Positions 1 to 64,000 of a stretch of 64,000 nt of DNA are shown here, in pieces (within the stretch, counting starts at the first letter, position 1; each line of letters begins with the position of its first letter). Below the pieces are notes generated by a model. That model did no database searches, had not been told where the DNA came from, and saw nothing but the letters and a program-made list of their open reading frames with translations. The stretch comes from an uncultured Gemmatimonadota bacterium (GTDB lineage: Bacteria; Gemmatimonadota; Gemmatimonadetes; Gemmatimonadales; Gemmatimonadaceae). The stretch spans positions 310,001-374,000 of the forward strand of contig CADEFN010000003.1 of NCBI GenBank assembly GCA_902826615.1, in the 5' to 3' direction. Position numbers and translations under genes: made by a program.

Positions 1-1
1 C

Positions 2-493
2 ATTCCCAACATGCGGATTGCGTTGGGCTGGCATGTACGCGAAGTGGGCGGCAAGACCATTGTGTGGCACAACGGTGGCACCGGAGGTTTTCGCACCTTC
101 TTCGGTTTTGACCCGGCATCGGGCGCCCACGCCATGGTGTGGTCCAACACGTCCAGCAGCGTGGACGACCTCGGGTTGCATCTGATCGATCCGACCGTGC
201 CACGGCAGCCCGCGCTGGCTCAGCGCAACGAGGCGGTGCCTGCTGAAACCCTGCGCGGGTACGTTGGCTCGTACGCGCTGGCCCCGACTTTTGTCATCGC
301 TGTGACCGAAGAGCAAGGGAAGTTGTACGCCCAGGCCACCGGTCAGCCCCGTTTTCGCCTCTGGGCGGAGTCGGCGACCAACTTCTACCTGCGTGTGCTG
401 CCTGCGAAGGTGCGCTTTGCCCAGGACTCGTCAGGCGCAATGACGCTCACGCTCGAGCAGGGAGGGCAGCAGCAGAAGGCGACGCGCAAATAG
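2..493 (+). CDS. Serine hydrolase (beta-lactamase-like), C-terminal part
   Basis: The reading frame is open at the left edge, so the N-terminus with the Ser-x-x-Lys catalytic motif is outside the window. What is visible starts with GWHVREVGGKTIVWHNGGTG; the HNGGTGGF stretch is the position of the conserved H/KxGxTGGF motif that lines the active site in beta-lactamase/PBP4-like hydrolases. The last ~90 residues look like the small beta domain (DUF3471-like) that often ends these secreted enzymes. The substrate cannot be told. The assignment to the family is fairly firm, but whether it acts on peptides or esters is open. Confidence 0.75.
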   Translation: MPNMRIALGWHVREVGGKTIVWHNGGTGGFRTFFGFDPASGAHAMVWSNTSSSVDDLGLHLIDPTVPRQPALAQRNEAVPAETLRGYVGSYALAPTFVIAVTEEQGKLYAQATGQPRFRLWAESATNFYLRVLPAKVRFAQDSSGAMTLTLEQGGQQQKATRK

Positions 494-686
494 CAGAGTA
501 GCGAACGCCACCTGCACGCATCCCGCTTATCATCCGGGCCGCACACGTCCCAACTCTTCACTGTTGCTGCGCAGCGCTCCAATGGCCATGGCAGAGCTCG
601 ACACGGGAGGCGCACGATCGGGAAAAGGCGTAAACTTCCCTGCCCTCCACTGAGTCTGTTCATGCACCCTCCCCCACGCCCCTGAC

Positions 687-1268
687 ATGTCGGCAAGCAC
701 CGGTGTGGTTGGTTTGCTCCGTTCCCGCGCGGGACTCGCCGTACTGGCGCTCGCCGCGCTCGTCGTCTTTAGCGGCGCCCTCGACTATCTGAGTGACAAG
801 GCCTTCTACCCATGGGCGCTCGTGAAGCCCGGGCTGATGACGAGCTGGCGCGGCTCCCTGACCGCTGGCAACGGCGATCGTCTCACGGTCTCGGTGCAAC
901 TCCAGCGCGCACGTGGCTCGAGGGGACGGCGCGCCTGCGCCAAATGCAACCAGCTCGAGGGAGTGGCAGTCACCTGTAACGCCAAGGGGTATCGACGCAC
1001 CTATCGCGTCGCCGGATCGCCCAAGGACCGCCGAGGGACCGCGCTGCTGATCGGGGCCGCGCCCAACGTCACACCACCCCCGGATGGTCTCGAGCTCGAT
1101 GTCCTCAAGGGAAGCTGGGACGGCGCAGGGGTGCTAGAGATGATGGCGGACTTTCATTGGCGTCGCGGTCAATCCGCCATCTCGTCCAGCGACGACCCGG
1201 CGACTCAGCCCGTGCCCATCCGGTTGACTCCTCTGGAGAACGCGACCACGCGAGCGTGTGGCGAGTAG
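687..1268 (+). CDS. Hypothetical membrane-anchored protein
   Basis: 193 residues. An N-terminal hydrophobic stretch (about residues 15-33, GLAVLALAALVVFSGAL) should act as a signal anchor. The rest is a soluble, probably periplasmic domain with a CAKC pair near residue 84 and two further cysteines. I do not recognise the family. The 3' end overlaps the longest possible form of the downstream hydrolase gene, so the two may be co-transcribed. Confidence 0.6.
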   Translation: MSASTGVVGLLRSRAGLAVLALAALVVFSGALDYLSDKAFYPWALVKPGLMTSWRGSLTAGNGDRLTVSVQLQRARGSRGRRACAKCNQLEGVAVTCNAKGYRRTYRVAGSPKDRRGTALLIGAAPNVTPPPDGLELDVLKGSWDGAGVLEMMADFHWRRGQSAISSSDDPATQPVPIRLTPLENATTRACGE

Positions 1269-1308
1269 CGACGTCAGCACTTTGCGCCTGGGCCGAACTG
1301 AACCCATC

Positions 1309-2166
1309 ATGCATTCCGGCATTCGTCACCTGATGGTCCATGGCGCCGAGGGCACCGCGCCCTTCCCCGCCATCGTCCAGTACCCGACTGATGTGTCGGG
1401 ACCGGGGATGACCATCGGCCCCTACCATTTCGAAGCGACGCTCGACGCACCGCCGGCGTCTGGGCGCTTCCCGGTCTGTGTCATCTCGCACGGCGGCGGC
1501 GGCTCCCACCTGCTCTATCGGTCGATTGCCACGCACCTTGCGGTCAACGGCTACATCGTCGTCTGTCCCGAGCACCCGGGCGACAACCGCAACGATCGCT
1601 CGCAGACCAACACCGAGAATGCCGCTTTGCAGCGACCCACGCACGCCTCGCGTGCGATCGACGCCGTCTTCGCGGACCCACTGCTCGGCCCCGTGGCAGA
1701 CCCGTCGCGTGTCTGCGCCGCTGGGCACTCGATGGGTGGCTTCACCGCCCTCGCGCTCGCTGGTGGCCGGCCCTGGTCACGTCCTGGTGCGCGTGTACTC
1801 ACGCAGCCCGACGCACGCATCCGCGCGGCGGTCCTCCTCGCGCCGGCGACGGACTGGTTCCTCGGCCCCGGCTCGCTCACGGACGTCTCAGTACCGCTGC
1901 TCGTGCTGGCCGGAGAGCGGGACACGGTGACGCCACCGGCCTCAATCGAGCGCGCCCTCAAAGGGCTGCCGCCGGGGACGCCGGTCGATTTCGAAGTGAT
2001 ACCGGGCGCGGGACACTATTCCTTCTTGACGCCGTTCCCGGTGCAGATGCGACGCCCCGACTTTCCGCCCTCGACGGACCCGGAGGGATTCGACCGCGAG
2101 CGCTTTCACACCGAGTTGCCGGGGCGTGTGGAGGTGTTCCTGACTCAGGCGCTCGCGACGCGCTGA
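1309..2166 (+). CDS. Alpha/beta hydrolase, dienelactone hydrolase/PAF-acetylhydrolase-like
   Basis: 285 residues from the ATG at 1309; a GTG at 1258 would add 17 residues and overlap the previous gene, and neither start has a strong ribosome binding site. The protein shows the alpha/beta hydrolase plan: an oxyanion-hole strand VISHGGGGS, the nucleophile elbow GHSMGGF (Ser), an acid strand ERDTVTPP and a catalytic His in GAGHYSF. There is no signal peptide, so it is probably cytoplasmic. The family hydrolyses esters or lactones; the substrate is unknown. Confidence 0.8.
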   Translation: MHSGIRHLMVHGAEGTAPFPAIVQYPTDVSGPGMTIGPYHFEATLDAPPASGRFPVCVISHGGGGSHLLYRSIATHLAVNGYIVVCPEHPGDNRNDRSQTNTENAALQRPTHASRAIDAVFADPLLGPVADPSRVCAAGHSMGGFTALALAGGRPWSRPGARVLTQPDARIRAAVLLAPATDWFLGPGSLTDVSVPLLVLAGERDTVTPPASIERALKGLPPGTPVDFEVIPGAGHYSFLTPFPVQMRRPDFPPSTDPEGFDRERFHTELPGRVEVFLTQALATR

Positions 2167-2175
2167 TGGGCTCGT

Positions 2176-2200
2176 GAGACGCGGAGGGCGGCGGCGTCTC
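2176..2200. terminator. Possible bidirectional terminator hairpin
   Basis: Between the convergent hydrolase and glyA genes, GAGACGC (2176-2182) pairs with GCGTCTC (2194-2200). A second short inverted repeat, CTCGGC/GCCGAG, follows near 2233-2260. There is no T-run, so the role is inferred from position. Confidence 0.3.
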
Positions 2201-2270
2201 TGACCGCCGCTCAATCACGCCTGGCCCCGGAACTCGGCTCGCCCTAGGTCGCCGAGCCCGGACGTTCCCC

Positions 2271-3539
2271 CTACAGGTAGAGGGGGAAGCGGTTTGTCAG
2301 TGTACGCACGTCAGCCGCAACCGCCGAGTGCACCGCCACATCGTCAGGCGCCATCAGCACGCGATCGATCAGGCCGGCGATGGCTTCCATCTCCGGCTCC
2401 TTCATTCCGCGTGTTGTCACCGCCGGCGTGCCAATGCGGATGCCGCTCGTGACAAAGGGCGACTGCGTTTCCTTTGGCACCGTGTTCTTGTTGACCGTGA
2501 TAGCCGCCTTGTCGAGCGCCTGCTCGGCGACCTTGCCGGTCAGCCCCTTGCTCCGCAGATCGACCAGCATGAGGTGATTGTCGGTGCCACCCGACACCAC
2601 ATGATACCCGCGCGCGCCGAGTGCGGCAGCCAACGCCTTGGCATTGGCGACAATCTGGCCACAGTAGACTTTGAACTCGGGAGCGAGTGCTTCGCGGAAT
2701 GCCACGGCCTTGGCAGCGATGACATGTTCGAGCGGGCCACCCTGTGAACCAGGGAAGACCGCTTTGTCGACTGCCTTGGCGTGTTCGGCCTTGCAGAGGA
2801 TGATGCCGCCGCGCGGCCCACGGAGCGTTTTGTGCGTGGTGCTGGTGACGACATCGGCCAGCGGGATGGGCGAGGGATGATGACCCGTGGCGACCAGCCC
2901 GGCGATGTGCGCCATGTCCACCATGAAAAGGGCGCCCACCTCTTTGGAGATCTCGGCGAAGGCGACAAAGTCGATGGTGCGGGGATAGGCGCTGGCCCCG
3001 GCAATAATCATTTTGGGCCTTTCGCGGCGGGCAACGTCGCGGAGCATATCGTAGTCGATGTAGCCGTCTTCTTTCACCCCATAGTGCACGGCACGATAGA
3101 GGAGCCCGGAGTAGTTCACCGGAGAGCCATGGGTGAGGTGCCCACCCTGCGAGAGATCCTGCCCGAGGAGTGTGTCACCAGGCTTGAGAAAGGCGAGTGC
3201 CACCGCACTGTTGGCCGACGCACCGGAGTGCGGCTGCACATTGGCGTGGTCGGCGCCGAAAAGCTCCTTGACGCGCGCGATGGCCAGGTTCTCCACCTGG
3301 TCTACCACTTCGCAGCCGCCATAATACCGCTTGCCCGGCAACCCCTCGGCGTACTTGTTGGTCAGGGGCGATCCCATGGCCTCCAGCACCGCCGGCGACA
3401 CGAAGTTTTCGCTGGCAATCAGCTCGATGCCATGCGACTGACGCGCCGTTTCTTCCGCGACCAGTGCGGCAATTTCGGGGTCTGCTGCGCTGAGCGCGGC
3501 GCCGGGGGGCCGGCGGTCCCACCTGTTCCAGTCGGTCAT
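2271..3539 (-). CDS. glyA: Serine hydroxymethyltransferase
   Basis: 422 residues, the usual length. It interconverts serine and glycine with tetrahydrofolate as the one-carbon carrier, using PLP. The PLP lysine lies in [16 protein letters not shown]; other conserved blocks are LIASENFVS near the N-terminus, [11 protein letters not shown], and the C-terminal [12 protein letters not shown]. It is the last gene of a minus-strand run: its ATG overlaps the end of rpiB by 4 bp. The product feeds one-carbon units and glycine. Identification is secure. Confidence 0.97.
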
Positions 3540-3988
3540 TCGGAGTCCTCGGTGCGTTCGATCTTCTCGACGCGGGGCACATGCCGCCCGCCGTCGAATG
3601 GGGTGTTGAGCCAGGTATCGAGAATGGCGAGCGCGGCCTCTTCAGTGAGAAGGCGCGCGGGAAGGACCAGCACGTTGGCGTCGTTATGCCGACGCGCCAT
3701 CTCCGCCACCTCGGGCGTCCATGCCACCGCGGCACGCACATGCGGATACCGATTGGCCACATACGACATGCCAAGTCCGGTGCCGCAGAGCAACACACCG
3801 CGCTCCACATCACCGTGCGACACTTCCTTCGCCAGGGGATGTGCGTAGTCGGGGTAGTCGGTGGAAGCCACCGACGAAGTGCCCAGGTTCTCGACGTCGA
3901 ACCCTAACGAGGCGAGATGGGCGGCCAGCTTCTCTTTCAGCTCGAAGCCGGCGTGATCGGAGGCGATGGGGATTCTTTCGGGAGGCAC
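3536..3988 (-). CDS. rpiB: Ribose-5-phosphate isomerase B
   Basis: 150 residues, normal for the RpiB/LacAB family that interconverts ribose 5-phosphate and ribulose 5-phosphate. The conserved N-terminus [13 protein letters not shown], the catalytic cysteine in [10 protein letters not shown] and the RAAVAW segment are all present. The start is a GTG at 3988, which lies inside the first unit of a 9-bp tandem repeat array, so no ordinary Shine-Dalgarno sequence is visible. The 3' end overlaps glyA by 4 bp, implying translational coupling. RpiB next to GlyA is a common pairing. Confidence 0.93.
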
Positions 3989-4070
3989 GGGAGGGGCGGA
4001 GGCACGGGAAGCACGGGAGGCACGGAAAGGACGGGAGGCACGCGAAGCACGGGAAGCACGAGAAGCACGT
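3982..4070. repeat. 9-bp tandem repeat array, GARGNACGN units
   Basis: About ten units of a 9-bp motif (GAAGCACGG, GAGGCACGG, GAAGCACGA and close variants) run head to tail, with one 1-bp slip near 4000. The array covers the start of rpiB and its upstream region. Arrays of the same unit occur at 4122-4157 (inverted), 63447-63491 and 63601-63645 (inverted). Confidence 0.85.
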
Positions 4071-4121
4071 CCTGAAAGATAGCTGGCCAGACATTCAGCG
4101 CGAGGACAACGATTCGCTCGC

Positions 4122-4157
4122 CCTTCCGTGCTTCTCGTGCTACTCGTGCTACTCGTG
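4122..4157. repeat. Inverted copy of the 9-bp tandem array
   Basis: Four units reading CCTTCCGTG, CTTCTCGTG, CTACTCGTG, CTACTCGTG, the reverse complement of the units at 3982-4070. The two arrays bracket about 50 bp and could pair in RNA or single-stranded DNA. The array ends 2 bp from the stop codon of the leucine dehydrogenase-type gene. Confidence 0.8.
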
Positions 4158-4159
4158 CC

Positions 4160-5233
4160 TCAGCCCTTCCGTGGCCACTGCGGCCAGGTCCGCACCAGAC
4201 CCCCTACCGCCTGCAGCCGGCGCTCGGCCAGGCGATCCGCGGCTTCGTACGTCGGAATCCCCTGCTCTCTCGCAATCTCGAAGACACCCAGCGTCGTCTC
4301 ATAGATCTCGTCGGCCTTGCGGAGCGCACGCTGTGAACTCCAGCCGGCGAGTTCGCTGTACACATTGATCACGCCGCCGGCATTGGCCACAAAGTCGGGC
4401 GCGTACAGAATCCCGCGCTGTTCCAGCTCGACTCCGTGCCGCTCTTCCAGGAGCTGGTTGTTTGCGGCACCAGCCACAATCTCCACACGCAATTTGGATA
4501 TCGTCGTGTCATTCAGAATGCCGCCCAGGGCGCACGGGGCGAAGATGTCGGCCTGCACCGAATAGATCTGGTCGAGGTCCACGGCACGGGCCCCGAATTC
4601 ATCGACGGCTCGTTTGACTCGAACGGCGTCGATGTCGGTGACGACGAGAATGGCGCCATGCGCGTGCAGCTCTTTGCACAGGAAGTAACCCACATGCCCG
4701 AGGCCCTGTACGGCAATCGTTTTGCCTTCGATGGCGTCACTTCCCCAACGATGACGTGCACAGGCCTGAATGGAACGGAACACCCCGCGTGCCGTAACCG
4801 GAGAGGGATCACCCGACCGTGTAGCGAGACCAGCGACGTATTCGGTCTCCATATGCACAAAGTCCATGTCGGCAGTGCTGGTGCCAACGTCTTCGGCGGT
4901 CACATATCGCCCGCCCAGCGACTCCACAAAGCGGCCATGCGCCCGGAAGACCATCTCCCGCTTGAGCGTGCGGTTGTCGCCGATGATCACCGCCTTGCCA
5001 CCACCCAGATTGAGCCCGGCTACTGCGTTCTTGTAGGTCATGCCGCGCGCGAGACGCAGCGCATCAACAATGGCCTCTTCATCCGATGCATACTGCCAGA
5101 ACCGTGTGCCGCCCAGGGCCGGGCCGAGTGTGGTATCGTGAATGGCAATGATCCCGCGATAGCCGCTGACCTTGTCATGACAAAGGACCAGCTGCTCGTG
5201 CCCCATCGAGGCAATAACATCAAAGGTGTTCAT
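4160..5233 (-). CDS. Leucine/valine-type amino acid dehydrogenase
   Basis: 357 residues, matching the Glu/Leu/Phe/Val dehydrogenase family. It should catalyse NAD-dependent oxidative deamination of branched-chain amino acids to 2-oxo acids. Visible motifs: the substrate pocket GPALGGTR, catalytic lysine in NLGGGKAVI, an aspartate in VTAEDVGTS, the Rossmann segment [11 protein letters not shown], and [11 protein letters not shown]. The glutamate dehydrogenase subfamily is usually longer (about 410-450 residues), so leucine or valine is the better guess. It sits 40 bp downstream of an acyl-CoA dehydrogenase in a degradative operon, which agrees with branched-chain amino acid catabolism. Confidence 0.87.
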
Positions 5234-5273
5234 GTGTTGTGTGCTGGTGATTGAATGCCCCTCCGCCCCTCCC

Positions 5274-6437
5274 CTAACTCCTGGCGTACAACTCCCGCGC
5301 GATGACGATGCGCTGGATTTCCGACGTCCCCTCGTAGATCTCGGTGACCTTCGCGTCGCGGAAGAGCCGCTCGACGGGATACTCCTTCACGTAGCCGTAG
5401 CCACCAAAAATCTGAATGGCCTGCGTGGTGACCCACATGGCGGTCTCGGTGGCCTGCAGCTTGGCCATCGAGGCAAACTGGGTGACGGGCTCACCGCGAT
5501 CCTTGGCCGACGCCGCAGCATAGAGCAGCGCGCGCGACGAGGTGACCCGCGTGGCCATGTCAGCAAGCTTGAACTGGACGCCCTGAAACTCCTTGATGGG
5601 TTTGCCGAATTGCTTGCGCTCCGCAGCGTACGCCACCGAATGCTCGAGTGCAGCCCGGGCAATCCCGATAGCCTGCGCACTGATACCTAAACGGCCATTG
5701 TCGAGCGACTGCATGGCATAGACAAAGCCCATCCCTTCCTCGCCGAGCAGGTTGGCCTTTGGCACACGGAGGCCATCGAGCACGAGCTGCACAGTTGGAT
5801 CACCACGCAGCCCCATCTTGTCTTCCTTCTTCCCGATATGCAGCCCCGGCATGTCCGGGGTCAGGATGAAGGTACTGATGCCGCGCGCCCCTTTGCGTTC
5901 CCCCGGCGTGTCGGTGCGAGCCATGCACAGGATGACGTCGGCCATGGAGCCATGTGACACCCACGCCTTGGTGCCTTCCAGGACGTAGTGATCGCCGTCT
6001 TTTGTGGCCTGCGCCCGCAATGAGGCCGCATCAGAGCCTGCCTCGGGCTCGGACAGAGCAAAGGCGCCTAACAACTCACCCCGTGCCATCCCCTTGAGGT
6101 AGCGATCCTTCTGCTCGGCGCTGCCCCAGCGCAGGATCATCTGCGTGGGGAGCGAATTGTGCACGCTCATGAGCACCGCGACCGAGGCGTCGACCGCGGC
6201 GATTTCCTCGAGGGCAACGAGATAGGTGCAGGTATCGAGTCCCTGCCCATCATACTCCTCGGGGATCATCATGCCGAGAAAGCCGAGGGCGGCGAGTTTG
6301 CCCACCACCTCCCGATCGAACGACGCATCACGATCCCAACGCACACTATGCGGCGCCAGCTCGGCGCGCGCAAACGATCGCGCGGCCTGCTGAATGGCCC
6401 TCTGTTCTTCAGTGAGAGGTATCAGTGCCCAGGACAT
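5274..6437 (-). CDS. Acyl-CoA dehydrogenase (short/branched chain type)
   Basis: 387 residues, normal for FAD-dependent acyl-CoA dehydrogenases, which introduce the alpha-beta double bond and pass electrons to ETF. The FAD/substrate signature [12 protein letters not shown], the FAD-binding [16 protein letters not shown] and the C-terminal [14 protein letters not shown] are present; the glutamate in YEGTSE is the catalytic base position of short-chain enzymes. The gene starts 3 bp after the 3-hydroxyacyl-CoA dehydrogenase gene ends. Butyryl-CoA, isobutyryl-CoA or isovaleryl-CoA would all fit; sequence alone does not decide. Confidence 0.92.
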
Positions 6438-6440
6438 CTA

Positions 6441-7292
6441 TCAGCTGCCGTAAGCGTAGAACCCTCGCCCGGACTTGCGGCCCAGCCAGCCTGCCGCCAC
6501 GTACTTCCGAAGCAGGGGCGATGGGCGGTACTTGGGATCCCCAAGCCCCGTGTGCAGCACTTCGAGAATCGAGAGACAGGTATCGAGACCGATGAGATCG
6601 GCCAGGGCCAGCGGTCCCATCGGATGATTCATCCCGAGCTTCATCACGGTATCAATAGCCTCGGCAGACCCCACGCCTTCCATGAGACACTGAATCGCCT
6701 CGTTGATCATCGGCATGAGGATCCGGTTGGCAACAAAGCCGGGATAGTCGCTCACCTCTACCGGCGTCTTGCCCACGGCGCGCGACAGCTCGAGGACACG
6801 AGTGGTGGTGGCGTCGCTTGTGGCCAGACCGCGAATCACTTCCACCAGCTGCATGACCGGCACCGGATTCATGAAGTGCATTCCGATGACATGTTCGGGG
6901 CGTTTGGTGACCGCCGCGATGGTGGTGATCGAAATGGAGCTGGTGTTGGTCGCGAGAATGGCCCCGGGTGCGGCCAGGCGATCGAGGTCCCGGAAGATGC
7001 GGGCCTTGAGATCGGCATTTTCGGTGGCAGCTTCGATCACCAGGGTCGCACCCGCCACCGCGGCGAGGTCCGTGGCTTCGGTCAGGCGAGCGAGGGCGGC
7101 ATCTTTGGCGGCCGCATCGAGGGTGCCCTTCTTCACCTGGCGATCCATGTTTTTCTCGATGGTGCCCCGCCCCTTCGCGAGTGCGTCCGCCGAGACGTCG
7201 ATCATGGTCACGGGATAGCCGGCCTGCGCAAAGACATGCGCGATGCCGTTGCCCATTTGTCCCGCGCCGATCACGGCGATGGTGTCAGTCAT
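6441..7292 (-). CDS. 3-hydroxybutyryl-CoA dehydrogenase
   Basis: 283 residues from the ATG at 7292. Longer in-frame starts exist but would read far back into the upstream gene, and the start chosen gives the family N-terminus [20 protein letters not shown] with the NAD-binding GxGxMG. Further family marks are NTSSISIT, the catalytic His in [17 protein letters not shown] and the C-terminal domain [16 protein letters not shown]. It oxidises 3-hydroxyacyl-CoA to 3-oxoacyl-CoA. The start overlaps the end of the CPBP gene by 8 bp. Together with thiolase and acyl-CoA dehydrogenase it forms a nearly complete short-chain beta-oxidation set, lacking an enoyl-CoA hydratase here. Confidence 0.93.
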
Positions 7293-8187
7293 GAGTCTGC
7301 TCCACGGCCTTGCGCCGCAGCATGAGGTAGATGCCGGCTGCGAGACCGACGCCAGTAAGGAGCCCCGCCTCGGGGCCCCACGCTCCACCGGTCGCCCAGT
7401 CGGGACCGGAATCAACAATTCGATAGTTGGGTGTGCCCATCCCGATACCACTCACGGCACTGTGCAGCACACCGGCCATCACGAAGTTCCAGGAGACGTG
7501 TGCCGCCCACGCCGCATACAAACTCCCGGTGGCCACCCGAATGCCGCCAAGGAAAATGCCAGCCAGGGTGACCAGGGCAACCGACTGCCAGGTGGCGCCT
7601 GCATTCTGAATGTGGAGCAACCCGAAGACAACTGACGTGGCCACAATCGTCCGGCGCGCGCCGATCAGCTCGCGCAAGCAGGAGAACGCATACCCTCGGC
7701 ACAGCAACTCTTCCCAGAGCGCCGCAGGAAGCAGTACCGCCAGCGACGACACCGCCGCGGCCACCCAGCTCCCCGGCGCCGAGGGCTCAACCCTGAGCCA
7801 TCGTACCAGCAGCAGCACGAGCGCGGGCACCCCCACCGCAATCGCACCTAACGCGGCGCCGGTCCCGAGTGCACGCGGCGTGAAGTGCGCGCGTCCGAAC
7901 CCGATGGACGACCACCCCAGTGGCTCCACCGCCCGAAAGGTCCACCAGTGTCCGAGGACGAGGCCAAACGCCATCTGCAGGTAGAAGGCAGGGACATCGA
8001 TGCCGAGCCGCTCGGGGGGAAGCAACCCGAGTGCCGCCCGGCTCCCCAGCACGCCGGCCGACGTGGCCACGATGAAAAAGCCGAGCCGTACCGGCAGCGA
8101 GAGCCGCGGCCGGTCGCCCGCTGCCATCGGTGAGGAGACGCCGGGGTGGGGAGGCCGAACGGCGCTCACCGTCGACCTCAGCTGCAC
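7285..8187 (-). CDS. CPBP-family intramembrane metalloprotease
   Basis: 300 residues with about eight hydrophobic segments. The CPBP/Abi hallmark is present: EELLCRG (EExxxR), FGLLHIQN (His) and HVSWNFVMA (HxxxN), which together make the membrane-embedded metal site seen in Rce1-type proteases. The GTG start at 8187 directly abuts the thiolase stop codon; an internal ATG at 8127 would remove 20 residues. The gene sits between two beta-oxidation genes with tight junctions on both sides, so it is co-transcribed with them. Its substrate is unknown; some family members have no shown protease activity. Confidence 0.85.
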
Positions 8188-9396
8188 TCAGACCGCGCGC
8201 GTTACCGAGAGCGCGACGGCGTCACCACCACCAAGGCACAATGTCGCCAGGCCTCGCTCCTTGCCGCGATCGGCCAAGGCGTGCAGCAACGTGATCAAAA
8301 CGCGGGCCCCCGAGGCGCCGATGGGGTGCCCCAGTGCAATCGCGCCGCCATTCACATTCACGCGATCCCAATCCCATCCGAGACCGTCGCCATCAGCAAG
8401 TGCCTGCGAGGCAAAGGCCTCATTGGCTTCGATCAGGTCGTAGTCACCGATGGTGGTGCCCGCGGCGCGCATCAGGTTCTGCACGGCGGTGATGGGCGCA
8501 AAGAAGAGATCCTGCGGCTCCACTGCACCGGTTGAGTAGGCGTCGACACGGCCGAGGATCTTGAGGCCATGCGCCTTGGCGTATGCCAGCGATGTCACCA
8601 CCAGCGCCGCGCCGCCGTCGTTGAGCGACGACGCATTGGCCGCGGTCACGGTAAGCTGAGCCGATGTGTCCTTGCCCGGAAAGGCGGGACGCAACTTGCC
8701 TAACGCCTCGAGCGAGGAATCCTTGCGCGGCCCTTCGTCGGCCGACACAATGGTCGGTCCCTTCTTGCCGGGGATTTCGACGGGCACAATTTCGGCCGCA
8801 AACTTGCCGGCTTCCTGCGCAGCGGCCGCCTTGAGGTGGGACTGGAGCGCGAACTCATCCTGGCGCGCCCGCGTGATGCCGGCCTTCTGGGCCGTGTACT
8901 CCGCATGCCCACCCATGTGCACATCGCAGACGGCACACCAGAGCCCGTCCCTGATCATCCCGTCGACAATCGGCTGATCGCCCAGCTTGATCCCGTTCCG
9001 GTATCCATAGAGGTAGTGCGGCGCATTGGACATGGACTCCTGTCCCCCGGCCACCACTACCTCACGATCCCCGGCTTTGATGGCCTGCGCGGCGAGCATC
9101 ACGGCCTTGAGCCCCGAGCCACACACCTTGTTGATGGTCATGGCCGACACCGACGCCGGGATACCGGCCTTGAGCATGGCCTGTCGTGCCGGCGCCTGAC
9201 CCGCGCCACCCTGGATCACGTGCCCCATGATCACTTCCTGCACTTCACTGGCGGCTACGCCAGACCGCTTGACCGCCTCGCGGATGACCAGGGCGCCGAG
9301 TTCGGGGGCCGAAAGACTGCTCAGACCACCGAGATACTTGCCGATGGGGGTCCTGGCGGCCCCGACGATCACGGGTATACGTGCAGAATCAGTCAT
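8188..9396 (-). CDS. Acetyl-CoA acetyltransferase (thiolase)
   Basis: 402 residues from the ATG at 9396; a longer frame adds 16 residues with no family similarity. Thiolase marks: the nucleophilic Cys in INKVCGSGLKAV, the GGQESMSNAPH block, NGGAIALGHPIGASGAR with the catalytic His, and the second Cys in LCLGGGDAVAL. It condenses or cleaves acetoacetyl-CoA. It is the first gene of the minus-strand metabolic operon; an upstream lipoprotein gene is about 100 bp away on the same strand. The spacing to the CPBP gene is zero. Confidence 0.94.
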   Translation of the reverse strand: MTDSARIPVIVGAARTPIGKYLGGLSSLSAPELGALVIREAVKRSGVAASEVQEVIMGHVIQGGAGQAPARQAMLKAGIPASVSAMTINKVCGSGLKAVMLAAQAIKAGDREVVVAGGQESMSNAPHYLYGYRNGIKLGDQPIVDGMIRDGLWCAVCDVHMGGHAEYTAQKAGITRARQDEFALQSHLKAAAAQEAGKFAAEIVPVEIPGKKGPTIVSADEGPRKDSSLEALGKLRPAFPGKDTSAQLTVTAANASSLNDGGAALVVTSLAYAKAHGLKILGRVDAYSTGAVEPQDLFFAPITAVQNLMRAAGTTIGDYDLIEANEAFASQALADGDGLGWDWDRVNVNGGAIALGHPIGASGARVLITLLHALADRGKERGLATLCLGGGDAVALSVTRAV

Positions 9397-9499
9397 TGCT
9401 GTCAGAAGGTGCGCGGTGTGGGAGCGCAAAGGTTTGCGCCACACGTGAAAATAAGCACCCTGCCGGGGTGCCGTGCAGCCAGACTTTCGACGTGTCGCG

Positions 9500-9892
9500 C
9501 TACCGCGCCGTCACGGTGACCGAAAGCTGGGCGGTGACGGCCTGCACCTCGGTCCCGCTGGCCGTGATGATGGCGGTCACGGTACCCAGTGTGGCGTTCG
9601 TATCAGCCCGGACCGGAATCCGGAACGCGTTGGTCGACGTGGTGCTGATACTCGGCGCCGTCACCCCGTTCGGCAGCCCGCTGAAGGTCACACCCACCAC
9701 GCTGGTATAGTCGGTACGGGTAATGGAAATCCGGACCGTGTCCACCCCGCCGCGTGGAATGACGACCGGGCTGGTGGTGATGGCGATTTTCGGCTGGGGC
9801 GGCTGAGGTCCCACCACCGTGACCTTGCTGTCGCCGGGACTGCAGGCAACGAGGGCGAGCGAGAGGCCGACAAGAGGGAGAGCAGAACGCAT
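9500..9892 (-). CDS. Small lipoprotein, unknown function
   Basis: 130 residues from the ATG at 9892. The N-terminus MRSALPLVGLSLALVACS is a lipoprotein signal with the lipidated Cys at about residue 17. The mature part is rich in Thr, Ser and Val in alternating patterns (ITRTDYTSVVGVTFSGLP) and looks like one Ig-like beta-sandwich domain. No catalytic motif is visible. A longer frame reaching back to 9976 has no signal at its start and is unlikely. Confidence 0.7.
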   Translation of the reverse strand: MRSALPLVGLSLALVACSPGDSKVTVVGPQPPQPKIAITTSPVVIPRGGVDTVRISITRTDYTSVVGVTFSGLPNGVTAPSISTTSTNAFRIPVRADTNATLGTVTAIITASGTEVQAVTAQLSVTVTAR

Positions 9893-10009
9893 GGACGGGC
9901 CAGGGAAAGCGAAATCGGTGTGAATTCGACCGCCTGTTGAATGTATCCCGTGGCGGTCCGTTGCCCCACTGGGCATCTTCCCGGCGCGTTCCCCTCACGG
10001 AGCCCCACT

Positions 10010-10819
10010 GTGCTGCGATCCCTGTCTGTCGCCTTGCTCTGCGCCGCGTCCGCGTTCCCCCTCTCCGCCCAGCGCCCCCCGGATACCGTCTTCCTGGAAG
10101 ACCTTACCTGGGATGAAGTCCGCGACCTGCAGCGGGCGGGCAAGACCACGATCATCATCGGCACGGCCGGGCAGGAGCAGAAAGGGCCGCACATGGTGAT
10201 GGGGGAACACAAGTACGTCCTGACCCACACCACGGAGCAGATCGCCCGCGCGTTAGGCGACGCCCTGGTGGCCCCGATCATTACCTACGTGCCCGAAGGA
10301 AGCTGGGAAAACCCGCGCGGGCACATGGCCATGGCCGGTACCATCACCCTCCCCGAAGATCGCTTTCGCGAGTTGCTCACCCACTCGGCGAAAAGCCTCA
10401 AGGCGGGCGGGTTCAAACACATCATCCTGATTGGCGATTCCGGTGGCAATCAGAATGGCATGCGGGACGTGGCCACCGCGCTCAACGCCGAGTGGGGCGG
10501 CGCGGCGCGGGTCACGTTTGCCGGTGACTACTACACCAAGGCCGGCGAGGACATGCGCAAGTACCTCATGGGCAAGGGGTTCACCGCCGAAGCCATCGGC
10601 AATCACGCCGGCATGCTCGACACCTCGGAGCTCATGGCCGTGAACCCGAAGCATGTCCGCAGGGACAAGCTGGCGAATGCTGGGGGCGGTCCCGGGAGTG
10701 GCGTAAGTGGTGACCCCACCAAGGCGACCCCGGAAATCGGCAAGGCACTCCTCAAGATCAAGATCGACAACGCCCTGGCGCAGATTCGCGCCGCCCGCGC
10801 CTCGTCGCAGGAGAACTGA
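10010..10819 (+). CDS. Secreted creatininase-family protein (copy 1)
   Basis: 269 residues from a GTG at 10010, which begins a clear signal peptide (MLRSLSVALLCAASAF, cleavage after LSAQ). The fold family is creatininase/creatinine amidohydrolase: GQEQKGPHM corresponds to the EQHGPH block, GDSGGNQ to the NGHGGN block, and NHAGMLDTSELMAV to the HAGxxET block. In this copy the metal-ligand His of EQHG is Lys, and the Asp about nine residues later is His (GEHKYV), so metal binding must differ from classical enzymes. Cytoplasmic location is usual for the family; export is unusual. A second copy follows after 3 bp. Confidence 0.78.
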   Translation: MLRSLSVALLCAASAFPLSAQRPPDTVFLEDLTWDEVRDLQRAGKTTIIIGTAGQEQKGPHMVMGEHKYVLTHTTEQIARALGDALVAPIITYVPEGSWENPRGHMAMAGTITLPEDRFRELLTHSAKSLKAGGFKHIILIGDSGGNQNGMRDVATALNAEWGGAARVTFAGDYYTKAGEDMRKYLMGKGFTAEAIGNHAGMLDTSELMAVNPKHVRRDKLANAGGGPGSGVSGDPTKATPEIGKALLKIKIDNALAQIRAARASSQEN

Positions 10820-10822
10820 CCC

Positions 10823-11623
10823 ATGCGCATCCAATCCCTGCTTGCCGCCGGCGCCTTTGCCCTGGCCCCGGCCACTCTTTTCGCGCAAGGCGCGCCCTTC
10901 ATCGAAGCGATGACGTGGACCGAGGTCCGAGATGCCATCGCCGCCGGGAAGAAAGCGATCATCATCCCCACCGGGGGCACCGAGCAGAACGGCCCCCACA
11001 TGATCCTGGGGAAGCACAACTACATCGTGACGTACGCGGCCGGGCTCCTTGCCGAGCGCATGGGGAACGCGCTCGTCGCGCCAACGCTGCAGTACGTACC
11101 GGAAGGTGACTACTCCCGCCCGGACTTCGGAGAGAAACCCGGGGTCATTTCCCTCCCCACCCCGGCGTACGATCGGGTGCTCGATGCCGCGGTACGCAGC
11201 CTCAAGGTGCATGGCTTCACCGACATCATCCTGATCGGGGACAGCGGCGGGAACCAGCAGGGCATGACAAGCGTCGCAAATACCCTCAACACCGAGTGGG
11301 CCGGGAGCGGCGTTCGTGTCTATGCCCTGGTGGACTACTACCAGCAGGGACGCATTCAGGCGCGTGATTACCTGCAGAAAACCTATGGATGGGATGCGGC
11401 AACCGTCGGAAGCCATGCCGGCACCTCCGACACGTCCCAACTGCTGTATGTGCAGGCCGCTGGCATTCGCCGTAACAAACTGGCCCCAAGCGGCGGGAGC
11501 CCCACGTCCGGGGTGAACGGTGATCCCACAAAGGCATCCGCCGAGATCGGAAAAGTGATCATTGACCTCAAGGTCAATGCCGGTCTGGCCCAATACCAGC
11601 AGCTCCGGGCCGCCGCGCGCTGA
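10823..11623 (+). CDS. Secreted creatininase-family protein (copy 2)
   Basis: 266 residues, clearly a tandem duplicate of the preceding gene, with its own signal peptide ending in TLFAQG. Matching blocks: GGTEQNGPHM, LGKHNYIVTY, ILIGDSGGNQQGM, GSHAGTSDTSQLLYV and GDPTKASAEIGK. Here the EQHG His is Asn and the family Asp is again His. The gap to copy 1 is 3 bp, so they are one transcript and may form a heteromer. Creatininases proper make hexamers and open cyclic amides; the substrate of this exported pair is unknown. Confidence 0.8.
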   Translation: MRIQSLLAAGAFALAPATLFAQGAPFIEAMTWTEVRDAIAAGKKAIIIPTGGTEQNGPHMILGKHNYIVTYAAGLLAERMGNALVAPTLQYVPEGDYSRPDFGEKPGVISLPTPAYDRVLDAAVRSLKVHGFTDIILIGDSGGNQQGMTSVANTLNTEWAGSGVRVYALVDYYQQGRIQARDYLQKTYGWDAATVGSHAGTSDTSQLLYVQAAGIRRNKLAPSGGSPTSGVNGDPTKASAEIGKVIIDLKVNAGLAQYQQLRAAAR

Positions 11624-11839
11624 TGCCGGCCCCTGCGCCAGTCGCCTAACGGGCACTGGCGAGCACAACCATTCTTCTTCCATCACAGACTCGTCAGGCG
11701 GACCCCCGTCCTGGCGTGTCTGTGGTGTGATCGTTGTCACGCGCGAGTTGGCCCATGCGCGTGCGATCAGACTTGCTTACTTTGTCAGCAAGCTCAACCT
11801 GCTTAGGCCATCACCTTCACGAGAGGAATGCCACTGGCC

Positions 11840-14071
11840 ATGTCATCAACACCACGTATGAGAATGCGACGCCGGGTCCAATTGGGGATATTCGTTGGCG
11901 CCGCGGCGCTGGCCGCCTGCGGCGAAACCACCGCGAATGTTGCACTCGGTGCGGGACGCGTCACGTCGATTACACCCACGGGTTTGACGGGTGTCGCGGG
12001 AAGTGCGCTCGCCACACCTATTGAAGTGCGAGTGCTGGCCAGTGACGAACAGCCGCTTGCGGGCGCTACCGTGAACTTCTCCGTCAGCGCCGGGGGCGGC
12101 AGTGTCAGCCCCGCCAGCGCGGTATCAGACGGAAACGGCGTTGCGCGTACCACCCTCACCCTCGGCAGAACCGCGGGCACCAACACCGTGACAGCATCCG
12201 TGGGCGGCGCCACAACGGCCGTCAGCGTTGCCGGAACCGCCGGGCGGGCAGCAACCGTCTCCGGGGTGGCCGGAGAAGCGCAGTCAGGGGTGGCTGGTAA
12301 TGCTCTCGCCATCTCACCCGCCGTACGCGTCAATGACGCCAATGGAAACGCCGTTGAGGGTGTGGCTGTCACCTTTGCCGTTCAGAGTGGCGGCGGACGA
12401 GTGACAAATTCGGTTCGTACCACCACGTCGGGTGGCATCGCAACCGTCGGCTCGTGGATCCTCGGGAACACCGCGGGAGCACAAACTCTTGCCGCCCTGG
12501 TTGCTGACGGCGGCGTGACCAACAATCCGGTGATCTTCACCGCCACTGCCACCGCAGGTCCGGCCGCAGCGGCCGTCGCGCTCACCACCACGTCGCAGAC
12601 CGGGATCATCGGCACTCCGGTGCCAATTCTCCCGAGCGTGCGTGTGAACGACGCCAACGGAAACCCGGTCGCGAATGTGCCCGTGGCGTTTGTCGTCACC
12701 GCCGGTAACGGGACAATCACCGGCAATACCCAGCTGTCCAATGCATCGGGTGTCGTGACCCTGACCAGCTGGACGCTCGGCAACACCGCCGGCGCGAACC
12801 AGGTGTCGGCCGGTGTAACGGGTGCCAACACTGTCGTCTTCAATGTCACGGCGACCGCCGGTCCCGCGACGCAAATGACAATTGCAGCCGGCAACAACCA
12901 GACCGTCCAGGCCGGCCGGATCACCGCGGTGCCACCCTCCGTGGTGGTGCGTGATGCGCAGGGCAACGCGGTTGCTGGAGCGATCGTCACCTTCGCAGTG
13001 AGTTCTGGTGGCGGCAGTGTGATTGGCGCTCGTCAGACGACGGATGCCACCGGCACAGCCGAAGCAGGCGGATGGATCCTCGGCACGACCCCTGGGCCCA
13101 ATTCACTCACCGCGTCGTCGGCGGGTGTTTCCTCGGTGACCTTCGGGGCCACCGGTACCGCGGGAGTTCCAGTGTCGATGGTAGCCAATTCGAGCGTCGC
13201 ACAGTCGGCCGCCGCCGGTACGGCAGTGACGGCGCGCCCGAGTGTAATCGTGCGCGACCTGGCCGGTAATGCAGTGCCAGGTGTCGCCGTCACCTTCACT
13301 GTCTCATCGGGTGGTGGGACCATCACCGGTTCACCGGCTACAACCGATGCAGCTGGCGTCGCCACACTCACCTCGTGGGTGTTGGGCGCAACAGCGGGTG
13401 CAAACTCGGTAACCGCCAGCGCCAATGGTCTGCCGAGTGTGACCTTCAACGCCACTGGAACGGCTGGGGTACCGGCGACGGTGGCCATCGTCTCCGGCGA
13501 CAACCAGGTCGGCGTGCAGGGTACGCCGCTGGTCAATCGCCCGACCGTTCGGGTGAGCGACGCCAATGGCAATCGCGTGGTTGGTGCCACGGTCACCTTC
13601 GCAGTCACCGGGGGAGGTGGTTCACTCACCGGCGCTACACAGGCCACCGACGCGGCGGGTGAAGCCACGGTGGGCAGCTGGGTGCTTGGCAACCTGGCGC
13701 CTAACACGATGACGGCCACGGTGACGGGAACAGGTATCACCAACAACCCGATCACCTTCAACGCGCAGTCGGCTACGCAGATCGTGGTCACGAGTATCCC
13801 CACGGCGCCCGTCGCATCGGGAGCTGCGTTCAGCGTCATCGTTCAGTTGCAGAACGCAGCAGGAGCACCCGTGCTTCTCACCGGCGTTTCCCTGACCGTC
13901 GCAATCAGCACCGGGCCCACTGGGCTGGGGGGTACGTTGACTGTGACGACCAACGCGTTGGGCGTAGCAGGCTTCACGAACCTGACCCTTACGGGTTCCG
14001 GCGCCAGAACCTTGACGATCTCAGGCACCGGCCTCACGGCAGGCGTCACCGGCACCATCACCGTTCCTTGA
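11840..14071 (+). CDS. Lipoprotein with tandem bacterial Ig-like (Big_1) domains
   Basis: About 743 residues. An arginine-rich start is followed by a hydrophobic segment and a lipobox (GAAALAACG), so it should be lipid-anchored and exported. The remainder is six near-repeats of about 95 residues plus a divergent seventh. Each has the pattern VRVNDANGNAVxGVxVTFAV, then SGGGxV, then GxATVGSWxLGNTAGxNxVTA, which is the Big_1/invasin Ig-like signature. No enzyme domain is seen. An ATG at 11828 is also possible. The outer-membrane protein gene follows after 11 bp, suggesting they work together at the cell surface, perhaps in adhesion. Confidence 0.85.
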   Translation: MSSTPRMRMRRRVQLGIFVGAAALAACGETTANVALGAGRVTSITPTGLTGVAGSALATPIEVRVLASDEQPLAGATVNFSVSAGGGSVSPASAVSDGNGVARTTLTLGRTAGTNTVTASVGGATTAVSVAGTAGRAATVSGVAGEAQSGVAGNALAISPAVRVNDANGNAVEGVAVTFAVQSGGGRVTNSVRTTTSGGIATVGSWILGNTAGAQTLAALVADGGVTNNPVIFTATATAGPAAAAVALTTTSQTGIIGTPVPILPSVRVNDANGNPVANVPVAFVVTAGNGTITGNTQLSNASGVVTLTSWTLGNTAGANQVSAGVTGANTVVFNVTATAGPATQMTIAAGNNQTVQAGRITAVPPSVVVRDAQGNAVAGAIVTFAVSSGGGSVIGARQTTDATGTAEAGGWILGTTPGPNSLTASSAGVSSVTFGATGTAGVPVSMVANSSVAQSAAAGTAVTARPSVIVRDLAGNAVPGVAVTFTVSSGGGTITGSPATTDAAGVATLTSWVLGATAGANSVTASANGLPSVTFNATGTAGVPATVAIVSGDNQVGVQGTPLVNRPTVRVSDANGNRVVGATVTFAVTGGGGSLTGATQATDAAGEATVGSWVLGNLAPNTMTATVTGTGITNNPITFNAQSATQIVVTSIPTAPVASGAAFSVIVQLQNAAGAPVLLTGVSLTVAISTGPTGLGGTLTVTTNALGVAGFTNLTLTGSGARTLTISGTGLTAGVTGTITVP

Positions 14072-14082
14072 GACTTCACACC

Positions 14083-14763
14083 ATGACAACCCAGACAAAA
14101 CAGTCCCTGGCGATGGTGCGCGGCCTTCGGGTGGCCGCCGCTCTGATTGCAACCACGCTGGCCGCACATGCGGCCAGCGCGCAGGCCCCCACCACGCAGC
14201 GGGTCGGTGACGACTCGTGGCGACTGGGCGCCTCGGTAGGTATCCTGGCGCCGCGTTCGAGCATGGTGGTCGCCGCACCTGGCGGCACCGACACCAGGCT
14301 CGGCGCCACGCCGGTATTCACACTCGACGTGCAGTACATCTACTCGCCCCTCATCGCCCTGTACGGCAATGGGCTGGTAGGCTTCTCCACCCTCTCACGT
14401 GGCAGCACGTTCCGCGTCGGCGCGGGTGGCCCATCCGATCAGGTGACCATGATGGGGGGAACGGGAGGATTGCTGCTGAGCCCTTCGTGGTTTGGCGAAG
14501 TGATCCGCCCAACGCTGCGTCTTGGCGCCGGCTACAAGGGCTACTCGTTCGACATCACCGGTGTTGATGGTCAGTGGCGTCCCACCGGCGACATCGGGTT
14601 CGGTTTCCGGGCCGGTTCGTCGGGACCGATCGAGGTCTCAACCGAAGTGCGTTACCTGCCGAGTTCGTTCGATCAGGGAAAGATCCCGCTTCGCAGCGTG
14701 GTCCCCCAGGCGCAGCGGCAGACCGACCTGATCTTCGGCATCGGGGTCAGCATCAGACCCTGA
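14083..14763 (+). CDS. Outer-membrane beta-barrel protein
   Basis: 226 residues from the ATG at 14083. A signal peptide ends at AHAASAQA. The mature part alternates short amphipathic strands with turns (LGASVGILAPRS, VFTLDVQYIYSP, LRLGAGYKGYSFDITG, GFGFRAGSSG, VSTEVRYLPSSF) and ends in LIFGIGVSIRP. That gives about eight strands, the size of an OmpA/OmpW-like small barrel. It lies 11 bp after the Big_1 lipoprotein gene and is followed by a strong terminator. Confidence 0.75.
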   Translation: MTTQTKQSLAMVRGLRVAAALIATTLAAHAASAQAPTTQRVGDDSWRLGASVGILAPRSSMVVAAPGGTDTRLGATPVFTLDVQYIYSPLIALYGNGLVGFSTLSRGSTFRVGAGGPSDQVTMMGGTGGLLLSPSWFGEVIRPTLRLGAGYKGYSFDITGVDGQWRPTGDIGFGFRAGSSGPIEVSTEVRYLPSSFDQGKIPLRSVVPQAQRQTDLIFGIGVSIRP

Positions 14764-14782
14764 TTGACCGGGCAACAAAACA

Positions 14783-14812
14783 AGAGGGGCGTCGATCACT
14801 CGGCGCCCCTCT
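14783..14812. terminator. Bidirectional rho-independent-like terminator
   Basis: AGAGGGGCG (14783-14791) pairs perfectly with CGCCCCTCT (14804-14812) over a 12-nt loop. It sits between the convergent outer-membrane protein and cytochrome c genes, with a short T-rich stretch after it on the plus strand and an A/T-rich flank for the minus strand. Confidence 0.75.
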
Positions 14813-14830
14813 TTGCTGTTCCCTTGCCTG

Positions 14831-15247
14831 CTACTTTCTCGAAATCGACCACACGTACGAAGCCACTGCCTTGATCTGGTCGTCGTTGAGATTCATACGA
14901 CCGCCCCGAGCACCCATGGGGTTCTTGCGGGTCGGATCCTTGATGGCGGCAGCGGGCACACCGGTCGTGACAAGCTGCACGATTTCGTCATACGTACCGC
15001 TCTTGAGTTGCACCCAGGCGGCGTCATTGAGTGCCGGACCATTCTGCGCACCGATGCCCTTTGCGCCATGGCAGCGCATGCAACCACCGTTGTTGAACAG
15101 CGAGTCACCCAGCGCGATCATCTGATCGGTGACACCGGCGGGCCGAGCATTGGCGGCATTACCGGACGGGGTCGGCGCACCACCCGCAGACCCTCCACGG
15201 CAGGCAGCGAGAGCGGAGAGAGCAATGACGGAAAGCAGTTTGCGCAT
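14831..15247 (-). CDS. Lipoprotein c-type cytochrome
   Basis: 138 residues. The signal MRKLLSVIALSALAACRGG carries a lipobox, so the protein should be membrane-anchored outside the cytoplasm. One haem-attachment motif, CMRCH, is followed at the expected distance by methionine candidates (NPMGARGGRMN) for the sixth ligand and by a C-terminal helix KAVASYVWSISRK. This is a small class I cytochrome c domain. The redox partner is not apparent from neighbours. Confidence 0.87.
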   Translation of the reverse strand: MRKLLSVIALSALAACRGGSAGGAPTPSGNAANARPAGVTDQMIALGDSLFNNGGCMRCHGAKGIGAQNGPALNDAAWVQLKSGTYDEIVQLVTTGVPAAAIKDPTRKNPMGARGGRMNLNDDQIKAVASYVWSISRK

Positions 15248-15280
15248 TGGGGAGGGGTTGGAGTTGGGATGGCGGACTTT

Positions 15281-15315
15281 AGACGGCAGACGGCAGACGG
15301 CAGACGGCAGACGGC
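15281..15315. repeat. 7-bp tandem repeat (AGACGGC)
   Basis: Five exact copies of AGACGGC in a row, with a diverged sixth unit, in the region upstream of the cytochrome c gene. It probably arose by slippage. No function is evident. Confidence 0.85.
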
Positions 15316-15348
15316 AGACGCGGAGCGAATCTACGCTCCCTGACGCAA

Positions 15349-15393
15349 GTCAGGGCCCAGAGTCGTTTGTGAGGCAGACTCTGGACCCCTGAC
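15349..15393 (-). terminator. Long hairpin after the ankyrin gene
   Basis: GTCAGGG (15349-15355) and CCAGAGTC (15357-15364) pair with GACTCTGG (15377-15384) and CCCTGAC (15387-15393), giving a roughly 15-bp stem with a small bulge. It lies 30 bp past the end of the minus-strand ankyrin gene. No U-tract follows, so termination or mRNA 3'-end protection is inferred from position. Confidence 0.5.
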
Positions 15394-15422
15394 CGAGTCC
15401 GGGGAGTGGCACGCTCTCTTGC

Positions 15423-17282
15423 TCAGCAGGAGACGCACTTGTGGTTGTTCTTTGAGCCCAGGCTCTCCAGCAGCTTTACCGTTTCAGGATACGGCGAGAT
15501 GCGCTGCACGGGACCGTTGGCCATGTCCGCCGTGGTCTGGCCCGACCGCGAGACCAGGGTCACGTCGGCACCCTTTGACACCAGGTACTTGATCACCTCG
15601 TTGTCACCGCGCGAGGCGGCGTGGTGCAGCGCGGTGTACCCGCTGTAGTCCCGCGCATTCACATCGGCGCCGAGTACTTCGACGAGATACTTCACCGCGG
15701 GGAGCCACCCATCGGGCACATGCCGGTGATCGTTGGCAGCGAAGCCCTGACCGTATCCAACACCGGTGGCGGCATGAATGGCGAAGATCCCGGGGCCGCC
15801 ATCAGGAATCCGCGGCATGCCGCTTGGGTCCATCGGTGGTGGGCCAGCGGGCGCAGCACCGGTGGCCGAGGCTTCGGCCGGTGCGCGGCGCGCGCGTGTG
15901 GGCGGCTTGAGCGTGGGAACCTTGGGATCGGCGCCGGCTGCGACGAGCATCTTCATCGCGGCGACGTCAGTGGCATACGCCGCGCGGAAAAACGGCGTCG
16001 CGCCCATGAAGTCGACCCGCAGATTGTCGCGGTTGTACGAGGTGTACCACAAGCTGCGCTTGAGACGCGCATTGGGATCGGCGCCAGCCTTGAGGAGGGC
16101 GTCCACCACTTCGAGGTATGACGCCTTCTGCATCAGCTGAAAGGCCGGCTGGGGCGTGCGGGACGACGGGGCCCACTCCTTGTTGAGCACAGCGTACAGC
16201 GGGCCGGCATTGGCGTCGCTCATCAGGTTGGGATTGGCGCCGCGTTTGATGAGATCGAGTGCGAGATCGTAGTGTCCATTGATCGTCGCCATCAGCAGCG
16301 GGCTGGTGTGATCCCCTTCACTCACCTGATTGATGTCGGCGCCCCCTTCGAGCAGGGTGTGAACCGTCTCCACGTACCCTTCGCGAACCGCGAGGAGGAG
16401 CGCGGTGAGTCCGCCATGTGCACCAATCAGTTCGTTGTAGCCGGGTGCATCATCGTCCAGCCCGGGTCCGCCCTGGGCCGCGAGTCGCGCTTCTTCGGCA
16501 GCGGTAGCTGCGGCGGCACTCGCGAGGGCGGCTGCGTTGGCGGCCTGCCGCTCAACCTCGAGCGATGCCTTGACCGCCTCTTGCACCTGCTTGGGATCGG
16601 GCTGCCATCCCGCGTTCTTCGACTCCCCCTCAGCCTCACGCAACTGCGCGAGTACCTGATTGCGCTTGTTTTTTGCCTGACGATCCTGCGCCGCCGCGGC
16701 CATGATGTCCACCGCCTTGGCTGCAATCGTCGGCTTGGCCCCGGCGGCAAGCAGCGCCTTGACCGCGCCAGTGCGTCCACGCCCGGCCGCCAGCATCAAT
16801 GGCGTCTGGCCCCACCCGGGCTCCTGCGCATTCACATCGGCACCGGCCTTGAGCAACGCAGCGATCACGACGGCATTGCCACTCAACGCGGCGAGGTGAA
16901 GTGACGACACACCGGTCGTGGTGAGTGCCTTCGCATCGGCTCCACCGGCAAGAAGGGCCTGTACGACTGGTGCACTTCCCGCCTCGGTTGCCACATGCAG
17001 AGGAGTGAAGCCCCCAACTCGAGTGGTGGCCTTGGTATTCGCCTTGGCGCGGAGCAGCATGGTCGCGAGGTCGGCGTTGCCATGCCGAGCGGCCCAGTGC
17101 AGCGCTGTCATCCCGTCGCCCTGCGGCGCGTTGACGTCGGCGCCCTTCTGCAGCAGCGCGCGCACCGTCGCCACGTCGCGCTGCATCGCCGCGTCGGCGA
17201 GCGGAGCCACCGGGAGGCGTGCACCGGCAAGCGTCATCACGCCGGCCGCGAGAACCAAGATCCGTGTCAGACCATTTCGCAT
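15423..17282 (-). CDS. Secreted ankyrin-repeat protein
   Basis: 619 residues from the ATG at 17282, 13 bp after the DUF1552 stop. A signal peptide (MRNGLTRILVLAAGVMTLAG) precedes about ten ankyrin repeats of the form GxTALHxAAxxGxxxxVxxLLxxGADVNA, seen from about residue 30 to 210, 290 to 420 and 520 to 600. Between the second and third blocks is a Pro/Ala-rich insert (RRAPAEASATGAAPAGPPP). The C-terminus ends in KNNHKCVSC. Ankyrins bind proteins; here the partner may be the products of the two upstream genes. The gene is the third of an operon with DUF1592 and DUF1552 genes. Confidence 0.88.
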   Translation of the reverse strand: MRNGLTRILVLAAGVMTLAGARLPVAPLADAAMQRDVATVRALLQKGADVNAPQGDGMTALHWAARHGNADLATMLLRAKANTKATTRVGGFTPLHVATEAGSAPVVQALLAGGADAKALTTTGVSSLHLAALSGNAVVIAALLKAGADVNAQEPGWGQTPLMLAAGRGRTGAVKALLAAGAKPTIAAKAVDIMAAAAQDRQAKNKRNQVLAQLREAEGESKNAGWQPDPKQVQEAVKASLEVERQAANAAALASAAAATAAEEARLAAQGGPGLDDDAPGYNELIGAHGGLTALLLAVREGYVETVHTLLEGGADINQVSEGDHTSPLLMATINGHYDLALDLIKRGANPNLMSDANAGPLYAVLNKEWAPSSRTPQPAFQLMQKASYLEVVDALLKAGADPNARLKRSLWYTSYNRDNLRVDFMGATPFFRAAYATDVAAMKMLVAAGADPKVPTLKPPTRARRAPAEASATGAAPAGPPPMDPSGMPRIPDGGPGIFAIHAATGVGYGQGFAANDHRHVPDGWLPAVKYLVEVLGADVNARDYSGYTALHHAASRGDNEVIKYLVSKGADVTLVSRSGQTTADMANGPVQRISPYPETVKLLESLGSKNNHKCVSC

Positions 17283-17295
17283 GCGCTGCGTCCGG

Positions 17296-18678
17296 TTAGA
17301 ACGTGAATTCGCCAGTGCTGTCGCCAAAACTCGTCAGGTCGTTCATCCCCAGGCCATGCAACAGCGACAACATCGCGTTGGCCATCGGCGTGCCATCGGG
17401 CGCCTTGAGGTGAGTATTGCCCGTCAGCGCCCCGTTGGCGCCACCCAGGAACAACAGCGGGCAGCGACGATGGTTGTGGGTGTTGCTGTCGGCCATCGGG
17501 GAGCCGTAGATGATCGCCGTCTTCGCGAGGAGGTTGCTGTCGCCGTCCTGCACGTCCTGCAGTTTCTTCATCAGGTAGGGCAGTAGGCTCACATGGTACT
17601 TGTTGATTTCGGCAAACTCCTTCACGCGCGCCGGGTTGTTGCCGTGGTGCGACGACGGATGGAAGCCGGTGGACACGCCGCTCTCGGGATAGACACGCGC
17701 CGAGGCATCGCGGCCGAGCTTGAACGAGAAGACCCGCGTCATGTCCGACTGGAAGGCCAGCACTTGCAAGTCCATGAAGAGCTTGACGTGTTCGTCGAAC
17801 GAATCGGGCACGCCGGTGGGCGCTCCAGCCAGCTGGCGCACTTCCCCGCTTGTGTTGCGCGCTTCGATGCGCTGGATGCGACGCTCGATTTCGCGAATGT
17901 TCTCGAGGTAGGTGTCGAGCCGCACGCGATCGCCCGCACCAAGTTCACGCTTGAGTTCTGCCACACGCCCCGTGATCCAATCGAGGATGCTGCTGGTGCT
18001 GCGGGTGCGCGCCGCTCGTTCGGCCGCAGTGCCACCGGTGCCGAAGAGCTGCTCGAAGGCCACCCGCGGATCGCGAATCATGGGGAGCGGATCAGTGGGC
18101 GAGGCCCAGCTGATCGTGTCCGTGTACGCGCAGGAATACCCGTAGGCGCAGCCACCGGCGCGATCCTGCGGCTCGATGCAAAGCTGCATCGAGGGAATCG
18201 GCGTCTCCTGCCCGAAGCGCCGCGCGTACATCTGATCGAGCGACGTGCCGACAAAGATGTCCGAGCTTTCCGTCTGGGTCGGATGTGATTGCGTGAGGAA
18301 CACCGCACTCGACCGGAAGTGATCGCCCCCGATCTCTTCGGACTTGTAGGCCTCGGCCATGCGAACATCGGTGTTGCTGATGATCGTCACATGTTTCCGC
18401 CAGGGCTCGAGCGAGATGAGTGAGGTTCCGCTGAGATCGAACTGGGATCCCGTAGCCACTGGTGACCAGAGATTCTGCGTCAGCCCGTAGGGCGCACATC
18501 CGGCCGCGCCGTGCACCATTTCCATGCAGATGAGCCGAGTGGCTTCGGCCTTGGGTGCCGCAAACCGGCTCACACGCCCCAGGGGCGTCATGGCATCGAG
18601 ATACGGAAGCGCAACGGCCGCCCCCATTCCCTTGAGAAAGGTGCGACGTGGAAGCGGCTGCTTGATCAGATGAGTCAT
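17296..18678 (-). CDS. DUF1552 protein with Tat signal
   Basis: 460 residues. The twin-arginine signal PRRTFLKGMGAAVALPYLDA shows Tat export, which suggests folding or cofactor loading in the cytoplasm. The body matches the DUF1552 family: GDHFRSSAVFLTQSHPTQTE, SLDQMYA, CAYGYSCAYTDTISWAS, DLQVLAFQSDMTRVFSFKLGRD split over its length, and the C-terminal NTHNHRRCPLLFLGG. The family is almost always next to DUF1592-type cytochrome genes, as here (57 bp gap). Its biochemical function is not established. Confidence 0.9.
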   Translation of the reverse strand: MTHLIKQPLPRRTFLKGMGAAVALPYLDAMTPLGRVSRFAAPKAEATRLICMEMVHGAAGCAPYGLTQNLWSPVATGSQFDLSGTSLISLEPWRKHVTIISNTDVRMAEAYKSEEIGGDHFRSSAVFLTQSHPTQTESSDIFVGTSLDQMYARRFGQETPIPSMQLCIEPQDRAGGCAYGYSCAYTDTISWASPTDPLPMIRDPRVAFEQLFGTGGTAAERAARTRSTSSILDWITGRVAELKRELGAGDRVRLDTYLENIREIERRIQRIEARNTSGEVRQLAGAPTGVPDSFDEHVKLFMDLQVLAFQSDMTRVFSFKLGRDASARVYPESGVSTGFHPSSHHGNNPARVKEFAEINKYHVSLLPYLMKKLQDVQDGDSNLLAKTAIIYGSPMADSNTHNHRRCPLLFLGGANGALTGNTHLKAPDGTPMANAMLSLLHGLGMNDLTSFGDSTGEFTF

Positions 18679-18735
18679 GTCACTCGACGGGGCTTGAGTT
18701 GATCGCTCGGGCCTGCCTAACGGTCCTGCGAACCA

Positions 18736-21147
18736 TCAATTACTGGTCACCTTGGCTTCCGGTCCTTCCACCCGCTGCATCCGGAACGCCGGGCTGTTGA
18801 TCACGCCCATGATGTAGGCCGACATCTTGTGATCCTTCTTTGCGGCCTGCCGGACGATGTCGCGCACCATCGGCAGGTCGCTTGCCTCGACACGGCGCCC
18901 GATGCCATACGCCATGAGGTTGCGCGTAAAGGTGCGCAGCAGGGTTTCCTGGCGACGCAGCAGCGCATCCGTCAAATCGGTGAGCTTCTCGGCCTTGCTG
19001 CCGTCCCACAACTCGCCGCGTGAATCGATCGGCGCGCCGTTGTCCTTGATGCGGTAACGGCCGGTGACATCAAAGTGCTCCATCGTCAGGCCGATCGGGT
19101 CCATCATCTTGTGACAGGAGCTGCACGCCGGATTCTTGCGGTGCTCTTCCATCCGTTCGCGCACGGTGAGCAAACGACCTTCAGAGGCACCCGGTGTGGC
19201 TTCGAGATCGGGAACACCGGGCGGCGGTGGTGGTGGCGGCGAATTCATCAGCACCTCCATCACCCACTTCCCGCGATCCACCGCCGAGGTGCGTGTGGCA
19301 TGCGAGGTGAGCGTCAGGATGCTGGCGTGTCCGAGAATGCCGCGACGGGTATCGTCGCTGTACGTGACTTTGCGGAAGTCGTTGCCGACGATGTTCGGAA
19401 TGCCGTAGTGCTGGGCGAGGCGTTCGTTGATGTACGTGTAGTCGGCCGTGTACATCTCGAGCACGCTCTTGTCTTCACGCACCAGGTTGTCAAAGAACAG
19501 CTCGGTTTCCTGCTGCATGGATTTCCGCAGCTGCTCGTCGAAGTCCGGGTATTGCCGCACATCGGGCTGCACGGTTGCCAGATCGGGGAGCCGCAGCCAC
19601 TGCGCAGCAAAGCGGGTGGCGAGGGCCTGACCGCGCGGATCCTTCAGCATCCGTTGCACCTGCCGCTCCATGACGGCTGGCTGCGAGAGTGTGCCGCGGG
19701 TCGCCGCGTTGATCAGGGTCTGGTCCGGAGGCGCGCCCCACAGGAAGAACGACAGCCGCGACGCCAGGTCGATGTCGCGCAACTTGTAGTTCTCGCCGGG
19801 CTTGGCGTCGGGGGGCGCGGGCTCGAAGCGGAAGACAAAATCGGGACTCGCCAGAATCCCCTCGATCGCGCCACGAATGCCGGCTTCGAAGCCGCCCTCT
19901 GCTGCATTCAACTCGTAGAGCCGCATGAGGCTCTTGAGGTCGCGCGACGTGAGTGGACGACGATACGCCTGCGAGCCGACGCGGGTGATGATTGACGTGG
20001 CGCACGCCTGTGTTGCCGCCGGTGTCGAAGGCTTGCAGGTGAGGAGACGCTTGCGGATGGCCGTCTCCGAAACCCCGGCCGCTTCAAACGGGCCGTTGAT
20101 CACCAGGTCGCGCAGGTGTGGCAGCAGCGAGAACCCATACGCCGTGGCGTTCGACACACTGTTGAGCGACCACTTGATCGGCGAGATGAGGTCCTGCACC
20201 ACCCCCTGGAAGACCGGTGGCACAAAGGCCGCCGACACCCGGTGTGGTCCGGCCGTGATCTGCACCGGATCGGTGGACATCGTCACACCATTGGGATCAG
20301 ACGCATGCATGAAGCGATCGATGGCCAGGAGGGCGACTCGCTCCCCGTCGATCGACACCTCGAGCTGCTCGCCACGCACCAGACCGCCGGCAAAGGCGCC
20401 CGTGGTTTCGTGGAAGAAGTTGGCTGTGAATCGGTAGGCACCGTCGGCGGGGAAGGTGTGGATCACCGACGTCCCTCCGCGGGTCCCGTACGGCGCCCCT
20501 TCCACGTGTGCCACCTGCGACGCCGTGCGCGGCATCGAGTAGGTCGCCGCCGAGGCACTCGCTTTCCCATTCCCAAGCGCGAGGTACGAGATGTCGCTCG
20601 CCGCTCTCAGGAAGCCGTCCAGCAGCATGGGGGACAGGGCCTGCACATCGGCGATGTTGTCGAAGTTGTCGCTTTTGGTGTCGGGGGGCAGGTAGGTCGC
20701 CGCATCGACGTCGAGCCCGAGAATTTCCCGGATCGCCGCCGTGTACTCGGCGCGATTCATTCGCTGGAATGTGCGATGACCGGGGTCGGGGTGGGCCGCG
20801 GAGTAGGCATCCAGCTGGCCTTCGAGCGCATTGATGAGCGCGAAGACGGTATCGGCACTTGGTCGTTTGGACCCCGGAGGAGGCATCATCCCAGAGCGCA
20901 GCTTGCCGATCATCTTCTCGGCGATTTCGGCCTGCGCGGGAGCGGTGCCTACGTCAAAGGCCGCCAGCGACAAGTTGCCGCGTTTCAAGCGGTCGCTGTG
21001 ACACCCCTGACAGTATTGCTTGACGACGGCGTTCAGCTCCGCGGTCCCGACCGTCAGGGGCACCGTCTCCGGCGCCCGCGCAACGGACAAATCTGGAAGA
21101 GCGAGGAGCAGGCCGGCAGCGGCCAACATTGCGGAAAACGTCTTCAT
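18736..21147 (-). CDS. DUF1587/1592/1588/1585 multidomain cytochrome
   Basis: 803 residues from the ATG at 21147, giving a signal peptide MKTFSAMLAAAGLLLALPDL. The N-terminal haem motif CQGCHSDRLKRG is in a planctomycete-type cytochrome domain. It is followed by a DUF1587-like segment (RMNRAEYTAAIREILGLDVD), a central DUF1592/DUF1588 region (DLASRLSFFLWGAPPD, RGILGHASILTLTSHATRTS) and a C-terminal DUF1585 segment. A second haem motif, CSSCHKMMDPIG, lies near residue 690. It is a periplasmic dihaem protein of unknown reaction. It heads the operon with DUF1552 and the ankyrin gene. Confidence 0.9.
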   Translation of the reverse strand: MKTFSAMLAAAGLLLALPDLSVARAPETVPLTVGTAELNAVVKQYCQGCHSDRLKRGNLSLAAFDVGTAPAQAEIAEKMIGKLRSGMMPPPGSKRPSADTVFALINALEGQLDAYSAAHPDPGHRTFQRMNRAEYTAAIREILGLDVDAATYLPPDTKSDNFDNIADVQALSPMLLDGFLRAASDISYLALGNGKASASAATYSMPRTASQVAHVEGAPYGTRGGTSVIHTFPADGAYRFTANFFHETTGAFAGGLVRGEQLEVSIDGERVALLAIDRFMHASDPNGVTMSTDPVQITAGPHRVSAAFVPPVFQGVVQDLISPIKWSLNSVSNATAYGFSLLPHLRDLVINGPFEAAGVSETAIRKRLLTCKPSTPAATQACATSIITRVGSQAYRRPLTSRDLKSLMRLYELNAAEGGFEAGIRGAIEGILASPDFVFRFEPAPPDAKPGENYKLRDIDLASRLSFFLWGAPPDQTLINAATRGTLSQPAVMERQVQRMLKDPRGQALATRFAAQWLRLPDLATVQPDVRQYPDFDEQLRKSMQQETELFFDNLVREDKSVLEMYTADYTYINERLAQHYGIPNIVGNDFRKVTYSDDTRRGILGHASILTLTSHATRTSAVDRGKWVMEVLMNSPPPPPPPGVPDLEATPGASEGRLLTVRERMEEHRKNPACSSCHKMMDPIGLTMEHFDVTGRYRIKDNGAPIDSRGELWDGSKAEKLTDLTDALLRRQETLLRTFTRNLMAYGIGRRVEASDLPMVRDIVRQAAKKDHKMSAYIMGVINSPAFRMQRVEGPEAKVTSN

Positions 21148-21344
21148 GAAGGCGCCTCGGAGCGGACGTGCAGAAACTGCGAGATCCGAATGAGAAAAGT
21201 TCGGAGCGTGGCGACGTATCCGCAAGTCTGGCTTGCAGATGCGTGCCCCGGGTACGACGTTGGCTTGGGCTGTTGACCCCCCGGTTTCCCGCCCCGAGGT
21301 TTACGCCCATCTTACCCGGACTGCTGACATCCCCCGGAGGTTGC

Positions 21345-21740
21345 GTGCGGTTGATTCGACCGATCCTTTTTGCCTCGCTTTGGCTGGCCGCCGCCACGCT
21401 CGTCTCCGCCCCGAGACGCGCGCTCGCGCAGGCTGCCCCGGCCACCACACCGGACTCAGCCCAATTGCACGCCTTTGTCCGTGCCCATGCGGCCGTCACC
21501 CAGATCCGGGACCGGATCCAGGCCCAGATGGCCGAACCGCGGAACAAGAAGATCGAGGAACAGACCACGCTTCGGGAAAAGCTCAAGACATCGATCGCCG
21601 ACGCCTTGAAGGCCGAAAAACTGACTGCGGCCGAGTTTGACCGGCTGACAAAACTGGTCGCAACGGACGACGCCGTTCGGAAGGCCTTCGATACAGCGCT
21701 GGCGGACCTGGCAGCCCGCAAACCTCCAACCGGATCATGA
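21345..21740 (+). CDS. Secreted DUF4168-like protein
   Basis: 131 residues from a GTG at 21345, chosen because GGAGG stands 5 bases upstream and it begins a signal peptide (RLIRPILFASLWLAAATL) ending near RALAQA. The mature part is one helical domain: LHAFVRAHAAVTQIRDRIQA, then EKLTAAEFDRLTKLVATDDAV, the layout of DUF4168. Function is unknown. Its stop overlaps the next ATG (ATGA). Confidence 0.7.
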   Translation: MRLIRPILFASLWLAAATLVSAPRRALAQAAPATTPDSAQLHAFVRAHAAVTQIRDRIQAQMAEPRNKKIEEQTTLREKLKTSIADALKAEKLTAAEFDRLTKLVATDDAVRKAFDTALADLAARKPPTGS

Positions 21741-22198
21741 GGATGTTTCGCCTTGCTCTCGCCGGCCTGCTGTCGCTGGCCACGACGCTGGAAGCGCAGT
21801 CGAATCCCCGCTTTGGACGATGGAAACTCAAGTCCGACGCCCCTGCCCCCTCCAGCAACATCATGACCTATGAGGCCTTCGGCAGCAGCGGGATGAAGGT
21901 CACCATCGAGTCGGTGAACGCGCGGGGAGAAAAGACCTCGTGGTGGTACACCACTAACTTCGACGGCGCCGACATGCCGGTTACGGGCAATGCGGGCCAG
22001 ACCCACGCCGCCGTGCGGAAGATCAACGACCGGGTGAACGAGATCATCAACAAGCGGGACGGCAAGGTGACGCAGGTGCTCACCAACGTCCTCTCCCCGG
22101 ACGGCAACACCATCGGAGTGATGTACATGCGCGACGACGGCAACGGAAAAACAACCGGGGTCACCTTCGCCACCTACGAGCGGATCCCTCCGGCCTGA
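21737..22198 (+). CDS. Hypothetical secreted protein
   Basis: 153 residues, overlapping the DUF4168 gene by 4 bp. A signal peptide (MRMFRLALAGLLSLATTLEA) is followed by a small beta-rich domain: FGRWKLKSDAPAPSSNIMTY, GEKTSWWYTTNFDG, DGNTIGVMYMRDD. This resembles other short secreted proteins annotated as lipocalin-like or unknown. I do not recognise a named family. It is likely co-expressed with the upstream gene. Confidence 0.65.
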   Translation: MRMFRLALAGLLSLATTLEAQSNPRFGRWKLKSDAPAPSSNIMTYEAFGSSGMKVTIESVNARGEKTSWWYTTNFDGADMPVTGNAGQTHAAVRKINDRVNEIINKRDGKVTQVLTNVLSPDGNTIGVMYMRDDGNGKTTGVTFATYERIPPA

Positions 22199-22226
22199 CG
22201 TCCGGCGACGAAGACTCCCGGTCTAC

Positions 22227-23921
22227 TTGCTGCCGAAGGCCGGCGAGGCTGATTTCGTCAACGTGACCTCCTCGCGCGCAACAATCCGGAGCGGCCTCGC
22301 CCTGGCCCTCGTCTTCCTCCTCGCAGCCTGCGGAGGGAGTTCAGACAACGGAGGTGCCGTTGCGCCTCCCACCACGCCCCCGGTGACACCGCCGGTCGAG
22401 GACCCTGTCCTCCCGGGCACCTATGTACCGAGTGGGCGCACCGCCGCGGGGGACGTGTTTGTGCATCTCTTCGAGTGGCGCTGGCAAGACATCGCCCGCG
22501 AATGTGAGAGCTGGCTCGGCCCCAAGGGGTTCAAGGCCGTGCAGATCTCCCCGCCGATGGAGCACCTCGTCATCGCTACGGGCATCACCCGTCACCCCTG
22601 GTGGCAGCGGTATCAACCGGTCAGCTACAAACTCGACAACTCGCGCTCCGGCACGGTGGCGCAGTTCTCCGACATGATCGCCCGCTGCCGAGCCGTGGGC
22701 GTGGACATCTATGTCGACGCCGTGATCAACCACATGACGGCGGGGAGCGGCACGGGGAGCGCCGGGAGCACCTTCACCAAGTACGACTATCCCGCCGTGC
22801 CGTACACGCAGCTCGATTTCCACACTCCCTGCGGGATCAATTCGTACAACAACGCTCAGGAAGTCCAGCGCTGCGAACTCGTGGGGCTCTCCGATTTGCG
22901 CACCGAGGATGACAGCGTGCGCGCCAAAATCTCGAGGTACCTCATTGCACTGAACCAGCTGGGCGTTGCCGGCTTCCGCGTCGACGCCGCCAAGCATATG
23001 CGGCCCCGCGACGTCGACAACATCTTCGCGCGTGTGAATGCCGCCGCGCTTGCTGCCGGACGCCCGCGACCGTACGTCTTCCTGGAGATTCCTGGTAGCG
23101 CCACCGAAGCCGTCACCGCCGATCAGTACTATGGCGTCGGCTTCGCATCAGGCGGCTCCTCCGATGTCACCGATTTCCAGTATGGCGGACGCCTGGCCGA
23201 CGCCTTCCTTGGCCGCAACGGCGGCTCGCTTGCTGCCACGCTCTCGAACCTCACGACCGGGCTTTTTCCGTCCGACAAGAGTGTGGTCTTTGTCGACAAC
23301 CACGACACACAACGTGGTGATGCCCTGTACTACGCCGACGCCGCCTATCTCCAGGCGACGGTTTTCATGCTGGCGCACCCGCAGGGGTATCCCTCGGTGA
23401 TGTCGAGTTATGGCTTTGATCGCGGCTCGCAGGCCGGACGCGACCAGGGCCCCCCCTCGGATGGCAGCGGGGTCACCAACTCCACGTTCGGCGCGGCGGG
23501 CTCCTCGCTGTGTACTGCCACGTTAGGCGCGGTGCAGCAGAGTCAGTGGATCTGCGAACACCGGAACGCCACCGTCGCGGCAATGGTGGCGTTCCGCAAA
23601 GCCACCGTGGGCGCCCCGATTTCCACCTGCGGGCGCGCGGGGCTGGCGGTGGGGAGCGACAACAACCGCATCGCGTTCTGCCGCGACGGCGCAGGCTTCG
23701 TGGCCATGTCGCGCGGCGCGGCTGGTGGGGTGGAGCTCCTGCAAACACGGCTCCCGGCCGGCACCTACTGCAACGTGGCGCAATTCGACTTCATTGCCTC
23801 TTCCGGGGGGGCCGCGGCTCGCTGCACCGGCCCTGGCATCGTGGTCGATGCTGCGGGGAATGCCTCGCTTACCCTGACCGCCGGCGCCACCATCGCCCTG
23901 CACACCCGAGCGCGACTGTAG
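22227..23921 (+). CDS. Alpha-amylase (GH13), lipoprotein
   Basis: Up to 564 residues. The start is uncertain: TTG at 22227 or GTG at 22263, neither with a good ribosome binding site. A lipobox (VFLLAACGG) anchors it outside the cell, followed by a Pro/Val linker. The catalytic barrel begins with DVFVHLFEWRWQDIARECES, typical of the animal/Streptomyces alpha-amylase subfamily. Catalytic residues: Asp in GFRVDAAKH, Glu in VFLEIPG, Asp in FVDNHDTQ; DAVINHM is conserved region I. A C-terminal beta domain follows. It should hydrolyse alpha-1,4 glucans. Confidence 0.92.
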   Translation: MLPKAGEADFVNVTSSRATIRSGLALALVFLLAACGGSSDNGGAVAPPTTPPVTPPVEDPVLPGTYVPSGRTAAGDVFVHLFEWRWQDIARECESWLGPKGFKAVQISPPMEHLVIATGITRHPWWQRYQPVSYKLDNSRSGTVAQFSDMIARCRAVGVDIYVDAVINHMTAGSGTGSAGSTFTKYDYPAVPYTQLDFHTPCGINSYNNAQEVQRCELVGLSDLRTEDDSVRAKISRYLIALNQLGVAGFRVDAAKHMRPRDVDNIFARVNAAALAAGRPRPYVFLEIPGSATEAVTADQYYGVGFASGGSSDVTDFQYGGRLADAFLGRNGGSLAATLSNLTTGLFPSDKSVVFVDNHDTQRGDALYYADAAYLQATVFMLAHPQGYPSVMSSYGFDRGSQAGRDQGPPSDGSGVTNSTFGAAGSSLCTATLGAVQQSQWICEHRNATVAAMVAFRKATVGAPISTCGRAGLAVGSDNNRIAFCRDGAGFVAMSRGAAGGVELLQTRLPAGTYCNVAQFDFIASSGGAAARCTGPGIVVDAAGNASLTLTAGATIALHTRARL

Positions 23922-24001
23922 GGGTCTTCTGGCGGAGACAGAGCGGTTGTGCTCGCGCGCGCACGCCGCATCTTCTCCGCACCTCTACCAGGTACGCTCG
24001 C

Positions 24002-26248
24002 ATGCGCACACTCGTTACCCTCGCCCTCGTCGTCGGGCCTGCCCTGCTCCATGCGCAGGCCAAACCGACGGTCGAACAGTTCATGGGCGCGTCGTCGCCG
24101 CTCCAGATCACCAGTGCGCGCAAGGCAGACCGCGTGGCCTGGATGAGCTACGAGCGCGGGATGCGCAACGTCTACACGGCCGCCGCTCCCGACTTCAAGG
24201 CGGTTCGCCTGACACCATTTCTTCAGGACGACGGCATCGACCTGACGAATGTGGAGATTTCGGACGATGGGCGCATGATCGTGTTTGTGCGTGGCTCCGC
24301 GCCTAACCGCAATGGATGGATCGCCAACCCCTCCCATGATCCCGATGGCGGTGAGCGCGCCATCTGGGCGGTACGTTCTGCCGGCGGCGCCCCATGGAAA
24401 GTGGCCATCGGGGGTGATCCCGAGCTCTCCCCTGATGGCAGCATGGTCGCGTATGTGAAGGATGGGCAGATCTATGGTGCCCGTCTGACCCCCACGGGGC
24501 CGAAGGACTCTATCGACCGGGCCCTCAAGCCACTCGTGAAAGCCTGGGGCTCACAGCGCGCCCCCCGCTGGTCCCCGGACAGCAAGCGGCTCGCCTTTGT
24601 CTCGGTGCGCCAGAATCACAGCTTCATCGGTGTGCTCGACGTGACCAAACGGTCCGTAACGTACATGGCGCCCAGCGTGGACTACGATGACGCCCCCACC
24701 TGGTCGCCCGACGGCAAGGAGATCGCCTTCACCCGCCGCCCCGGTCAGGCATTCGGCCAGCAGGGACAGGTCGGCATCGGGAGCATTGGCAATCCGAGTG
24801 GCCCCGCCGCCGGTGGTGCCGCCACGCGAGGCCCCTGTGCCAGCGTCCCACTCGGCAGCCAGGGCTTTGGTAATCAGGCTCCGGTCGCAGCACCCTCACC
24901 TAACGAGCCGCCCGGCCTCTGCCGCGCCACCTTCGCGGGTGGGCACACCCTCTCGGTGATGGTGGCCACTGTGGCCACCGGCGCAGCCCGTGAACTCTGG
25001 CACAATGCGCCAAGCGACAAGGTCTTCACGACCATCGCGCGCATGATGTGGGGTGATGGCCACCTGGTCTTCCCGCTGTCGCCCGCCGCCGACGAATGGG
25101 ACCGCTACTACGCGCTGCGCACCAATGGCAACGGCATGCCCGCCCCCATCACCCTGACCACCACCGACGGGATGATCGAGGATGTGACATCGGCCGCTCT
25201 CTCAAAGGACGGACGCACCCTCTACTACTGCACCAACGCCGGCGACATCGAGCGACGCCATATCTGGGCCGTGCCGGTCGGCGGGGGAACGCCCCAGCAG
25301 ATCACCACCGGCCGCGACGTGGAAACGGCGCCGCAGCCCCTGGCATCAGGCAAACAACTCGCGGTCCTGCACTTCAGCGCCCGCACCCCGGCCGCAGTCG
25401 CACTCGCCCCGGTCAGTGGTGGCGCCGCACGCCCCATCTTCCCATCGTTTGCCAACTTCCCGGCCGACGCGCACGTGGAACCCGAAGTCGTCATCGTCAA
25501 GTCGCCCGACGGCATGGAGATCCACAACCAGCTCTTTGTGCCAAAAGACATCAAGCCGGGAGAACGCCGCCCTGCCTTGATCTTTGTGCATGGCGGTCCC
25601 GTGCGGCAGATGCTGCCCGCCTATCACTACATGCACTTCTACTCCTGGTCGTATGGCTACAACCAGTGGCTGGCGTCGCAGGGATACGTGGTGCTGTCGG
25701 TGAACTACCGGAGCGGTGTGGGTTATGGCAAGTCGTTCCGCAATGCGCCGAAAAGCGGCGGAAACGGCAATGCCGAGTACCAGGACGTCCTCGCCGCCGG
25801 GAAGTGGCTGCAGGCGCGCCCCGACGTCGACCCGGCCCGCGTGGGCATATGGGGGCTTTCATACGGGGGCGTGCTCACCGCACAGGCGCTCGCCCGTAAT
25901 TCCGATGTCTTCGTGGCCGGTGCCGACCTGGCGGGCGTGCATCTCTGGGGCAACTCCCTCGATACCGCCGCGGTCTCCTACAAGAGTTCTGCCATCGCCG
26001 CCATCGACGGCTGGAAGTCGCCCGTCTTCCTCGTGCATGGCGACGACGATCGCAATGTGGACTTTGCCCAGACGGTCGGACTGGTCCAACTCCTGCGCGC
26101 CCGCAACGTGTATCACGAACTCATGGTCATTCCCGACGACCTCCACGAGTCGATGTTCCACGGCATCTGGATCGATACCTGGAACCGCATCGGTGGCTTC
26201 CTCAAGCGTTTTGTCTGGGACAAGCAGGTTGCGGCCACTTCTCCGTGA
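24002..26248 (+). CDS. Secreted S9-family prolyl oligopeptidase-like peptidase (1)
   Basis: 748 residues from the ATG at 24002, which begins the signal peptide MRTLVTLALVVGPALLHAQA. The N-terminal half is a beta-propeller with repeated SPDG/WSPDxKxxAF motifs (PELSPDGSM, RWSPDSKRLAFVS, TWSPDGKEIAFTR). The C-terminal peptidase has the Ser nucleophile in WGLSYGGV, Asp in HGDDDRNV and His in DDLHESM. It should cleave short peptides in the periplasm. The propeller carries a Gly/Pro-rich insert with two cysteines around residues 260-320. Confidence 0.9.
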   Translation: MRTLVTLALVVGPALLHAQAKPTVEQFMGASSPLQITSARKADRVAWMSYERGMRNVYTAAAPDFKAVRLTPFLQDDGIDLTNVEISDDGRMIVFVRGSAPNRNGWIANPSHDPDGGERAIWAVRSAGGAPWKVAIGGDPELSPDGSMVAYVKDGQIYGARLTPTGPKDSIDRALKPLVKAWGSQRAPRWSPDSKRLAFVSVRQNHSFIGVLDVTKRSVTYMAPSVDYDDAPTWSPDGKEIAFTRRPGQAFGQQGQVGIGSIGNPSGPAAGGAATRGPCASVPLGSQGFGNQAPVAAPSPNEPPGLCRATFAGGHTLSVMVATVATGAARELWHNAPSDKVFTTIARMMWGDGHLVFPLSPAADEWDRYYALRTNGNGMPAPITLTTTDGMIEDVTSAALSKDGRTLYYCTNAGDIERRHIWAVPVGGGTPQQITTGRDVETAPQPLASGKQLAVLHFSARTPAAVALAPVSGGAARPIFPSFANFPADAHVEPEVVIVKSPDGMEIHNQLFVPKDIKPGERRPALIFVHGGPVRQMLPAYHYMHFYSWSYGYNQWLASQGYVVLSVNYRSGVGYGKSFRNAPKSGGNGNAEYQDVLAAGKWLQARPDVDPARVGIWGLSYGGVLTAQALARNSDVFVAGADLAGVHLWGNSLDTAAVSYKSSAIAAIDGWKSPVFLVHGDDDRNVDFAQTVGLVQLLRARNVYHELMVIPDDLHESMFHGIWIDTWNRIGGFLKRFVWDKQVAATSP

Positions 26249-26255
26249 CCGCCGC

Positions 26256-27248
26256 ATGACCTGCCTGACGAGTGGGGCGCGTTTCTGGCGCCCTGCTCTG
26301 CTCCTTGGCGCCCTGCTCGCTTGTGACACGGCACCACCGCCACCCGTTACCCAATCACCGGGCTCACTGAGGTTCGGAGTGTTCGGCGACGGGCCCTACA
26401 ACACCGATGAAGCCGAGCGATATCGCCAGGTACTCGGCGAGATCAACAGCGCGCAGCCGGACTGGCTCATCCATGTTGGCGACCTCATTGGCGCGCGCTG
26501 CTCCGATGAGGTGTTGCGCGCCCGGCACACCGAACTCGCCGGGCTCCAAACCGCCGTGGTCTACATTCCAGGCGACAACGAGTGGACCGATTGCTATCGC
26601 GAATCCCGCGGTGGCTATCAACCACTCGAACGCCTGCAGGCCCTGAGAACGCTCTTCTTCGCCACGCCCGGACAAACACTTGGTACCACGCCCTTTGGTG
26701 TCACCACCCAGGCCTCGGACTCCCTCTTCAGCGAGTTTGTGGAGCATGTCAGCTGGCGGCGTGGTCGCGTGCTCTTTGCCACGCTCCACCTCGTCGGCTC
26801 CGACAACGGCACCGAGAAGTACAAAGGTCGCACTGCAGCTGACGACTCGGCGGCCACGCGTCGTGTCGACGCCGCGCTTGCCTGGATGACACGCGCCTTT
26901 GCCGAGGCCACGCGTGATTCCCTGCGCGCGGTGGTTCTCGCCATTCATGGTGACCCCGGGTTCGGCCAGCGGGACGGCTCTCGGCGGGGCTATGCGTCGT
27001 TCGTGGCCACGTTGCAGGCTGCCGTGCCGCGCTTTGGCGGAGAGATCGTCGTGATTCATGGCGACACCCACGAATTCCGCGTCGATCATCCCATGCGCGG
27101 CCCCGACGGCGCCACCGTTGAGCGACTCACGCGCATCGAGACCTACGGCTCGCCCGATATCGGCTGGGTGATGGTCGACATCGACACGACAACGGGTGCA
27201 CTGGTGAAGGTCACCCCACGCGAGACATCGCGCCTTCGGCTACACTGA
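26256..27248 (+). CDS. Lipoprotein metallophosphoesterase-like protein
   Basis: 330 residues from the ATG at 26256, 7 bp after the peptidase stop. A lipobox (LLLGALLACDT) is present. Calcineurin-like phosphoesterase motifs: FGVFGDGPYN (GD), DWLIHVGDLIG (GDxx), VYIPGDNEWTD (GDNE, in place of GNHE), LAIHGDPGF (GH position changed to HGD) and VVIHGDTHEFRVD (GHTH-like). The usual GHxH motifs are altered to GDxH, so catalytic activity is likely but not certain. Confidence 0.78.
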   Translation: MTCLTSGARFWRPALLLGALLACDTAPPPPVTQSPGSLRFGVFGDGPYNTDEAERYRQVLGEINSAQPDWLIHVGDLIGARCSDEVLRARHTELAGLQTAVVYIPGDNEWTDCYRESRGGYQPLERLQALRTLFFATPGQTLGTTPFGVTTQASDSLFSEFVEHVSWRRGRVLFATLHLVGSDNGTEKYKGRTAADDSAATRRVDAALAWMTRAFAEATRDSLRAVVLAIHGDPGFGQRDGSRRGYASFVATLQAAVPRFGGEIVVIHGDTHEFRVDHPMRGPDGATVERLTRIETYGSPDIGWVMVDIDTTTGALVKVTPRETSRLRLH

Positions 27249-27296
27249 TCCTGGTCGCTCCCCCCCCCGCCGCATCACTTCTACCCAGCCACATTC

Positions 27297-27779
27297 ATGC
27301 GCTACCCCATCGTCGTCGCCATAGCCCTGCTGTGCACCGTGCCAGTTGAGGCTCGCGCCCAGACCGCTGATGACCGCGCGACCGTGATTGCCATCGCCGA
27401 CTCCGCGCTCAGCGCCATCACCCGCGGCAACGTCGTCGCCTTCACTGACCTGATGGTGCCGGAGGCGCAGATGTTCCCGACCTCCACCCGCAACGGCGCC
27501 ACCACCTATCGCATGCGCACGCGCGAAGGGCAGCGCTCATCGCCCATCACCGGGGCTGTCGAGCGCGGGTTCAATCCGCAGGCCATGGTCAACGGTGGTG
27601 TTGCCATGGTCTGGTACCCGTACGACTTCTATCTCAACGGAGCCTGGTCGCACTGCGGGGTCGACGTGTTCACCTTCGTGAAGGCCGAGGGGAAGTGGCG
27701 AATAGCGTCGATGGCGTGGAGCGCCGAACAGCCACCGGTGTGCGAGAAACACCCGGCGGGGCCGCCGGCGAAGCCGTGA
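27297..27779 (+). CDS. Secreted NTF2-like (SnoaL/DUF4440) protein
   Basis: 160 residues with a signal peptide (MRYPIVVAIALLCTVPVEA). The mature part has the NTF2-like pattern: an N-terminal helix DRATVIAIADSALSAITRGN, then beta strands including AMVWYPYDFYLNGAWSHCGV and the closing FTFVKAEGKWRIASMAWSA. Such domains may bind small molecules or act as enzymes; nothing here decides. Confidence 0.75.
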   Translation: MRYPIVVAIALLCTVPVEARAQTADDRATVIAIADSALSAITRGNVVAFTDLMVPEAQMFPTSTRNGATTYRMRTREGQRSSPITGAVERGFNPQAMVNGGVAMVWYPYDFYLNGAWSHCGVDVFTFVKAEGKWRIASMAWSAEQPPVCEKHPAGPPAKP

Positions 27780-27941
27780 AGAGGCCGCGGCCCTGAACCC
27801 GATACGTCGAGTACGAAGCACAGTATGACCCGCGCGCGGACCTCGCCGCGCCGACGCTAACGTAACCGAGTCTCTGGAAAGCCCGGGGCGATTCAGTCAG
27901 ATCGCTCTACTGAGCGTCTCATACAGCAGGAAGAAGATGAC

Positions 27942-28074
27942 GCCTAACGATTCGGTCCTGCAGCGGCCGCGGGTAAACAAAGCCCCGCCCCGCGCCGGAC
28001 CCGAAGTGCAACATGCCGCGCAGGGCGGGGCCTGCCAAGTCTCAGCGGCCGCCTGCAGCAACCGTGTGTTAGGC
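27942..28074 (-). other. attC-like cassette recombination site
   Basis: The site is bounded by GCCTAAC (27942-27948) and GTTAGGC (28068-28074), the exact RYYYAAC and GTTRRRY core boxes of integron attC sites. Inside these boxes, CTGCAGCGGCCGC on the left pairs with GCGGCCGCCTGCAG on the right, with one extra unpaired base as is normal in attC arms. The total of 133 bp is within the known attC size range. Orientation (minus) is inferred from the neighbouring gene. No integrase gene is in view. Confidence 0.8.
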
Positions 28075-28190
28075 ATCATCTGGCGCCCACGCCCAGTCTC
28101 GCTCCACTTCGTTTCGCGCCGGAATCGCGTGAAACTGGGCCGTGATTCGCAAAAGTGGGCGGCGAACGCAGGTCGGATCGTCGCTTCGAA

Positions 28191-28282
28191 GTCCAACGTG
28201 GACGCGGCGCTCATGAGTCGGTGCCACGTCCCCAGTGAGCTTCAGATCGACTCGCGTCGGGCCCTCGAGCGCATGGTTAGGG
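28191..28282 (-). other. Possible degenerate attC site after the SRPBCC gene
   Basis: On the minus strand, CCCTAAC (28282-28276) lies 1 nt after the SRPBCC stop codon, the classical place for the R'' box, and GTTGGAC (28197-28191) fits GTTRRRY. The arms share GCGCTC with GAGCGC only partly, with unequal spacers. If real, the 115 bp between this site and the attC at 27942-28074 would be a cassette without a gene. Confidence 0.35.
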
Positions 28283-28283
28283 A

Positions 28284-28742
28284 TCACCGTGCGCCCATAG
28301 CCGCCGCTATGAGCTCTGCTTTGGCACGTACAAGACCTGCCGATTTCCCTGACTCGATAAGCGTCTTCAAGTCGCACAGGACTATAGAGAAACCTTCGGT
28401 TGTGTTCACAATCTGTTCGACTAAGTCGTCACCTGCGGAGCCTTGTGCCTCCACTGCAACTTTTGTCTTGCCGTCCGAATGCGCGGAGAACGTAAGTCGG
28501 GTGTTCGAGCCGTCAGACCAGTTGAATGCGATTACTGCTCCGGGTTCAAACTCTGTAACCGTGATCGTGTCTGCTACGCCCGGCACCATGAAGCGCCAAG
28601 TGACCTTGGCGGCCCTTGAGAGATGTCCGCTTGCTGCGCTAAGCCAGAACTGCGTGATCCTGTCTGGATGGGCGAACGCATCGAATGCGACGCTGGGTTG
28701 GCAGGTGATAAGTTGCGAAACCTTCACGACGAAGTTGGTCAT
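28284..28742 (-). CDS. SRPBCC (AHSA1-like) domain protein in a gene cassette
   Basis: 152 residues. The START/AHSA1-like fold is suggested by ITCQPSVAFDAFAHPDRITQ at the start, then FEPGAVIAFNWSDGS, LTFSAHSDGKTKVAVEAQGS and a long C-terminal helix. Such domains bind hydrophobic ligands or act as stress-related cochaperones. Third codon positions are visibly less GC-rich than in neighbouring genes (many GCA, ACA, CTT, GTA, ATA codons), a sign of transfer. The ATG is 46 bp from a GTTAGGC core box upstream and the stop is followed by attC-like sequence, so it fits a mobile cassette gene. Confidence 0.75.
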   Translation of the reverse strand: MTNFVVKVSQLITCQPSVAFDAFAHPDRITQFWLSAASGHLSRAAKVTWRFMVPGVADTITVTEFEPGAVIAFNWSDGSNTRLTFSAHSDGKTKVAVEAQGSAGDDLVEQIVNTTEGFSIVLCDLKTLIESGKSAGLVRAKAELIAAAMGAR

Positions 28743-28788
28743 ATCGGGACTCCAAGACGTTGCCGGTGCGCGGAGGGTCTTCGGTGCT

Positions 28789-28879
28789 GCCTAACGACCT
28801 GTGTTCAGCAGCGTGGCTCTATCATAAGATGGCGGCGTGGCCGCCTTCAAGACCGCCACGACTGCTGCAACACATTGAT
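28789..28879 (-). other. attC-like site, split by the insertion sequence (left part)
   Basis: GCCTAAC (28789-28795) is followed by an arm TGTTCAGCAGCGTGGC that pairs with GCCACGACTGCTGCAACA near 28855-28873, with two extra bases on one side. The distal core box is missing here. It appears beyond the insertion sequence as GTTATGC (30192-30198). Joined, the site would be a complete attC of about 100 bp. It follows the lipoprotein gene at 30224-30667 in the minus-strand reading. Confidence 0.7.
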
Positions 28880-28937
28880 ATTCCCAACGAGGCCTAACGA
28901 TGACAGCTTCGACGTCCCTCGCATGGGAGCGTGTTTC

Positions 28938-29984
28938 ATGTTGTACTCCGGGATCGACCTGCACAAGCGGACCGTCGCCATCCATACCCTGGACGAGGCC
29001 GGCACCGTCGTGCGGCAAGCTGACCTCCCGACGGAGCGGGCGGTGATCACCGCCTACTTCGCCACCCTCCCCGGCCCGCATCAAGCCGTCGTCGAGTGCA
29101 CCGGCATGTGGTACTGGCTCCGCGACCTCCTCGTGCCCCTGGGGATTGACCTGCGGCTCGGCCACGCCAAGTATCTCAAGGCCATCAGCTACGCCAAGGT
29201 GAAGACCGATGCGGTCGATGCGGCCACGCTGGCCCAGCTCCTCCGCGTCCAGCTCGTCCCGGAGGCGCACATGATCAGCGACGCGCATCGCGAGATCCGC
29301 GATGTGCTCCGGGCGCGCTTGCTGCTGGTGGGCCGGACGCTGCGGTGTCAGCGCAGCATCGGCGCGCTCCTCGAGAAGTACAACGTCACCACGCCCGCCC
29401 AGCTGCCGGACCTCCCCCGCCTGCAGGCCGACCTGCACGCCGCCCAGGGGACACTGCTCAAGACCCACGTGCGCCGACTGGAGCACGAGCTGCGCGATCG
29501 CGTGCTGGCCACCCCCGCAGCGCAGCGGTTGGTGTGGGTGCCCGGGATCGGGAAAATGGTCGCCTACACGCTCCTGCTGGAGATTGATGACATTCACCGC
29601 TTCCCGTCGGTCCGGCACTTTCACTCCTACTGCCGGCTGGTGCCAGGGTCGGCGAACTCGGGTGGGAAGACCAAACACAAACGCTCGCGGGACGGCAACC
29701 GCTACCTCAAAATGGCGTTTCACTTCGCCGCCATTCGGGCCATCCAGTACGTCCCGGAGATCCGGGCGGAGTTTCAGCGTCTGCAGCGCCGCAAAGGGAA
29801 ACCCATCGCGCGGGCGCTCATCGCCAAAGAGCTCGCGACGATCGTCTACGCCATGCTCACCAAGGAGACGGCCTTCAATGGACACTTCCGTGGACACCAC
29901 CTAACGCGCACCAAGCGATGCACGTGGCCCCGACTGGCAAGCCCGCCCGGCATAACTGATGCCTCCGAGGCGCCTCCACATTGA
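28938..29984 (+). CDS. IS110/IS1111-family transposase (DEDD)
   Basis: 348 residues from the ATG at 28938. The N-terminal DEDD (RuvC-like) domain starts MLYSGIDLHKRTVAIHTLDE with the first Asp, then VVECTGMWYWL with a Glu and KTDAVDAATLAQLL with the paired Asp residues. A coiled central part leads to the C-terminal Transposase_20 domain: LVWVPGIGKMVAYTLLLEID, SYCRLVPGSANSGGKTKH (with the conserved Ser) and GNRYLKMAFHFAA. It is intact, with no frameshift. The last ~17 codons overlap the putative guide part of the right-end RNA, so the natural C-terminus may vary with the guide. Confidence 0.93.
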   Translation: MLYSGIDLHKRTVAIHTLDEAGTVVRQADLPTERAVITAYFATLPGPHQAVVECTGMWYWLRDLLVPLGIDLRLGHAKYLKAISYAKVKTDAVDAATLAQLLRVQLVPEAHMISDAHREIRDVLRARLLLVGRTLRCQRSIGALLEKYNVTTPAQLPDLPRLQADLHAAQGTLLKTHVRRLEHELRDRVLATPAAQRLVWVPGIGKMVAYTLLLEIDDIHRFPSVRHFHSYCRLVPGSANSGGKTKHKRSRDGNRYLKMAFHFAAIRAIQYVPEIRAEFQRLQRRKGKPIARALIAKELATIVYAMLTKETAFNGHFRGHHLTRTKRCTWPRLASPPGITDASEAPPH

Positions 29985-30175
29985 TTGGGAAGCCAGCCGG
30001 TGCGTCGACCGTGAACATCTGAGCCCACTCGGCTCGCAGGACTGTGTGACCGCCACGCGCCGCGTGGATGGTCGATGCGATGCATGCGCGACGTCCGCCA
30101 ACGTGCTGTACGGCCGGATCACCTAAGGGAGCGACGCTTCGCCACTCCCCGGGGTGCGCTACGCGCTCTTGACAG
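29940..30175 (+). ncRNA. Putative seekRNA/bridge RNA of the IS1111 element
   Basis: The right end of IS1111-group elements encodes the RNA that selects the target. Here CGGCATAAC (29948-29956) is the reverse complement of the right flank GTTATGCCG (30192-30200), and CACATTGAT (29977-29985) is identical to the left flank (28871-28879). The two 9-mers are separated by a small hairpin GCCTC/GAGGC, the expected layout of a target-binding loop. Further hairpins follow (CCACGC/GCGTGG near 30050; GGGAG/CTCCC near 30127-30150). RNA ends and the donor-binding loop could not be set. Confidence 0.6.
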
Positions 30176-30223
30176 AAGCCTCGTTAGGACTGTTATGCCG
30201 CGCTTTCGCGCAGCCTTCAGGGT

Positions 30224-30667
30224 TCATCCGAGGCGCGTCAGAACGACGTGCGTGCGCGAGCCACCGGCGTTGTACGATGGACATCCTCCCTCGAACCGAG
30301 AGTAACGAGCCTCCGTCGTGACCTCCTTGGCCACGTAGCCGGCCGCTGTCGCACGAAAGGTATAGCGCCCTTCGGAGGTGCCGAAGCCGCAGGACACCGT
30401 ACACACCAGCGTGTCCCCGACTATGCGGGCGCCGAAGGATGGGGCGAGAAGGTTGGCGGGCGACACGCCTTGGTCTCCGACGGTGATCTCGGTTAGAAAG
30501 AGGACGCCAATTCGCGATCCACTCGCGGCGTCGGCAGCCGAGGCGATGACCGGGATGGGATCACGATAGGTGTGCTCACATCCTCCGGCGCCAAGAGCCG
30601 AACACCCGACGCCGAAAAGCAATACGGGCGCGAGGTGTCCTGCGAGTTCCCTGATGGTGCGCGTCAC
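30224..30667 (-). CDS. Hypothetical lipoprotein, possible cassette gene
   Basis: 147 residues from a GTG at 30667. The N-terminus has a hydrophobic stretch with cysteine (HLAPVLLFGVGCSALG) that may be a lipobox. The remainder reads as a beta-sandwich: GSRIGVLFLTEITVGD, GDTLVCTVSCGFGTSEGRY, TFRATAAGYVAKEVTTEARY, with four cysteines. It resembles carboxypeptidase-regulatory or Ig-like domains found in lipoproteins. The stop lies 26 nt before the GTTATGC box of the interrupted attC, so it can be read as the gene of that cassette, although no upstream core box was found before the WYL gene. Confidence 0.6.
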   Translation of the reverse strand: MTRTIRELAGHLAPVLLFGVGCSALGAGGCEHTYRDPIPVIASAADAASGSRIGVLFLTEITVGDQGVSPANLLAPSFGARIVGDTLVCTVSCGFGTSEGRYTFRATAAGYVAKEVTTEARYSRFEGGCPSYNAGGSRTHVVLTRLG

Positions 30668-30830
30668 GATAGGGAGACCCGGCGTCCAGGAGCGAGGTCA
30701 CGCTTCTCTCGGCCGGAGACTCCACGGCACCGAGGGTCGCTCTGCGCCTGCCCTTTTTTGCGTTTGGGCGGGTCGCTCGCCACGCAGTGGAGACGCGCGA
30801 AGTTCGAGGCGCTGATCGGTTCCAGAACCC

Positions 30831-31814
30831 CTACTCGGTTGCGGTCACTGAGTTGCGGGCAGCGAGTTTCGCAAACGCGTCCCTGAGTTCTGGAGGGTGA
30901 AGTATTTCGACATCGGTATCGAAGAGGTTGAGGGTTGCGGCGAGGGAGACCCAGGACCACGAACCGACTTCGAGACTGCATCGCTCGGGCCCGAGTTCTT
31001 CGACGATGCCGTCTCGGACGAACGGGAGGACGTAGCTCGCTGGTCGGTGCAGGATCACCTTGCCGACGCACGGCCAGGTATTGGTAGCGTCAGAGCCTTT
31101 GAAGCGGGCCGACACGTATTCCGCGACGTTGCCGCCCGGTATCTCACGAGGCGCGAAGCGGCCTCCGGTCGGCGTTCGCGGTGTGATGCGATCGGCACGG
31201 AAGAGTCGCCATTCGTCGCGCTCGAGGTCCCAGGCGACGAGATACCAGCGGCCGTGGGAAGTCACGACGTAGTGCGGTTCGACCCTCCGAGGTGGAAGGC
31301 GCTCGGCGGCGCCGGGGCGCCCACTAGCATAGTCGAACCGCAGCACCTCGTGAGCGCGGGCCGCGGCAGACAGGGTGAGCAGCACGCTGGGTGACACGGA
31401 GTCGGGTGCTGCGTCACCGGGGCGCTTGGGGATGGTGGTGAATTCCAGCGCGTTCAGTCGGTGACGAAGCCGTGATGGTACCAGTTGACTCACGGTAGTT
31501 AGGGCACGCAATGCGGCTTCCTGGAGTCCGCCCGCAGTGACGGTCGCGGCTTGCAAGGCGACGGCGAGAGCGATGACCTGGTCATCGTCGAAGAGGAAGG
31601 GTGGGAGCTCCCTGCCCGCACTGAGGCGGTAGCCCCCCTCCGGTCCCATCGTGGCCTCGATGCGGTAACCCATCTCGCGAAGCCGATCGATGTCACGACG
31701 CACCGTGCGACGACTGATCTCCAGCCTCGCGGCGAGCAAGGTGCCGGGCCAGTCCCGCCGGGTTTGCAGCAACGACAGGAGTCTCAGGAGTCGTGAAGTG
31801 GCCGTCGTGGTCAT
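30831..31814 (-). CDS. WYL-domain transcriptional regulator (HTH_11/YafY type)
   Basis: 327 residues. The N-terminal helix-turn-helix (TLLAARLEISRRTVRRDIDR) is of DeoR/HTH_11 type. The middle holds a WYL domain with GRWYLVAWDLERDEWRLFR followed by the DRI signature, and the C-terminus has a WCX-like extension. WYL domains sense ligands, possibly nucleotides or nucleic acids. The gene is divergent from a VOC-family gene 100 bp away, a frequent arrangement in which the regulator controls that gene. Confidence 0.9.
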   Translation of the reverse strand: MTTTATSRLLRLLSLLQTRRDWPGTLLAARLEISRRTVRRDIDRLREMGYRIEATMGPEGGYRLSAGRELPPFLFDDDQVIALAVALQAATVTAGGLQEAALRALTTVSQLVPSRLRHRLNALEFTTIPKRPGDAAPDSVSPSVLLTLSAAARAHEVLRFDYASGRPGAAERLPPRRVEPHYVVTSHGRWYLVAWDLERDEWRLFRADRITPRTPTGGRFAPREIPGGNVAEYVSARFKGSDATNTWPCVGKVILHRPASYVLPFVRDGIVEELGPERCSLEVGSWSWVSLAATLNLFDTDVEILHPPELRDAFAKLAARNSVTATE

Positions 31815-31914
31815 CCCGGAGAATAGTCCGGAAGTAGGACAAGAACAGACCTATATGCCTGCTATGCTGGATCTTGTCGGGATAGGCCCGGCGAATCTCT
31901 CACCAGGAGCAGAC

Positions 31915-32379
31915 ATGAGCCTCAAGACCACCCCCCATCTCAACTTCCGTGGCGATGCCCGCGCGGCGCTGCAGTTCTACGAGTCCGTCTTCGGGGGACA
32001 GGCTTTCATAAGAACCTACGGAGATTTGGGCATGCCGAAGGATGCGCCGGGTGCCGACAATGTCGTGTTCGGCCAGGTGGCGACAGCGGACGGCTTCCGT
32101 GTGCTGGCGTACGACATTCCTGGCGAGTCAGGCGGCTCGACCCACAACGCGGGTGCGACGCGCCGGGAGAACGGCCTAACGATCACCGACCAGCGGTTTT
32201 TTGTCGCCATCGAAGGCGACACCTTCGACGAGGTGAAGGGCTACTGGGAGAAACTCTCGGCCGGTGCATCGATCGTGGAACCGTTCGCGGCATCCGCATG
32301 GAGCGCGGGCTTCGGCATGGTCACCGATGAGTTCGGTGTGACGTGGATCCTCAGCGTGGCAGCGCCCGCTGCGAAATAG
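31915..32379 (+). CDS. VOC-family protein (PhnB/glyoxalase-like)
   Basis: 154 residues from the ATG at 31915, preceded by a good AGGAG 7 bases upstream. PhnB-type vicinal oxygen chelate fold: HLNFRGDARAALQFYESVFG at the start, GFRVLAYDIPGE, FFVAIEGDTFDEVKGYWEKL and the closing FGMVTDEFGVTWILS. Proteins of this kind are usually annotated 3-demethylubiquinone methyltransferase-like or glyoxalase-like, but they lack proven activity. Likely regulated by the divergent WYL gene. Confidence 0.85.
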   Translation: MSLKTTPHLNFRGDARAALQFYESVFGGQAFIRTYGDLGMPKDAPGADNVVFGQVATADGFRVLAYDIPGESGGSTHNAGATRRENGLTITDQRFFVAIEGDTFDEVKGYWEKLSAGASIVEPFAASAWSAGFGMVTDEFGVTWILSVAAPAAK

Positions 32380-32734
32380 CCTGCTGTTTCATCGCGAGAC
32401 GCATAGCAGCGGTGTCCTCCTTCGCGCACTCTCGGTCAAGTCGCTCGGCGACAGGATGGTCTTCGGCCAGAAGTAAGAATGACCTGAGAGCGCCAGTCGG
32501 GGTTGAGGGAGGCAGCTTTGACCTATCAAGCGGCAAGTGTATGGTGGTCGGCGGCTTGGGGCGCGTCGGCCGCCGCCCCCCTCCCCCCCCCAACGCCGTT
32601 CCGACCGCGATTCGGAATCCCCCGAGGTCCGTTGGTCGTCCATAAAGGCGGGTTCAAAACCCCCCGGTAGAGATTACCCTTCGCCCTGTACCCGGACACG
32701 CCGGGCGGCCTGTTTTTTGCCCCTCGATCTCGAA
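32380..32734 (+). other. Intergenic region upstream of cysD
   Basis: 355 bp without a convincing gene. It contains a C-rich tract near 32571-32592 and, close to cysD, a short hairpin CCCGG/CCGGG (about 32692-32706) followed by a run of six Ts at about 32713. That could be a weak attenuator. I see no known riboswitch pattern for sulfur control. Confidence 0.4.
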
Positions 32735-33640
32735 ATGCACTCGTACCGACTCACGCACCTCAAGGAACTCGAAAGCGAGAGTATCCATATCCTGCGCGAA
32801 GTGGCCGCGCAGTTCGAGCGACCCGTCCTCCTCTTCAGCGGCGGCAAGGACAGCATTATCTGCTTCCACCTGGCCCGGAAGGCGTTTTTCCCGGCCAAAG
32901 TGCCCTTCCCCCTCATGCACGTGGACACGGGGCACAACTTCGAGGAAACGATGACCTTCCGCGACGACCTGGTGCGGGAGCATGGGGTGCAGCTCCTCGT
33001 CGGCAGTGTGCAGGAGAGCATCGACACGGGCCGCGTGCGCGAGGAAACGGGGTACTACGCGAGCCGCAACATCCTGCAGACCGTCACCCTCCTCGACACC
33101 ATCGAGAAGTACAAGGTCGACTGTGCCATCGGCGGCGGGCGTCGCGACGAAGAAAAAGCGCGTGCCAAGGAGCGCGTCTTCAGCCATCGCGATGAGTTCG
33201 GCCAGTGGGATCCCAAGAACCAGCGGCCGGAGCTCTGGAACATCTACAACGGGAAGAAGCGCCCGGGTGAACACTTCCGCGCCTTCCCCATCAGCAACTG
33301 GACCGAGATGGATGTGTGGCAGTACATCCTGCTCGAGCAGATCCCCATCCCCAGCATCTACTTCAGCCACGAGCGTGAGGTCTTCGACCGGGATGGCGTG
33401 TTGTACGCCAACTCGTCGTTCATGCGCCGCAAGCCGGAAGAGACCCCGTACGCCAAGTCGGTGCGTTTTCGCACCATTGGCGACATGACCTGCACCGGCG
33501 CGGTCGACTCACCGGCGAGCACCCTCGAGGAGATCATCGCCGAAGTGGCCGCCTCACGAGTGACCGAACGCGGCAGCCGGCAGGATGACAAACGAAGTGA
33601 AGCGGCCATGGAAGACCGCAAGAAGGAAGGCTACTTCTGA
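32735..33640 (+). CDS. cysD: Sulfate adenylyltransferase subunit 2
   Basis: 301 residues from the ATG at 32735; upstream in-frame sequence is low-complexity and not family-like. The PP-loop SGGKDSIICFHLARKAF, the block MHVDTGHNFEETMTFRD, and GRRDEEKARAKERVFSHRD are all conserved in CysD. With CysN it makes adenosine 5'-phosphosulfate from ATP and sulfate, the first step of assimilatory sulfate activation. cysN follows after 51 bp. No cysC or cysH is in the window. Confidence 0.96.
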   Translation: MHSYRLTHLKELESESIHILREVAAQFERPVLLFSGGKDSIICFHLARKAFFPAKVPFPLMHVDTGHNFEETMTFRDDLVREHGVQLLVGSVQESIDTGRVREETGYYASRNILQTVTLLDTIEKYKVDCAIGGGRRDEEKARAKERVFSHRDEFGQWDPKNQRPELWNIYNGKKRPGEHFRAFPISNWTEMDVWQYILLEQIPIPSIYFSHEREVFDRDGVLYANSSFMRRKPEETPYAKSVRFRTIGDMTCTGAVDSPASTLEEIIAEVAASRVTERGSRQDDKRSEAAMEDRKKEGYF

Positions 33641-33691
33641 GCGGCTCTCCCGCGCGCTACCGGCCACATCACCCACTGACCTGATTGCGGA

Positions 33692-34960
33692 ATGAGCTCG
33701 ACTGACGGCTACCTGGACATGGACCTCCTGCGCTTCACCACCGCGGGAAGTGTCGACGATGGCAAAAGCACCCTGATCGGGCGGCTGCTGTACGACGCCA
33801 AGCAGATCTTCGAAGACCAGATGGAGGCCGTGGCGCGTGCGTCTGCCAAGCGTGGCAGCGGCGAACTGGACCTCTCGCTGCTCGCCGACGGACTGCGCGC
33901 CGAGCGCGAACAGGGGATCACGATCGACGTGGCCTACAGATACTTTGCCACTCCGCGCCGCAAGTTCATCATTGCCGATACGCCGGGACACATCCAGTAC
34001 ACCCGAAACATGGTGACCGGGGCCAGCACGGCCAACCTCGCCATCATCCTGGTGGACGCCCGCAAGGGAATTCTGGAGCAGACCTGCCGCCACACCTTCA
34101 TCGCCTCCCTGCTCGGCATTCCGCACATCGTGTTCTGCATCAACAAGATGGACCTCGTGAACTACGACGAGGCCGTCTTTGTGCAGCTGCAGCGCGACCT
34201 GGAGTCGTTCAGCTCTAGGCTCGAAGTGCAGGACATCCGCTTCGTGCCCATCAGTGCGCTCAAGGGCGACAACGTGGTGGACCGCAGCACCAACATGCCG
34301 TGGTACGAGGGGCCCACGCTGATGTATCTGCTGGAGAACATCCACATCGCGAGTGACCTCAACTACATCGACCGGCGCTTCCCGGTGCAATTCGTCATCA
34401 GACCGATGACCGACGAGTGGCACGACTTCCGGGGCTTTGCCGGCCGCGTGGCCGGGGGCGTCTTCCGCAAGGGAGACCCGGTGCAAGTACTCCCCTCGGG
34501 TTTCCAGAGCACGATCAAGAGCATTCACATCGGCGAGCGCGAGGCCGAGGAGTGTTTCGCGCCGCAGAGCGCGGTGATCACGCTCCAGGACGAGATCGAC
34601 ATCAGCCGCGGGGACATGCTGGTGGGCACCAACAACCTGCCGCAAAGCGCGCAGGATCTGGACGTGATGTTGTGCTGGTTCAACGAGCGACCGCTGCAGC
34701 CCGGCGGCAAGTACGGCATCAAGCACACCTCTCGCGACGCGCGCTGCCTTGTGAAAGAGGTGAAGTACAAGGTGGACATCAACACGCTGCGAAAGGCCGA
34801 GGGCGACAACAACATCCGCATGAACGACATCGGGCGGGTGCAGCTGCGCACCACGGTGCCGTTGCAGTTTGATTCCTATAGCCGCAACCGGTACACGGGG
34901 AGCGTGATCCTGATCGACGAGGGGACAAACGAGACGGTGGCGGCAGGAATGATCGTGTAG
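33692..34960 (+). CDS. cysN: Sulfate adenylyltransferase subunit 1 (GTPase)
   Basis: 422 residues. G-protein motifs: G1 GSVDDGKST, G2 region EREQGITIDVAYRYF, G3 DTPGH, G4 NKMD, G5 ISALKG. The C-terminal beta-barrel domains follow. GTP hydrolysis drives APS formation by CysD. The length shows there is no fused CysC kinase domain, unlike many CysNC proteins. Paired with cysD. Confidence 0.96.
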   Translation: MSSTDGYLDMDLLRFTTAGSVDDGKSTLIGRLLYDAKQIFEDQMEAVARASAKRGSGELDLSLLADGLRAEREQGITIDVAYRYFATPRRKFIIADTPGHIQYTRNMVTGASTANLAIILVDARKGILEQTCRHTFIASLLGIPHIVFCINKMDLVNYDEAVFVQLQRDLESFSSRLEVQDIRFVPISALKGDNVVDRSTNMPWYEGPTLMYLLENIHIASDLNYIDRRFPVQFVIRPMTDEWHDFRGFAGRVAGGVFRKGDPVQVLPSGFQSTIKSIHIGEREAEECFAPQSAVITLQDEIDISRGDMLVGTNNLPQSAQDLDVMLCWFNERPLQPGGKYGIKHTSRDARCLVKEVKYKVDINTLRKAEGDNNIRMNDIGRVQLRTTVPLQFDSYSRNRYTGSVILIDEGTNETVAAGMIV

Positions 34961-35195
34961 TCGGAGCGCCAGCACGGGGTGACCCGACACAGGGTCGTGA
35001 CAGTATCCTCATCCCCATCTGCTCCCAGTCAGGAGCTCGACCTACCCAGCGCTCCGATGCCCAGGTGGCGCTCCAGCGAAGGCGGGCTCTTTAGACCCTG
35101 AGGTCTGATGCCGGGTGGTCCGGTGGTCGGCCACGTTGTATGACCTCAATGGCTCCGTGATCAGGGACCGAGGACTCGGCGGGAGTCCTCGTGAC

Positions 35196-35888
35196 ATGTT
35201 TACCGGATTTCACCCAACTCGTGTTGGCGCCTTCCTCGCGCCACTAGTCATCCTGATCGCGGCAACCGCGAGCTCAGCGGCTGCACAGCCTGACGGCTGG
35301 CGGTTCGGCCTCGTCGCAGGCGCACATCGCTCAATTCCGCCGCGATCCGCCGAACTCGCGGTACCGAATCGGCTGGAACTTGGCGCCTCGGCGCTTCGCA
35401 TGGTGAGCCGTCACGTGGGACTCCGCGTGGAGCTTACCGGAACGAGACGCAGCACCTCCTGGAGATTCTCCTACCCTGACTACTTCTCGGTAACAACCAT
35501 CGGTCAGGCGGTCGTGAACATCCCACTCCAACTGCATTACGAGGTTGGGGCGACGGATAAACGGCAGGTCGCCATCCACATCGGACCACAGCTGGGAGTC
35601 CCCATCGGTCGGTGCGCCTTCTCACTCAGGGGCGTCAGCGGGTTCGTGGGCGAGCTGCCTGCCGTCTTCGACCGCTGCTCCCGGCAGGGTGCTGGCACGA
35701 AGCTCGACCTCGCCGGCCAGGTCGGGGTGCTGGCGTTCGTTCCCGTAACCCGCGCGCGGATTGGCCTCGGGGTGCGCCTGACCGACGGCCTGACTCCCTG
35801 GGTGCCGGGCGGACACCGGCAAACCCGTCACCGGGGAGTGAGCATCGTTGGCGCGGTGGAGGCGCGTCGGGCTCGCGGCGGGACCTGA
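35196..35888 (+). CDS. Outer-membrane beta-barrel protein, PorT/OmpW-like
   Basis: 230 residues from the ATG at 35196. A signal peptide (APLVILIAATASSAAAQ) precedes a barrel of short strands: WRFGLVAGAHRSIPP, LELGASALRMVSRHVGLRVE, YFSVTTIGQAVVNIPLQLHY, VAIHIGPQLGVPIG, RARIGLGVRLTDGLTPW. The pattern of a baseline strand followed by VNIPLQLHYEVG is typical of PorT-like outer-membrane domains. An upstream in-frame ATG would add 27 residues without a signal. No partner is evident. Confidence 0.7.
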   Translation: MFTGFHPTRVGAFLAPLVILIAATASSAAAQPDGWRFGLVAGAHRSIPPRSAELAVPNRLELGASALRMVSRHVGLRVELTGTRRSTSWRFSYPDYFSVTTIGQAVVNIPLQLHYEVGATDKRQVAIHIGPQLGVPIGRCAFSLRGVSGFVGELPAVFDRCSRQGAGTKLDLAGQVGVLAFVPVTRARIGLGVRLTDGLTPWVPGGHRQTRHRGVSIVGAVEARRARGGT

Positions 35889-35940
35889 GTCGCAGGCGAG
35901 ATATCGGACATAGGACCATCGGCGCGAAACGCACCAGGGC

Positions 35941-37167
35941 CTAACCGGGAATCGCGCCCTCCACCACAACACCCGCCGCCCGCGGCGCTGTCTCTGCCAC
36001 CGGTACGCGGTGCGCCCCGCTCGCCAGCAACACACACGCGGCAATCAGCACTCCCATCGCAGCGGTCAGCGTGGTGGCCTGCGCCAGCCCACCGATGATC
36101 GGCGGCCCCACCATGAAGCCGGCGTACCCGATCGATGACACCGAGGCGATGGCTGCGGCCCGACTCACCCCCGGCACACGTGTGGCCGCGTTGTACAGCA
36201 GCGGCACGATGGTGGCGAGCCCCATCCCCACCAGCGCCATCCCGCCGATCGCCACCCATGGGCGGGCCGCCAGCAGTAAGATGCCCATCACCACCGCCGA
36301 CAACAGCGGTCCAGCCACCAACATCGCGCGCTCCGGCACACGGGCGCGCACGGCGTCGCCCGCAAAACGCATCAGCGCCGTGGCACCGGCAAACGCGACG
36401 TAGGCAAGCGCCGCCTGCGACTGCGGGGTCTTCAGCTCCTGCTGCACATAGAGCACACTCCAGTTGTACATGACCCCCTCGGCCAGCATGCCACAGAGGA
36501 TGAGCAAGCCGATGATCAGGAGTGTGCCACGCGGCCAGGCGAAATGCGCCTGCCCCGGCACGGCGGCCGGATGCTGCGGCAACATGCGTCGCGACGCCAC
36601 GACAATGCCCACGGCCACCACGAGACTCGCGCCCACCAGCTGCGTGGCCGGGGCCACTCCAAGTCTCAGCAAACCGGCAGTAGCAGCCGAGCCTACCATC
36701 GCGCCAAGACTGAACATGCCGTGAAAGCCGCTGATGACGGCGCGACCACTCAAGACCTCCAGCGTCGTCCCCTCGGCGTTGATGGCCACGTCGTACACAC
36801 TTTCACTCGCGCCAAGCAGGACCATGACGGGGAGCAGCGCCCAGTAGCCGGGCTGCAGGAGACAGGTGCCTAACGCAATGCTGAACCCCAGCCCCGCGAG
36901 GACCGTGGTGTTGCGCACGCCAAGACGTACCACGATGCGGCCCGCTACAAACAGCGTGAGCAACGAACCGATGCTGGTCGCCAGGAGCGCGACGGCAAGC
37001 GTGGTCGCCGACAGAGAATATCGTGCCTTGATGGACGGCACATGCACGCCCCAGGCGCCGGCCACCACACCCAGCTGCAGGAACTGGGCGCGGGTGGCCC
37101 ACCGCGCCCGGCTGATCACGGATCGAGCGGGAGGGTGCTGCAGGTCAGACATGGCAGAAGTTGTCAT
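35941..37167 (-). CDS. MFS transporter (YbjJ-like)
   Basis: 408 residues from the ATG at 37167 (another ATG at 37152). Twelve hydrophobic segments are visible. Family marks: WGVHVPSIKARYSLSATTL in the first loop, AINAEGTTLEVLSGR after TM4, GFHGMFSLGAMVGS, and GYAGFMVGPPIIGGLAQ near TM10-11. YbjJ-type proteins are putative efflux or sugar carriers. The gene is divergent from a DeoR regulator, with a palindromic operator starting 8 bp from the start codon, so repression by that regulator is likely. The stop codon TAG lies in a GTTAGGC word. Confidence 0.87.
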   Translation of the reverse strand: MTTSAMSDLQHPPARSVISRARWATRAQFLQLGVVAGAWGVHVPSIKARYSLSATTLAVALLATSIGSLLTLFVAGRIVVRLGVRNTTVLAGLGFSIALGTCLLQPGYWALLPVMVLLGASESVYDVAINAEGTTLEVLSGRAVISGFHGMFSLGAMVGSAATAGLLRLGVAPATQLVGASLVVAVGIVVASRRMLPQHPAAVPGQAHFAWPRGTLLIIGLLILCGMLAEGVMYNWSVLYVQQELKTPQSQAALAYVAFAGATALMRFAGDAVRARVPERAMLVAGPLLSAVVMGILLLAARPWVAIGGMALVGMGLATIVPLLYNAATRVPGVSRAAAIASVSSIGYAGFMVGPPIIGGLAQATTLTAAMGVLIAACVLLASGAHRVPVAETAPRAAGVVVEGAIPG

Positions 37168-37174
37168 GAGAATG

Positions 37175-37214
37175 CCTTGCACGATTCTGCACGTTCGTGC
37201 AGATTTGTGCAAGG
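37175..37214. promoter_or_regulatory. Extended palindromic operator between MFS and DeoR genes
   Basis: A nested inverted repeat. Outer arms CCTTGCAC (37175-37182) and GTGCAAGG (37207-37214) flank inner arms CTGCACG (37187-37193) and CGTGCAG (37196-37202), centred at 37194/37195. The TGCAC core recurs about every 10 bp, with one more copy at 37219. The site reaches to within 8 bp of the MFS start codon, so binding could block transcription or translation initiation of that gene. Confidence 0.75.
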
Positions 37215-37236
37215 TCCTGCACGAGCTGAAAACCCG

Positions 37237-38031
37237 ATGCCATCCCGAAAGAAGCGAGCCCGGCCGAGCGAACCACCCCGTTTTGCGCAGGAGCGGCAGG
37301 CACAAATCGCCGAAACCCTGCGCAGCGACGGCCGCGTGGAAGTGGGGGCGCTGGCCGGGGACTATGGTGTGTCCGAAGACACCATTCGTCGCGATCTGCG
37401 CCTCCTCGCCTCACGAGGGCTCATCCAGAAAACCCATGGCGGCGCCGTGGCACTGTTTACCAACGCGTTACCGATGTCGGCGCGCGTGGATGTGCGGGCG
37501 GCTCCCAAACGGGCCATTGCGCGCGAAGCGCTGGCCCGGGTGCATGCCCATCAAACCCTTTTCATCGACGGTGGGAGCACCACTCTCGCCCTCGCACAGC
37601 TCCTCGCGGAGCCCGGGGCGCCTCGGCCACTCACAATCATCACCGCTGCCTTTGACGTGGCCGCCCTCTTTGCCGGGGATCCCTCGGTGCACCTCGTCCT
37701 TGCCGGCGGCACCTGGTCCCATGAATCGCGCGAGTTTTTCGGCGAGCAGGCACAATCCACCATTCGCTCGCACCGCGCCGACTGGGCCTTTCTCGGAGCC
37801 TGCGCGCTGCATCCCCGCGCGGGCCTCACCTCGACGCTCAAGGGCGATGCGCAGGTGAAACGGGCCATGATCGAATCGGCGGCGACGGTGGCCGTACTCG
37901 CAGACGCCAGCAAACACGACATGGTGTCACCATATGCGGTCTCCGAGTTGCGCGAAATCGATCTCGTAGTGACCGACAACGCCCCGTCGTGGCTGGCAGG
38001 CACGGTTCGCGAAGTGGTCCGCGCACGTTAG
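37237..38031 (+). CDS. DeoR-family transcriptional regulator
   Basis: 264 residues from the ATG at 37237. The N-terminal HTH (RQAQIAETLRSDGRVEVGAL, then YGVSEDTIRRDLRLLASRGL) is the DeoR signature, followed by the DeoRC sensor domain with IDGGSTTLALAQLL, LVLAGGTW and a C-terminal ADASKHDM. Such regulators bind sugar phosphates. It is divergent from the MFS gene and followed by a HAD phosphatase, making a plausible sugar-phosphate control unit. The stop TAG is part of a CGTTAGGC word. Confidence 0.92.
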   Translation: MPSRKKRARPSEPPRFAQERQAQIAETLRSDGRVEVGALAGDYGVSEDTIRRDLRLLASRGLIQKTHGGAVALFTNALPMSARVDVRAAPKRAIAREALARVHAHQTLFIDGGSTTLALAQLLAEPGAPRPLTIITAAFDVAALFAGDPSVHLVLAGGTWSHESREFFGEQAQSTIRSHRADWAFLGACALHPRAGLTSTLKGDAQVKRAMIESAATVAVLADASKHDMVSPYAVSELREIDLVVTDNAPSWLAGTVREVVRAR

Positions 38032-38089
38032 GCATGACCGGCCTCGCCTCTCCCCTCCCCCGCTTCCCTCGTTGACAGTGGCCCCGATC

Positions 38090-38758
38090 ATGAGTCTCGC
38101 CTTCACGGTACGCGCGGTGCTCTTTGACCTGGACGGCGTGCTCGTCAACTCCCAGAGCGCGATCGACGGAGTGTGGGCGCGATGGACCGAGCGGCATGGC
38201 CTCGCCCATGACCATGTGTTGCCGCACATCCATGGACGGCGCAGCGTGGAAATCGTCCAGCGATATGCCCCGGGTGCAGACCTCGACACGGAGGTGCGCT
38301 GGCTGCTGCAGGCCGAGATCGACTCGGCGGCTGGACTGCGTGCCTATCCCGGTGCCGCCCGACTCCTTGCGCTGCTCGGTCCGTCTGAGTGGGCGGTCGT
38401 GACTTCAGGGGCACGCGCGCTGGCGACGGCGCGCCTGACAAGTGCCGCCCTGCCTATCCCCAGGGTGTTTGTGACCGCCGACGATGTGCGCCACGGCAAA
38501 CCCGACCCGGAAGGTTACCTGCGCGCCGCCGAACTGCTGGGTGTCCCGATTGCCGACTGCGCCGTGATCGAGGATGCGCCGGCCGGAGTCGCCGCCGGTC
38601 GGGCGGCGGGCGCAGTCGTCGTCGGGGTTGCGACCACCATGCCCGCCGAGACCCTTTCCAGCGCCCACCTGGTCCTCCCCTCGCTGGCGCAGCTGAGCGC
38701 CGCACGCGACGCATCCGGACTTCTCACACTCGCGGAGCGACGCACGGCGGCTGAGTGA
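38090..38758 (+). CDS. HAD-superfamily sugar phosphatase
   Basis: 222 residues from the ATG at 38090; a TTG at 38072 would add six residues. HAD motifs: nucleophile VLFDLDGVLVNS, motif II VVTSGAR, the Lys in HGKPDPEGY and the acidic motif IVIEDAPAG-like AVIEDAPAGV. The subfamily resembles glycerol-3-phosphate or 2-deoxyglucose-6-phosphate phosphatases. It is 58 bp downstream of the DeoR gene, so it probably belongs to the same sugar-phosphate function. Confidence 0.87.
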   Translation: MSLAFTVRAVLFDLDGVLVNSQSAIDGVWARWTERHGLAHDHVLPHIHGRRSVEIVQRYAPGADLDTEVRWLLQAEIDSAAGLRAYPGAARLLALLGPSEWAVVTSGARALATARLTSAALPIPRVFVTADDVRHGKPDPEGYLRAAELLGVPIADCAVIEDAPAGVAAGRAAGAVVVGVATTMPAETLSSAHLVLPSLAQLSAARDASGLLTLAERRTAAE

Positions 38759-38971
38759 CCCCACGTGGGTGATGCGACCATGCGCCAACGAGGCATTGTC
38801 GATCACGACCTCTTCTGCCACCTGACCCCGTGCGGGCACGAGGGGATGCGTTAGGCATCGGACCACGGTCGCAGGACGCACGCCCCGCGGGATGGGGGTG
38901 ACTACCGGCTGTCTGCTATCGCGATCCCGCATACAGGCGTAGGATAATGCGACTCCAGCCGACATCCTCTC

Positions 38972-41900
38972 ATGCACGTGTCCCGCTCCCTCGCCTCGGC
39001 GCTCCTGTTCATCAGCACGCTTGCTGGCGCGCAGTCACAACCCGCAGCGCGTATCCCCACCGAGGTCTACCGGGGGCTCGAGTGGCGCACGCCCGGACCC
39101 GAGGGCAACCGTTTCAGCTCCGCCGCCGGCGTGCCGGGCGATCCCCTGACGTACTATGTGGGCGCAGCGTCGGGGGGTGTCTGGAAGACCGAAGACGGCG
39201 GTGTTCACTGGAAGTCGCTCTTCGACGCACAGCCCGTGCAGTCCATCGGTTCCCTGGCGGTCTCACGCAGCGATCCCAACCTCGTCTGGGCTGGAACGGG
39301 TGAGGGCAAAATTCGCAGCCACATCTCGCAGGGACAGGGCATCTACAAGTCGACGGATGCCGGCAGGAACTGGACCCTGATGGGACTGGAGGCCACCAGC
39401 CGTATTCCGCGCACCTTGATCCACCCCACCGATCCCAACACGGTGTATGCCTGTTCGTTAGGTCACGCCTACGGCCCGCAGCCGGAGCGTGGGGTGTACC
39501 GCACCACCGATGGCGGCGCCACCTGGAGCAAGGTGCTGTTTGTCGATGAGAACACCGGCTGCTCCGACATCGCCATGAATCCGCGCAACCCGCGTATTCT
39601 CTTTGCCGGCATGTGGCAACTGGAGATTCACACCTGGGGCCGCACGAGCGGCGGACCGGGCGGTGGGCTCTTCATGTCACGCGATGGCGGCACCACCTGG
39701 CGCAAGCTCACCGGCCGCGGGCTCCCCACCAAACCCGTCGGCAAGGTGGCCGTCGCAATCGCAGCCTCCAATCCCGATCGCATTTATGCGCTGATCGAAA
39801 CCGGGGACGGCATTCCGTGGGAAGGCAATGAGACGGATGTCGGTCAGCTCTGGCGTTCCGACGATGGCGGCGAGAATTGGACCCTCATCTCGCGCGACCG
39901 CAACGCCATGGGGCGTGCGCATTACTACTCGCGCATGGCGGTGAATCCCGACGACGCCGACGAGGCCTACTTCCTCACCGCCTCCTACGCGCGCACCCTG
40001 GACGGGGGACGCTCACTCACCACCCTCAGCGGCGGCGAAGCACCAGGTGGCGACCATCATGACATCTGGGTCGATCCGACCAATGGTAACCGCCAGATCG
40101 TGGCGCACGACCAGGGCCTCTCAATCACGCAGAATCGCGGCAAGACCTGGTTCAAGCAGCGCCTGCTGAATGCCCAGATGTACCACGTCACCGTGGACAA
40201 CGAAATTCCCTACAACATTCTGGGCAACAAGCAGGACGAACCTTCATATCGCGGACCCTCCAACAGTCGCCTGCAGGGCGGTGGTGGCGATGGCGTCATC
40301 CCGCGCGGCATGTGGCACTCCGTCGGAGGCGGTGAAAGCGGGTGGGCCACACCGGACCCCACCAATTCCAAACTCATCTGGTCCACGGCCTCGGGTTCGG
40401 GGATGGTGGGCGGCATCGTGGTGCGCTTCGAAGAAGACCGGCGGCAGTTCCGAAACGTTGAGGTGTGGCCGAGCCAGTCGAATGGGCCAGCGAGCGGTGT
40501 GAAGTATCGCTTTGTCTGGGACGCCCCGCTCCAGATCTCCCCGCACGACCACAATACCATCTACGTGGGCAGCCAGCACGTACATCGCACGCAGGACGGT
40601 GGACAGAGCTGGCAGGTGATCAGCCCCGACCTCACCCTCAACGATCGCTCGCGCATGGGGAGTTCGGGTGGCCTTACGCCAGACAACATCGGCGTGGAAT
40701 ACGCCGGTGTGGTGTACGGCATCGCCGAGTCGGTGCGTGAGAAGGGAGTGATCTGGGTCGGGACCAACGATGGTCTGGTGCAACTCACGCGCGACAACGG
40801 TGCCACCTGGACGAACGTGACCAGGAACATCCCCAATCTCCCGCCCTGGGGCTCGGTGCGGTCGCTGGCGCCATCTCGTTATGCAGACGGCACGGCCTTC
40901 ATCACCATCGACTTCCACCAGGTGAACAATCGCGATCCCTTCATCTACAAGACGACAGACTACGGTCGCACGTGGAAGATGATCGTGAATGGCATCCCCA
41001 AGTCGAATCTCAGCTACGTGAAGGTCATCGCCGAAGATCCGGTGCGCCGCGGCCTGCTGTATGCCGGAACCGAAAACGGCATCTACGTGTCGTTCGACGA
41101 AGGCGACAACTGGCAGCCGCTGCAGAACGACCTCCCGCACGCTCCGGTGTCGGGCATCGTGGTGCAGGAGCACTTCAACGATCTCGTGATCTCAACCTAC
41201 GGGCGCGGCTTCTGGGTGATGGACGACATCACCGCGCTCCGCCAGCTCACACCGCAGGTGCTGGCCAGTGACGCGCACTTCTTCACGCTGCGCAATGCCT
41301 ATCGCTTCCGGCCGATCACGGCGCCCTCAACGACATATGATGACCCCACCACGGGGGAGAATCCGCGATATGGGGCATCCATCAACTACTACCTCAAGCA
41401 GCCGACTACCGGTCGTGTGCAGCTCAGCATCAGCAATGCACAGGGCCAGGTGATCCGCACCATGACGGGAACCAACTCGTCAGGCATCAACCGGGTGCAC
41501 TGGGACCTGCGGCACGATCCCACGGTTGAGGTGCGGTTGCGCACGAGCCCGCTGTATGCGCCCCACATCATCGCGGGGCCGGATGGACGAGTGGCACCGG
41601 GCACGGGGCGGCTGAGCATTCTCGCGCCACCGGGCACCTACACGGTGAAGCTCACGGTCAACGGCCGCGACTACACCCAGCCCCTCACGGTGCTCAAGGA
41701 CCCCAACTCGGGTGGGACAGACGCGGAAATCTCGGCGCAAGTTGCTGCGCTCAATGCCATTGCCCGTGACATGAACGACGGCGCCGACGCCGTGCACCGC
41801 ATCGAGTCACTCCGCGTGCAACTCGAGAACCTGTCGCGCACCGTCGACGACGGCCTCGTCAGGCAGACCGCCGACGCCCTGCAGCGGAAACTCATCGAGC

Positions 41901-42190
41901 TGGAGGGGAATCTGGTGGAACTCAAGATGACTGGTGGCGGCCAGGATGGAGTCCGGTTTGCCGCCAAGCTCCTCTCGAAGCTCAACTACCTGGCCGGCGG
42001 CGTCTCGAGCAGTGACTACAAACCGACCAACCAGCATGTCGAAGTGCAAGGCTTGCTCAACACCGAACTCAAGACCCATCTCACCGCGCTCGACGCCCTG
42101 ATCAACACCGACATCGCGGCGTTCAACACCACACTGCGCCAGCGCAACCTGCCGACGCTCTTTGTGCGCGCGGCGCGTCCGGTGAGCTGA
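38972..42190 (+). CDS. Secreted VPS10/BNR-repeat beta-propeller protein
   Basis: 1072 residues. A signal peptide (MHVSRSLASALLFISTLAGA) is followed by two large propeller regions with many Asp-box/BNR motifs such as STDAGRNWTL, RTTDGGATWSK, SRDGGTTWRK, RSDDGGENWTL, TQDGGQSWQV and TRDNGATWTN, spanning about residues 55 to 770. The C-terminal third has a FlgD-like Ig segment (GINRVHWDLRHD, PGTYTVKLTVNG) and a helical tail. It is related to the sortilin VPS10 family and to glycosyl hydrolase BNR proteins, but lacks a visible catalytic set. Large copies of this type are frequent in Gemmatimonadota and Acidobacteria, of unknown role. Confidence 0.88.
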   Translation: MHVSRSLASALLFISTLAGAQSQPAARIPTEVYRGLEWRTPGPEGNRFSSAAGVPGDPLTYYVGAASGGVWKTEDGGVHWKSLFDAQPVQSIGSLAVSRSDPNLVWAGTGEGKIRSHISQGQGIYKSTDAGRNWTLMGLEATSRIPRTLIHPTDPNTVYACSLGHAYGPQPERGVYRTTDGGATWSKVLFVDENTGCSDIAMNPRNPRILFAGMWQLEIHTWGRTSGGPGGGLFMSRDGGTTWRKLTGRGLPTKPVGKVAVAIAASNPDRIYALIETGDGIPWEGNETDVGQLWRSDDGGENWTLISRDRNAMGRAHYYSRMAVNPDDADEAYFLTASYARTLDGGRSLTTLSGGEAPGGDHHDIWVDPTNGNRQIVAHDQGLSITQNRGKTWFKQRLLNAQMYHVTVDNEIPYNILGNKQDEPSYRGPSNSRLQGGGGDGVIPRGMWHSVGGGESGWATPDPTNSKLIWSTASGSGMVGGIVVRFEEDRRQFRNVEVWPSQSNGPASGVKYRFVWDAPLQISPHDHNTIYVGSQHVHRTQDGGQSWQVISPDLTLNDRSRMGSSGGLTPDNIGVEYAGVVYGIAESVREKGVIWVGTNDGLVQLTRDNGATWTNVTRNIPNLPPWGSVRSLAPSRYADGTAFITIDFHQVNNRDPFIYKTTDYGRTWKMIVNGIPKSNLSYVKVIAEDPVRRGLLYAGTENGIYVSFDEGDNWQPLQNDLPHAPVSGIVVQEHFNDLVISTYGRGFWVMDDITALRQLTPQVLASDAHFFTLRNAYRFRPITAPSTTYDDPTTGENPRYGASINYYLKQPTTGRVQLSISNAQGQVIRTMTGTNSSGINRVHWDLRHDPTVEVRLRTSPLYAPHIIAGPDGRVAPGTGRLSILAPPGTYTVKLTVNGRDYTQPLTVLKDPNSGGTDAEISAQVAALNAIARDMNDGADAVHRIESLRVQLENLSRTVDDGLVRQTADALQRKLIELEGNLVELKMTGGGQDGVRFAAKLLSKLNYLAGGVSSSDYKPTNQHVEVQGLLNTELKTHLTALDALINTDIAAFNTTLRQRNLPTLFVRAARPVS

Positions 42191-42194
42191 GCGT

Positions 42195-42728
42195 CTACTC
42201 AACCCCTTCTGGCGGAACCCGCCAGGAGGGGTGCACGATCGCATCCTGCAGCCATCGTGTGACGTAGTCCTCCGGCGAGGGCCGCACCAGGATCCGGAAC
42301 GATGAAGGTCCCGGAAGGCGCTGCAGCACCACGGGTGCCTGGCCAATCAATGTTTGCGCGCAATGATCCTCGGCGAAGACCGACGGATGCAGGTCGAGCG
42401 CACAACACGACGCCAGCACCTCGCGGGCATCGGATTCGTCCAGGTCGAGCGCCACCCGCGCACTCGACACGTCAACGACCGCGCCATCGGACGGCCCGAT
42501 GGCAGTGGCCAGAAAGGTCGGCAGGGCGATGAGATCACTCCCCGGCTGCGCGAGCAGAAACTCTTCCGGACCCAGCCACAACAGGTCGCCGTGACTCGAC
42601 GCGGTCCAGCGATTGGGTGACGGCATGGCAGGGATATGCAGCGCACTTGCCAGTCGCACCCGCGCAGCGTGCCCGCGAACGCGCAGTGCGAGCTGCATGG
42701 CGAGCGGAACTCTGGAGAGTGCAATCAT
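42195..42728 (-). CDS. soxG: Sarcosine oxidase gamma subunit
   Basis: 177 residues from the ATG at 42728, overlapping the soxA stop by 4 bp (ATGA), with GGAGG upstream inside soxA. Typical SoxG features: WLGPEEFLLAQPG, DVSSARVALDLDESDAREVLASCCALDLHPSVF and a C-terminal RILVRPSPEDYVTRWLQDA. It is the small folding/assembly subunit of the heterotetramer. The gene converges on the BNR-repeat gene with only 4 bp between stops. Confidence 0.88.
   Translation of the reverse strand: MIALSRVPLAMQLALRVRGHAARVRLASALHIPAMPSPNRWTASSHGDLLWLGPEEFLLAQPGSDLIALPTFLATAIGPSDGAVVDVSSARVALDLDESDAREVLASCCALDLHPSVFAEDHCAQTLIGQAPVVLQRLPGPSSFRILVRPSPEDYVTRWLQDAIVHPSWRVPPEGVE
42203..42231. terminator. Hairpin at the convergent gene ends
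   Basis: CCCCT-t-CTGGCGG pairs with CCGCCAG-g-AGGGG over a 3-nt loop (42203-42231), a 12-bp stem with one symmetrical mismatch. It starts 12 bp after the end of the BNR-repeat gene and is made of the last codons of soxG, so it could terminate the plus-strand transcript while coding for SoxG on the other strand. No T-run follows. Confidence 0.5.
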
Positions 42729-45568
42729 CGGTCCGTGTCCTCCCATCCATCCCGCTTTTTGCCTTCAGGGTCCACGTGGACGGGATCGACCAGCATCACC
42801 GGAATCACGCCATGTTCCACAGGGGCGAAGAGACGTTCGCCAAGCCGTGCGCGCCCTCCTCGCACCAGGGCCAACCCCAGCGAGCGGCCAAGGGTAGCCG
42901 AGTATGCAGTGCTGCTCACGTGCCCCTCGATAACCATGGGCGGTTCATGCACCTCGCGCACAAGACCAGCGCCCTCAGGGAGCACCACTTCGGGGTCCTC
43001 GGTCACAAAACCGACGAGTTGCGCGCGATCGGGACGCAGCATTGCGGGTCGCGCAAGGGATCGTTTGCCAACGAACGCCTTCTTCTTGCTCACCATCCAG
43101 CCGAGTCCCGCGTCATACGGGGTGGTGGTCGCTTCCGTGTCCTGGCCGATGATGATGTAGCCCTTCTCCATGCGAAGGACCTGCAGCGCATCGAGCCCGT
43201 ACGGCGTGATTCGCCACGGCGAACCTGCGCTCATCGCTGCTGCCCAGAGTGTTTGGCCGCGGTCCCATGGCACGCTGACTTCAAAGGCCAGTTCACCCGA
43301 GAAACTCACCCGCGCCACCATGGCCCCTTCCATCCCGGCGACGGTGCCGTGACGGATGGCCAGAAAGGGAAAGGCACCACGCGACAGATCGATGCCAGGT
43401 GCCAGCACGGTCATCACCTCTCTGGCGCGAGGACCGACGATCGCCACGGTTGCGAACTGCTCGGTCACCGGTGTAACCCACACACGCCGCTCGGGCCACT
43501 CGGTCTGCAGCCACTCCTCCATCCAATCGACAACAGCAGCAGCGTGCCCGGTGCTGGCGGTCACGAAATAGCGGTTCTCTTCCAAACGGAGCACCAGCCC
43601 ATCGTCGAGGAGCGAGCCATCCATGCGGCACATGGCACTGTAGCGCCCCTTGCCGACCGGGATACTGCCGATGCCATTGACGTAGAGCTGCTCCAGGAAC
43701 CAGGTGGCGTCGGGGCCCCGCACATCAATCTTGCCTAACGTCGATGCATCCATCAGCCCCACGCTGTATCGCACCGCGCGGCACTCACGCCCCACCGTGC
43801 CCGCCACGGTTTCACCTGGACGCGGATAACGACTGGGGCGCAGCCACTGCCCCGCCGGCTCGAACACCGCGCTGAGTGCCTCATGTGACGGATGAATGCC
43901 CGTGGTCCGGACCGGCACAAATCGCTCTCGTGACGCCCGGCCTGCCAGGGCGGCAAAGAGCATCGGCTCCACCGGGGGGCGTCCACCTGAGGTGCCCACC
44001 GCACTCACATCGCGACCCGTGAGCACCGCGGCCAGCACACCGCTGTTTGTTTTTGCCGCACGCCCCTGCTCCACCCCGGTCCCGATGAGGGTGTATCGCT
44101 TGATGTGTTCGATATGGGTCGCGCCAGCGTTCACCGCTCGAGATACTCCCGCCACCGTGGCGTCGCGATGCAGGTCGACAAAGCTGCGCGACTCATCGCC
44201 GTCAGGGGCCGGCACACGCCACAGCTGCGCGGGTTCGCTCTCGGACACCTCATCGACAACCGGCGTTTCCATTGGGGCAATGGCAAGCCCCAGCACGCCT
44301 AACGCTTCGACCGCTGCACGAGCGCCGTCGGCCAGACACGCCGCCAGCGACGCCACCCCACGCACTCCACCCGCAATGCCCTCGCCAGGGAGAGGCACAT
44401 CGGGCACGGCCGCTGCCCACCAGGCGTCGTATCGTGTGCGGCCCTTGCGTTCGGTGTGAAGCAGGCTTGCGGGCTCGTACCCACCGGAGACCGCCAGCAC
44501 ATCGGCACGCAGCGTTTCGATTCCTCGCGCCGTGTGGACTCGCACCGTTGCCAGCCGCCCCTCGGCGTCAGCGCCACTCCCCTCCACGACGCCGGTGATG
44601 CAACGCACCCCGCAAGCTCTCACCGCGTCGCGAAGCGCGCCCCCACCCTGGTGACGCGGATCAACCACTGCCGCCACGCGCGCCCCGGCGCGATGCCACG
44701 CCAATGCCGTCCGGTAGCCATCGTCTGTGCTGGTGAAGACCACTCCAGCCTCGGGCGCCAATGCATAACGAGCGAGATACTCGCGCGCCGCCGAGGCGAG
44801 CATGATGCCCGGGCGGTCGTTGTCCTGGAAGACGATCGGGCGTTCGAGCATCCCCGTGGCCAGAATCGTCCGCCGCGCCCGGATCTGCCAGAGACGCATT
44901 TCGGGCAGACCGCCCCGCTCACGCACCGCCAGTTGCCGACCGATGCGCTGGAGTACCATCAACCCGCCATGGTCAAGCGACGTCATCACCGTGGCGTCGG
45001 TCAGCAGCCGGCAGTCGTCCGCCGAGCCTAACGCTTCCCACGTGGAGTGCACCCATGCTGCTCCGGTGGTTCCGGCGATCGTGACGTCATCGCGAAGCAG
45101 GGCACCACCCGGGGCCGGATCTGCCTCGACCACCACCACCCGCGCGCCGGCCGCGACGGCCACTCGCGCCGCCATGAGTCCCGCCGGACCCGCTCCAATC
45201 ACGCAGATGTCGCAGTGTGCATACCGCTTGTCGAACCGTGCGCTATCCTCGCGCTCTTCGACATACCCGCGCACGATCCGTGACTCGGCCACCAAACCTT
45301 CGTAGAGTGCCACCGCACTCGCGCGTACCAGGGGCTCGGTGGCATCGGGAGTGACCAGCTGTACGAACCCCGTGGCCTCCTCGAGCCTCGCGGCCATGAT
45401 CCCACGCGGCCGGCCGAGGGACACGCTGCTTCCCAGGACATGCACGCCTGCACCGAGCAGCGCGGACGCCAGGGTGTCCCCTGCAAACCCAGTGTAGCGT
45501 TTGCCGTCATACCAGAACGACAGCTCCTCGTCGCGACGGATCGAGCCACCACTCTCGAGCCGCTTCAC
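42725..45568 (-). CDS. soxA: Sarcosine oxidase alpha subunit
   Basis: 947 residues, GTG start overlapping the soxD stop (GTGA). N-terminal ferredoxin-like segment (ELSFWYDGKRYTGFAGDTLA), then a dinucleotide-binding domain DICVIGAGPAGLMAARVAVA, a second NAD-binding half around residue 250, and a C-terminal aminomethyltransferase-like domain (from about residue 590) that binds tetrahydrofolate, ending with LGLALVRGGRARLGERLF. With SoxB it oxidises sarcosine to glycine, passing the methyl group to folate. Three TTA-GGC dicodons occur in this gene (near 43734, 44297 and 45027). Confidence 0.95.
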   Translation of the reverse strand: MKRLESGGSIRRDEELSFWYDGKRYTGFAGDTLASALLGAGVHVLGSSVSLGRPRGIMAARLEEATGFVQLVTPDATEPLVRASAVALYEGLVAESRIVRGYVEEREDSARFDKRYAHCDICVIGAGPAGLMAARVAVAAGARVVVVEADPAPGGALLRDDVTIAGTTGAAWVHSTWEALGSADDCRLLTDATVMTSLDHGGLMVLQRIGRQLAVRERGGLPEMRLWQIRARRTILATGMLERPIVFQDNDRPGIMLASAAREYLARYALAPEAGVVFTSTDDGYRTALAWHRAGARVAAVVDPRHQGGGALRDAVRACGVRCITGVVEGSGADAEGRLATVRVHTARGIETLRADVLAVSGGYEPASLLHTERKGRTRYDAWWAAAVPDVPLPGEGIAGGVRGVASLAACLADGARAAVEALGVLGLAIAPMETPVVDEVSESEPAQLWRVPAPDGDESRSFVDLHRDATVAGVSRAVNAGATHIEHIKRYTLIGTGVEQGRAAKTNSGVLAAVLTGRDVSAVGTSGGRPPVEPMLFAALAGRASRERFVPVRTTGIHPSHEALSAVFEPAGQWLRPSRYPRPGETVAGTVGRECRAVRYSVGLMDASTLGKIDVRGPDATWFLEQLYVNGIGSIPVGKGRYSAMCRMDGSLLDDGLVLRLEENRYFVTASTGHAAAVVDWMEEWLQTEWPERRVWVTPVTEQFATVAIVGPRAREVMTVLAPGIDLSRGAFPFLAIRHGTVAGMEGAMVARVSFSGELAFEVSVPWDRGQTLWAAAMSAGSPWRITPYGLDALQVLRMEKGYIIIGQDTEATTTPYDAGLGWMVSKKKAFVGKRSLARPAMLRPDRAQLVGFVTEDPEVVLPEGAGLVREVHEPPMVIEGHVSSTAYSATLGRSLGLALVRGGRARLGERLFAPVEHGVIPVMLVDPVHVDPEGKKRDGWEDTDR

Positions 45569-45837
45569 GCCGGGCTCCCGAAGTCGTCGGGCTGACGCAC
45601 CGGACGCACCTCATGGATATCGTGGGTCAGGGTGTCCCGCACCACATGCATCCACTGCCGGCACCCGGCCCAGTGGACCCAGCGCTCGTTGGTCCGGCCC
45701 GCGGGATTGGGGCGCTGATACAGCACTGCCGCCCACTCGGCGTCAGTGGAGTCGGGAGGCAGCGGCATCCCTTCACCGCCGTAGTGAAACTCCGGCTCAT
45801 CGCGGGGCCCGCACCAGGGACAAGTAATCTGCAGCAT
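45565..45837 (-). CDS. soxD: Sarcosine oxidase delta subunit
   Basis: 90 residues, the normal small size. The N-terminal zinc site [21 protein letters not shown] has the CPWCG pair and the conserved EFxYGG; later NPAGRTNERWVHWAGCRQW is the family signature. Overlaps soxB (TGATG) and soxA (GTGA), so the three subunits are translationally coupled. Confidence 0.95.
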   Translation of the reverse strand: MLQITCPWCGPRDEPEFHYGGEGMPLPPDSTDAEWAAVLYQRPNPAGRTNERWVHWAGCRQWMHVVRDTLTHDIHEVRPVRQPDDFGSPA

Positions 45838-47051
45838 CAGTGTGCACTCACGCCGGCGCCATGCTCATCGATCAGGGCACCCGTTTCAAAGCGGTCAAGC
45901 CTGAAGGGAGCGTTGAGTGCATGCGGCTCGCCGGTGGCGAGGGTGTGTGCAAAAACCCAACCCGACGCCGGCGTCGCCTTGAAGCCGCCCGTCCCCCATC
46001 CACAGTTGAGGTAAAGGTCGCGCACTGGAGTGGTCCCGATAATCGGGGATGCGTCTGGTGACATGTCCACGATGCCGGCCCAGGTTCGCAGCACATGGGC
46101 GCGCTTCATGATCGGATACAGCTCCAGTGCCGCCTGAATCTGCGACTCGATCAGGTGGAACGATCCCCGTTGTGCATAGGAGAGGTAGTTGTCACGTGAC
46201 GCGCCCATGACCAGTTCCCCCTTGTGGGCCTGACTCACGTACACGTGCAGCGCCCCCGACATCACCACGCAGGGCAGCACCTGGTCAAAGATCTCCGAGA
46301 CGAGGGCCTGCAGTGGGTAACTCTGGATGGGCACGTCAAAGCCGGCCATGGTGGTGAGCAGTGTCGTACGCCCCGCGCCCACCAGCCCGACGCGCCCTGC
46401 GGCAATACGCCCGCGGGTGGTTTGGACGCCGCGCACCGCACCGTCCACGATGTTGAACCCGGTAACCTCGCACCCCTGAATGAGATCCACGCCTAACGCG
46501 CTCGCGGCCCGCGCCAGCCCGAAGACCACCGCATCATGCCGAGCGATCCCCGCGCGCGCCTGCAGCGAGGCCCCGTACACCGGATAGCGCACATCGGGCG
46601 AGATGTTGACGATGGGGCAGTATTGCTTGACCTCGGCAGGCTCAAGCCACTCCGCGTCAATCCCGTGCAGGCGGTTGGCGTATACGGTTCGCCGAGCCGC
46701 CGCCGCTTCGCCACGCGAGTGCGTGAGCGTGAGCATGCCTCGCGGATCGAAGAGCACGTCGTGGTCCAGTTCCTGACCGAAGGTCGACCAGAGCTGCAGC
46801 GAGAACTCGTAGAGCGGCATGCTCTCTTCGCGCAGATAATTCGACCGGATCACGGTGGTGTTGCGGACCGCGTTGCCATTGCCGAGCCAGCCACGTTCGA
46901 CCACCGCCACGTTGGTAATGCCGTGGTTCCGGGCGAGGTAGTAGGCGGTGGACAATCCATGCAGCCCTCCCCCGACGATCACGACGTCGTAGGACGGCTT
47001 GGGCTCCGGATTGCGCCAGAGAAAGGCTGGATTGTGTTCTGCGTGCTCCAA
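45837..47051 (-). CDS. soxB: Sarcosine oxidase beta subunit
   Basis: 404 residues if translation starts at the TTG at 47051; the open frame runs further up into tRNA-Gly, which cannot be coding, and no ATG or GTG gives the family N-terminus. The FAD-binding [20 protein letters not shown], the [19 protein letters not shown] block around the covalent-flavin histidine region, and the C-terminal [10 protein letters not shown]-like [13 protein letters not shown] and [14 protein letters not shown] are conserved. It holds the sarcosine oxidation site. It is the first gene of soxBDAG. Confidence 0.93.
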
Positions 47052-47166
47052 TCGAATCGCGACGGTGGGCGGCGTCGGGAAGATGCGCCGGGAAACGACA
47101 AGTGGAAGCCCTGCGGCACCCAAACAGAAGCCCCGCCGCTCGAGAGGAGCGACGGGGCCGGCTGAG

Positions 47167-47239
<73 letters not shown>

Positions 47240-47274
47240 GTGGAGGCGTAAGGTAGATGCCCCGCTCCTCGATT

Positions 47275-47307
47275 GGGAGGGGGGCGGCCCCGGTCCCCCG
47301 CCCTCCC
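47275..47307 (-). terminator. Possible terminator after the S9 peptidase gene
   Basis: GGGAG-ggg-GGCGG (47275-47287) pairs with CCGCC-CTCCC (47298-47307) with a bulge, between the peptidase stop and tRNA-Gly. The region is very GC-rich and has no T-run, so this is weak. Confidence 0.35.
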
Positions 47308-47334
47308 TCCCCTCAGGCTGGCCCGGATCGCCGG

Positions 47335-49332
47335 TCAGGGAACGACCTTCGCCCCCTCCCCCAGCACGTACCGCGCAAAAAAGGCGTACTCGCGCTGCAG
47401 TTTGTCGACCATGTGGCGAGGCTCCTGGAGCCCGTGCGGCTCGCGCGGGAAGAAGACCAGCTCCACGGGCACGTCATTTTTCTTGAGTCCCATGTACAGC
47501 TCCTGCGCCTGGCCCACCGGCACCCGCGTGTCCACCTGCCCGTGCAGGATGAGCGTCGGGGTTTTGGCATTCTTGATGTAGGTCATGGCCGAGGCGCGTT
47601 CATACTGCTGCTTCACATCCCACGGCTCACCCTGGAAGTAGCTCTCCAGGAGCGTCTGCAGGTCGTTGGTGGAGTACATCGAGAACATGTTGGTGAGCCC
47701 GGCACCGACCATCACCGCCTTGAAGCGATTGGTCTGGGTCAGCGTCCAGGCCGTCATGTATCCGCCATAACTCCACCCCGACTGCGCGAGCCGCTCCGGG
47801 TCGGCGACACCACGCCGCACGAGCTCGTCGATCCCCGTCTGGATGTCGCGGTAGTCACCGCCCCCCCAGTCCTTCACGTTGGCCAGCATGAACTTGTCGC
47901 CGTAACCGGACGATCCGCGCGGATTGGGATAGAACACCGCCCAGCCCTTCCCCGCCCACACATGTGCGGAGTTGTCGTACCAGCTGGATGAGAACATTTG
48001 CATCCAGACGCCCGACGGACCACCATGCACCACGGTCATCATGGGGTACTTCTTCCCGCGCTCGTAGCCCACCGGGTAGACCAGAATCCCCTCGACCTCG
48101 AGTCCATCGGCCGACTTCCAGCGCATCACCTCGGACTGGCCTAACGACCACTGCGCCACCTGCCCATTGTGCGCACTCACGATGCGCGGCGTGGCCGGGT
48201 TGGCGCTCTCGAACACCGCGACCTCCGGAGCCTGCGTGAGCGTGGAGTTGATCGAGGCGAAGCGACTGCCGTCCGTCGAGAAGCTCACACCTTCAAAGCC
48301 GAAGAAGCCTCCCATGGTGCCTTCAAACGTCGTGACCTGTCGCGGCGTCCCGCCCGTGATGGGGAGCGAAAACAGTTGCGACGTGGTGCCGGTGCCGGCG
48401 GTGAACCAGAGTGTTTTCCCGTCAGCCGACCAGGTGGGTGAACCGGGCTGATAGAGGAACGCCCCGGTGTTGAGCGTACGCGGAGCGCCACCTTGAGCGG
48501 GAATCACTGCCAGTTGTGTCTGGCTGATCATGGGTGCCGTTGCTGATCGCGTGAGAAAAGCGATCGTGCCCCCATCTGGCGACCAGCGGGGAGCATTGTC
48601 GGCGCCCTGGTTTTCGGTGATTCGCTTCGGTGCGCCGCTCGCCACATCAACCACCCAGATATCCGATCGATGATTGTCGTCGGCACGGGTGGAGGGAACA
48701 CTCTGGAAGGCGATGCGCGAGCCATCGGGTGACCACTGCGGGTCGAGCACATCAAATTCGCGGGCCACGAGTTCGCGCGCTTCCTTCGTCGCGACCGTAA
48801 TGAGCCAGAGCCGCGTGTGCTTGAGATTGAGATCTACGGTCACGGCGTCGTCGCCACCCTTGACTCGCTTTTCCTCCTCCTCGGTTGGTGCCTGAGGGGA
48901 GACGAACGCAATGCGGCGTCCGTCGGGGGCCCAGCGAAAATCGATCACCCCCGACTTGGCCGTCGTCAGCTGCTCGGCTTCACCACCAAACGGGGAAAGC
49001 AAGAAGAGCTGCGGCGCGCCCTCACGCTCCGAGATAAAGGCCAGTCGCTGTCCGTCGGGCGACCAGCGGGGCGAACGGTCCTTCTTTGGACTGGTCGTCA
49101 GACGTCGTGCGCCCGACCCGTCGGCCGGCGCCACCCAGACATCGGTGTCCGTCGTGTTGCCGCTCAGATTGATCGATTCCACCACGTAGGCCACGTGGCG
49201 GCCGTCAGGCGAAAGCTGAGCCTGGGAGAGGTTGCTGAGGGTGAGCGCGTCTTCGAACGTCATGGGACGTCGAGACTGCGCGGGCAACGTGGCGCTGCAC
49301 AGGAGCAGCGCGAGCAGAGTGACCTTTCGCAT
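47335..49332 (-). CDS. Secreted S9-family peptidase (2), acylaminoacyl-peptidase type
   Basis: 665 residues from the ATG at 49332 with signal peptide MRKVTLLALLLCSATLPAQS. The propeller half has TolB/WD-like motifs (QLSPDGRHVAYVV, RWSPDGQRLAFIS, QWSPDGSRIAFQS). The C-terminal hydrolase has Ser in SGWSYGGYMTAW, Asp in LHGQVDTRVPV and His in PREPHGLQEP, a complete triad. It removes short peptides from the N-terminus of substrates in the periplasm. A longer start (30 nt upstream) would precede the signal. Confidence 0.94.
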   Translation of the reverse strand: MRKVTLLALLLCSATLPAQSRRPMTFEDALTLSNLSQAQLSPDGRHVAYVVESINLSGNTTDTDVWVAPADGSGARRLTTSPKKDRSPRWSPDGQRLAFISEREGAPQLFLLSPFGGEAEQLTTAKSGVIDFRWAPDGRRIAFVSPQAPTEEEEKRVKGGDDAVTVDLNLKHTRLWLITVATKEARELVAREFDVLDPQWSPDGSRIAFQSVPSTRADDNHRSDIWVVDVASGAPKRITENQGADNAPRWSPDGGTIAFLTRSATAPMISQTQLAVIPAQGGAPRTLNTGAFLYQPGSPTWSADGKTLWFTAGTGTTSQLFSLPITGGTPRQVTTFEGTMGGFFGFEGVSFSTDGSRFASINSTLTQAPEVAVFESANPATPRIVSAHNGQVAQWSLGQSEVMRWKSADGLEVEGILVYPVGYERGKKYPMMTVVHGGPSGVWMQMFSSSWYDNSAHVWAGKGWAVFYPNPRGSSGYGDKFMLANVKDWGGGDYRDIQTGIDELVRRGVADPERLAQSGWSYGGYMTAWTLTQTNRFKAVMVGAGLTNMFSMYSTNDLQTLLESYFQGEPWDVKQQYERASAMTYIKNAKTPTLILHGQVDTRVPVGQAQELYMGLKKNDVPVELVFFPREPHGLQEPRHMVDKLQREYAFFARYVLGEGAKVVP

Positions 49333-49408
49333 TCGTCGGGTGAGGTGAGGAACCGGACACAATGTACCCGCCGCCCCCTGTTCTCACGACCTCACCCCAC
49401 GCGAAGGG

Positions 49409-49909
49409 CTAGGCCCGACGCCGGCGACGTCCCTTGAGTCCTGCTGCGCCGAGACCCGTTGCCAGCAACAGGAGCGTCCCGGGCTCTGGTGCGACCGCCG
49501 CAAAAGTGATCGGGGCCTTGAGTTGCTGTCCGTCCTGCGTGAACCACTCCACCTCGGCCTCGTACGACACGTTGAAGCGGTTCCTGATGGTACAGCTGCC
49601 CGGGAGAAAGACGTACGCGGAGGTGCGCCCGTTGCACGCTCCTGTCGGCGTGTAAAACGCGAAGGTATCGAGCACGTAGTACAGCTGGCCCTGCGACCCG
49701 CGAAGCATTGGCGGCGGAACAAAGTACCAGTACGTGGGAACACCCTCCTGCCCCAGCACCTTGCGGAAGAAGAAGGTGCCGCACGCGGTCGGGTCAATCG
49801 ACAGGCACCCCGTGTAGGTCACCGGGTTGGGGACCGTGGGTTGCGCCTGCGCGGTCGGCGCCATGAAGGTGAGGCCCGCGACCATCACCACCTTCCACAT
49901 GTTATGCAT
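49409..49909 (-). CDS. PEP-CTERM sorting-domain protein
   Basis: 166 residues from the ATG at 49909. Signal peptide ends at PTAQAQ. The C-terminus has the exosortase signal: APEPGTLLLLATGLGAAG, then a basic tail of arginines. Between lies a domain with four cysteines (YTGCLSIDPTACGTFFF and GACNGRTS, GSCTIRN). PEP-CTERM proteins are cleaved and exported by exosortase, commonly with exopolysaccharide; no exosortase gene is in the window. Confidence 0.85.
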   Translation of the reverse strand: MHNMWKVVMVAGLTFMAPTAQAQPTVPNPVTYTGCLSIDPTACGTFFFRKVLGQEGVPTYWYFVPPPMLRGSQGQLYYVLDTFAFYTPTGACNGRTSAYVFLPGSCTIRNRFNVSYEAEVEWFTQDGQQLKAPITFAAVAPEPGTLLLLATGLGAAGLKGRRRRRA

Positions 49910-50123
49910 CGCTTGCTCCGTTGGGTGGCTCGCGAGCGAATGTGAGGCCTGCATCGTTGAGCTGCTAGGTCATTTGTCACAGACCTCCGAGTTCGGTTCG
50001 CCGCCGCGCGGACAGCCTTACCGAAACGACGCTCTGGTGACGCACTCTCGGGCAAAGTGGCTGAGCCGACGCGGTCGCACTCGGCGTCGCACCCCACTTG
50101 CGCAATCCGGGCAAGTGATACAC

Positions 50124-50135
50124 TGTATGGGTACA
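50124..50135. promoter_or_regulatory. Possible GntR operator overlapping the gntR start
   Basis: TGTA-TGGG-TACA is a perfect 4-4-4 inverted repeat set in three TACACT direct repeats (50119-50144). It contains the ATG proposed for gntR. YtrA-type regulators bind such TGTA-TACA palindromes, so autoregulation is a reasonable guess. Confidence 0.5.
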
Positions 50136-50531
50136 CTAATACACTTGACCTTGTTCGACGACATCGACGCTCGCAGTCCCGTGCCCATCTATGCCCAGAT
50201 TGCCTCCAGAGTACGCCTGGCGGTGGCCGCGGACGTGATGGCGAGTGGCGACCCCCTTCCGTCGGTACGCACGCTCGCGGCTGAGTTGCGAGTGAACCCC
50301 GCGACGGTGGTGCAGGCCTACCGCGAGCTGGAGGCGGAGGGTGTCGTTGAGATGCGCCAGGGTGCGGGCTCCTTCATCGCCAGCATGCCTAACGGCCAGC
50401 GACCCAAAGTCCGGCGGGCCGAAGCCAAGCGCCTTGTGCGCGAACTCCTCGAACGCGCGGGGCGCTCGGGAATCACTCCTGACGAGCTCCGTCAGGCGCT
50501 CGACGACGAGAACAGGGGACGCAAACCATGA
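50127..50531 (+). CDS. GntR-family regulator, YtrA-like
   Basis: 134 residues from the ATG at 50127; a TTG at 50144 or slightly later start is also possible, as the family usually begins near FDDIDARSPVPIYAQIASRV. The winged HTH PLPSVRTLAAELRVNPATVV and AYRELEAEGVVEMRQGAGSF is the YtrA-type GntR signature, and the short C-terminal tail lacks a ligand domain. It overlaps the ABC ATPase gene by 4 bp. Such regulators usually repress the ABC transporter operon they head. Confidence 0.9.
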   Translation: MGTLIHLTLFDDIDARSPVPIYAQIASRVRLAVAADVMASGDPLPSVRTLAAELRVNPATVVQAYRELEAEGVVEMRQGAGSFIASMPNGQRPKVRRAEAKRLVRELLERAGRSGITPDELRQALDDENRGRKP

Positions 50532-51433
50532 GCTATCCGATCCATCTCTCACACGTCACGTGCCGCCTGGGTCGCGAATTCGCTGTCCGCGATCTCAGTC
50601 TGCGCGTCCCTGCGGGGGCGGTCTATGGCCTGCTCGGTCCCAATGGGTGCGGCAAGACCACCACCATCCGGCTCATCATGGGCATGCTGCGGGCCCACGA
50701 CGGATCGGTCGTGGTCGCCGGACACAACATGCCCGATGCAGCCGCCGGCGCGCTGGCTGGCATCGGGTATGTCCCGGAACGACTGCATCTCTACCCCGGT
50801 CTCTCGGTGCGCGAGTGTGTCGACTACCACCGCGCCTTCTACACCACGTGGGACGACGCTCGCAGCACCGAGCTCCTTGGGGCGTTCGGACTCCGACTCG
50901 ATATGCGCGTGGGTGCCATGTCCAAGGGAGAGTCCGGCAAGCTGATGTTGCTCCTGGCGCTCGCCACGCTCCCTTCCCTGCTCGTACTCGATGAACCCAC
51001 CGACGGTCTCGATCCCGTGGCTCGGCGTGATGTGCTGTCCGCGATCATGGCGTACGTGGCGGACACCGGATGCTCGGTGCTCATGACAAGTCATCTGGTG
51101 CATGAGATCGAACGCACCTGCGACTGGGTGGGTTTGATGGACAACGGGGCCCTTGTCGTGGAGGAACCCATGACCGCCTTTCGCGACGCGTTACGCCGTG
51201 TCCGGTTGGCGAGTGTTCCTTCCACCCTGGGGGCACTTCCGTTTTCGCTCGTCGCGCGCCGCAATGGCGGACGCACCGAGGAGTGGATCATCCGTGGTTT
51301 CAGCAGCGAAGCCCGTGACTGGATGTCGGCGCATCGTGTCGACGTGCTCGATGTCCAACCGCTCGATCTCGAGGACACGGTCGTCGAACTCCTGAGATCT
51401 TCCCGAACCCCCGCCATCACCGGAGGACGCTGA
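50528..51433 (+). CDS. ABC transporter ATP-binding protein
   Basis: 301 residues. Walker A LLGPNGCGKTT, Q-loop region GYVPERLHLYPGL, signature position MSKGESGKLMLL (in place of LSGGQ), Walker B LLVLDEPTDGLDP and the H-loop MTSHLVHE. The relaxed signature is typical of exporters encoded with YtrA regulators. It should power the adjacent membrane protein. The stop overlaps the next ATG (TGATG). Confidence 0.93.
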   Translation: MSYPIHLSHVTCRLGREFAVRDLSLRVPAGAVYGLLGPNGCGKTTTIRLIMGMLRAHDGSVVVAGHNMPDAAAGALAGIGYVPERLHLYPGLSVRECVDYHRAFYTTWDDARSTELLGAFGLRLDMRVGAMSKGESGKLMLLLALATLPSLLVLDEPTDGLDPVARRDVLSAIMAYVADTGCSVLMTSHLVHEIERTCDWVGLMDNGALVVEEPMTAFRDALRRVRLASVPSTLGALPFSLVARRNGGRTEEWIIRGFSSEARDWMSAHRVDVLDVQPLDLEDTVVELLRSSRTPAITGGR

Positions 51434-52092
51434 TGTTTCGCGCGATGATGACCCTCCACTGGAAGTGGCTGCGCCAGCCGATCGCGCTCTTGAGCGTCGG
51501 CGCGCTCCTGATTCCCTCAATCGGGCTTGGGGCCTTTGGCGCTCGACGCGAAATGGTGGGCGTCGAAACCCTGATCACGTATGGCCGCATTACGGGAGCG
51601 CTGATAGCCGCGCTTGCGGTCGTCGCGGGACTGGTGATCGCCGTGGCCATCTGGAGCGCCGACGAACGAGGGCAACACATCTACTCGCTCTCCCTACCGG
51701 TGGATCGCAGCACATTTCTGCGGTTGCGGTCCGTCAGCGGTTTGCTGCTCCTCTTGCCTCCCACGGCCGGGATTTACCTGGGGCTCCGCCTCGCCGCCGC
51801 CCGCTTCGAGCTGCCCGCCAGCTTGCAAGCATATGCGGGGGCCACAGCACTCCGCGCACTGGCGGTCATGGCCCTGGCGTTTGCGGTCACGGTAGCACTG
51901 CGCCAGGGGGCGTCACGCATGCTCCGCCGAGGGATTGTGGTATCGATCCTCGTGTTCCTTGCGCTGACCATGGTGGAGTCGAGCCTCGGCCTCAGTCGCG
52001 GGCCGTTGCAGTCGGCACTTGGTGCGGCTTCGCGTGGTGCGTGGAGTCCCCTGGCGATCATCTTCCGTGAGTGGAGGATCATCGACCTGTGA
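51433..52092 (+). CDS. ABC-2-like transporter membrane protein
   Basis: 219 residues with about six hydrophobic segments (ALLSVGALLIPSIGLGAFGA, GALIAALAVVAGLVIAVAIW, LLLLLPPTAGIYLGLRLA, ALAVMALAFAVTVAL, GIVVSILVFLALTM). The loop WSADERGQHIYSLSLPVDRS matches a conserved loop in ABC-2 permeases. It is the likely partner of the upstream ATPase. It overlaps the next gene by 4 bp (GTGA). Confidence 0.82.
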   Translation: MFRAMMTLHWKWLRQPIALLSVGALLIPSIGLGAFGARREMVGVETLITYGRITGALIAALAVVAGLVIAVAIWSADERGQHIYSLSLPVDRSTFLRLRSVSGLLLLLPPTAGIYLGLRLAAARFELPASLQAYAGATALRALAVMALAFAVTVALRQGASRMLRRGIVVSILVFLALTMVESSLGLSRGPLQSALGAASRGAWSPLAIIFREWRIIDL

Positions 52093-53231
52093 AGCCGAAC
52101 GTGGTCATCCTCCTGTTGCTGGCACCTGCCGCGATGCAGTCGCAACATCGAGCCGACCTCGATGCACGCATCGGTGCGCTTGATTCGACGATCGCGGCCA
52201 AAGAAGCCGAACTTGCCTCTGCCTGGGCTGGCTCGTTGCGGGACGGCGAGGTGGTGCTGATTGAGACCGGGGGCTTCCGCATTCGCTCCGAGCGCGCCAT
52301 TGCAGACAGAGTGCGCGCTGCCAGCGAGAGGGCATGGGCGTCCGTTGAGCGCCGCGGAGGAACCTGGCTTGCGAGGGAACTGCCACGCCATCCACTCGTG
52401 GTGTGGGAAGGGTCGCGGACCAGATCATTCGGGACGTCTGCACGTCGGTTCGCGATTGCGGCCGACGACTCCACCCAGCCCGATGACGGCATCTCCCGCG
52501 TTCCCGCCGAGTCACTCGAGCGCGGGCTGATGTTGGCGGCCCAAGGACTTGTTGACCGGTCGATGAGTGTCGCCCTCAAAAGCACTCTGCACCCCAGGAC
52601 CTCCTGGAGCGGGGCGACGTACCTCATGACCGGGCAAGAATACGAGTACCTCACCACACCCACCGACGCGAGCCACCCGCGGTGGAGCGAGTTGCACCGA
52701 ACGCTGCGCCTTCGGCCTTCACGATCAAACCGCCGTTGCCTTGACGGCGATGTATCGGCCTGTGCCATCTCCCTCGGCCTTGAAGCCGTGGAGGGGCAGG
52801 TCGATGCCTGGTATGCCAGCAGCGACTACAAGTGGCTTGCGCCTCAGCCGGATGGCAGGCAGCCCGGTACCACCGGCCGTGACCTTCGGGAGAACTGCGC
52901 ACAAGGCGATCCGGATTCCTGCAGAGCGTTTGTCTTGCAGCTCCCTCCTGCTGCAATACCCGCTCCCACGCCATTCGAGGCGCGTCAGGCGCTGCTCTCC
53001 CTCGCGCTCGACCGTGGAGGACCGGGTGCACTGGAGCGCTTGTTAGCTACGGAGGGCGATGGAAGGATCGCGCTTGCTTCGAGTGCGGGTGTGCCGCTCG
53101 ATACGCTCGTGGCAGACTGGATGGCTCGCGTCCGGCAGGCCCCCGCCCGTGTTCCGCAGCCTGTTTCGGGGTGGGTGGCTCTCCTGATCTGCGCCGTGGC
53201 ACTTTCCACGCTACCCAGGAGGCGCCCATGA
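52089..53231 (+). CDS. Unknown membrane-anchored protein X of the ABC operon
   Basis: 380 residues from a GTG at 52089 overlapping the permease stop. An N-terminal hydrophobic segment (VVILLLLAPAAM) is followed by a short coiled coil (DLDARIGALDSTIAAKEAELAS), a soluble domain of about 290 residues, and a C-terminal membrane helix (GWVALLICAVALSTL) ending in arginines. A cysteine pair stands in RRCLDGDVSACAISLGLEA. No named domain is recognised. It shares order and a few motifs with the next gene product, so the two look like distant paralogs. Confidence 0.7.
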   Translation: MKPNVVILLLLAPAAMQSQHRADLDARIGALDSTIAAKEAELASAWAGSLRDGEVVLIETGGFRIRSERAIADRVRAASERAWASVERRGGTWLARELPRHPLVVWEGSRTRSFGTSARRFAIAADDSTQPDDGISRVPAESLERGLMLAAQGLVDRSMSVALKSTLHPRTSWSGATYLMTGQEYEYLTTPTDASHPRWSELHRTLRLRPSRSNRRCLDGDVSACAISLGLEAVEGQVDAWYASSDYKWLAPQPDGRQPGTTGRDLRENCAQGDPDSCRAFVLQLPPAAIPAPTPFEARQALLSLALDRGGPGALERLLATEGDGRIALASSAGVPLDTLVADWMARVRQAPARVPQPVSGWVALLICAVALSTLPRRRP

Positions 53232-54313
53232 CCCGCTGGCTCACGACCGCCACAGTCTGCCTGCTGCTGGTGTTCTCTTTTATTGGAGGCGCGGGAATGG
53301 CGCGTGGCGACTTCAATGTCCCCTGGGCGTCGACGGGTACCGCAAAAACTTTGACGCTCACGGCACAGCTGAAGGTGCTTCGTCAGCAACGCAGCACCCT
53401 CGTGGCCAGACGGACCGCCGAAGTCGCCCTCTCCCAACTCGGCGCCCGGGGCGATACGAGTTTTATCGCCGTCGAAGCGGGGGTGCCCGCCGCGAGCGCC
53501 ATCTCGTTTCGCACCTGGGCCAAAGAAGAAGTCGCCACCCTACAGTTGGAAGCGACTGGCTTCCGCGTTCTTGTCGCGAATGGGGATTCCCGGGCACCCA
53601 ATGGCCAGCAGCGAGTAGGTCGCACCTGGGTACTTCCCGGGACAGATGGCCAGCCGTGCGTGGCCGTCGTGCACATGGTCGGGCCCTCCGCCGCGCAGAT
53701 GGCAGTCATCGGGGCTCTCCGCGCGTCCCGTGCATGGTCCATGGCGGGACCGTGCGCCTTCTTTGCGGCGTTTGGGATTCCCGGTAGCGGCATTCGCACA
53801 TGGTTCGACACCGTTGGCTACTCTTTCGGTCTTTTGCCGTACGGACAACCCAGGGCGGTCGGAGGACGGACCACGAAGTTCGACCGACAAGGCTTGCCAG
53901 CTCCGGCACGTGCGTGCCTGCTGGGAAACGACGACGCATGCGAAAGCAGCCTCGGCATGGTGAACGACACGGCCCTCATTTCGCCCCTGCCACCCGCCCC
54001 CTCGTACGTGGTCGCACTGTCGTCAGCGCCTACCGGCCAGCTCGGCCACATGCAGTCCTCGCTCCTGCAGGACCTCCGCGAGATCTATGGGGATCAGCGC
54101 TTTGGACAATTCTGGCGTTCCAACCGGCCTCCTGCGGAAGCCTTCGCGCAGGCATTTGGGCAGCCACCGGCGCCGGTTCTGCGGGCGTGGCTCGCCCGAA
54201 ACTACGATGCGCTGCATGGTGGCCCCGCGCTCCCGCTACCCATCGTGTCAGCGGCGGTGGTCGCAACACTTGGCGCTTTGGCGATCGCGCTCTCTTTCGA
54301 TCGCAGGGTGTAG
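53228..54313 (+). CDS. Unknown membrane-anchored protein Y of the ABC operon
   Basis: 361 residues, overlapping gene X by 4 bp. Same architecture as X: N-terminal hydrophobic segment (TATVCLLLVFSFIGGAGMA), helical stretch LTAQLKVLRQQRSTLVARRT, soluble domain, cysteine pair in RACLLGNDDACESSLGM, and a C-terminal helix (PIVSAAVVATLGALAIAL) before a basic tail. The C-terminal soluble part (SLLQDLREIYGDQRFGQFW, APVLRAWLARNYDAL) recalls the tail region of peptidase-MA-like proteins but has no HExxH motif. Function unknown; likely an extracytoplasmic partner of the transporter. Confidence 0.7.
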   Translation: MTRWLTTATVCLLLVFSFIGGAGMARGDFNVPWASTGTAKTLTLTAQLKVLRQQRSTLVARRTAEVALSQLGARGDTSFIAVEAGVPAASAISFRTWAKEEVATLQLEATGFRVLVANGDSRAPNGQQRVGRTWVLPGTDGQPCVAVVHMVGPSAAQMAVIGALRASRAWSMAGPCAFFAAFGIPGSGIRTWFDTVGYSFGLLPYGQPRAVGGRTTKFDRQGLPAPARACLLGNDDACESSLGMVNDTALISPLPPAPSYVVALSSAPTGQLGHMQSSLLQDLREIYGDQRFGQFWRSNRPPAEAFAQAFGQPPAPVLRAWLARNYDALHGGPALPLPIVSAAVVATLGALAIALSFDRRV

Positions 54314-54388
54314 GCCCTCCAATTCCGGGCACGGCGTTACCGGTAGTCCGTTCGTCGAGTCCTTGTTAGTCTGCGACAAGGGTCTTCC

Positions 54389-56749
54389 GTGCGCGCTCCC
54401 CTGCGAGTCCTGCGTCTTTCCCCGGGCTACTCCGCCATCGTGATCTGCACGGTGGCGTTTGTAGTGGGGCTCGGCACTGCGGTCTTCTCCACGGTGCGCG
54501 CGGCGGTCAGTCCGAGCAGCCCCTTCGCCAACCCTGAACAGCTCTACACCGTCCAGGCATTCGGCGACGGATTGAAGGGTGACGTGCGCCCCTACGATCG
54601 GTTCGAACCGCTCGGCAGAGGTGTGCCCGCCATCGAAGCGTTCAGCATTGCCGAGGGCACCGGCGTTCAGGCGGAAGTGCGTGGCACAACCGTTCAGTCA
54701 TCCGCCTACCGTGTATCGGGGGACTTTTTTGACCTCCTCGGTGTCAGGCCAGCGAGAGGGCGCTTCTTCTCCAGCGCTGCGGGCAGCCTTGAGGTGGTCG
54801 TGAGTGATGAGTTCTGGCGTCAGCACCTCGACGCCCGACCTCTCGATGACGGCGTGTTCGTCACCATCAACGGCGTGGCGCACAATGTCGTTGGTGTGAC
54901 ACCCTCAGCCACCGCCGAGCCGTTCTCCCAGCTCTTTCTTCGAGCGGACTCGTCCACATTTGCGAGGGGCGGCGCCTACGCTCGACTCGTGGGGGTCGTA
55001 CGCATCCGTGCGGGACAGTCGCAGGCCGATCTCGAAACGTCACTGCGCGCGGTGTCACGAACACTTGCCGCGCAATTCGGGGCGGGCCGTTTTGCCTTCC
55101 GCTACAGCCTCTCCACGCTGTCGCCGTCGAGCCTCCCCATCACCGAACTGCACATCGCTTTGGCGGCCGCCACACTCGCGATGCTGGCCATTGCGTGTGC
55201 CAACCTTGCCAACCTCGCCCTCGCGCGGGCCATCAGCGGGCACACCACACACGCCGTGCGCCGAGCCCTGGGTGCCACCCGAAAGCGGGTGGTCACCGAC
55301 GCGATTGGTGAAGGACTGCTGCTTTCCGCACTTGGGTCAGCGCTCGGAGTCGCGGTGTTTGTGGCCTCCGCCGAGGCCATCCGGCGGCTGATCCCGGCGC
55401 GGGTGCCGTACATCGGCGTCCTTCGCCTGCAAATCGACTGGTCGCTTTTCGCCGTTGCGGTCGTTCTCGCCCTCGTCATCGCCGTGGCATTCACGGCTCT
55501 CCCCGCCCTGTTCGCGTCGTCTGCGCCTCCCGGGGACGCGTTGCGGGAACGGAGCGCCACACCGTTGCCAAAGCGGCGTCTCTACTCTGCCGTGGTCGTG
55601 GTGGAGGTTGCCCTCGCGCTGGCGATGGCTTCGAGTGCCGTTCTCATGGTGCGTGCCAGCCGGCGTGTGGCCGGCGTGGACTTCGGGTATGACCGGCGCG
55701 GATTGATCGAAACGCAGCTGGTGGTGACGGGACCCGACAGCAGCGCACGCGCGTCCGCAGAGCGTGCCTTCCCCGGCCTGGCGGATGCCGCTCGTGGTCT
55801 CCCGGGCATCCGTGGCGCGACATGGTATTCGTCGCCTGCGTCGGGCGGGCTTTCGGTGCACGGCATCTCGGCGGATGGCGCACCGCGCATTGCGTTTCGT
55901 CCGGTCCTGCTGAGCGTGGATGCGAACTACCTCAAGGTGCTCGGCGTCTCGGTGACGGCAGGTCGAGACTTCGAACCTGGTGACGCTGGCGGCGCCGGCT
56001 CTGCCGTAATCGACGAGCGAGCGGCTGCCAAACTCTGGCCCGGTGAGAGCCCGGTGGGCAAACAGCTTGCGCTCGCTTCTCCAGGCAGCGCAAAGGTGTG
56101 GGTCACGGTTGTTGGTGTAGCGCGCGCAGTGCGGGCCAGCGCCAACAGCTTCGACGCGTTTGATACTGGTTCGCCGACGATCTACCTCTCCACACCCCCG
56201 GCTCCCGGCGCCAGACATCTGGTACTCCGCGTGAACCCCGGCGAGGAAGCGGTGCAGATGACGGCTATCAGCGCCATGGCACGCGACCTCGCCCCCGCTG
56301 GCACGCGTGCCTGGGTGCATGAGGTTCAGCGCGAGGACAAACTTCTCGCTCAGGCCCATACCTTTGTCACACGGCTTTTTGCGCTCCTCGCCGGTTGCGC
56401 TCTCTTTTTGGCGGTGGGTGGCCTGTATGCCGTGTTGTCACATGCCGGGATCGTACGCCAGCGAGAGTTTGCCATCCGCCTCGCCCTGGGGGGCACACCG
56501 GAGCAGGTACGGCAACTCATCACCCGAGACGGCGCCGCACTCGCCCTCGCCGGAACCGCGTTAGGCGGCCTGCTCTCACTCGTCGTGGGCCGCCTCATCG
56601 ATCCCTTTCTCTACGACCTCTATCGCGTCGACGCGGTGTCGCTGGTCATCGCCGAACTGGTGCTGCTCGGCTTCGCCTTCTCGGTCATCGCCTTGCCGGC
56701 GCGTTTGGCCGGGCGCACCTCGCCGTCCGCCCTGCTGCGTGGGGAGTAG
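54389..56749 (+). CDS. MacB/FtsX-type permease (ADOP-like, short form)
   Basis: 786 residues from a GTG at 54389. Two MacB-type periplasmic domains and two FtsX permease domains are arranged in tandem: TM1 near residues 15-35, FtsX block around 255-375 (IACANLANLALARA, RRALGATRKRVVTDAIGE), then a second MacB domain, and the final FtsX block (ALFLAVGGLYAVLSHAG, RLALGGTPEQVRQLI). This is the ADOP arrangement. Unlike the copy at 60517 it lacks the N-terminal helical segment. It is 75 bp after the unknown Y gene and could belong to that operon. Confidence 0.88.
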   Translation: MRAPLRVLRLSPGYSAIVICTVAFVVGLGTAVFSTVRAAVSPSSPFANPEQLYTVQAFGDGLKGDVRPYDRFEPLGRGVPAIEAFSIAEGTGVQAEVRGTTVQSSAYRVSGDFFDLLGVRPARGRFFSSAAGSLEVVVSDEFWRQHLDARPLDDGVFVTINGVAHNVVGVTPSATAEPFSQLFLRADSSTFARGGAYARLVGVVRIRAGQSQADLETSLRAVSRTLAAQFGAGRFAFRYSLSTLSPSSLPITELHIALAAATLAMLAIACANLANLALARAISGHTTHAVRRALGATRKRVVTDAIGEGLLLSALGSALGVAVFVASAEAIRRLIPARVPYIGVLRLQIDWSLFAVAVVLALVIAVAFTALPALFASSAPPGDALRERSATPLPKRRLYSAVVVVEVALALAMASSAVLMVRASRRVAGVDFGYDRRGLIETQLVVTGPDSSARASAERAFPGLADAARGLPGIRGATWYSSPASGGLSVHGISADGAPRIAFRPVLLSVDANYLKVLGVSVTAGRDFEPGDAGGAGSAVIDERAAAKLWPGESPVGKQLALASPGSAKVWVTVVGVARAVRASANSFDAFDTGSPTIYLSTPPAPGARHLVLRVNPGEEAVQMTAISAMARDLAPAGTRAWVHEVQREDKLLAQAHTFVTRLFALLAGCALFLAVGGLYAVLSHAGIVRQREFAIRLALGGTPEQVRQLITRDGAALALAGTALGGLLSLVVGRLIDPFLYDLYRVDAVSLVIAELVLLGFAFSVIALPARLAGRTSPSALLRGE

Positions 56750-56834
56750 TCGCCCCTCACCGCAGCATTGGTCTCCGGTCGCATAGCCAAGGGGTGCGAT
56801 TGACACCTAGATTGGGGCCTTCCTCGGGCACCCT

Positions 56835-58424
56835 GTGGCAACACCAGACTTCACGGAAATCCGGCGCCGGCTTGCCGACCGCTACACCCTCGAGCGCGAG
56901 CTGGGGCGTGGCGGCATGGGCACCGTGTACCTCGCGCGCGACCTCAAGCTCGATCGTCAGGTCGCACTCAAGGTGTTGCCCCCCGAGTTTGCCGAAGATG
57001 ACGCCCTGCACGCGCGCTTCCTGCGCGAAACACGTACGGCCGCCTCGTTTTCGCACCCCAACATCGTGCCCGTGCATTCCGTGGAAGAGCGGGAAGGTGT
57101 CCTCGCCTACGCGATGGGGCTCATTGAAGGGGAGAGCGTCAGGGAACGCGTGGAGCGCTCGGGCCCCCTGAGTGTGCGGGAGATCGTGCGCCTGCTGCAG
57201 GACATCGGGTATGCGCTGGCGTACGCACATGGGCGCGGGGTGGTGCATCGCGACATCAAGCCCGACAACATCATGATCGAACGCGCCACGGGCCGCGCGC
57301 TCCTCATGGACTTCGGCATCTCGCGGTCCATGGCTCCTGTCGCCGCGCCGCGCGCAGGTCTCACACAGGTGGGCGAAGTCGTCGGCACACCCGAGTACAT
57401 GAGCCCCGAACAGGCCAGCGGCGATGTCGTCGATGGACGGAGCGATCTCTACTCGTTAGGTCTGGTGGCCTGGTATGCCGCGACAGGACGGATTGCCGTA
57501 TCGGGCGAGACCACGCAGAAGATCCTGGTCAAGCAGCTGACCGAGGCCGTGCCTCCAGTGGAGTCGGTACGCCCCGAACTTCCCGACCTCCTCTCCGCCG
57601 CAATCGACCGCTGCATCGAGAAGGCCCCTGAAAATCGCTTTCAGACCGCGGAGCTGCTCGTCGAGGCCGTCGAGAACTCGCAGCTCGCCGGCCCCGAAGT
57701 TCCTCTCCCCGTGCGCGCCTTTCTGGGTGAGCTGGAAACGCTGTCCCTGGTGCTGTTTTTCCTGGCCTTCATTGGTTGGCTCATCTTCCGGGGAATTGCG
57801 CGGCAGATGTCCGGGCTCGACGCCCTCCTCCCGGTGGTCGTTCTCTTTGGAGTTGGTGTCACCAGGATTCTGCAGGTGCGAGCCGAGGCGCGGCGGCTCG
57901 TCCAGGCCGGCTTCACACCCGAGGCAGTCCTCTCCGGCATGCGAGCCGTGCACGCCGAACGCGATCAGGTACGCGAAGCCCGCCGTGCCGATCCCGAAAC
58001 GGTCGTTGCCAGACGCCGCACGCTCCGCACGGCAGCCATGAGCACGGTCCTCTCCTTGGGCCTGCTCGCCCTGGCGCTGAGTACCCGAGTGCGCATCAGC
58101 CAGACCCAGTTCTCCACCCCGGCGCATGGCCTGGCCATGCTCTTCTCCGGCCTGGCGCTGTTAGGCGTCTCCACTGCGCTCGTCGCCCGCAGTCCCTTCC
58201 GGGCATCAGCAGTCGAACGTTTGCTGCGTCGCGTTTGGCTCGGGCCTATCGGGAGCGCGCTCGTCCGTCGTGCGGGCAACAACGTTTCACGACCTCAGCA
58301 CGCGCTCCTTACGCCAATCGGCACACCGGCACGTGTTACCGGCCCAACTGCCAGCACGCCGACAACCAGCCTCGAGCAACGCGTACAAGCCCTCGAGGCC
58401 TGGCGACGAAGCGTCGATCGTTAG
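56835..58424 (+). CDS. Ser/Thr protein kinase with C-terminal membrane segments
   Basis: 529 residues, GTG start. Hanks-type kinase over residues 15-280: glycine loop LGRGGMGTVYLAR, Lys in VALKVLPPEF, catalytic HRDIKPDN, DFG in LLMDFGISRS, and GTPEYMSPEQASG. After the kinase come four hydrophobic segments (LVLFFLAFIGWLIF, ALLPVVVLFGVGVTRIL, MSTVLSLGLLALALS, GLAMLFSGLALLGVSTALVA) and a short coiled-coil tail (SLEQRVQALEAWR). There is no PASTA, WD40 or TPR sensor. It probably phosphorylates cytoplasmic targets near the membrane. It contains two TTA-GGN dicodons. Confidence 0.93.
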   Translation: MATPDFTEIRRRLADRYTLERELGRGGMGTVYLARDLKLDRQVALKVLPPEFAEDDALHARFLRETRTAASFSHPNIVPVHSVEEREGVLAYAMGLIEGESVRERVERSGPLSVREIVRLLQDIGYALAYAHGRGVVHRDIKPDNIMIERATGRALLMDFGISRSMAPVAAPRAGLTQVGEVVGTPEYMSPEQASGDVVDGRSDLYSLGLVAWYAATGRIAVSGETTQKILVKQLTEAVPPVESVRPELPDLLSAAIDRCIEKAPENRFQTAELLVEAVENSQLAGPEVPLPVRAFLGELETLSLVLFFLAFIGWLIFRGIARQMSGLDALLPVVVLFGVGVTRILQVRAEARRLVQAGFTPEAVLSGMRAVHAERDQVREARRADPETVVARRRTLRTAAMSTVLSLGLLALALSTRVRISQTQFSTPAHGLAMLFSGLALLGVSTALVARSPFRASAVERLLRRVWLGPIGSALVRRAGNNVSRPQHALLTPIGTPARVTGPTASTPTTSLEQRVQALEAWRRSVDR

Positions 58425-58433
58425 CGCCGCGGG

Positions 58434-58961
58434 TCAGGGCCGCACCCAGGCGGCACGAGGCAGCTCCCAGCGCCAGATCATCCCCGTCTCGGGATCCTCG
58501 AACTCTCCGACACGCCGCAGTCCCGCCCTGTGGAGCACACGCGTCGAGGCGTTTTCCTCGGCTAGTGTATGCGCGACCACTCGCTCCACCACCGGATCGG
58601 CAAAGGCGTGTCCCACCATCAACATGGTAGCCTCGGTGGCATAGCCGCGGTTCCGGAACGGCTCGGCAATCTCGTAGCCGAACTCCACGCTGCCCTCGCG
58701 GTCGGGTGGCCCCGTGAAGCCTCCATTCCCAACCAGGACCCCGGCGCCGCGGTCGATGAAGAACAAACTCGGCCACGGCGTGTCCGGATCGCGACCATGA
58801 TGGCCAACGCCAGGCTCTACGGTGAATGCCTCGGGAAACGTGGGCCACCCTTTGGGCACCCGAACGCCCAGCCGAGCCGATAGTGCGTCGGGGCCAATCT
58901 GTAGCGCCTCCACGTCGAGCTGATGCACCCGTCGCAACTCCAACCGCTCACTCGTCAGCAC
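58434..58961 (-). CDS. GNAT acetyltransferase (RimJ/RimL type)
   Basis: 175 residues from a GTG at 58961, chosen because a GGAGG lies just upstream and the protein then begins at LTSERLELRRVHQLD, the family N-terminus. The acetyl-CoA loop is in FRNRGYATEATMLMVGHA, preceded by SVEFGYEIAEP, and followed by VVAHTLAEENASTRVLHRAG. It would acetylate a small molecule or a protein N-terminus. Its end is 9 bp from the convergent kinase gene. Confidence 0.87.
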   Translation of the reverse strand: MLTSERLELRRVHQLDVEALQIGPDALSARLGVRVPKGWPTFPEAFTVEPGVGHHGRDPDTPWPSLFFIDRGAGVLVGNGGFTGPPDREGSVEFGYEIAEPFRNRGYATEATMLMVGHAFADPVVERVVAHTLAEENASTRVLHRAGLRRVGEFEDPETGMIWRWELPRAAWVRP

Positions 58962-59186
58962 ATCCCACCTCCCCTCCGATTTTCGAGCCGCGCCCTCGGC
59001 GCCGCATGTCCTGCCATCGCCGGAAATCTGATCGGAGTATCTGCGCTCGGGAATAGCCGCCCTTCCCTTCGCCGAGAATGTCGGACGCGACGCCGAATTC
59101 GCGCAATTCCTCACCAGACCGCTCGCGACGTGCGATCATGCCGCGGTCCGGTCTTTCACGCGACGACCGCCCTTCCGACCTGATAT

Positions 59187-60044
59187 ATGACTCTCTCCCG
59201 AAATCCTTCAGATCGCAGATCAGCTGCCGCAGTCCCACTCGCACCCTCCGATCCTCTGACTGAACGATCGCGCCGTGTCTGGAGTGCGGGCAACTATGAT
59301 CGGGTATCGGCCGGCTTTCGCCACGAAGCCGAGGCGTTTGTGAATCGCTTGCAGATCACCCGAGCGGAGCGGGTGCTCGATGCCGCCTGTGGCTCAGGCA
59401 ACCTCACCATCCCCGCTGCCCGTACCGGCGCTGACGTCACGGGCCTCGACCTCATTCCCGAGCTGCTCGACGCCGCGTCACGCTGGGCGGAGCGCGAACA
59501 ACTCTCGATCCAGCTGGACGAGGGCAATGCCGAAGCCCTGCCGTATCCGGACGGTCACTTTGATGTGGTGCTTTCCATGTTTGGGGTCATGTTTGCGGCG
59601 CGCCCCGACAAGGTCATGGAAGAGCTGGCGCGCGTCATACGACCGGGTGGACGGGTTGCACTCGCCAACTGGACTCGGACCGGCTTTATCGGGCAGCTGC
59701 TCTCCGCCCATGTGCGATACGTCGCGCCGCCCCCGGACCTGCCGAGCCCGATTTTGTGGGGTGACCTGTCAGTGATCCGCGAACGTTTTGATGTCCGGCA
59801 GTGGACCGTCGCCACACGCGAGGTCACCCTGACCTTCAAATACCCGCACACCCCCCTTGGAGTCGCTGAGTTGTTTCGCGGTACGTACGGCCCAACGGTG
59901 CGCACCTTTGAAGCACTGGACGAGGACCGGCGCGCTCTCCTCGCGGCCGAGCTCAATGAACACTGGGTCAGACATCATCGCCTGACGCCAAACGGGGCGG
60001 AGATCGATTCCACGTATCTCGAAGTGGTTGCCACACGACGGTGA
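59187..60044 (+). CDS. Class I SAM-dependent methyltransferase
   Basis: 285 residues. Motif I VLDAACGSGNLTIPA, then TGLDLIPELLDAA, the motif VVLSMFGVMFAARPD and RVIRPGGRVALANWTRTG are those of a Methyltransf_11/25 enzyme. There is no signal or membrane segment. The small molecule modified is unknown. Two in-frame ATGs do not occur nearby, so the start is fairly firm. No partner gene is obvious; the padR-ADOP pair follows 125 bp later. Confidence 0.85.
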   Translation: MTLSRNPSDRRSAAAVPLAPSDPLTERSRRVWSAGNYDRVSAGFRHEAEAFVNRLQITRAERVLDAACGSGNLTIPAARTGADVTGLDLIPELLDAASRWAEREQLSIQLDEGNAEALPYPDGHFDVVLSMFGVMFAARPDKVMEELARVIRPGGRVALANWTRTGFIGQLLSAHVRYVAPPPDLPSPILWGDLSVIRERFDVRQWTVATREVTLTFKYPHTPLGVAELFRGTYGPTVRTFEALDEDRRALLAAELNEHWVRHHRLTPNGAEIDSTYLEVVATRR

Positions 60045-60142
60045 TGTGAGGGTGCCGGGGACCGCGCACTGAGCGGCCCCGGCCACATCCTTTGCGTTCG
60101 ACGCCCGTCGTCCATCCTCGACGCAGTCGGCTTGAACCCTTC

Positions 60143-60167
60143 GCTCCTTTTGGTTGTCAAAAGGAGC
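60143..60167 (+). promoter_or_regulatory. Perfect inverted repeat covering the padR ribosome binding site
   Basis: GCTCCTTTT (60143-60151) and AAAAGGAGC (60159-60167) form a perfect 9-bp inverted repeat with a 7-nt loop. The right arm contains AAGGAG, the Shine-Dalgarno of padR, whose ATG is 2 bp further on. It may be a PadR operator or an RNA hairpin that hides the ribosome binding site. Confidence 0.7.
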
Positions 60168-60169
60168 AT

Positions 60170-60514
60170 ATGCCGCCCGACCGATCTGACGTACTGCAGG
60201 GCACCCTCGAAATGCTGGTGCTCAAACTCCTCACTGCCGAAGCCAACCACGGGTGGGGACTCTCGATGCAACTTCGCGTACTGTCCCGCGATGTCTTCGA
60301 CGTGAACCAGGGGTCATTGTACCCTGCCCTGCAGCGGATGCTGCGTCGCGGCTGGATCCGGTCCACCTGGCGACTCACCGAACACAATCGCCGCGCCCGC
60401 TACTACGACATCACCGCGGAAGGTCGTCGCCAGCTCGACAACGCCGTCGGTGATTGGCAGCGGACATCGGGCGCGGTCAACCGCGTGTTACGCCTCTCCT
60501 TCACCGGAGCCTGA
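60170..60514 (+). CDS. PadR-family transcriptional regulator
   Basis: 114 residues from the ATG at 60170, directly after AAGGAGC. Standard short PadR: SDVLQGTLEMLVLKLLTAEA, HGWGLSMQLRVLS, VNQGSLYPALQRMLRRGWI, NRRARYYDITAEGRRQL and a C-terminal dimerisation helix. It is 2 bp upstream of an ADOP permease gene, the usual pairing in Acidobacteria and Gemmatimonadota, where it presumably represses the permease. Confidence 0.94.
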   Translation: MPPDRSDVLQGTLEMLVLKLLTAEANHGWGLSMQLRVLSRDVFDVNQGSLYPALQRMLRRGWIRSTWRLTEHNRRARYYDITAEGRRQLDNAVGDWQRTSGAVNRVLRLSFTGA

Positions 60515-60516
60515 CC

Positions 60517-63219
60517 ATGGCCTGGTATCACGAAGCCGTTGCAGCGCTGTCAGCCATCTTCTTCCGACGCAGACACGAAGCCGAGCTTGCCGAAGAGATG
60601 CGTTTCCACCTCGAGATGGAGGCACTGCATCGGGAAGGGCAAGGAGTCATGCCCGTCGATGCCACCAGAAGGGCGCAGCGCGCCTTTGGAGGCGTCACGC
60701 GCTACAAGGATGACGTGCGAGACGAACGTGGGAGCCGGGGATGGGACCAGTGGTGGCGCGATGTCAGCCTGTCATGGCGCTCGCTCCGCAATCGTCCCGG
60801 CTTCACCGCGTTGGTCGTCGCGACGCTGGCGCTTGGTATTGGCGCAACCTCGACTTTGTTTGGCGTGGTCAACGCGGTGTTGCTCAGTCCGCTGCCGTAC
60901 GGCAATCCGGACGGAATCGCGGTGGTCTGGAGTTCGTGGCGTGGATTCCCGCAGACCTGGGTGTCATGGGACGAGTACGAAGCATGGGATTCCGACATCC
61001 GCTCCTTCAGTGACGTGGGGTTATTCACCGATACCGAGATCACCTTGTCCGAGGGCGATGTGCCGGAGCGGGTACGCACCGGACAGGTAGGCGCAAGCGT
61101 CTTCCCCATCCTTGGCGTTGCACCACTGCTTGGCCGCAACTTCACGGCGGAGGAAGACCGGCCAGGCGGGGATCGAGTGATTGTGCTCAGTCACACGCTC
61201 TGGGAGCGCCGCTTTGGCGCTGATCCTTCTGTGTTGGGTCGTGCCATTCAGGTGGATGGCAGCAGTGCCTCGGTGATTGGTGTTATGCCACCGGGCTTCA
61301 AGCTTCCGCTCGACTTCGGCAGCGACGGCGCCACCCTGGCATGGATGCCACTGGCCACTGACGCCGAGGCTGAGGGGGCAACGCCGGGCCCGGCGTTCAA
61401 TGGTGGCGGCGGCGGAAGCCATAACTACTATGCCGTGGCGCGTCTCGCACCGGGTGCGAGCATCGAGTCTGCCAATCGCGACCTCGAAAGCAAGGTCGCC
61501 GAGTTGCGCCGGCTCAACGTGTATTCCGAAGGGCAGCAGTTTCGCGCCTTTGCCGTCGGGGTGAGTGAGCAGATCACGGGCCGTCTGCGCCCCGTACTGC
61601 TTGTGACCTTTGGTGCTGTCGCGCTGCTGCTGCTGATTGCCTGCGCCAACGTGGCCGCACTCCTCCTCGTTCGTGGGGAACAGCGGCGCCGCGAGATGGC
61701 CGTCCGCGTGGCGCTTGGTGCCGGGCCGCGCCGGCTCACCCGTTTGCTCCTCACCGAAAGTGGTGTCATCGCCTTACTGGGTGGTGCCGGCGGCGTGGCA
61801 CTGGCCACGGTGGGGGCTGCGGCGGTCCGGCGACTCGCGCCTGCCGCCTTCCCACGCATGGGTGAAACACGAGTGGACGTGCTGGTGCTGCTCTTTGCGC
61901 TTGGTGCCACGGTGGTCACCGCTCTGCTGGCCGGCATGTTGCCGGCGCTGCAGGCCAGCAAGGTGGCGCCGGCCGCCGACCTCAAGGATGGAGGACGTGG
62001 TGCGACCACCGGAGGGGCGCGATTACGCTGGAGACAAACGCTGGTAAGCGTCGAGATTGCCCTGGCGGTGGTGATCGTGGCCGGCGCTGGGCTGATGGTG
62101 CGCACCGTGCGCAATCTGCTTGCCGTGGACCGCGGGTTCGATGGTCGCGGTGTGCTGACCATGCAAATCTCGACCCCCTCGTCCTGGTACGCCGATTCGG
62201 TCGCCGTCGCCACGTTCTGGAGCGAATTGACGCGACGCGTCGCGGATCTTCCCGGGGTCGAAACCGCGGGCGCAGTGCGGCAGATCCCCCTGGCCTCGGA
62301 AATGGGTGACTGGGGGCTGCAGGTGGAAGGTTACACGCCACCGGCAAACACCGGGACTCCCGGTGACTGGCAGGTGGTGACCCCAGGGTATTTCGAAACG
62401 ATGGGGCTGCGCCTCGGCTCCGGCCGATTCCTCGATGGTCGCGACGACATGACAGCCCCCCTGGCAATGGTGGTCAACACCACGTTCGTCCGGACGTACA
62501 TCGGATCGCGCTCCCCGTTAGGCGTGCGGGTCCGCATCTCGCAAGCCGGTCCGGATGTGCCCGCCTACACCATTGTCGGTGTGGTCGATGACGTGCGACA
62601 CAACGGGCTCACGCGCGGCGTGAAGCCCCAATTTTACGCCACCCTCGCACACTTCGCCCGTGCGCCTGGCCGCACACGTCGAAGCATGTACCTCGTGGTT
62701 CGTGCATCTGGAGCACCCACCGCGCTCGTCGCGCCGATCCGGCGTCTCGCACGCGCACTCGATCCGCGACTGCCAATTTCGGAGATCCGCACGATGGATG
62801 CGGTGATCGGGACCGCGATCGCCGAGCAGCGGTTTGCCATGCAGCTGCTCTCACTCTTTGGCGCTCTGGCCCTGTCGCTGGCCGCGGTTGGCGTTTTTGG
62901 TGTCGTCTCGCAGGTCGTGGAGCAGCGCAACCAGGAGTTCGGGATTCGGGCCGCACTCGGCGCGGCACCGCAGACGCTGGTCCGCATGAGTCTCGCGACT
63001 GGGATGCGGCAGGCCCTGGTTGGACTGGCAATGGGCCTCGTGGCGGCGCTCGCGGCCGCACAGCTGCTCCGGACCATGTTGCATGGAGTGGGGGCCTCCG
63101 ATCCGCTCACCTTTGCGGTGGTGGCCCTGGTCGCCCTGGCATCCGTCGCGATGGCAAGCGCGCTACCCGCCTGGCGCGCGGCCCGACGTTCTCCGGCCAG
63201 TGTGCTGTTTGGAGACTGA
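60517..63219 (+). CDS. ADOP-family permease (MacB/FtsX type, full form)
   Basis: 900 residues from the ATG at 60517. It begins with the ADOP-specific helical segment (FFRRRHEAELAEEMRFHLEM), then SLRNRPGFTALVVATLALGI (TM1), MacB-like periplasmic domain, FtsX block (IACANVAALLLVRGEQRRRE, RVALGAGPRRLTRLLLTES), second MacB domain and a final FtsX block (GVFGVVSQVVEQRNQEFGIR). It lacks its own ATPase. The family is thought to take part in export or mechanotransmission; substrates are unknown. It is coupled to padR. Confidence 0.93.
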   Translation: MAWYHEAVAALSAIFFRRRHEAELAEEMRFHLEMEALHREGQGVMPVDATRRAQRAFGGVTRYKDDVRDERGSRGWDQWWRDVSLSWRSLRNRPGFTALVVATLALGIGATSTLFGVVNAVLLSPLPYGNPDGIAVVWSSWRGFPQTWVSWDEYEAWDSDIRSFSDVGLFTDTEITLSEGDVPERVRTGQVGASVFPILGVAPLLGRNFTAEEDRPGGDRVIVLSHTLWERRFGADPSVLGRAIQVDGSSASVIGVMPPGFKLPLDFGSDGATLAWMPLATDAEAEGATPGPAFNGGGGGSHNYYAVARLAPGASIESANRDLESKVAELRRLNVYSEGQQFRAFAVGVSEQITGRLRPVLLVTFGAVALLLLIACANVAALLLVRGEQRRREMAVRVALGAGPRRLTRLLLTESGVIALLGGAGGVALATVGAAAVRRLAPAAFPRMGETRVDVLVLLFALGATVVTALLAGMLPALQASKVAPAADLKDGGRGATTGGARLRWRQTLVSVEIALAVVIVAGAGLMVRTVRNLLAVDRGFDGRGVLTMQISTPSSWYADSVAVATFWSELTRRVADLPGVETAGAVRQIPLASEMGDWGLQVEGYTPPANTGTPGDWQVVTPGYFETMGLRLGSGRFLDGRDDMTAPLAMVVNTTFVRTYIGSRSPLGVRVRISQAGPDVPAYTIVGVVDDVRHNGLTRGVKPQFYATLAHFARAPGRTRRSMYLVVRASGAPTALVAPIRRLARALDPRLPISEIRTMDAVIGTAIAEQRFAMQLLSLFGALALSLAAVGVFGVVSQVVEQRNQEFGIRAALGAAPQTLVRMSLATGMRQALVGLAMGLVAALAAAQLLRTMLHGVGASDPLTFAVVALVALASVAMASALPAWRAARRSPASVLFGD

Positions 63220-63270
63220 AACAAGGACGCCCGGCCACCAATGGGGGCCGGGCGCAATATTCCTGTCCAG

Positions 63271-63342
63271 AGCCAGCGGTCGGGATTGAACCGACGACCG
63301 CCCGATTACGAATCGGGTGCTCTACCACTGAGCTACGCTGGC
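63271..63342 (-). tRNA. tRNA-Thr (anticodon CGT)
   Basis: Minus-strand cloverleaf: acceptor GCCAGCG/CGCTGGC, anticodon stem CCCGA/TCGGG with loop TTCGTAA, T-loop GTTCAATC. CCA is not encoded. Last of five tRNA genes in the transcription direction. Confidence 0.95.
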
Positions 63343-63355
63343 AGATCTGCTGAAG

Positions 63356-63437
63356 TGCCCAAGAGCGGACTCGAACCGCTACGCCTTTCGGCACCACCCC
63401 CTCAAGATGGCGTGTCTACCAATTTCACCACTTGGGC
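63356..63437 (-). tRNA. tRNA-Leu (anticodon GAG)
   Basis: Minus-strand class II tRNA with a long variable arm. Acceptor GCCCAAG/CTTGGGC, anticodon stem CCATC/GGTGG with loop TTGAGGG, and T-loop GTTCGAGT. It reads CTC/CTT leucine codons. Confidence 0.93.
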
Positions 63438-63446
63438 CAAACTTCA

Positions 63447-63491
63447 GAAGCACGTGAAGAACGTGAGGCACGTGAAGCACGTGAAACACGA
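63447..63491. repeat. 9-bp tandem repeat array between tRNA-Leu and tRNA-Asp
   Basis: Five units in register: GAAGCACGT, GAAGAACGT, GAGGCACGT, GAAGCACGT, GAAACACGA. Same unit as the array at 3982-4070. With the inverted array at 63601-63645 it brackets tRNA-Asp. Confidence 0.85.
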
Positions 63492-63516
63492 ACCTGAGGG
63501 TGCTTTACCAAACCAA

Positions 63517-63590
63517 CGGGGCTGACGGGGCTCGAACCCGCGACCTCCGGAGTGACAGTCCGGCACTCTAACCAGCTGAGCTACAGCCCC
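63517..63590 (-). tRNA. tRNA-Asp (anticodon GTC)
   Basis: Minus-strand cloverleaf: acceptor GGGGCTG/CAGCCCC, anticodon stem CCGGA/TCCGG with loop CTGTCAC, T-loop GTTCGAGC. The discriminator base is G, as usual for tRNA-Asp. Confidence 0.96.
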
Positions 63591-63600
63591 AACAACCGTT

Positions 63601-63645
63601 CTCGTACTTCTCGTACTTCTCGTACTTCTCGTGCCTCCCGTACTT
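63601..63645. repeat. Inverted 9-bp tandem array between tRNA-Asp and tRNA-Glu
   Basis: Five units CTCGTACTT, CTCGTACTT, CTCGTACTT, CTCGTGCCT, CCCGTACTT: the reverse complement form of GAAGTACGA. It can pair partly with the array at 63447-63491. Confidence 0.85.
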
Positions 63646-63654
63646 CCCGCCCAG

Positions 63655-63726
63655 TGACCCCAAGGGGAATCGAACCCCTCTCTGCACCGTGAAAGGGTGC
63701 CGTCCTAACCGATAGACGATGGGGCC
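63655..63726 (-). tRNA. tRNA-Glu (anticodon TTC)
   Basis: Minus-strand cloverleaf: acceptor GGCCCCA/TGGGGTC (one G-U pair), anticodon stem GCACC/GGTGC with loop CTTTCAC, T-loop GTTCGATT. CCA is not encoded. Confidence 0.95.
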
Positions 63727-63746
63727 GATCGCCACATCCCTTCCGA

Positions 63747-63819
63747 TAGCGGTAACGGGATTCGAACCCGTGTTCCAGCCTTGAGAGGGCTGTGTCCTAG
63801 TCCCCTAGACGATACCGCC
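63747..63819 (-). tRNA. tRNA-Glu (anticodon CTC)
   Basis: Minus-strand cloverleaf: acceptor GGCGGTA/TACCGCT (G-U at the first pair), anticodon stem CAGCC/GGCTG with loop CTCTCAA, T-loop GTTCGAAT. It is first in the cluster's transcription direction. Confidence 0.94.
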
Positions 63820-63846
63820 TCTGCATCGCCTCTGGCGATGCAGAGG
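63818..63846. repeat. Perfect 13-bp inverted repeat next to tRNA-Glu
   Basis: CCTCTGCATCGCC (63818-63830) and GGCGATGCAGAGG (63834-63846) flank a TCT loop. The left arm overlaps the 5' end of tRNA-Glu(CTC) by 2 bases. It may be a terminator of an upstream minus-strand unit or a processing hairpin. Confidence 0.6.
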
Positions 63847-64000
63847 CGATATCAAAAGCTCTTATTCACCTCTCGCCCTCGCTGCGCGAGTGCTCCCCGG
63901 TCGTACCCGCACTCAAGGCCCGACTCCCAAACAGCCTCGCATAGTAATCGCGAGACTATCTCCCCTCAATGGCAGTTAGCAGGAAGATCCACAGGCCAGG
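63847..64000. other. Right edge, no feature seen
   Basis: 154 bp with stop codons in all frames and no recognisable gene or RNA. It would be upstream of the tRNA cluster on the minus strand and may hold its promoter, but I cannot place one. Confidence 0.3.

Follow-up and report, generated by a model that had tools for sequence, protein, structure and literature searches.

ISKpn4 and ISPst6 are published IS1111 elements that target integron attC sites and are guided by a seekRNA (PMC11187229). Elements of this family have sub-terminal inverted repeats (sTIRs) of ~11-13 bp with extensions of 7 (or 6) bp on the left and 3 bp on the right, and a longer noncoding region 3' of the transposase gene, tnp (PMC11187229). 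The layout of the guides has been shown experimentally in published elements (PMC11187229, PMC11208160). Here, we describe an IS1111-type element in a 64-kb stretch of DNA (the window, meaning the whole stretch analyzed) from a Gemmatimonadota host, and propose that a predicted seekRNA or bridge RNA made from its 3' noncoding end very probably steers its DEDD transposase to the integron attC sites of the host.

An intact IS1111-type element interrupts an integron attC site

The element (Table 1) is an intact IS1111-family insertion sequence, which we infer to be active. Its transposase contains both IS110-family Pfam domains, DEDD_Tnp_IS110 and Transposase_20, and its PDB sequence matches are ISCro4 and IS621 (E about 1e-7). 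Residues D7, E53, D91, D94, and S241 are present in the translation and were assigned by analogy with IS621-type enzymes. By the features of the IS1111 family, we recognized sTIRs of 11-12 bp (CCCAACGAGGC and GCCTCGTTAGG) with left and right extensions of 7 and 2 bp, or 6 and 3 bp if the shared T on the right is counted, and a noncoding stretch that is longer downstream of tnp (206 nt) than upstream (62 nt). A first-pass annotation of the sequence had called an intact IS1111-type element, and the domains, the sTIRs with their 7-bp left extension, and the longer downstream noncoding end all support that call. We note that in a circular form of the element, GATATT at 28877-28882 would fall 17 nt past the TTGACA box near the right end, giving a promoter-like pair (TTGACA-17-GATATT).

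Excision of the element restores a 95-nt integron attC without gaps. When 28791-28875 is joined to 30191-30198, the product aligns gaplessly over 93 nt, 86 of them identical (88/95 once the two outer bases are included), with an uninterrupted sister attC (L080:15018-15112) that lies in an integron on contig C16 of the same genome. Comparison of the rejoined flanks with this sister places the true left boundary at 28875/28876 and reveals no target duplication; a T is common to 28876 and 30191, and 28877-30191 are hence equivalent boundaries. The dinucleotide TG is common to the target (CACAT-TG-TTATGCC) and the element (GGAC-TG-ATATT). The element adjoins the attC R'' box, 1 nt before its GTTAT, with the transposase oriented against the cassette genes, and a genome-wide search with the 15-bp target gave the sister attC as the best match, with one mismatch. 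The target is readable, as the first-pass annotation had held, but its identity as an attC, which the rejoined flanks establish, had been missed.

The surrounding region (27942-30667) is a short cassette array of attC sites and minus-strand genes. An integron integrase gene was not found in the 64-kb window; those of the same genome are on contigs C2 and C16. The host genome has only one intact copy of the element, plus fragments, and so offers a single insertion of that very copy. A truncated left end of a related element (L051, G000:C2 near 5562-5684) lies at GCAACCCAC/TGATATT (GCAACCCAC/TGATATTCCC); it represents a second insertion in the host genome that occupies the same position in attC but has a different flank, one equal to the attC at L080:12538.

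Table 1. Coordinates of the element, its predicted RNA segments, and the interrupted cassette array (window positions)
Feature	Position	Strand	Basis
Adjacent intact attC, 133 nt, same cassette array	27942..28074	-	
Cassette gene, AHSA1-domain protein, 152 aa	28284..28742	-	
R' side of interrupted attC up to insertion point	28789..28875	-	R' box GTTAGGC, complement of 28789-28795
IS1111-type element, 1315 bp	28876..30190	+	Excision gives gapless alignment to sister attC L080:15018-15112
Left terminal extension TGATATT (7 bp)	28876..28882	+	TGATRTT kept in most relatives
Left sTIR CCCAACGAGGC	28883..28893	+	
DEDD transposase (recombinase), 348 aa, D7/E53/D91/D94 and S241	28938..29984	+	Pfam, translation, PDB relatives
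5' arm of target-loop stem, CCGACTGGC	29930..29938	+	Covarying stem
5' guide (right target guide) CGGCATAAC	29948..29956	+	Complementary to right flank
Tip hairpin between guides (GCCT/AGGC)	29961..29971	+	Sequence; similar hairpins at same place in relatives
3' guide (left target guide) CACAT plus TG	29977..29983	+	Has left-flank sequence
3' arm of target-loop stem, GCCAGCCGG	29992..30000	+	Covarying stem
Possible donor guide to left end, GAACATC	30013..30019	+	Complementary to GATGTTC, which has one mismatch to the left end of the window element (GATATTC); sequence comparison only, weak
Probable donor guide AGGACTG	30038..30044	+	Identical to right-end/left-end circle junction AGGAC-TG
TTGACA, -35-like box near right end	30169..30174	+	Circle junction sequence
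Right sTIR GCCTCGTTAGG	30178..30188	+	
R'' side of interrupted attC	30191..30198	-	R'' box GCATAAC, complement of 30192-30198
Cassette ORF whose attC was interrupted, 147 aa, without Pfam family	30224..30667	-	

Two segments of the 3' end match the two sides of the target

The right flank GTTATGCCG (30192-30200) recurs as its reverse complement in the 5' guide, and CACATTGAT is present both at the left junction (28871-28879) and at 29977-29985. Both matches had been reported as ending at exactly 9 nt, and they are exact in the sequence. The right 9-mer is target throughout; the left one had been taken as flank in full, but its target part is the 7-nt CACATTG, including the TG common to target and element, and the final AT belongs to the left end of the element. 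TGAT is kept in nearly all relatives, both at the left end and in the RNA. The hairpin between the segments lies where it had been placed, but written as GCCTC/GAGGC it leaves a 1-nt loop, and the realistic form is a GCCT/AGGC stem that closes a loop of 3 nt. The segments match the target on either side and on either strand, with the top-strand match 5' of the bottom-strand match, as in seekRNAs and bridge RNAs.

This arrangement suggests a mechanism in which the RNA, bound by the transposase, would use its target loop to bind the attC R''/L'' end on either side, CGGCATAAC pairing with the top strand at the right and CACAT-TG with the bottom strand at the left. A second loop would probably pair with the circle junction of the element, AGGAC-TG, and the circle would recombine at the TG common to element and target, leaving no target duplication.

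A trivial explanation is that the matches are chance resemblances within an ordinary IS110-family element; the words are short, and a third copy of each 9-mer lies elsewhere in the window, making three occurrences of each in 64 kb (0.36 and 0.34 expected). Nonetheless, by composition the 9-mers are expected only about 0.0004 and 0.0017 times in the 260-nt noncoding end, and CACATTG alone 0.015 times, and the matches have the right order, are on the right strands, and are repeated in relatives. We regard chance as having a negligible likelihood, and it was rejected on the relatives, whose guide-flank covariation (below) contradicts it.

The guides overlap the end of the transposase gene. In related elements (L007, L008, and the G034 copies L044-L046), the transposase stop TAA belongs to the 5' guide (TAACTG). 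In the window element, an extra base puts TAA out of frame, and the protein is 10 codons longer, running through both guides to a TGA after CACAT. Together, the relatives' stop and this extension support the earlier proposal that the guide overlaps the transposase tail and that a guide change alters the protein end. Since TAA comes from the 5' guide, guide changes can add or remove the stop.

Guides covary with flanks in related Gemmatimonadota elements

Related elements are present in other Gemmatimonadota, with transposases 46-78% identical to that of the window element; none was found in a scan of IMG/VR. L007, L008, the three G034 copies, L050, L047, and L048 sit at GTTAG or GTTAT, and a decayed element, L059, sits at GTCAG. 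The position and orientation within attC are thus common to clade members, and empty sites were found: uninterrupted attC sites in G034 read CGCCTCGTTGGGC and similar, and these define where the elements of that group inserted.

The first-pass annotation had predicted that the guide should covary with the flanks, and it does. Permutation of guides against flanks in nine related elements, L058 (below) among them, gave p values of 0.0004 (left), 0.007 (right), and 1e-4 (both), although kinship among the elements is not fully removed and these values are a guide rather than exact. On the left, the 5-mers CACAT, CGCAA, and CGTGC are each matched 5/5 by the element's own guide and poorly by most others. 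Against guidance, right guides match at only 6-8 of 9 positions in several relatives, and the G034-type left match requires a one-base shift and a G-U pair. The G034 copies L044-L046 are three identical copies with one guide in three attC sites, whose right flanks share GTTAG plus part of the rest; part of the guide therefore tolerates mismatch, and these copies provide a natural measure of the tolerance. One guide at different sites is a pattern that the first-pass annotation had regarded as counting against guidance; it does occur here, but GTTAG is kept, and guidance is not refuted. L058 (G300:C78) belongs to the same clade (transposase 46% identical) and has a 9/9 right guide match to its flank, GTTGCCGCG; no attC was seen at its insertion site, which is palindromic. 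This likely represents natural retargeting.

An alternative is that the transposase itself recognizes the attC sequence or hairpin, with the matching RNA segments being remnants, for example of flank captured by imprecise excision. attC sites do form hairpins, and all of the attC-located relatives share GTTAG, which is partly matched by a near-constant element motif, CTAACTG. However, direct recognition does not account for a left 5-mer that varies among close relatives, each with its own 5/5 guide, or for L058, which outside attC has a guide to its own, different flank. Moreover, the guides lie inside a covarying stem, and published IS1111 elements require RNA (PMC11187229). We therefore consider direct recognition improbable, and favor guidance by the predicted RNA.

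RNA architecture and a candidate donor-binding loop

In the stem enclosing the guide loop, 68 of the 72 cells counted across relatives are paired (5e-5 by arm-swap permutation), and pairing is kept through two-sided changes (CTGGC/GCCAG, CGGGC/GCCCG, CTCGC/GCGAG, and CTGGT/ACCAG). MAFFT set the 3' arm 1-2 bases off, and pairs were counted on hand-registered arms; L048 and L059 were omitted from the count, as their arms defied registration. In its minimum-energy fold, the window RNA lacked the tip hairpin and had a stability no greater than that of shuffled sequences (z -0.34), and an Rfam search of the element matched no family. It is covariation among the relatives, not a single-sequence fold, that supports the structure. 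The first-pass view of an IS1111-type element with guide-like segments flanking a hairpin is upheld.

Further downstream, AGGACTG equals the circle junction, and is thus likely to belong to a donor-binding loop, judging by sequence identity. The corresponding segment matches the junction 7/7 in seven of eight related elements and 6/7 in one, and in the G034 sister group the right end and the RNA segment have both switched to AATGGTG. The arrangement agrees with the layout of the IS621 donor-binding loop (PMC11208160). A less likely reading is that, although the element is guided, AGGACTG is not a donor guide but a conserved part of the structure or regulation whose likeness to the right end is due to descent. 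The sequences fall into just two main classes, AGGAC and AATGG, perhaps reflecting one evolutionary switch, and the left end has only a weak partner donor guide, with one mismatch in the window element and a poor match in G034 types. Nonetheless, right end and RNA segment switch together, and the match spans the core TG on the strand expected from IS621, and these points speak against that reading.

Relationship to known systems

The Gemmatimonadota clade is new, in that its transposase in the window shares only 23% identity with the one encoded by an ISPa21-like copy (NZ_CP041734), it stands apart from that copy in the tree, and its insertion lies 5 nt from that copy's attC position. We lean toward the view, with some reserve, that it constitutes a second attC-targeting lineage of IS1111 elements with an evolutionary origin of its own. 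This lineage would use another register of the same attC end, have a guide tuned to the host attC subclass (GCATAAC versus GCCTAAC), and have been re-aimed between attC and a non-attC site within the clade (L058). That guides and flanks covary in a natural lineage, most of it uncultured, is independent evidence for the seekRNA/bridge-RNA model from beyond the Proteobacteria, where it was worked out. The element also adds a further recombinase whose target can be read, as can probably its donor. attC sites are the common currency of integrons, and the findings suggest that RNA-guided elements have reached them more than once; in doing so, they split the attC and may freeze cassettes in place.

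The window element shares with the IS1111-attC group (ISKpn4, ISPst6, ISPa21, and ISPa25) the IS1111 anatomy, insertion at one end of attC, and two guide segments around a hairpin 3' of tnp. The ISPa21-like copy, the sole known member compared, likewise has its transposase opposite to the cassettes and two guides around a hairpin, showing TAACAAT and TTGAACG. The guide sequences differ, as do the hosts, and the ISPa21-like copy sits 6 nt before the GTTAG of R'', as judged against an intact aadA-type attC of the same plasmid, whereas for the window element the distance to GTTAT is 1 nt. In a tree of 20 sequences, from which ISKpn4, ISPst6, and ISPa25 are absent, the ISPa21-like protein groups with IS4321, and the Gemmatimonadota clade is separated from them (100/100 support). 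Within this small sampling, separate branches and registers 5 nt apart suggest that attC targeting arose at least twice. The plasmid pK245, which we had presumed to be the source of ISKpn4, was dropped from the comparison, its IS110-family gene not being in an attC, and several other plasmid relatives that we examined were not in integrons.

Similarities extend to more distant systems. IS4321/IS5075, which target Tn21 ends, belong to the same IS1111 family but have a different target and a transposase about 23% identical. The IS110-group bridge RNA elements IS621 and ISCro4 share the DEDD transposase family, bipartite guides, and a shared core dinucleotide (CT there, TG here), whereas the window element differs from them in having its RNA downstream of tnp, long sTIRs, and an attC target.
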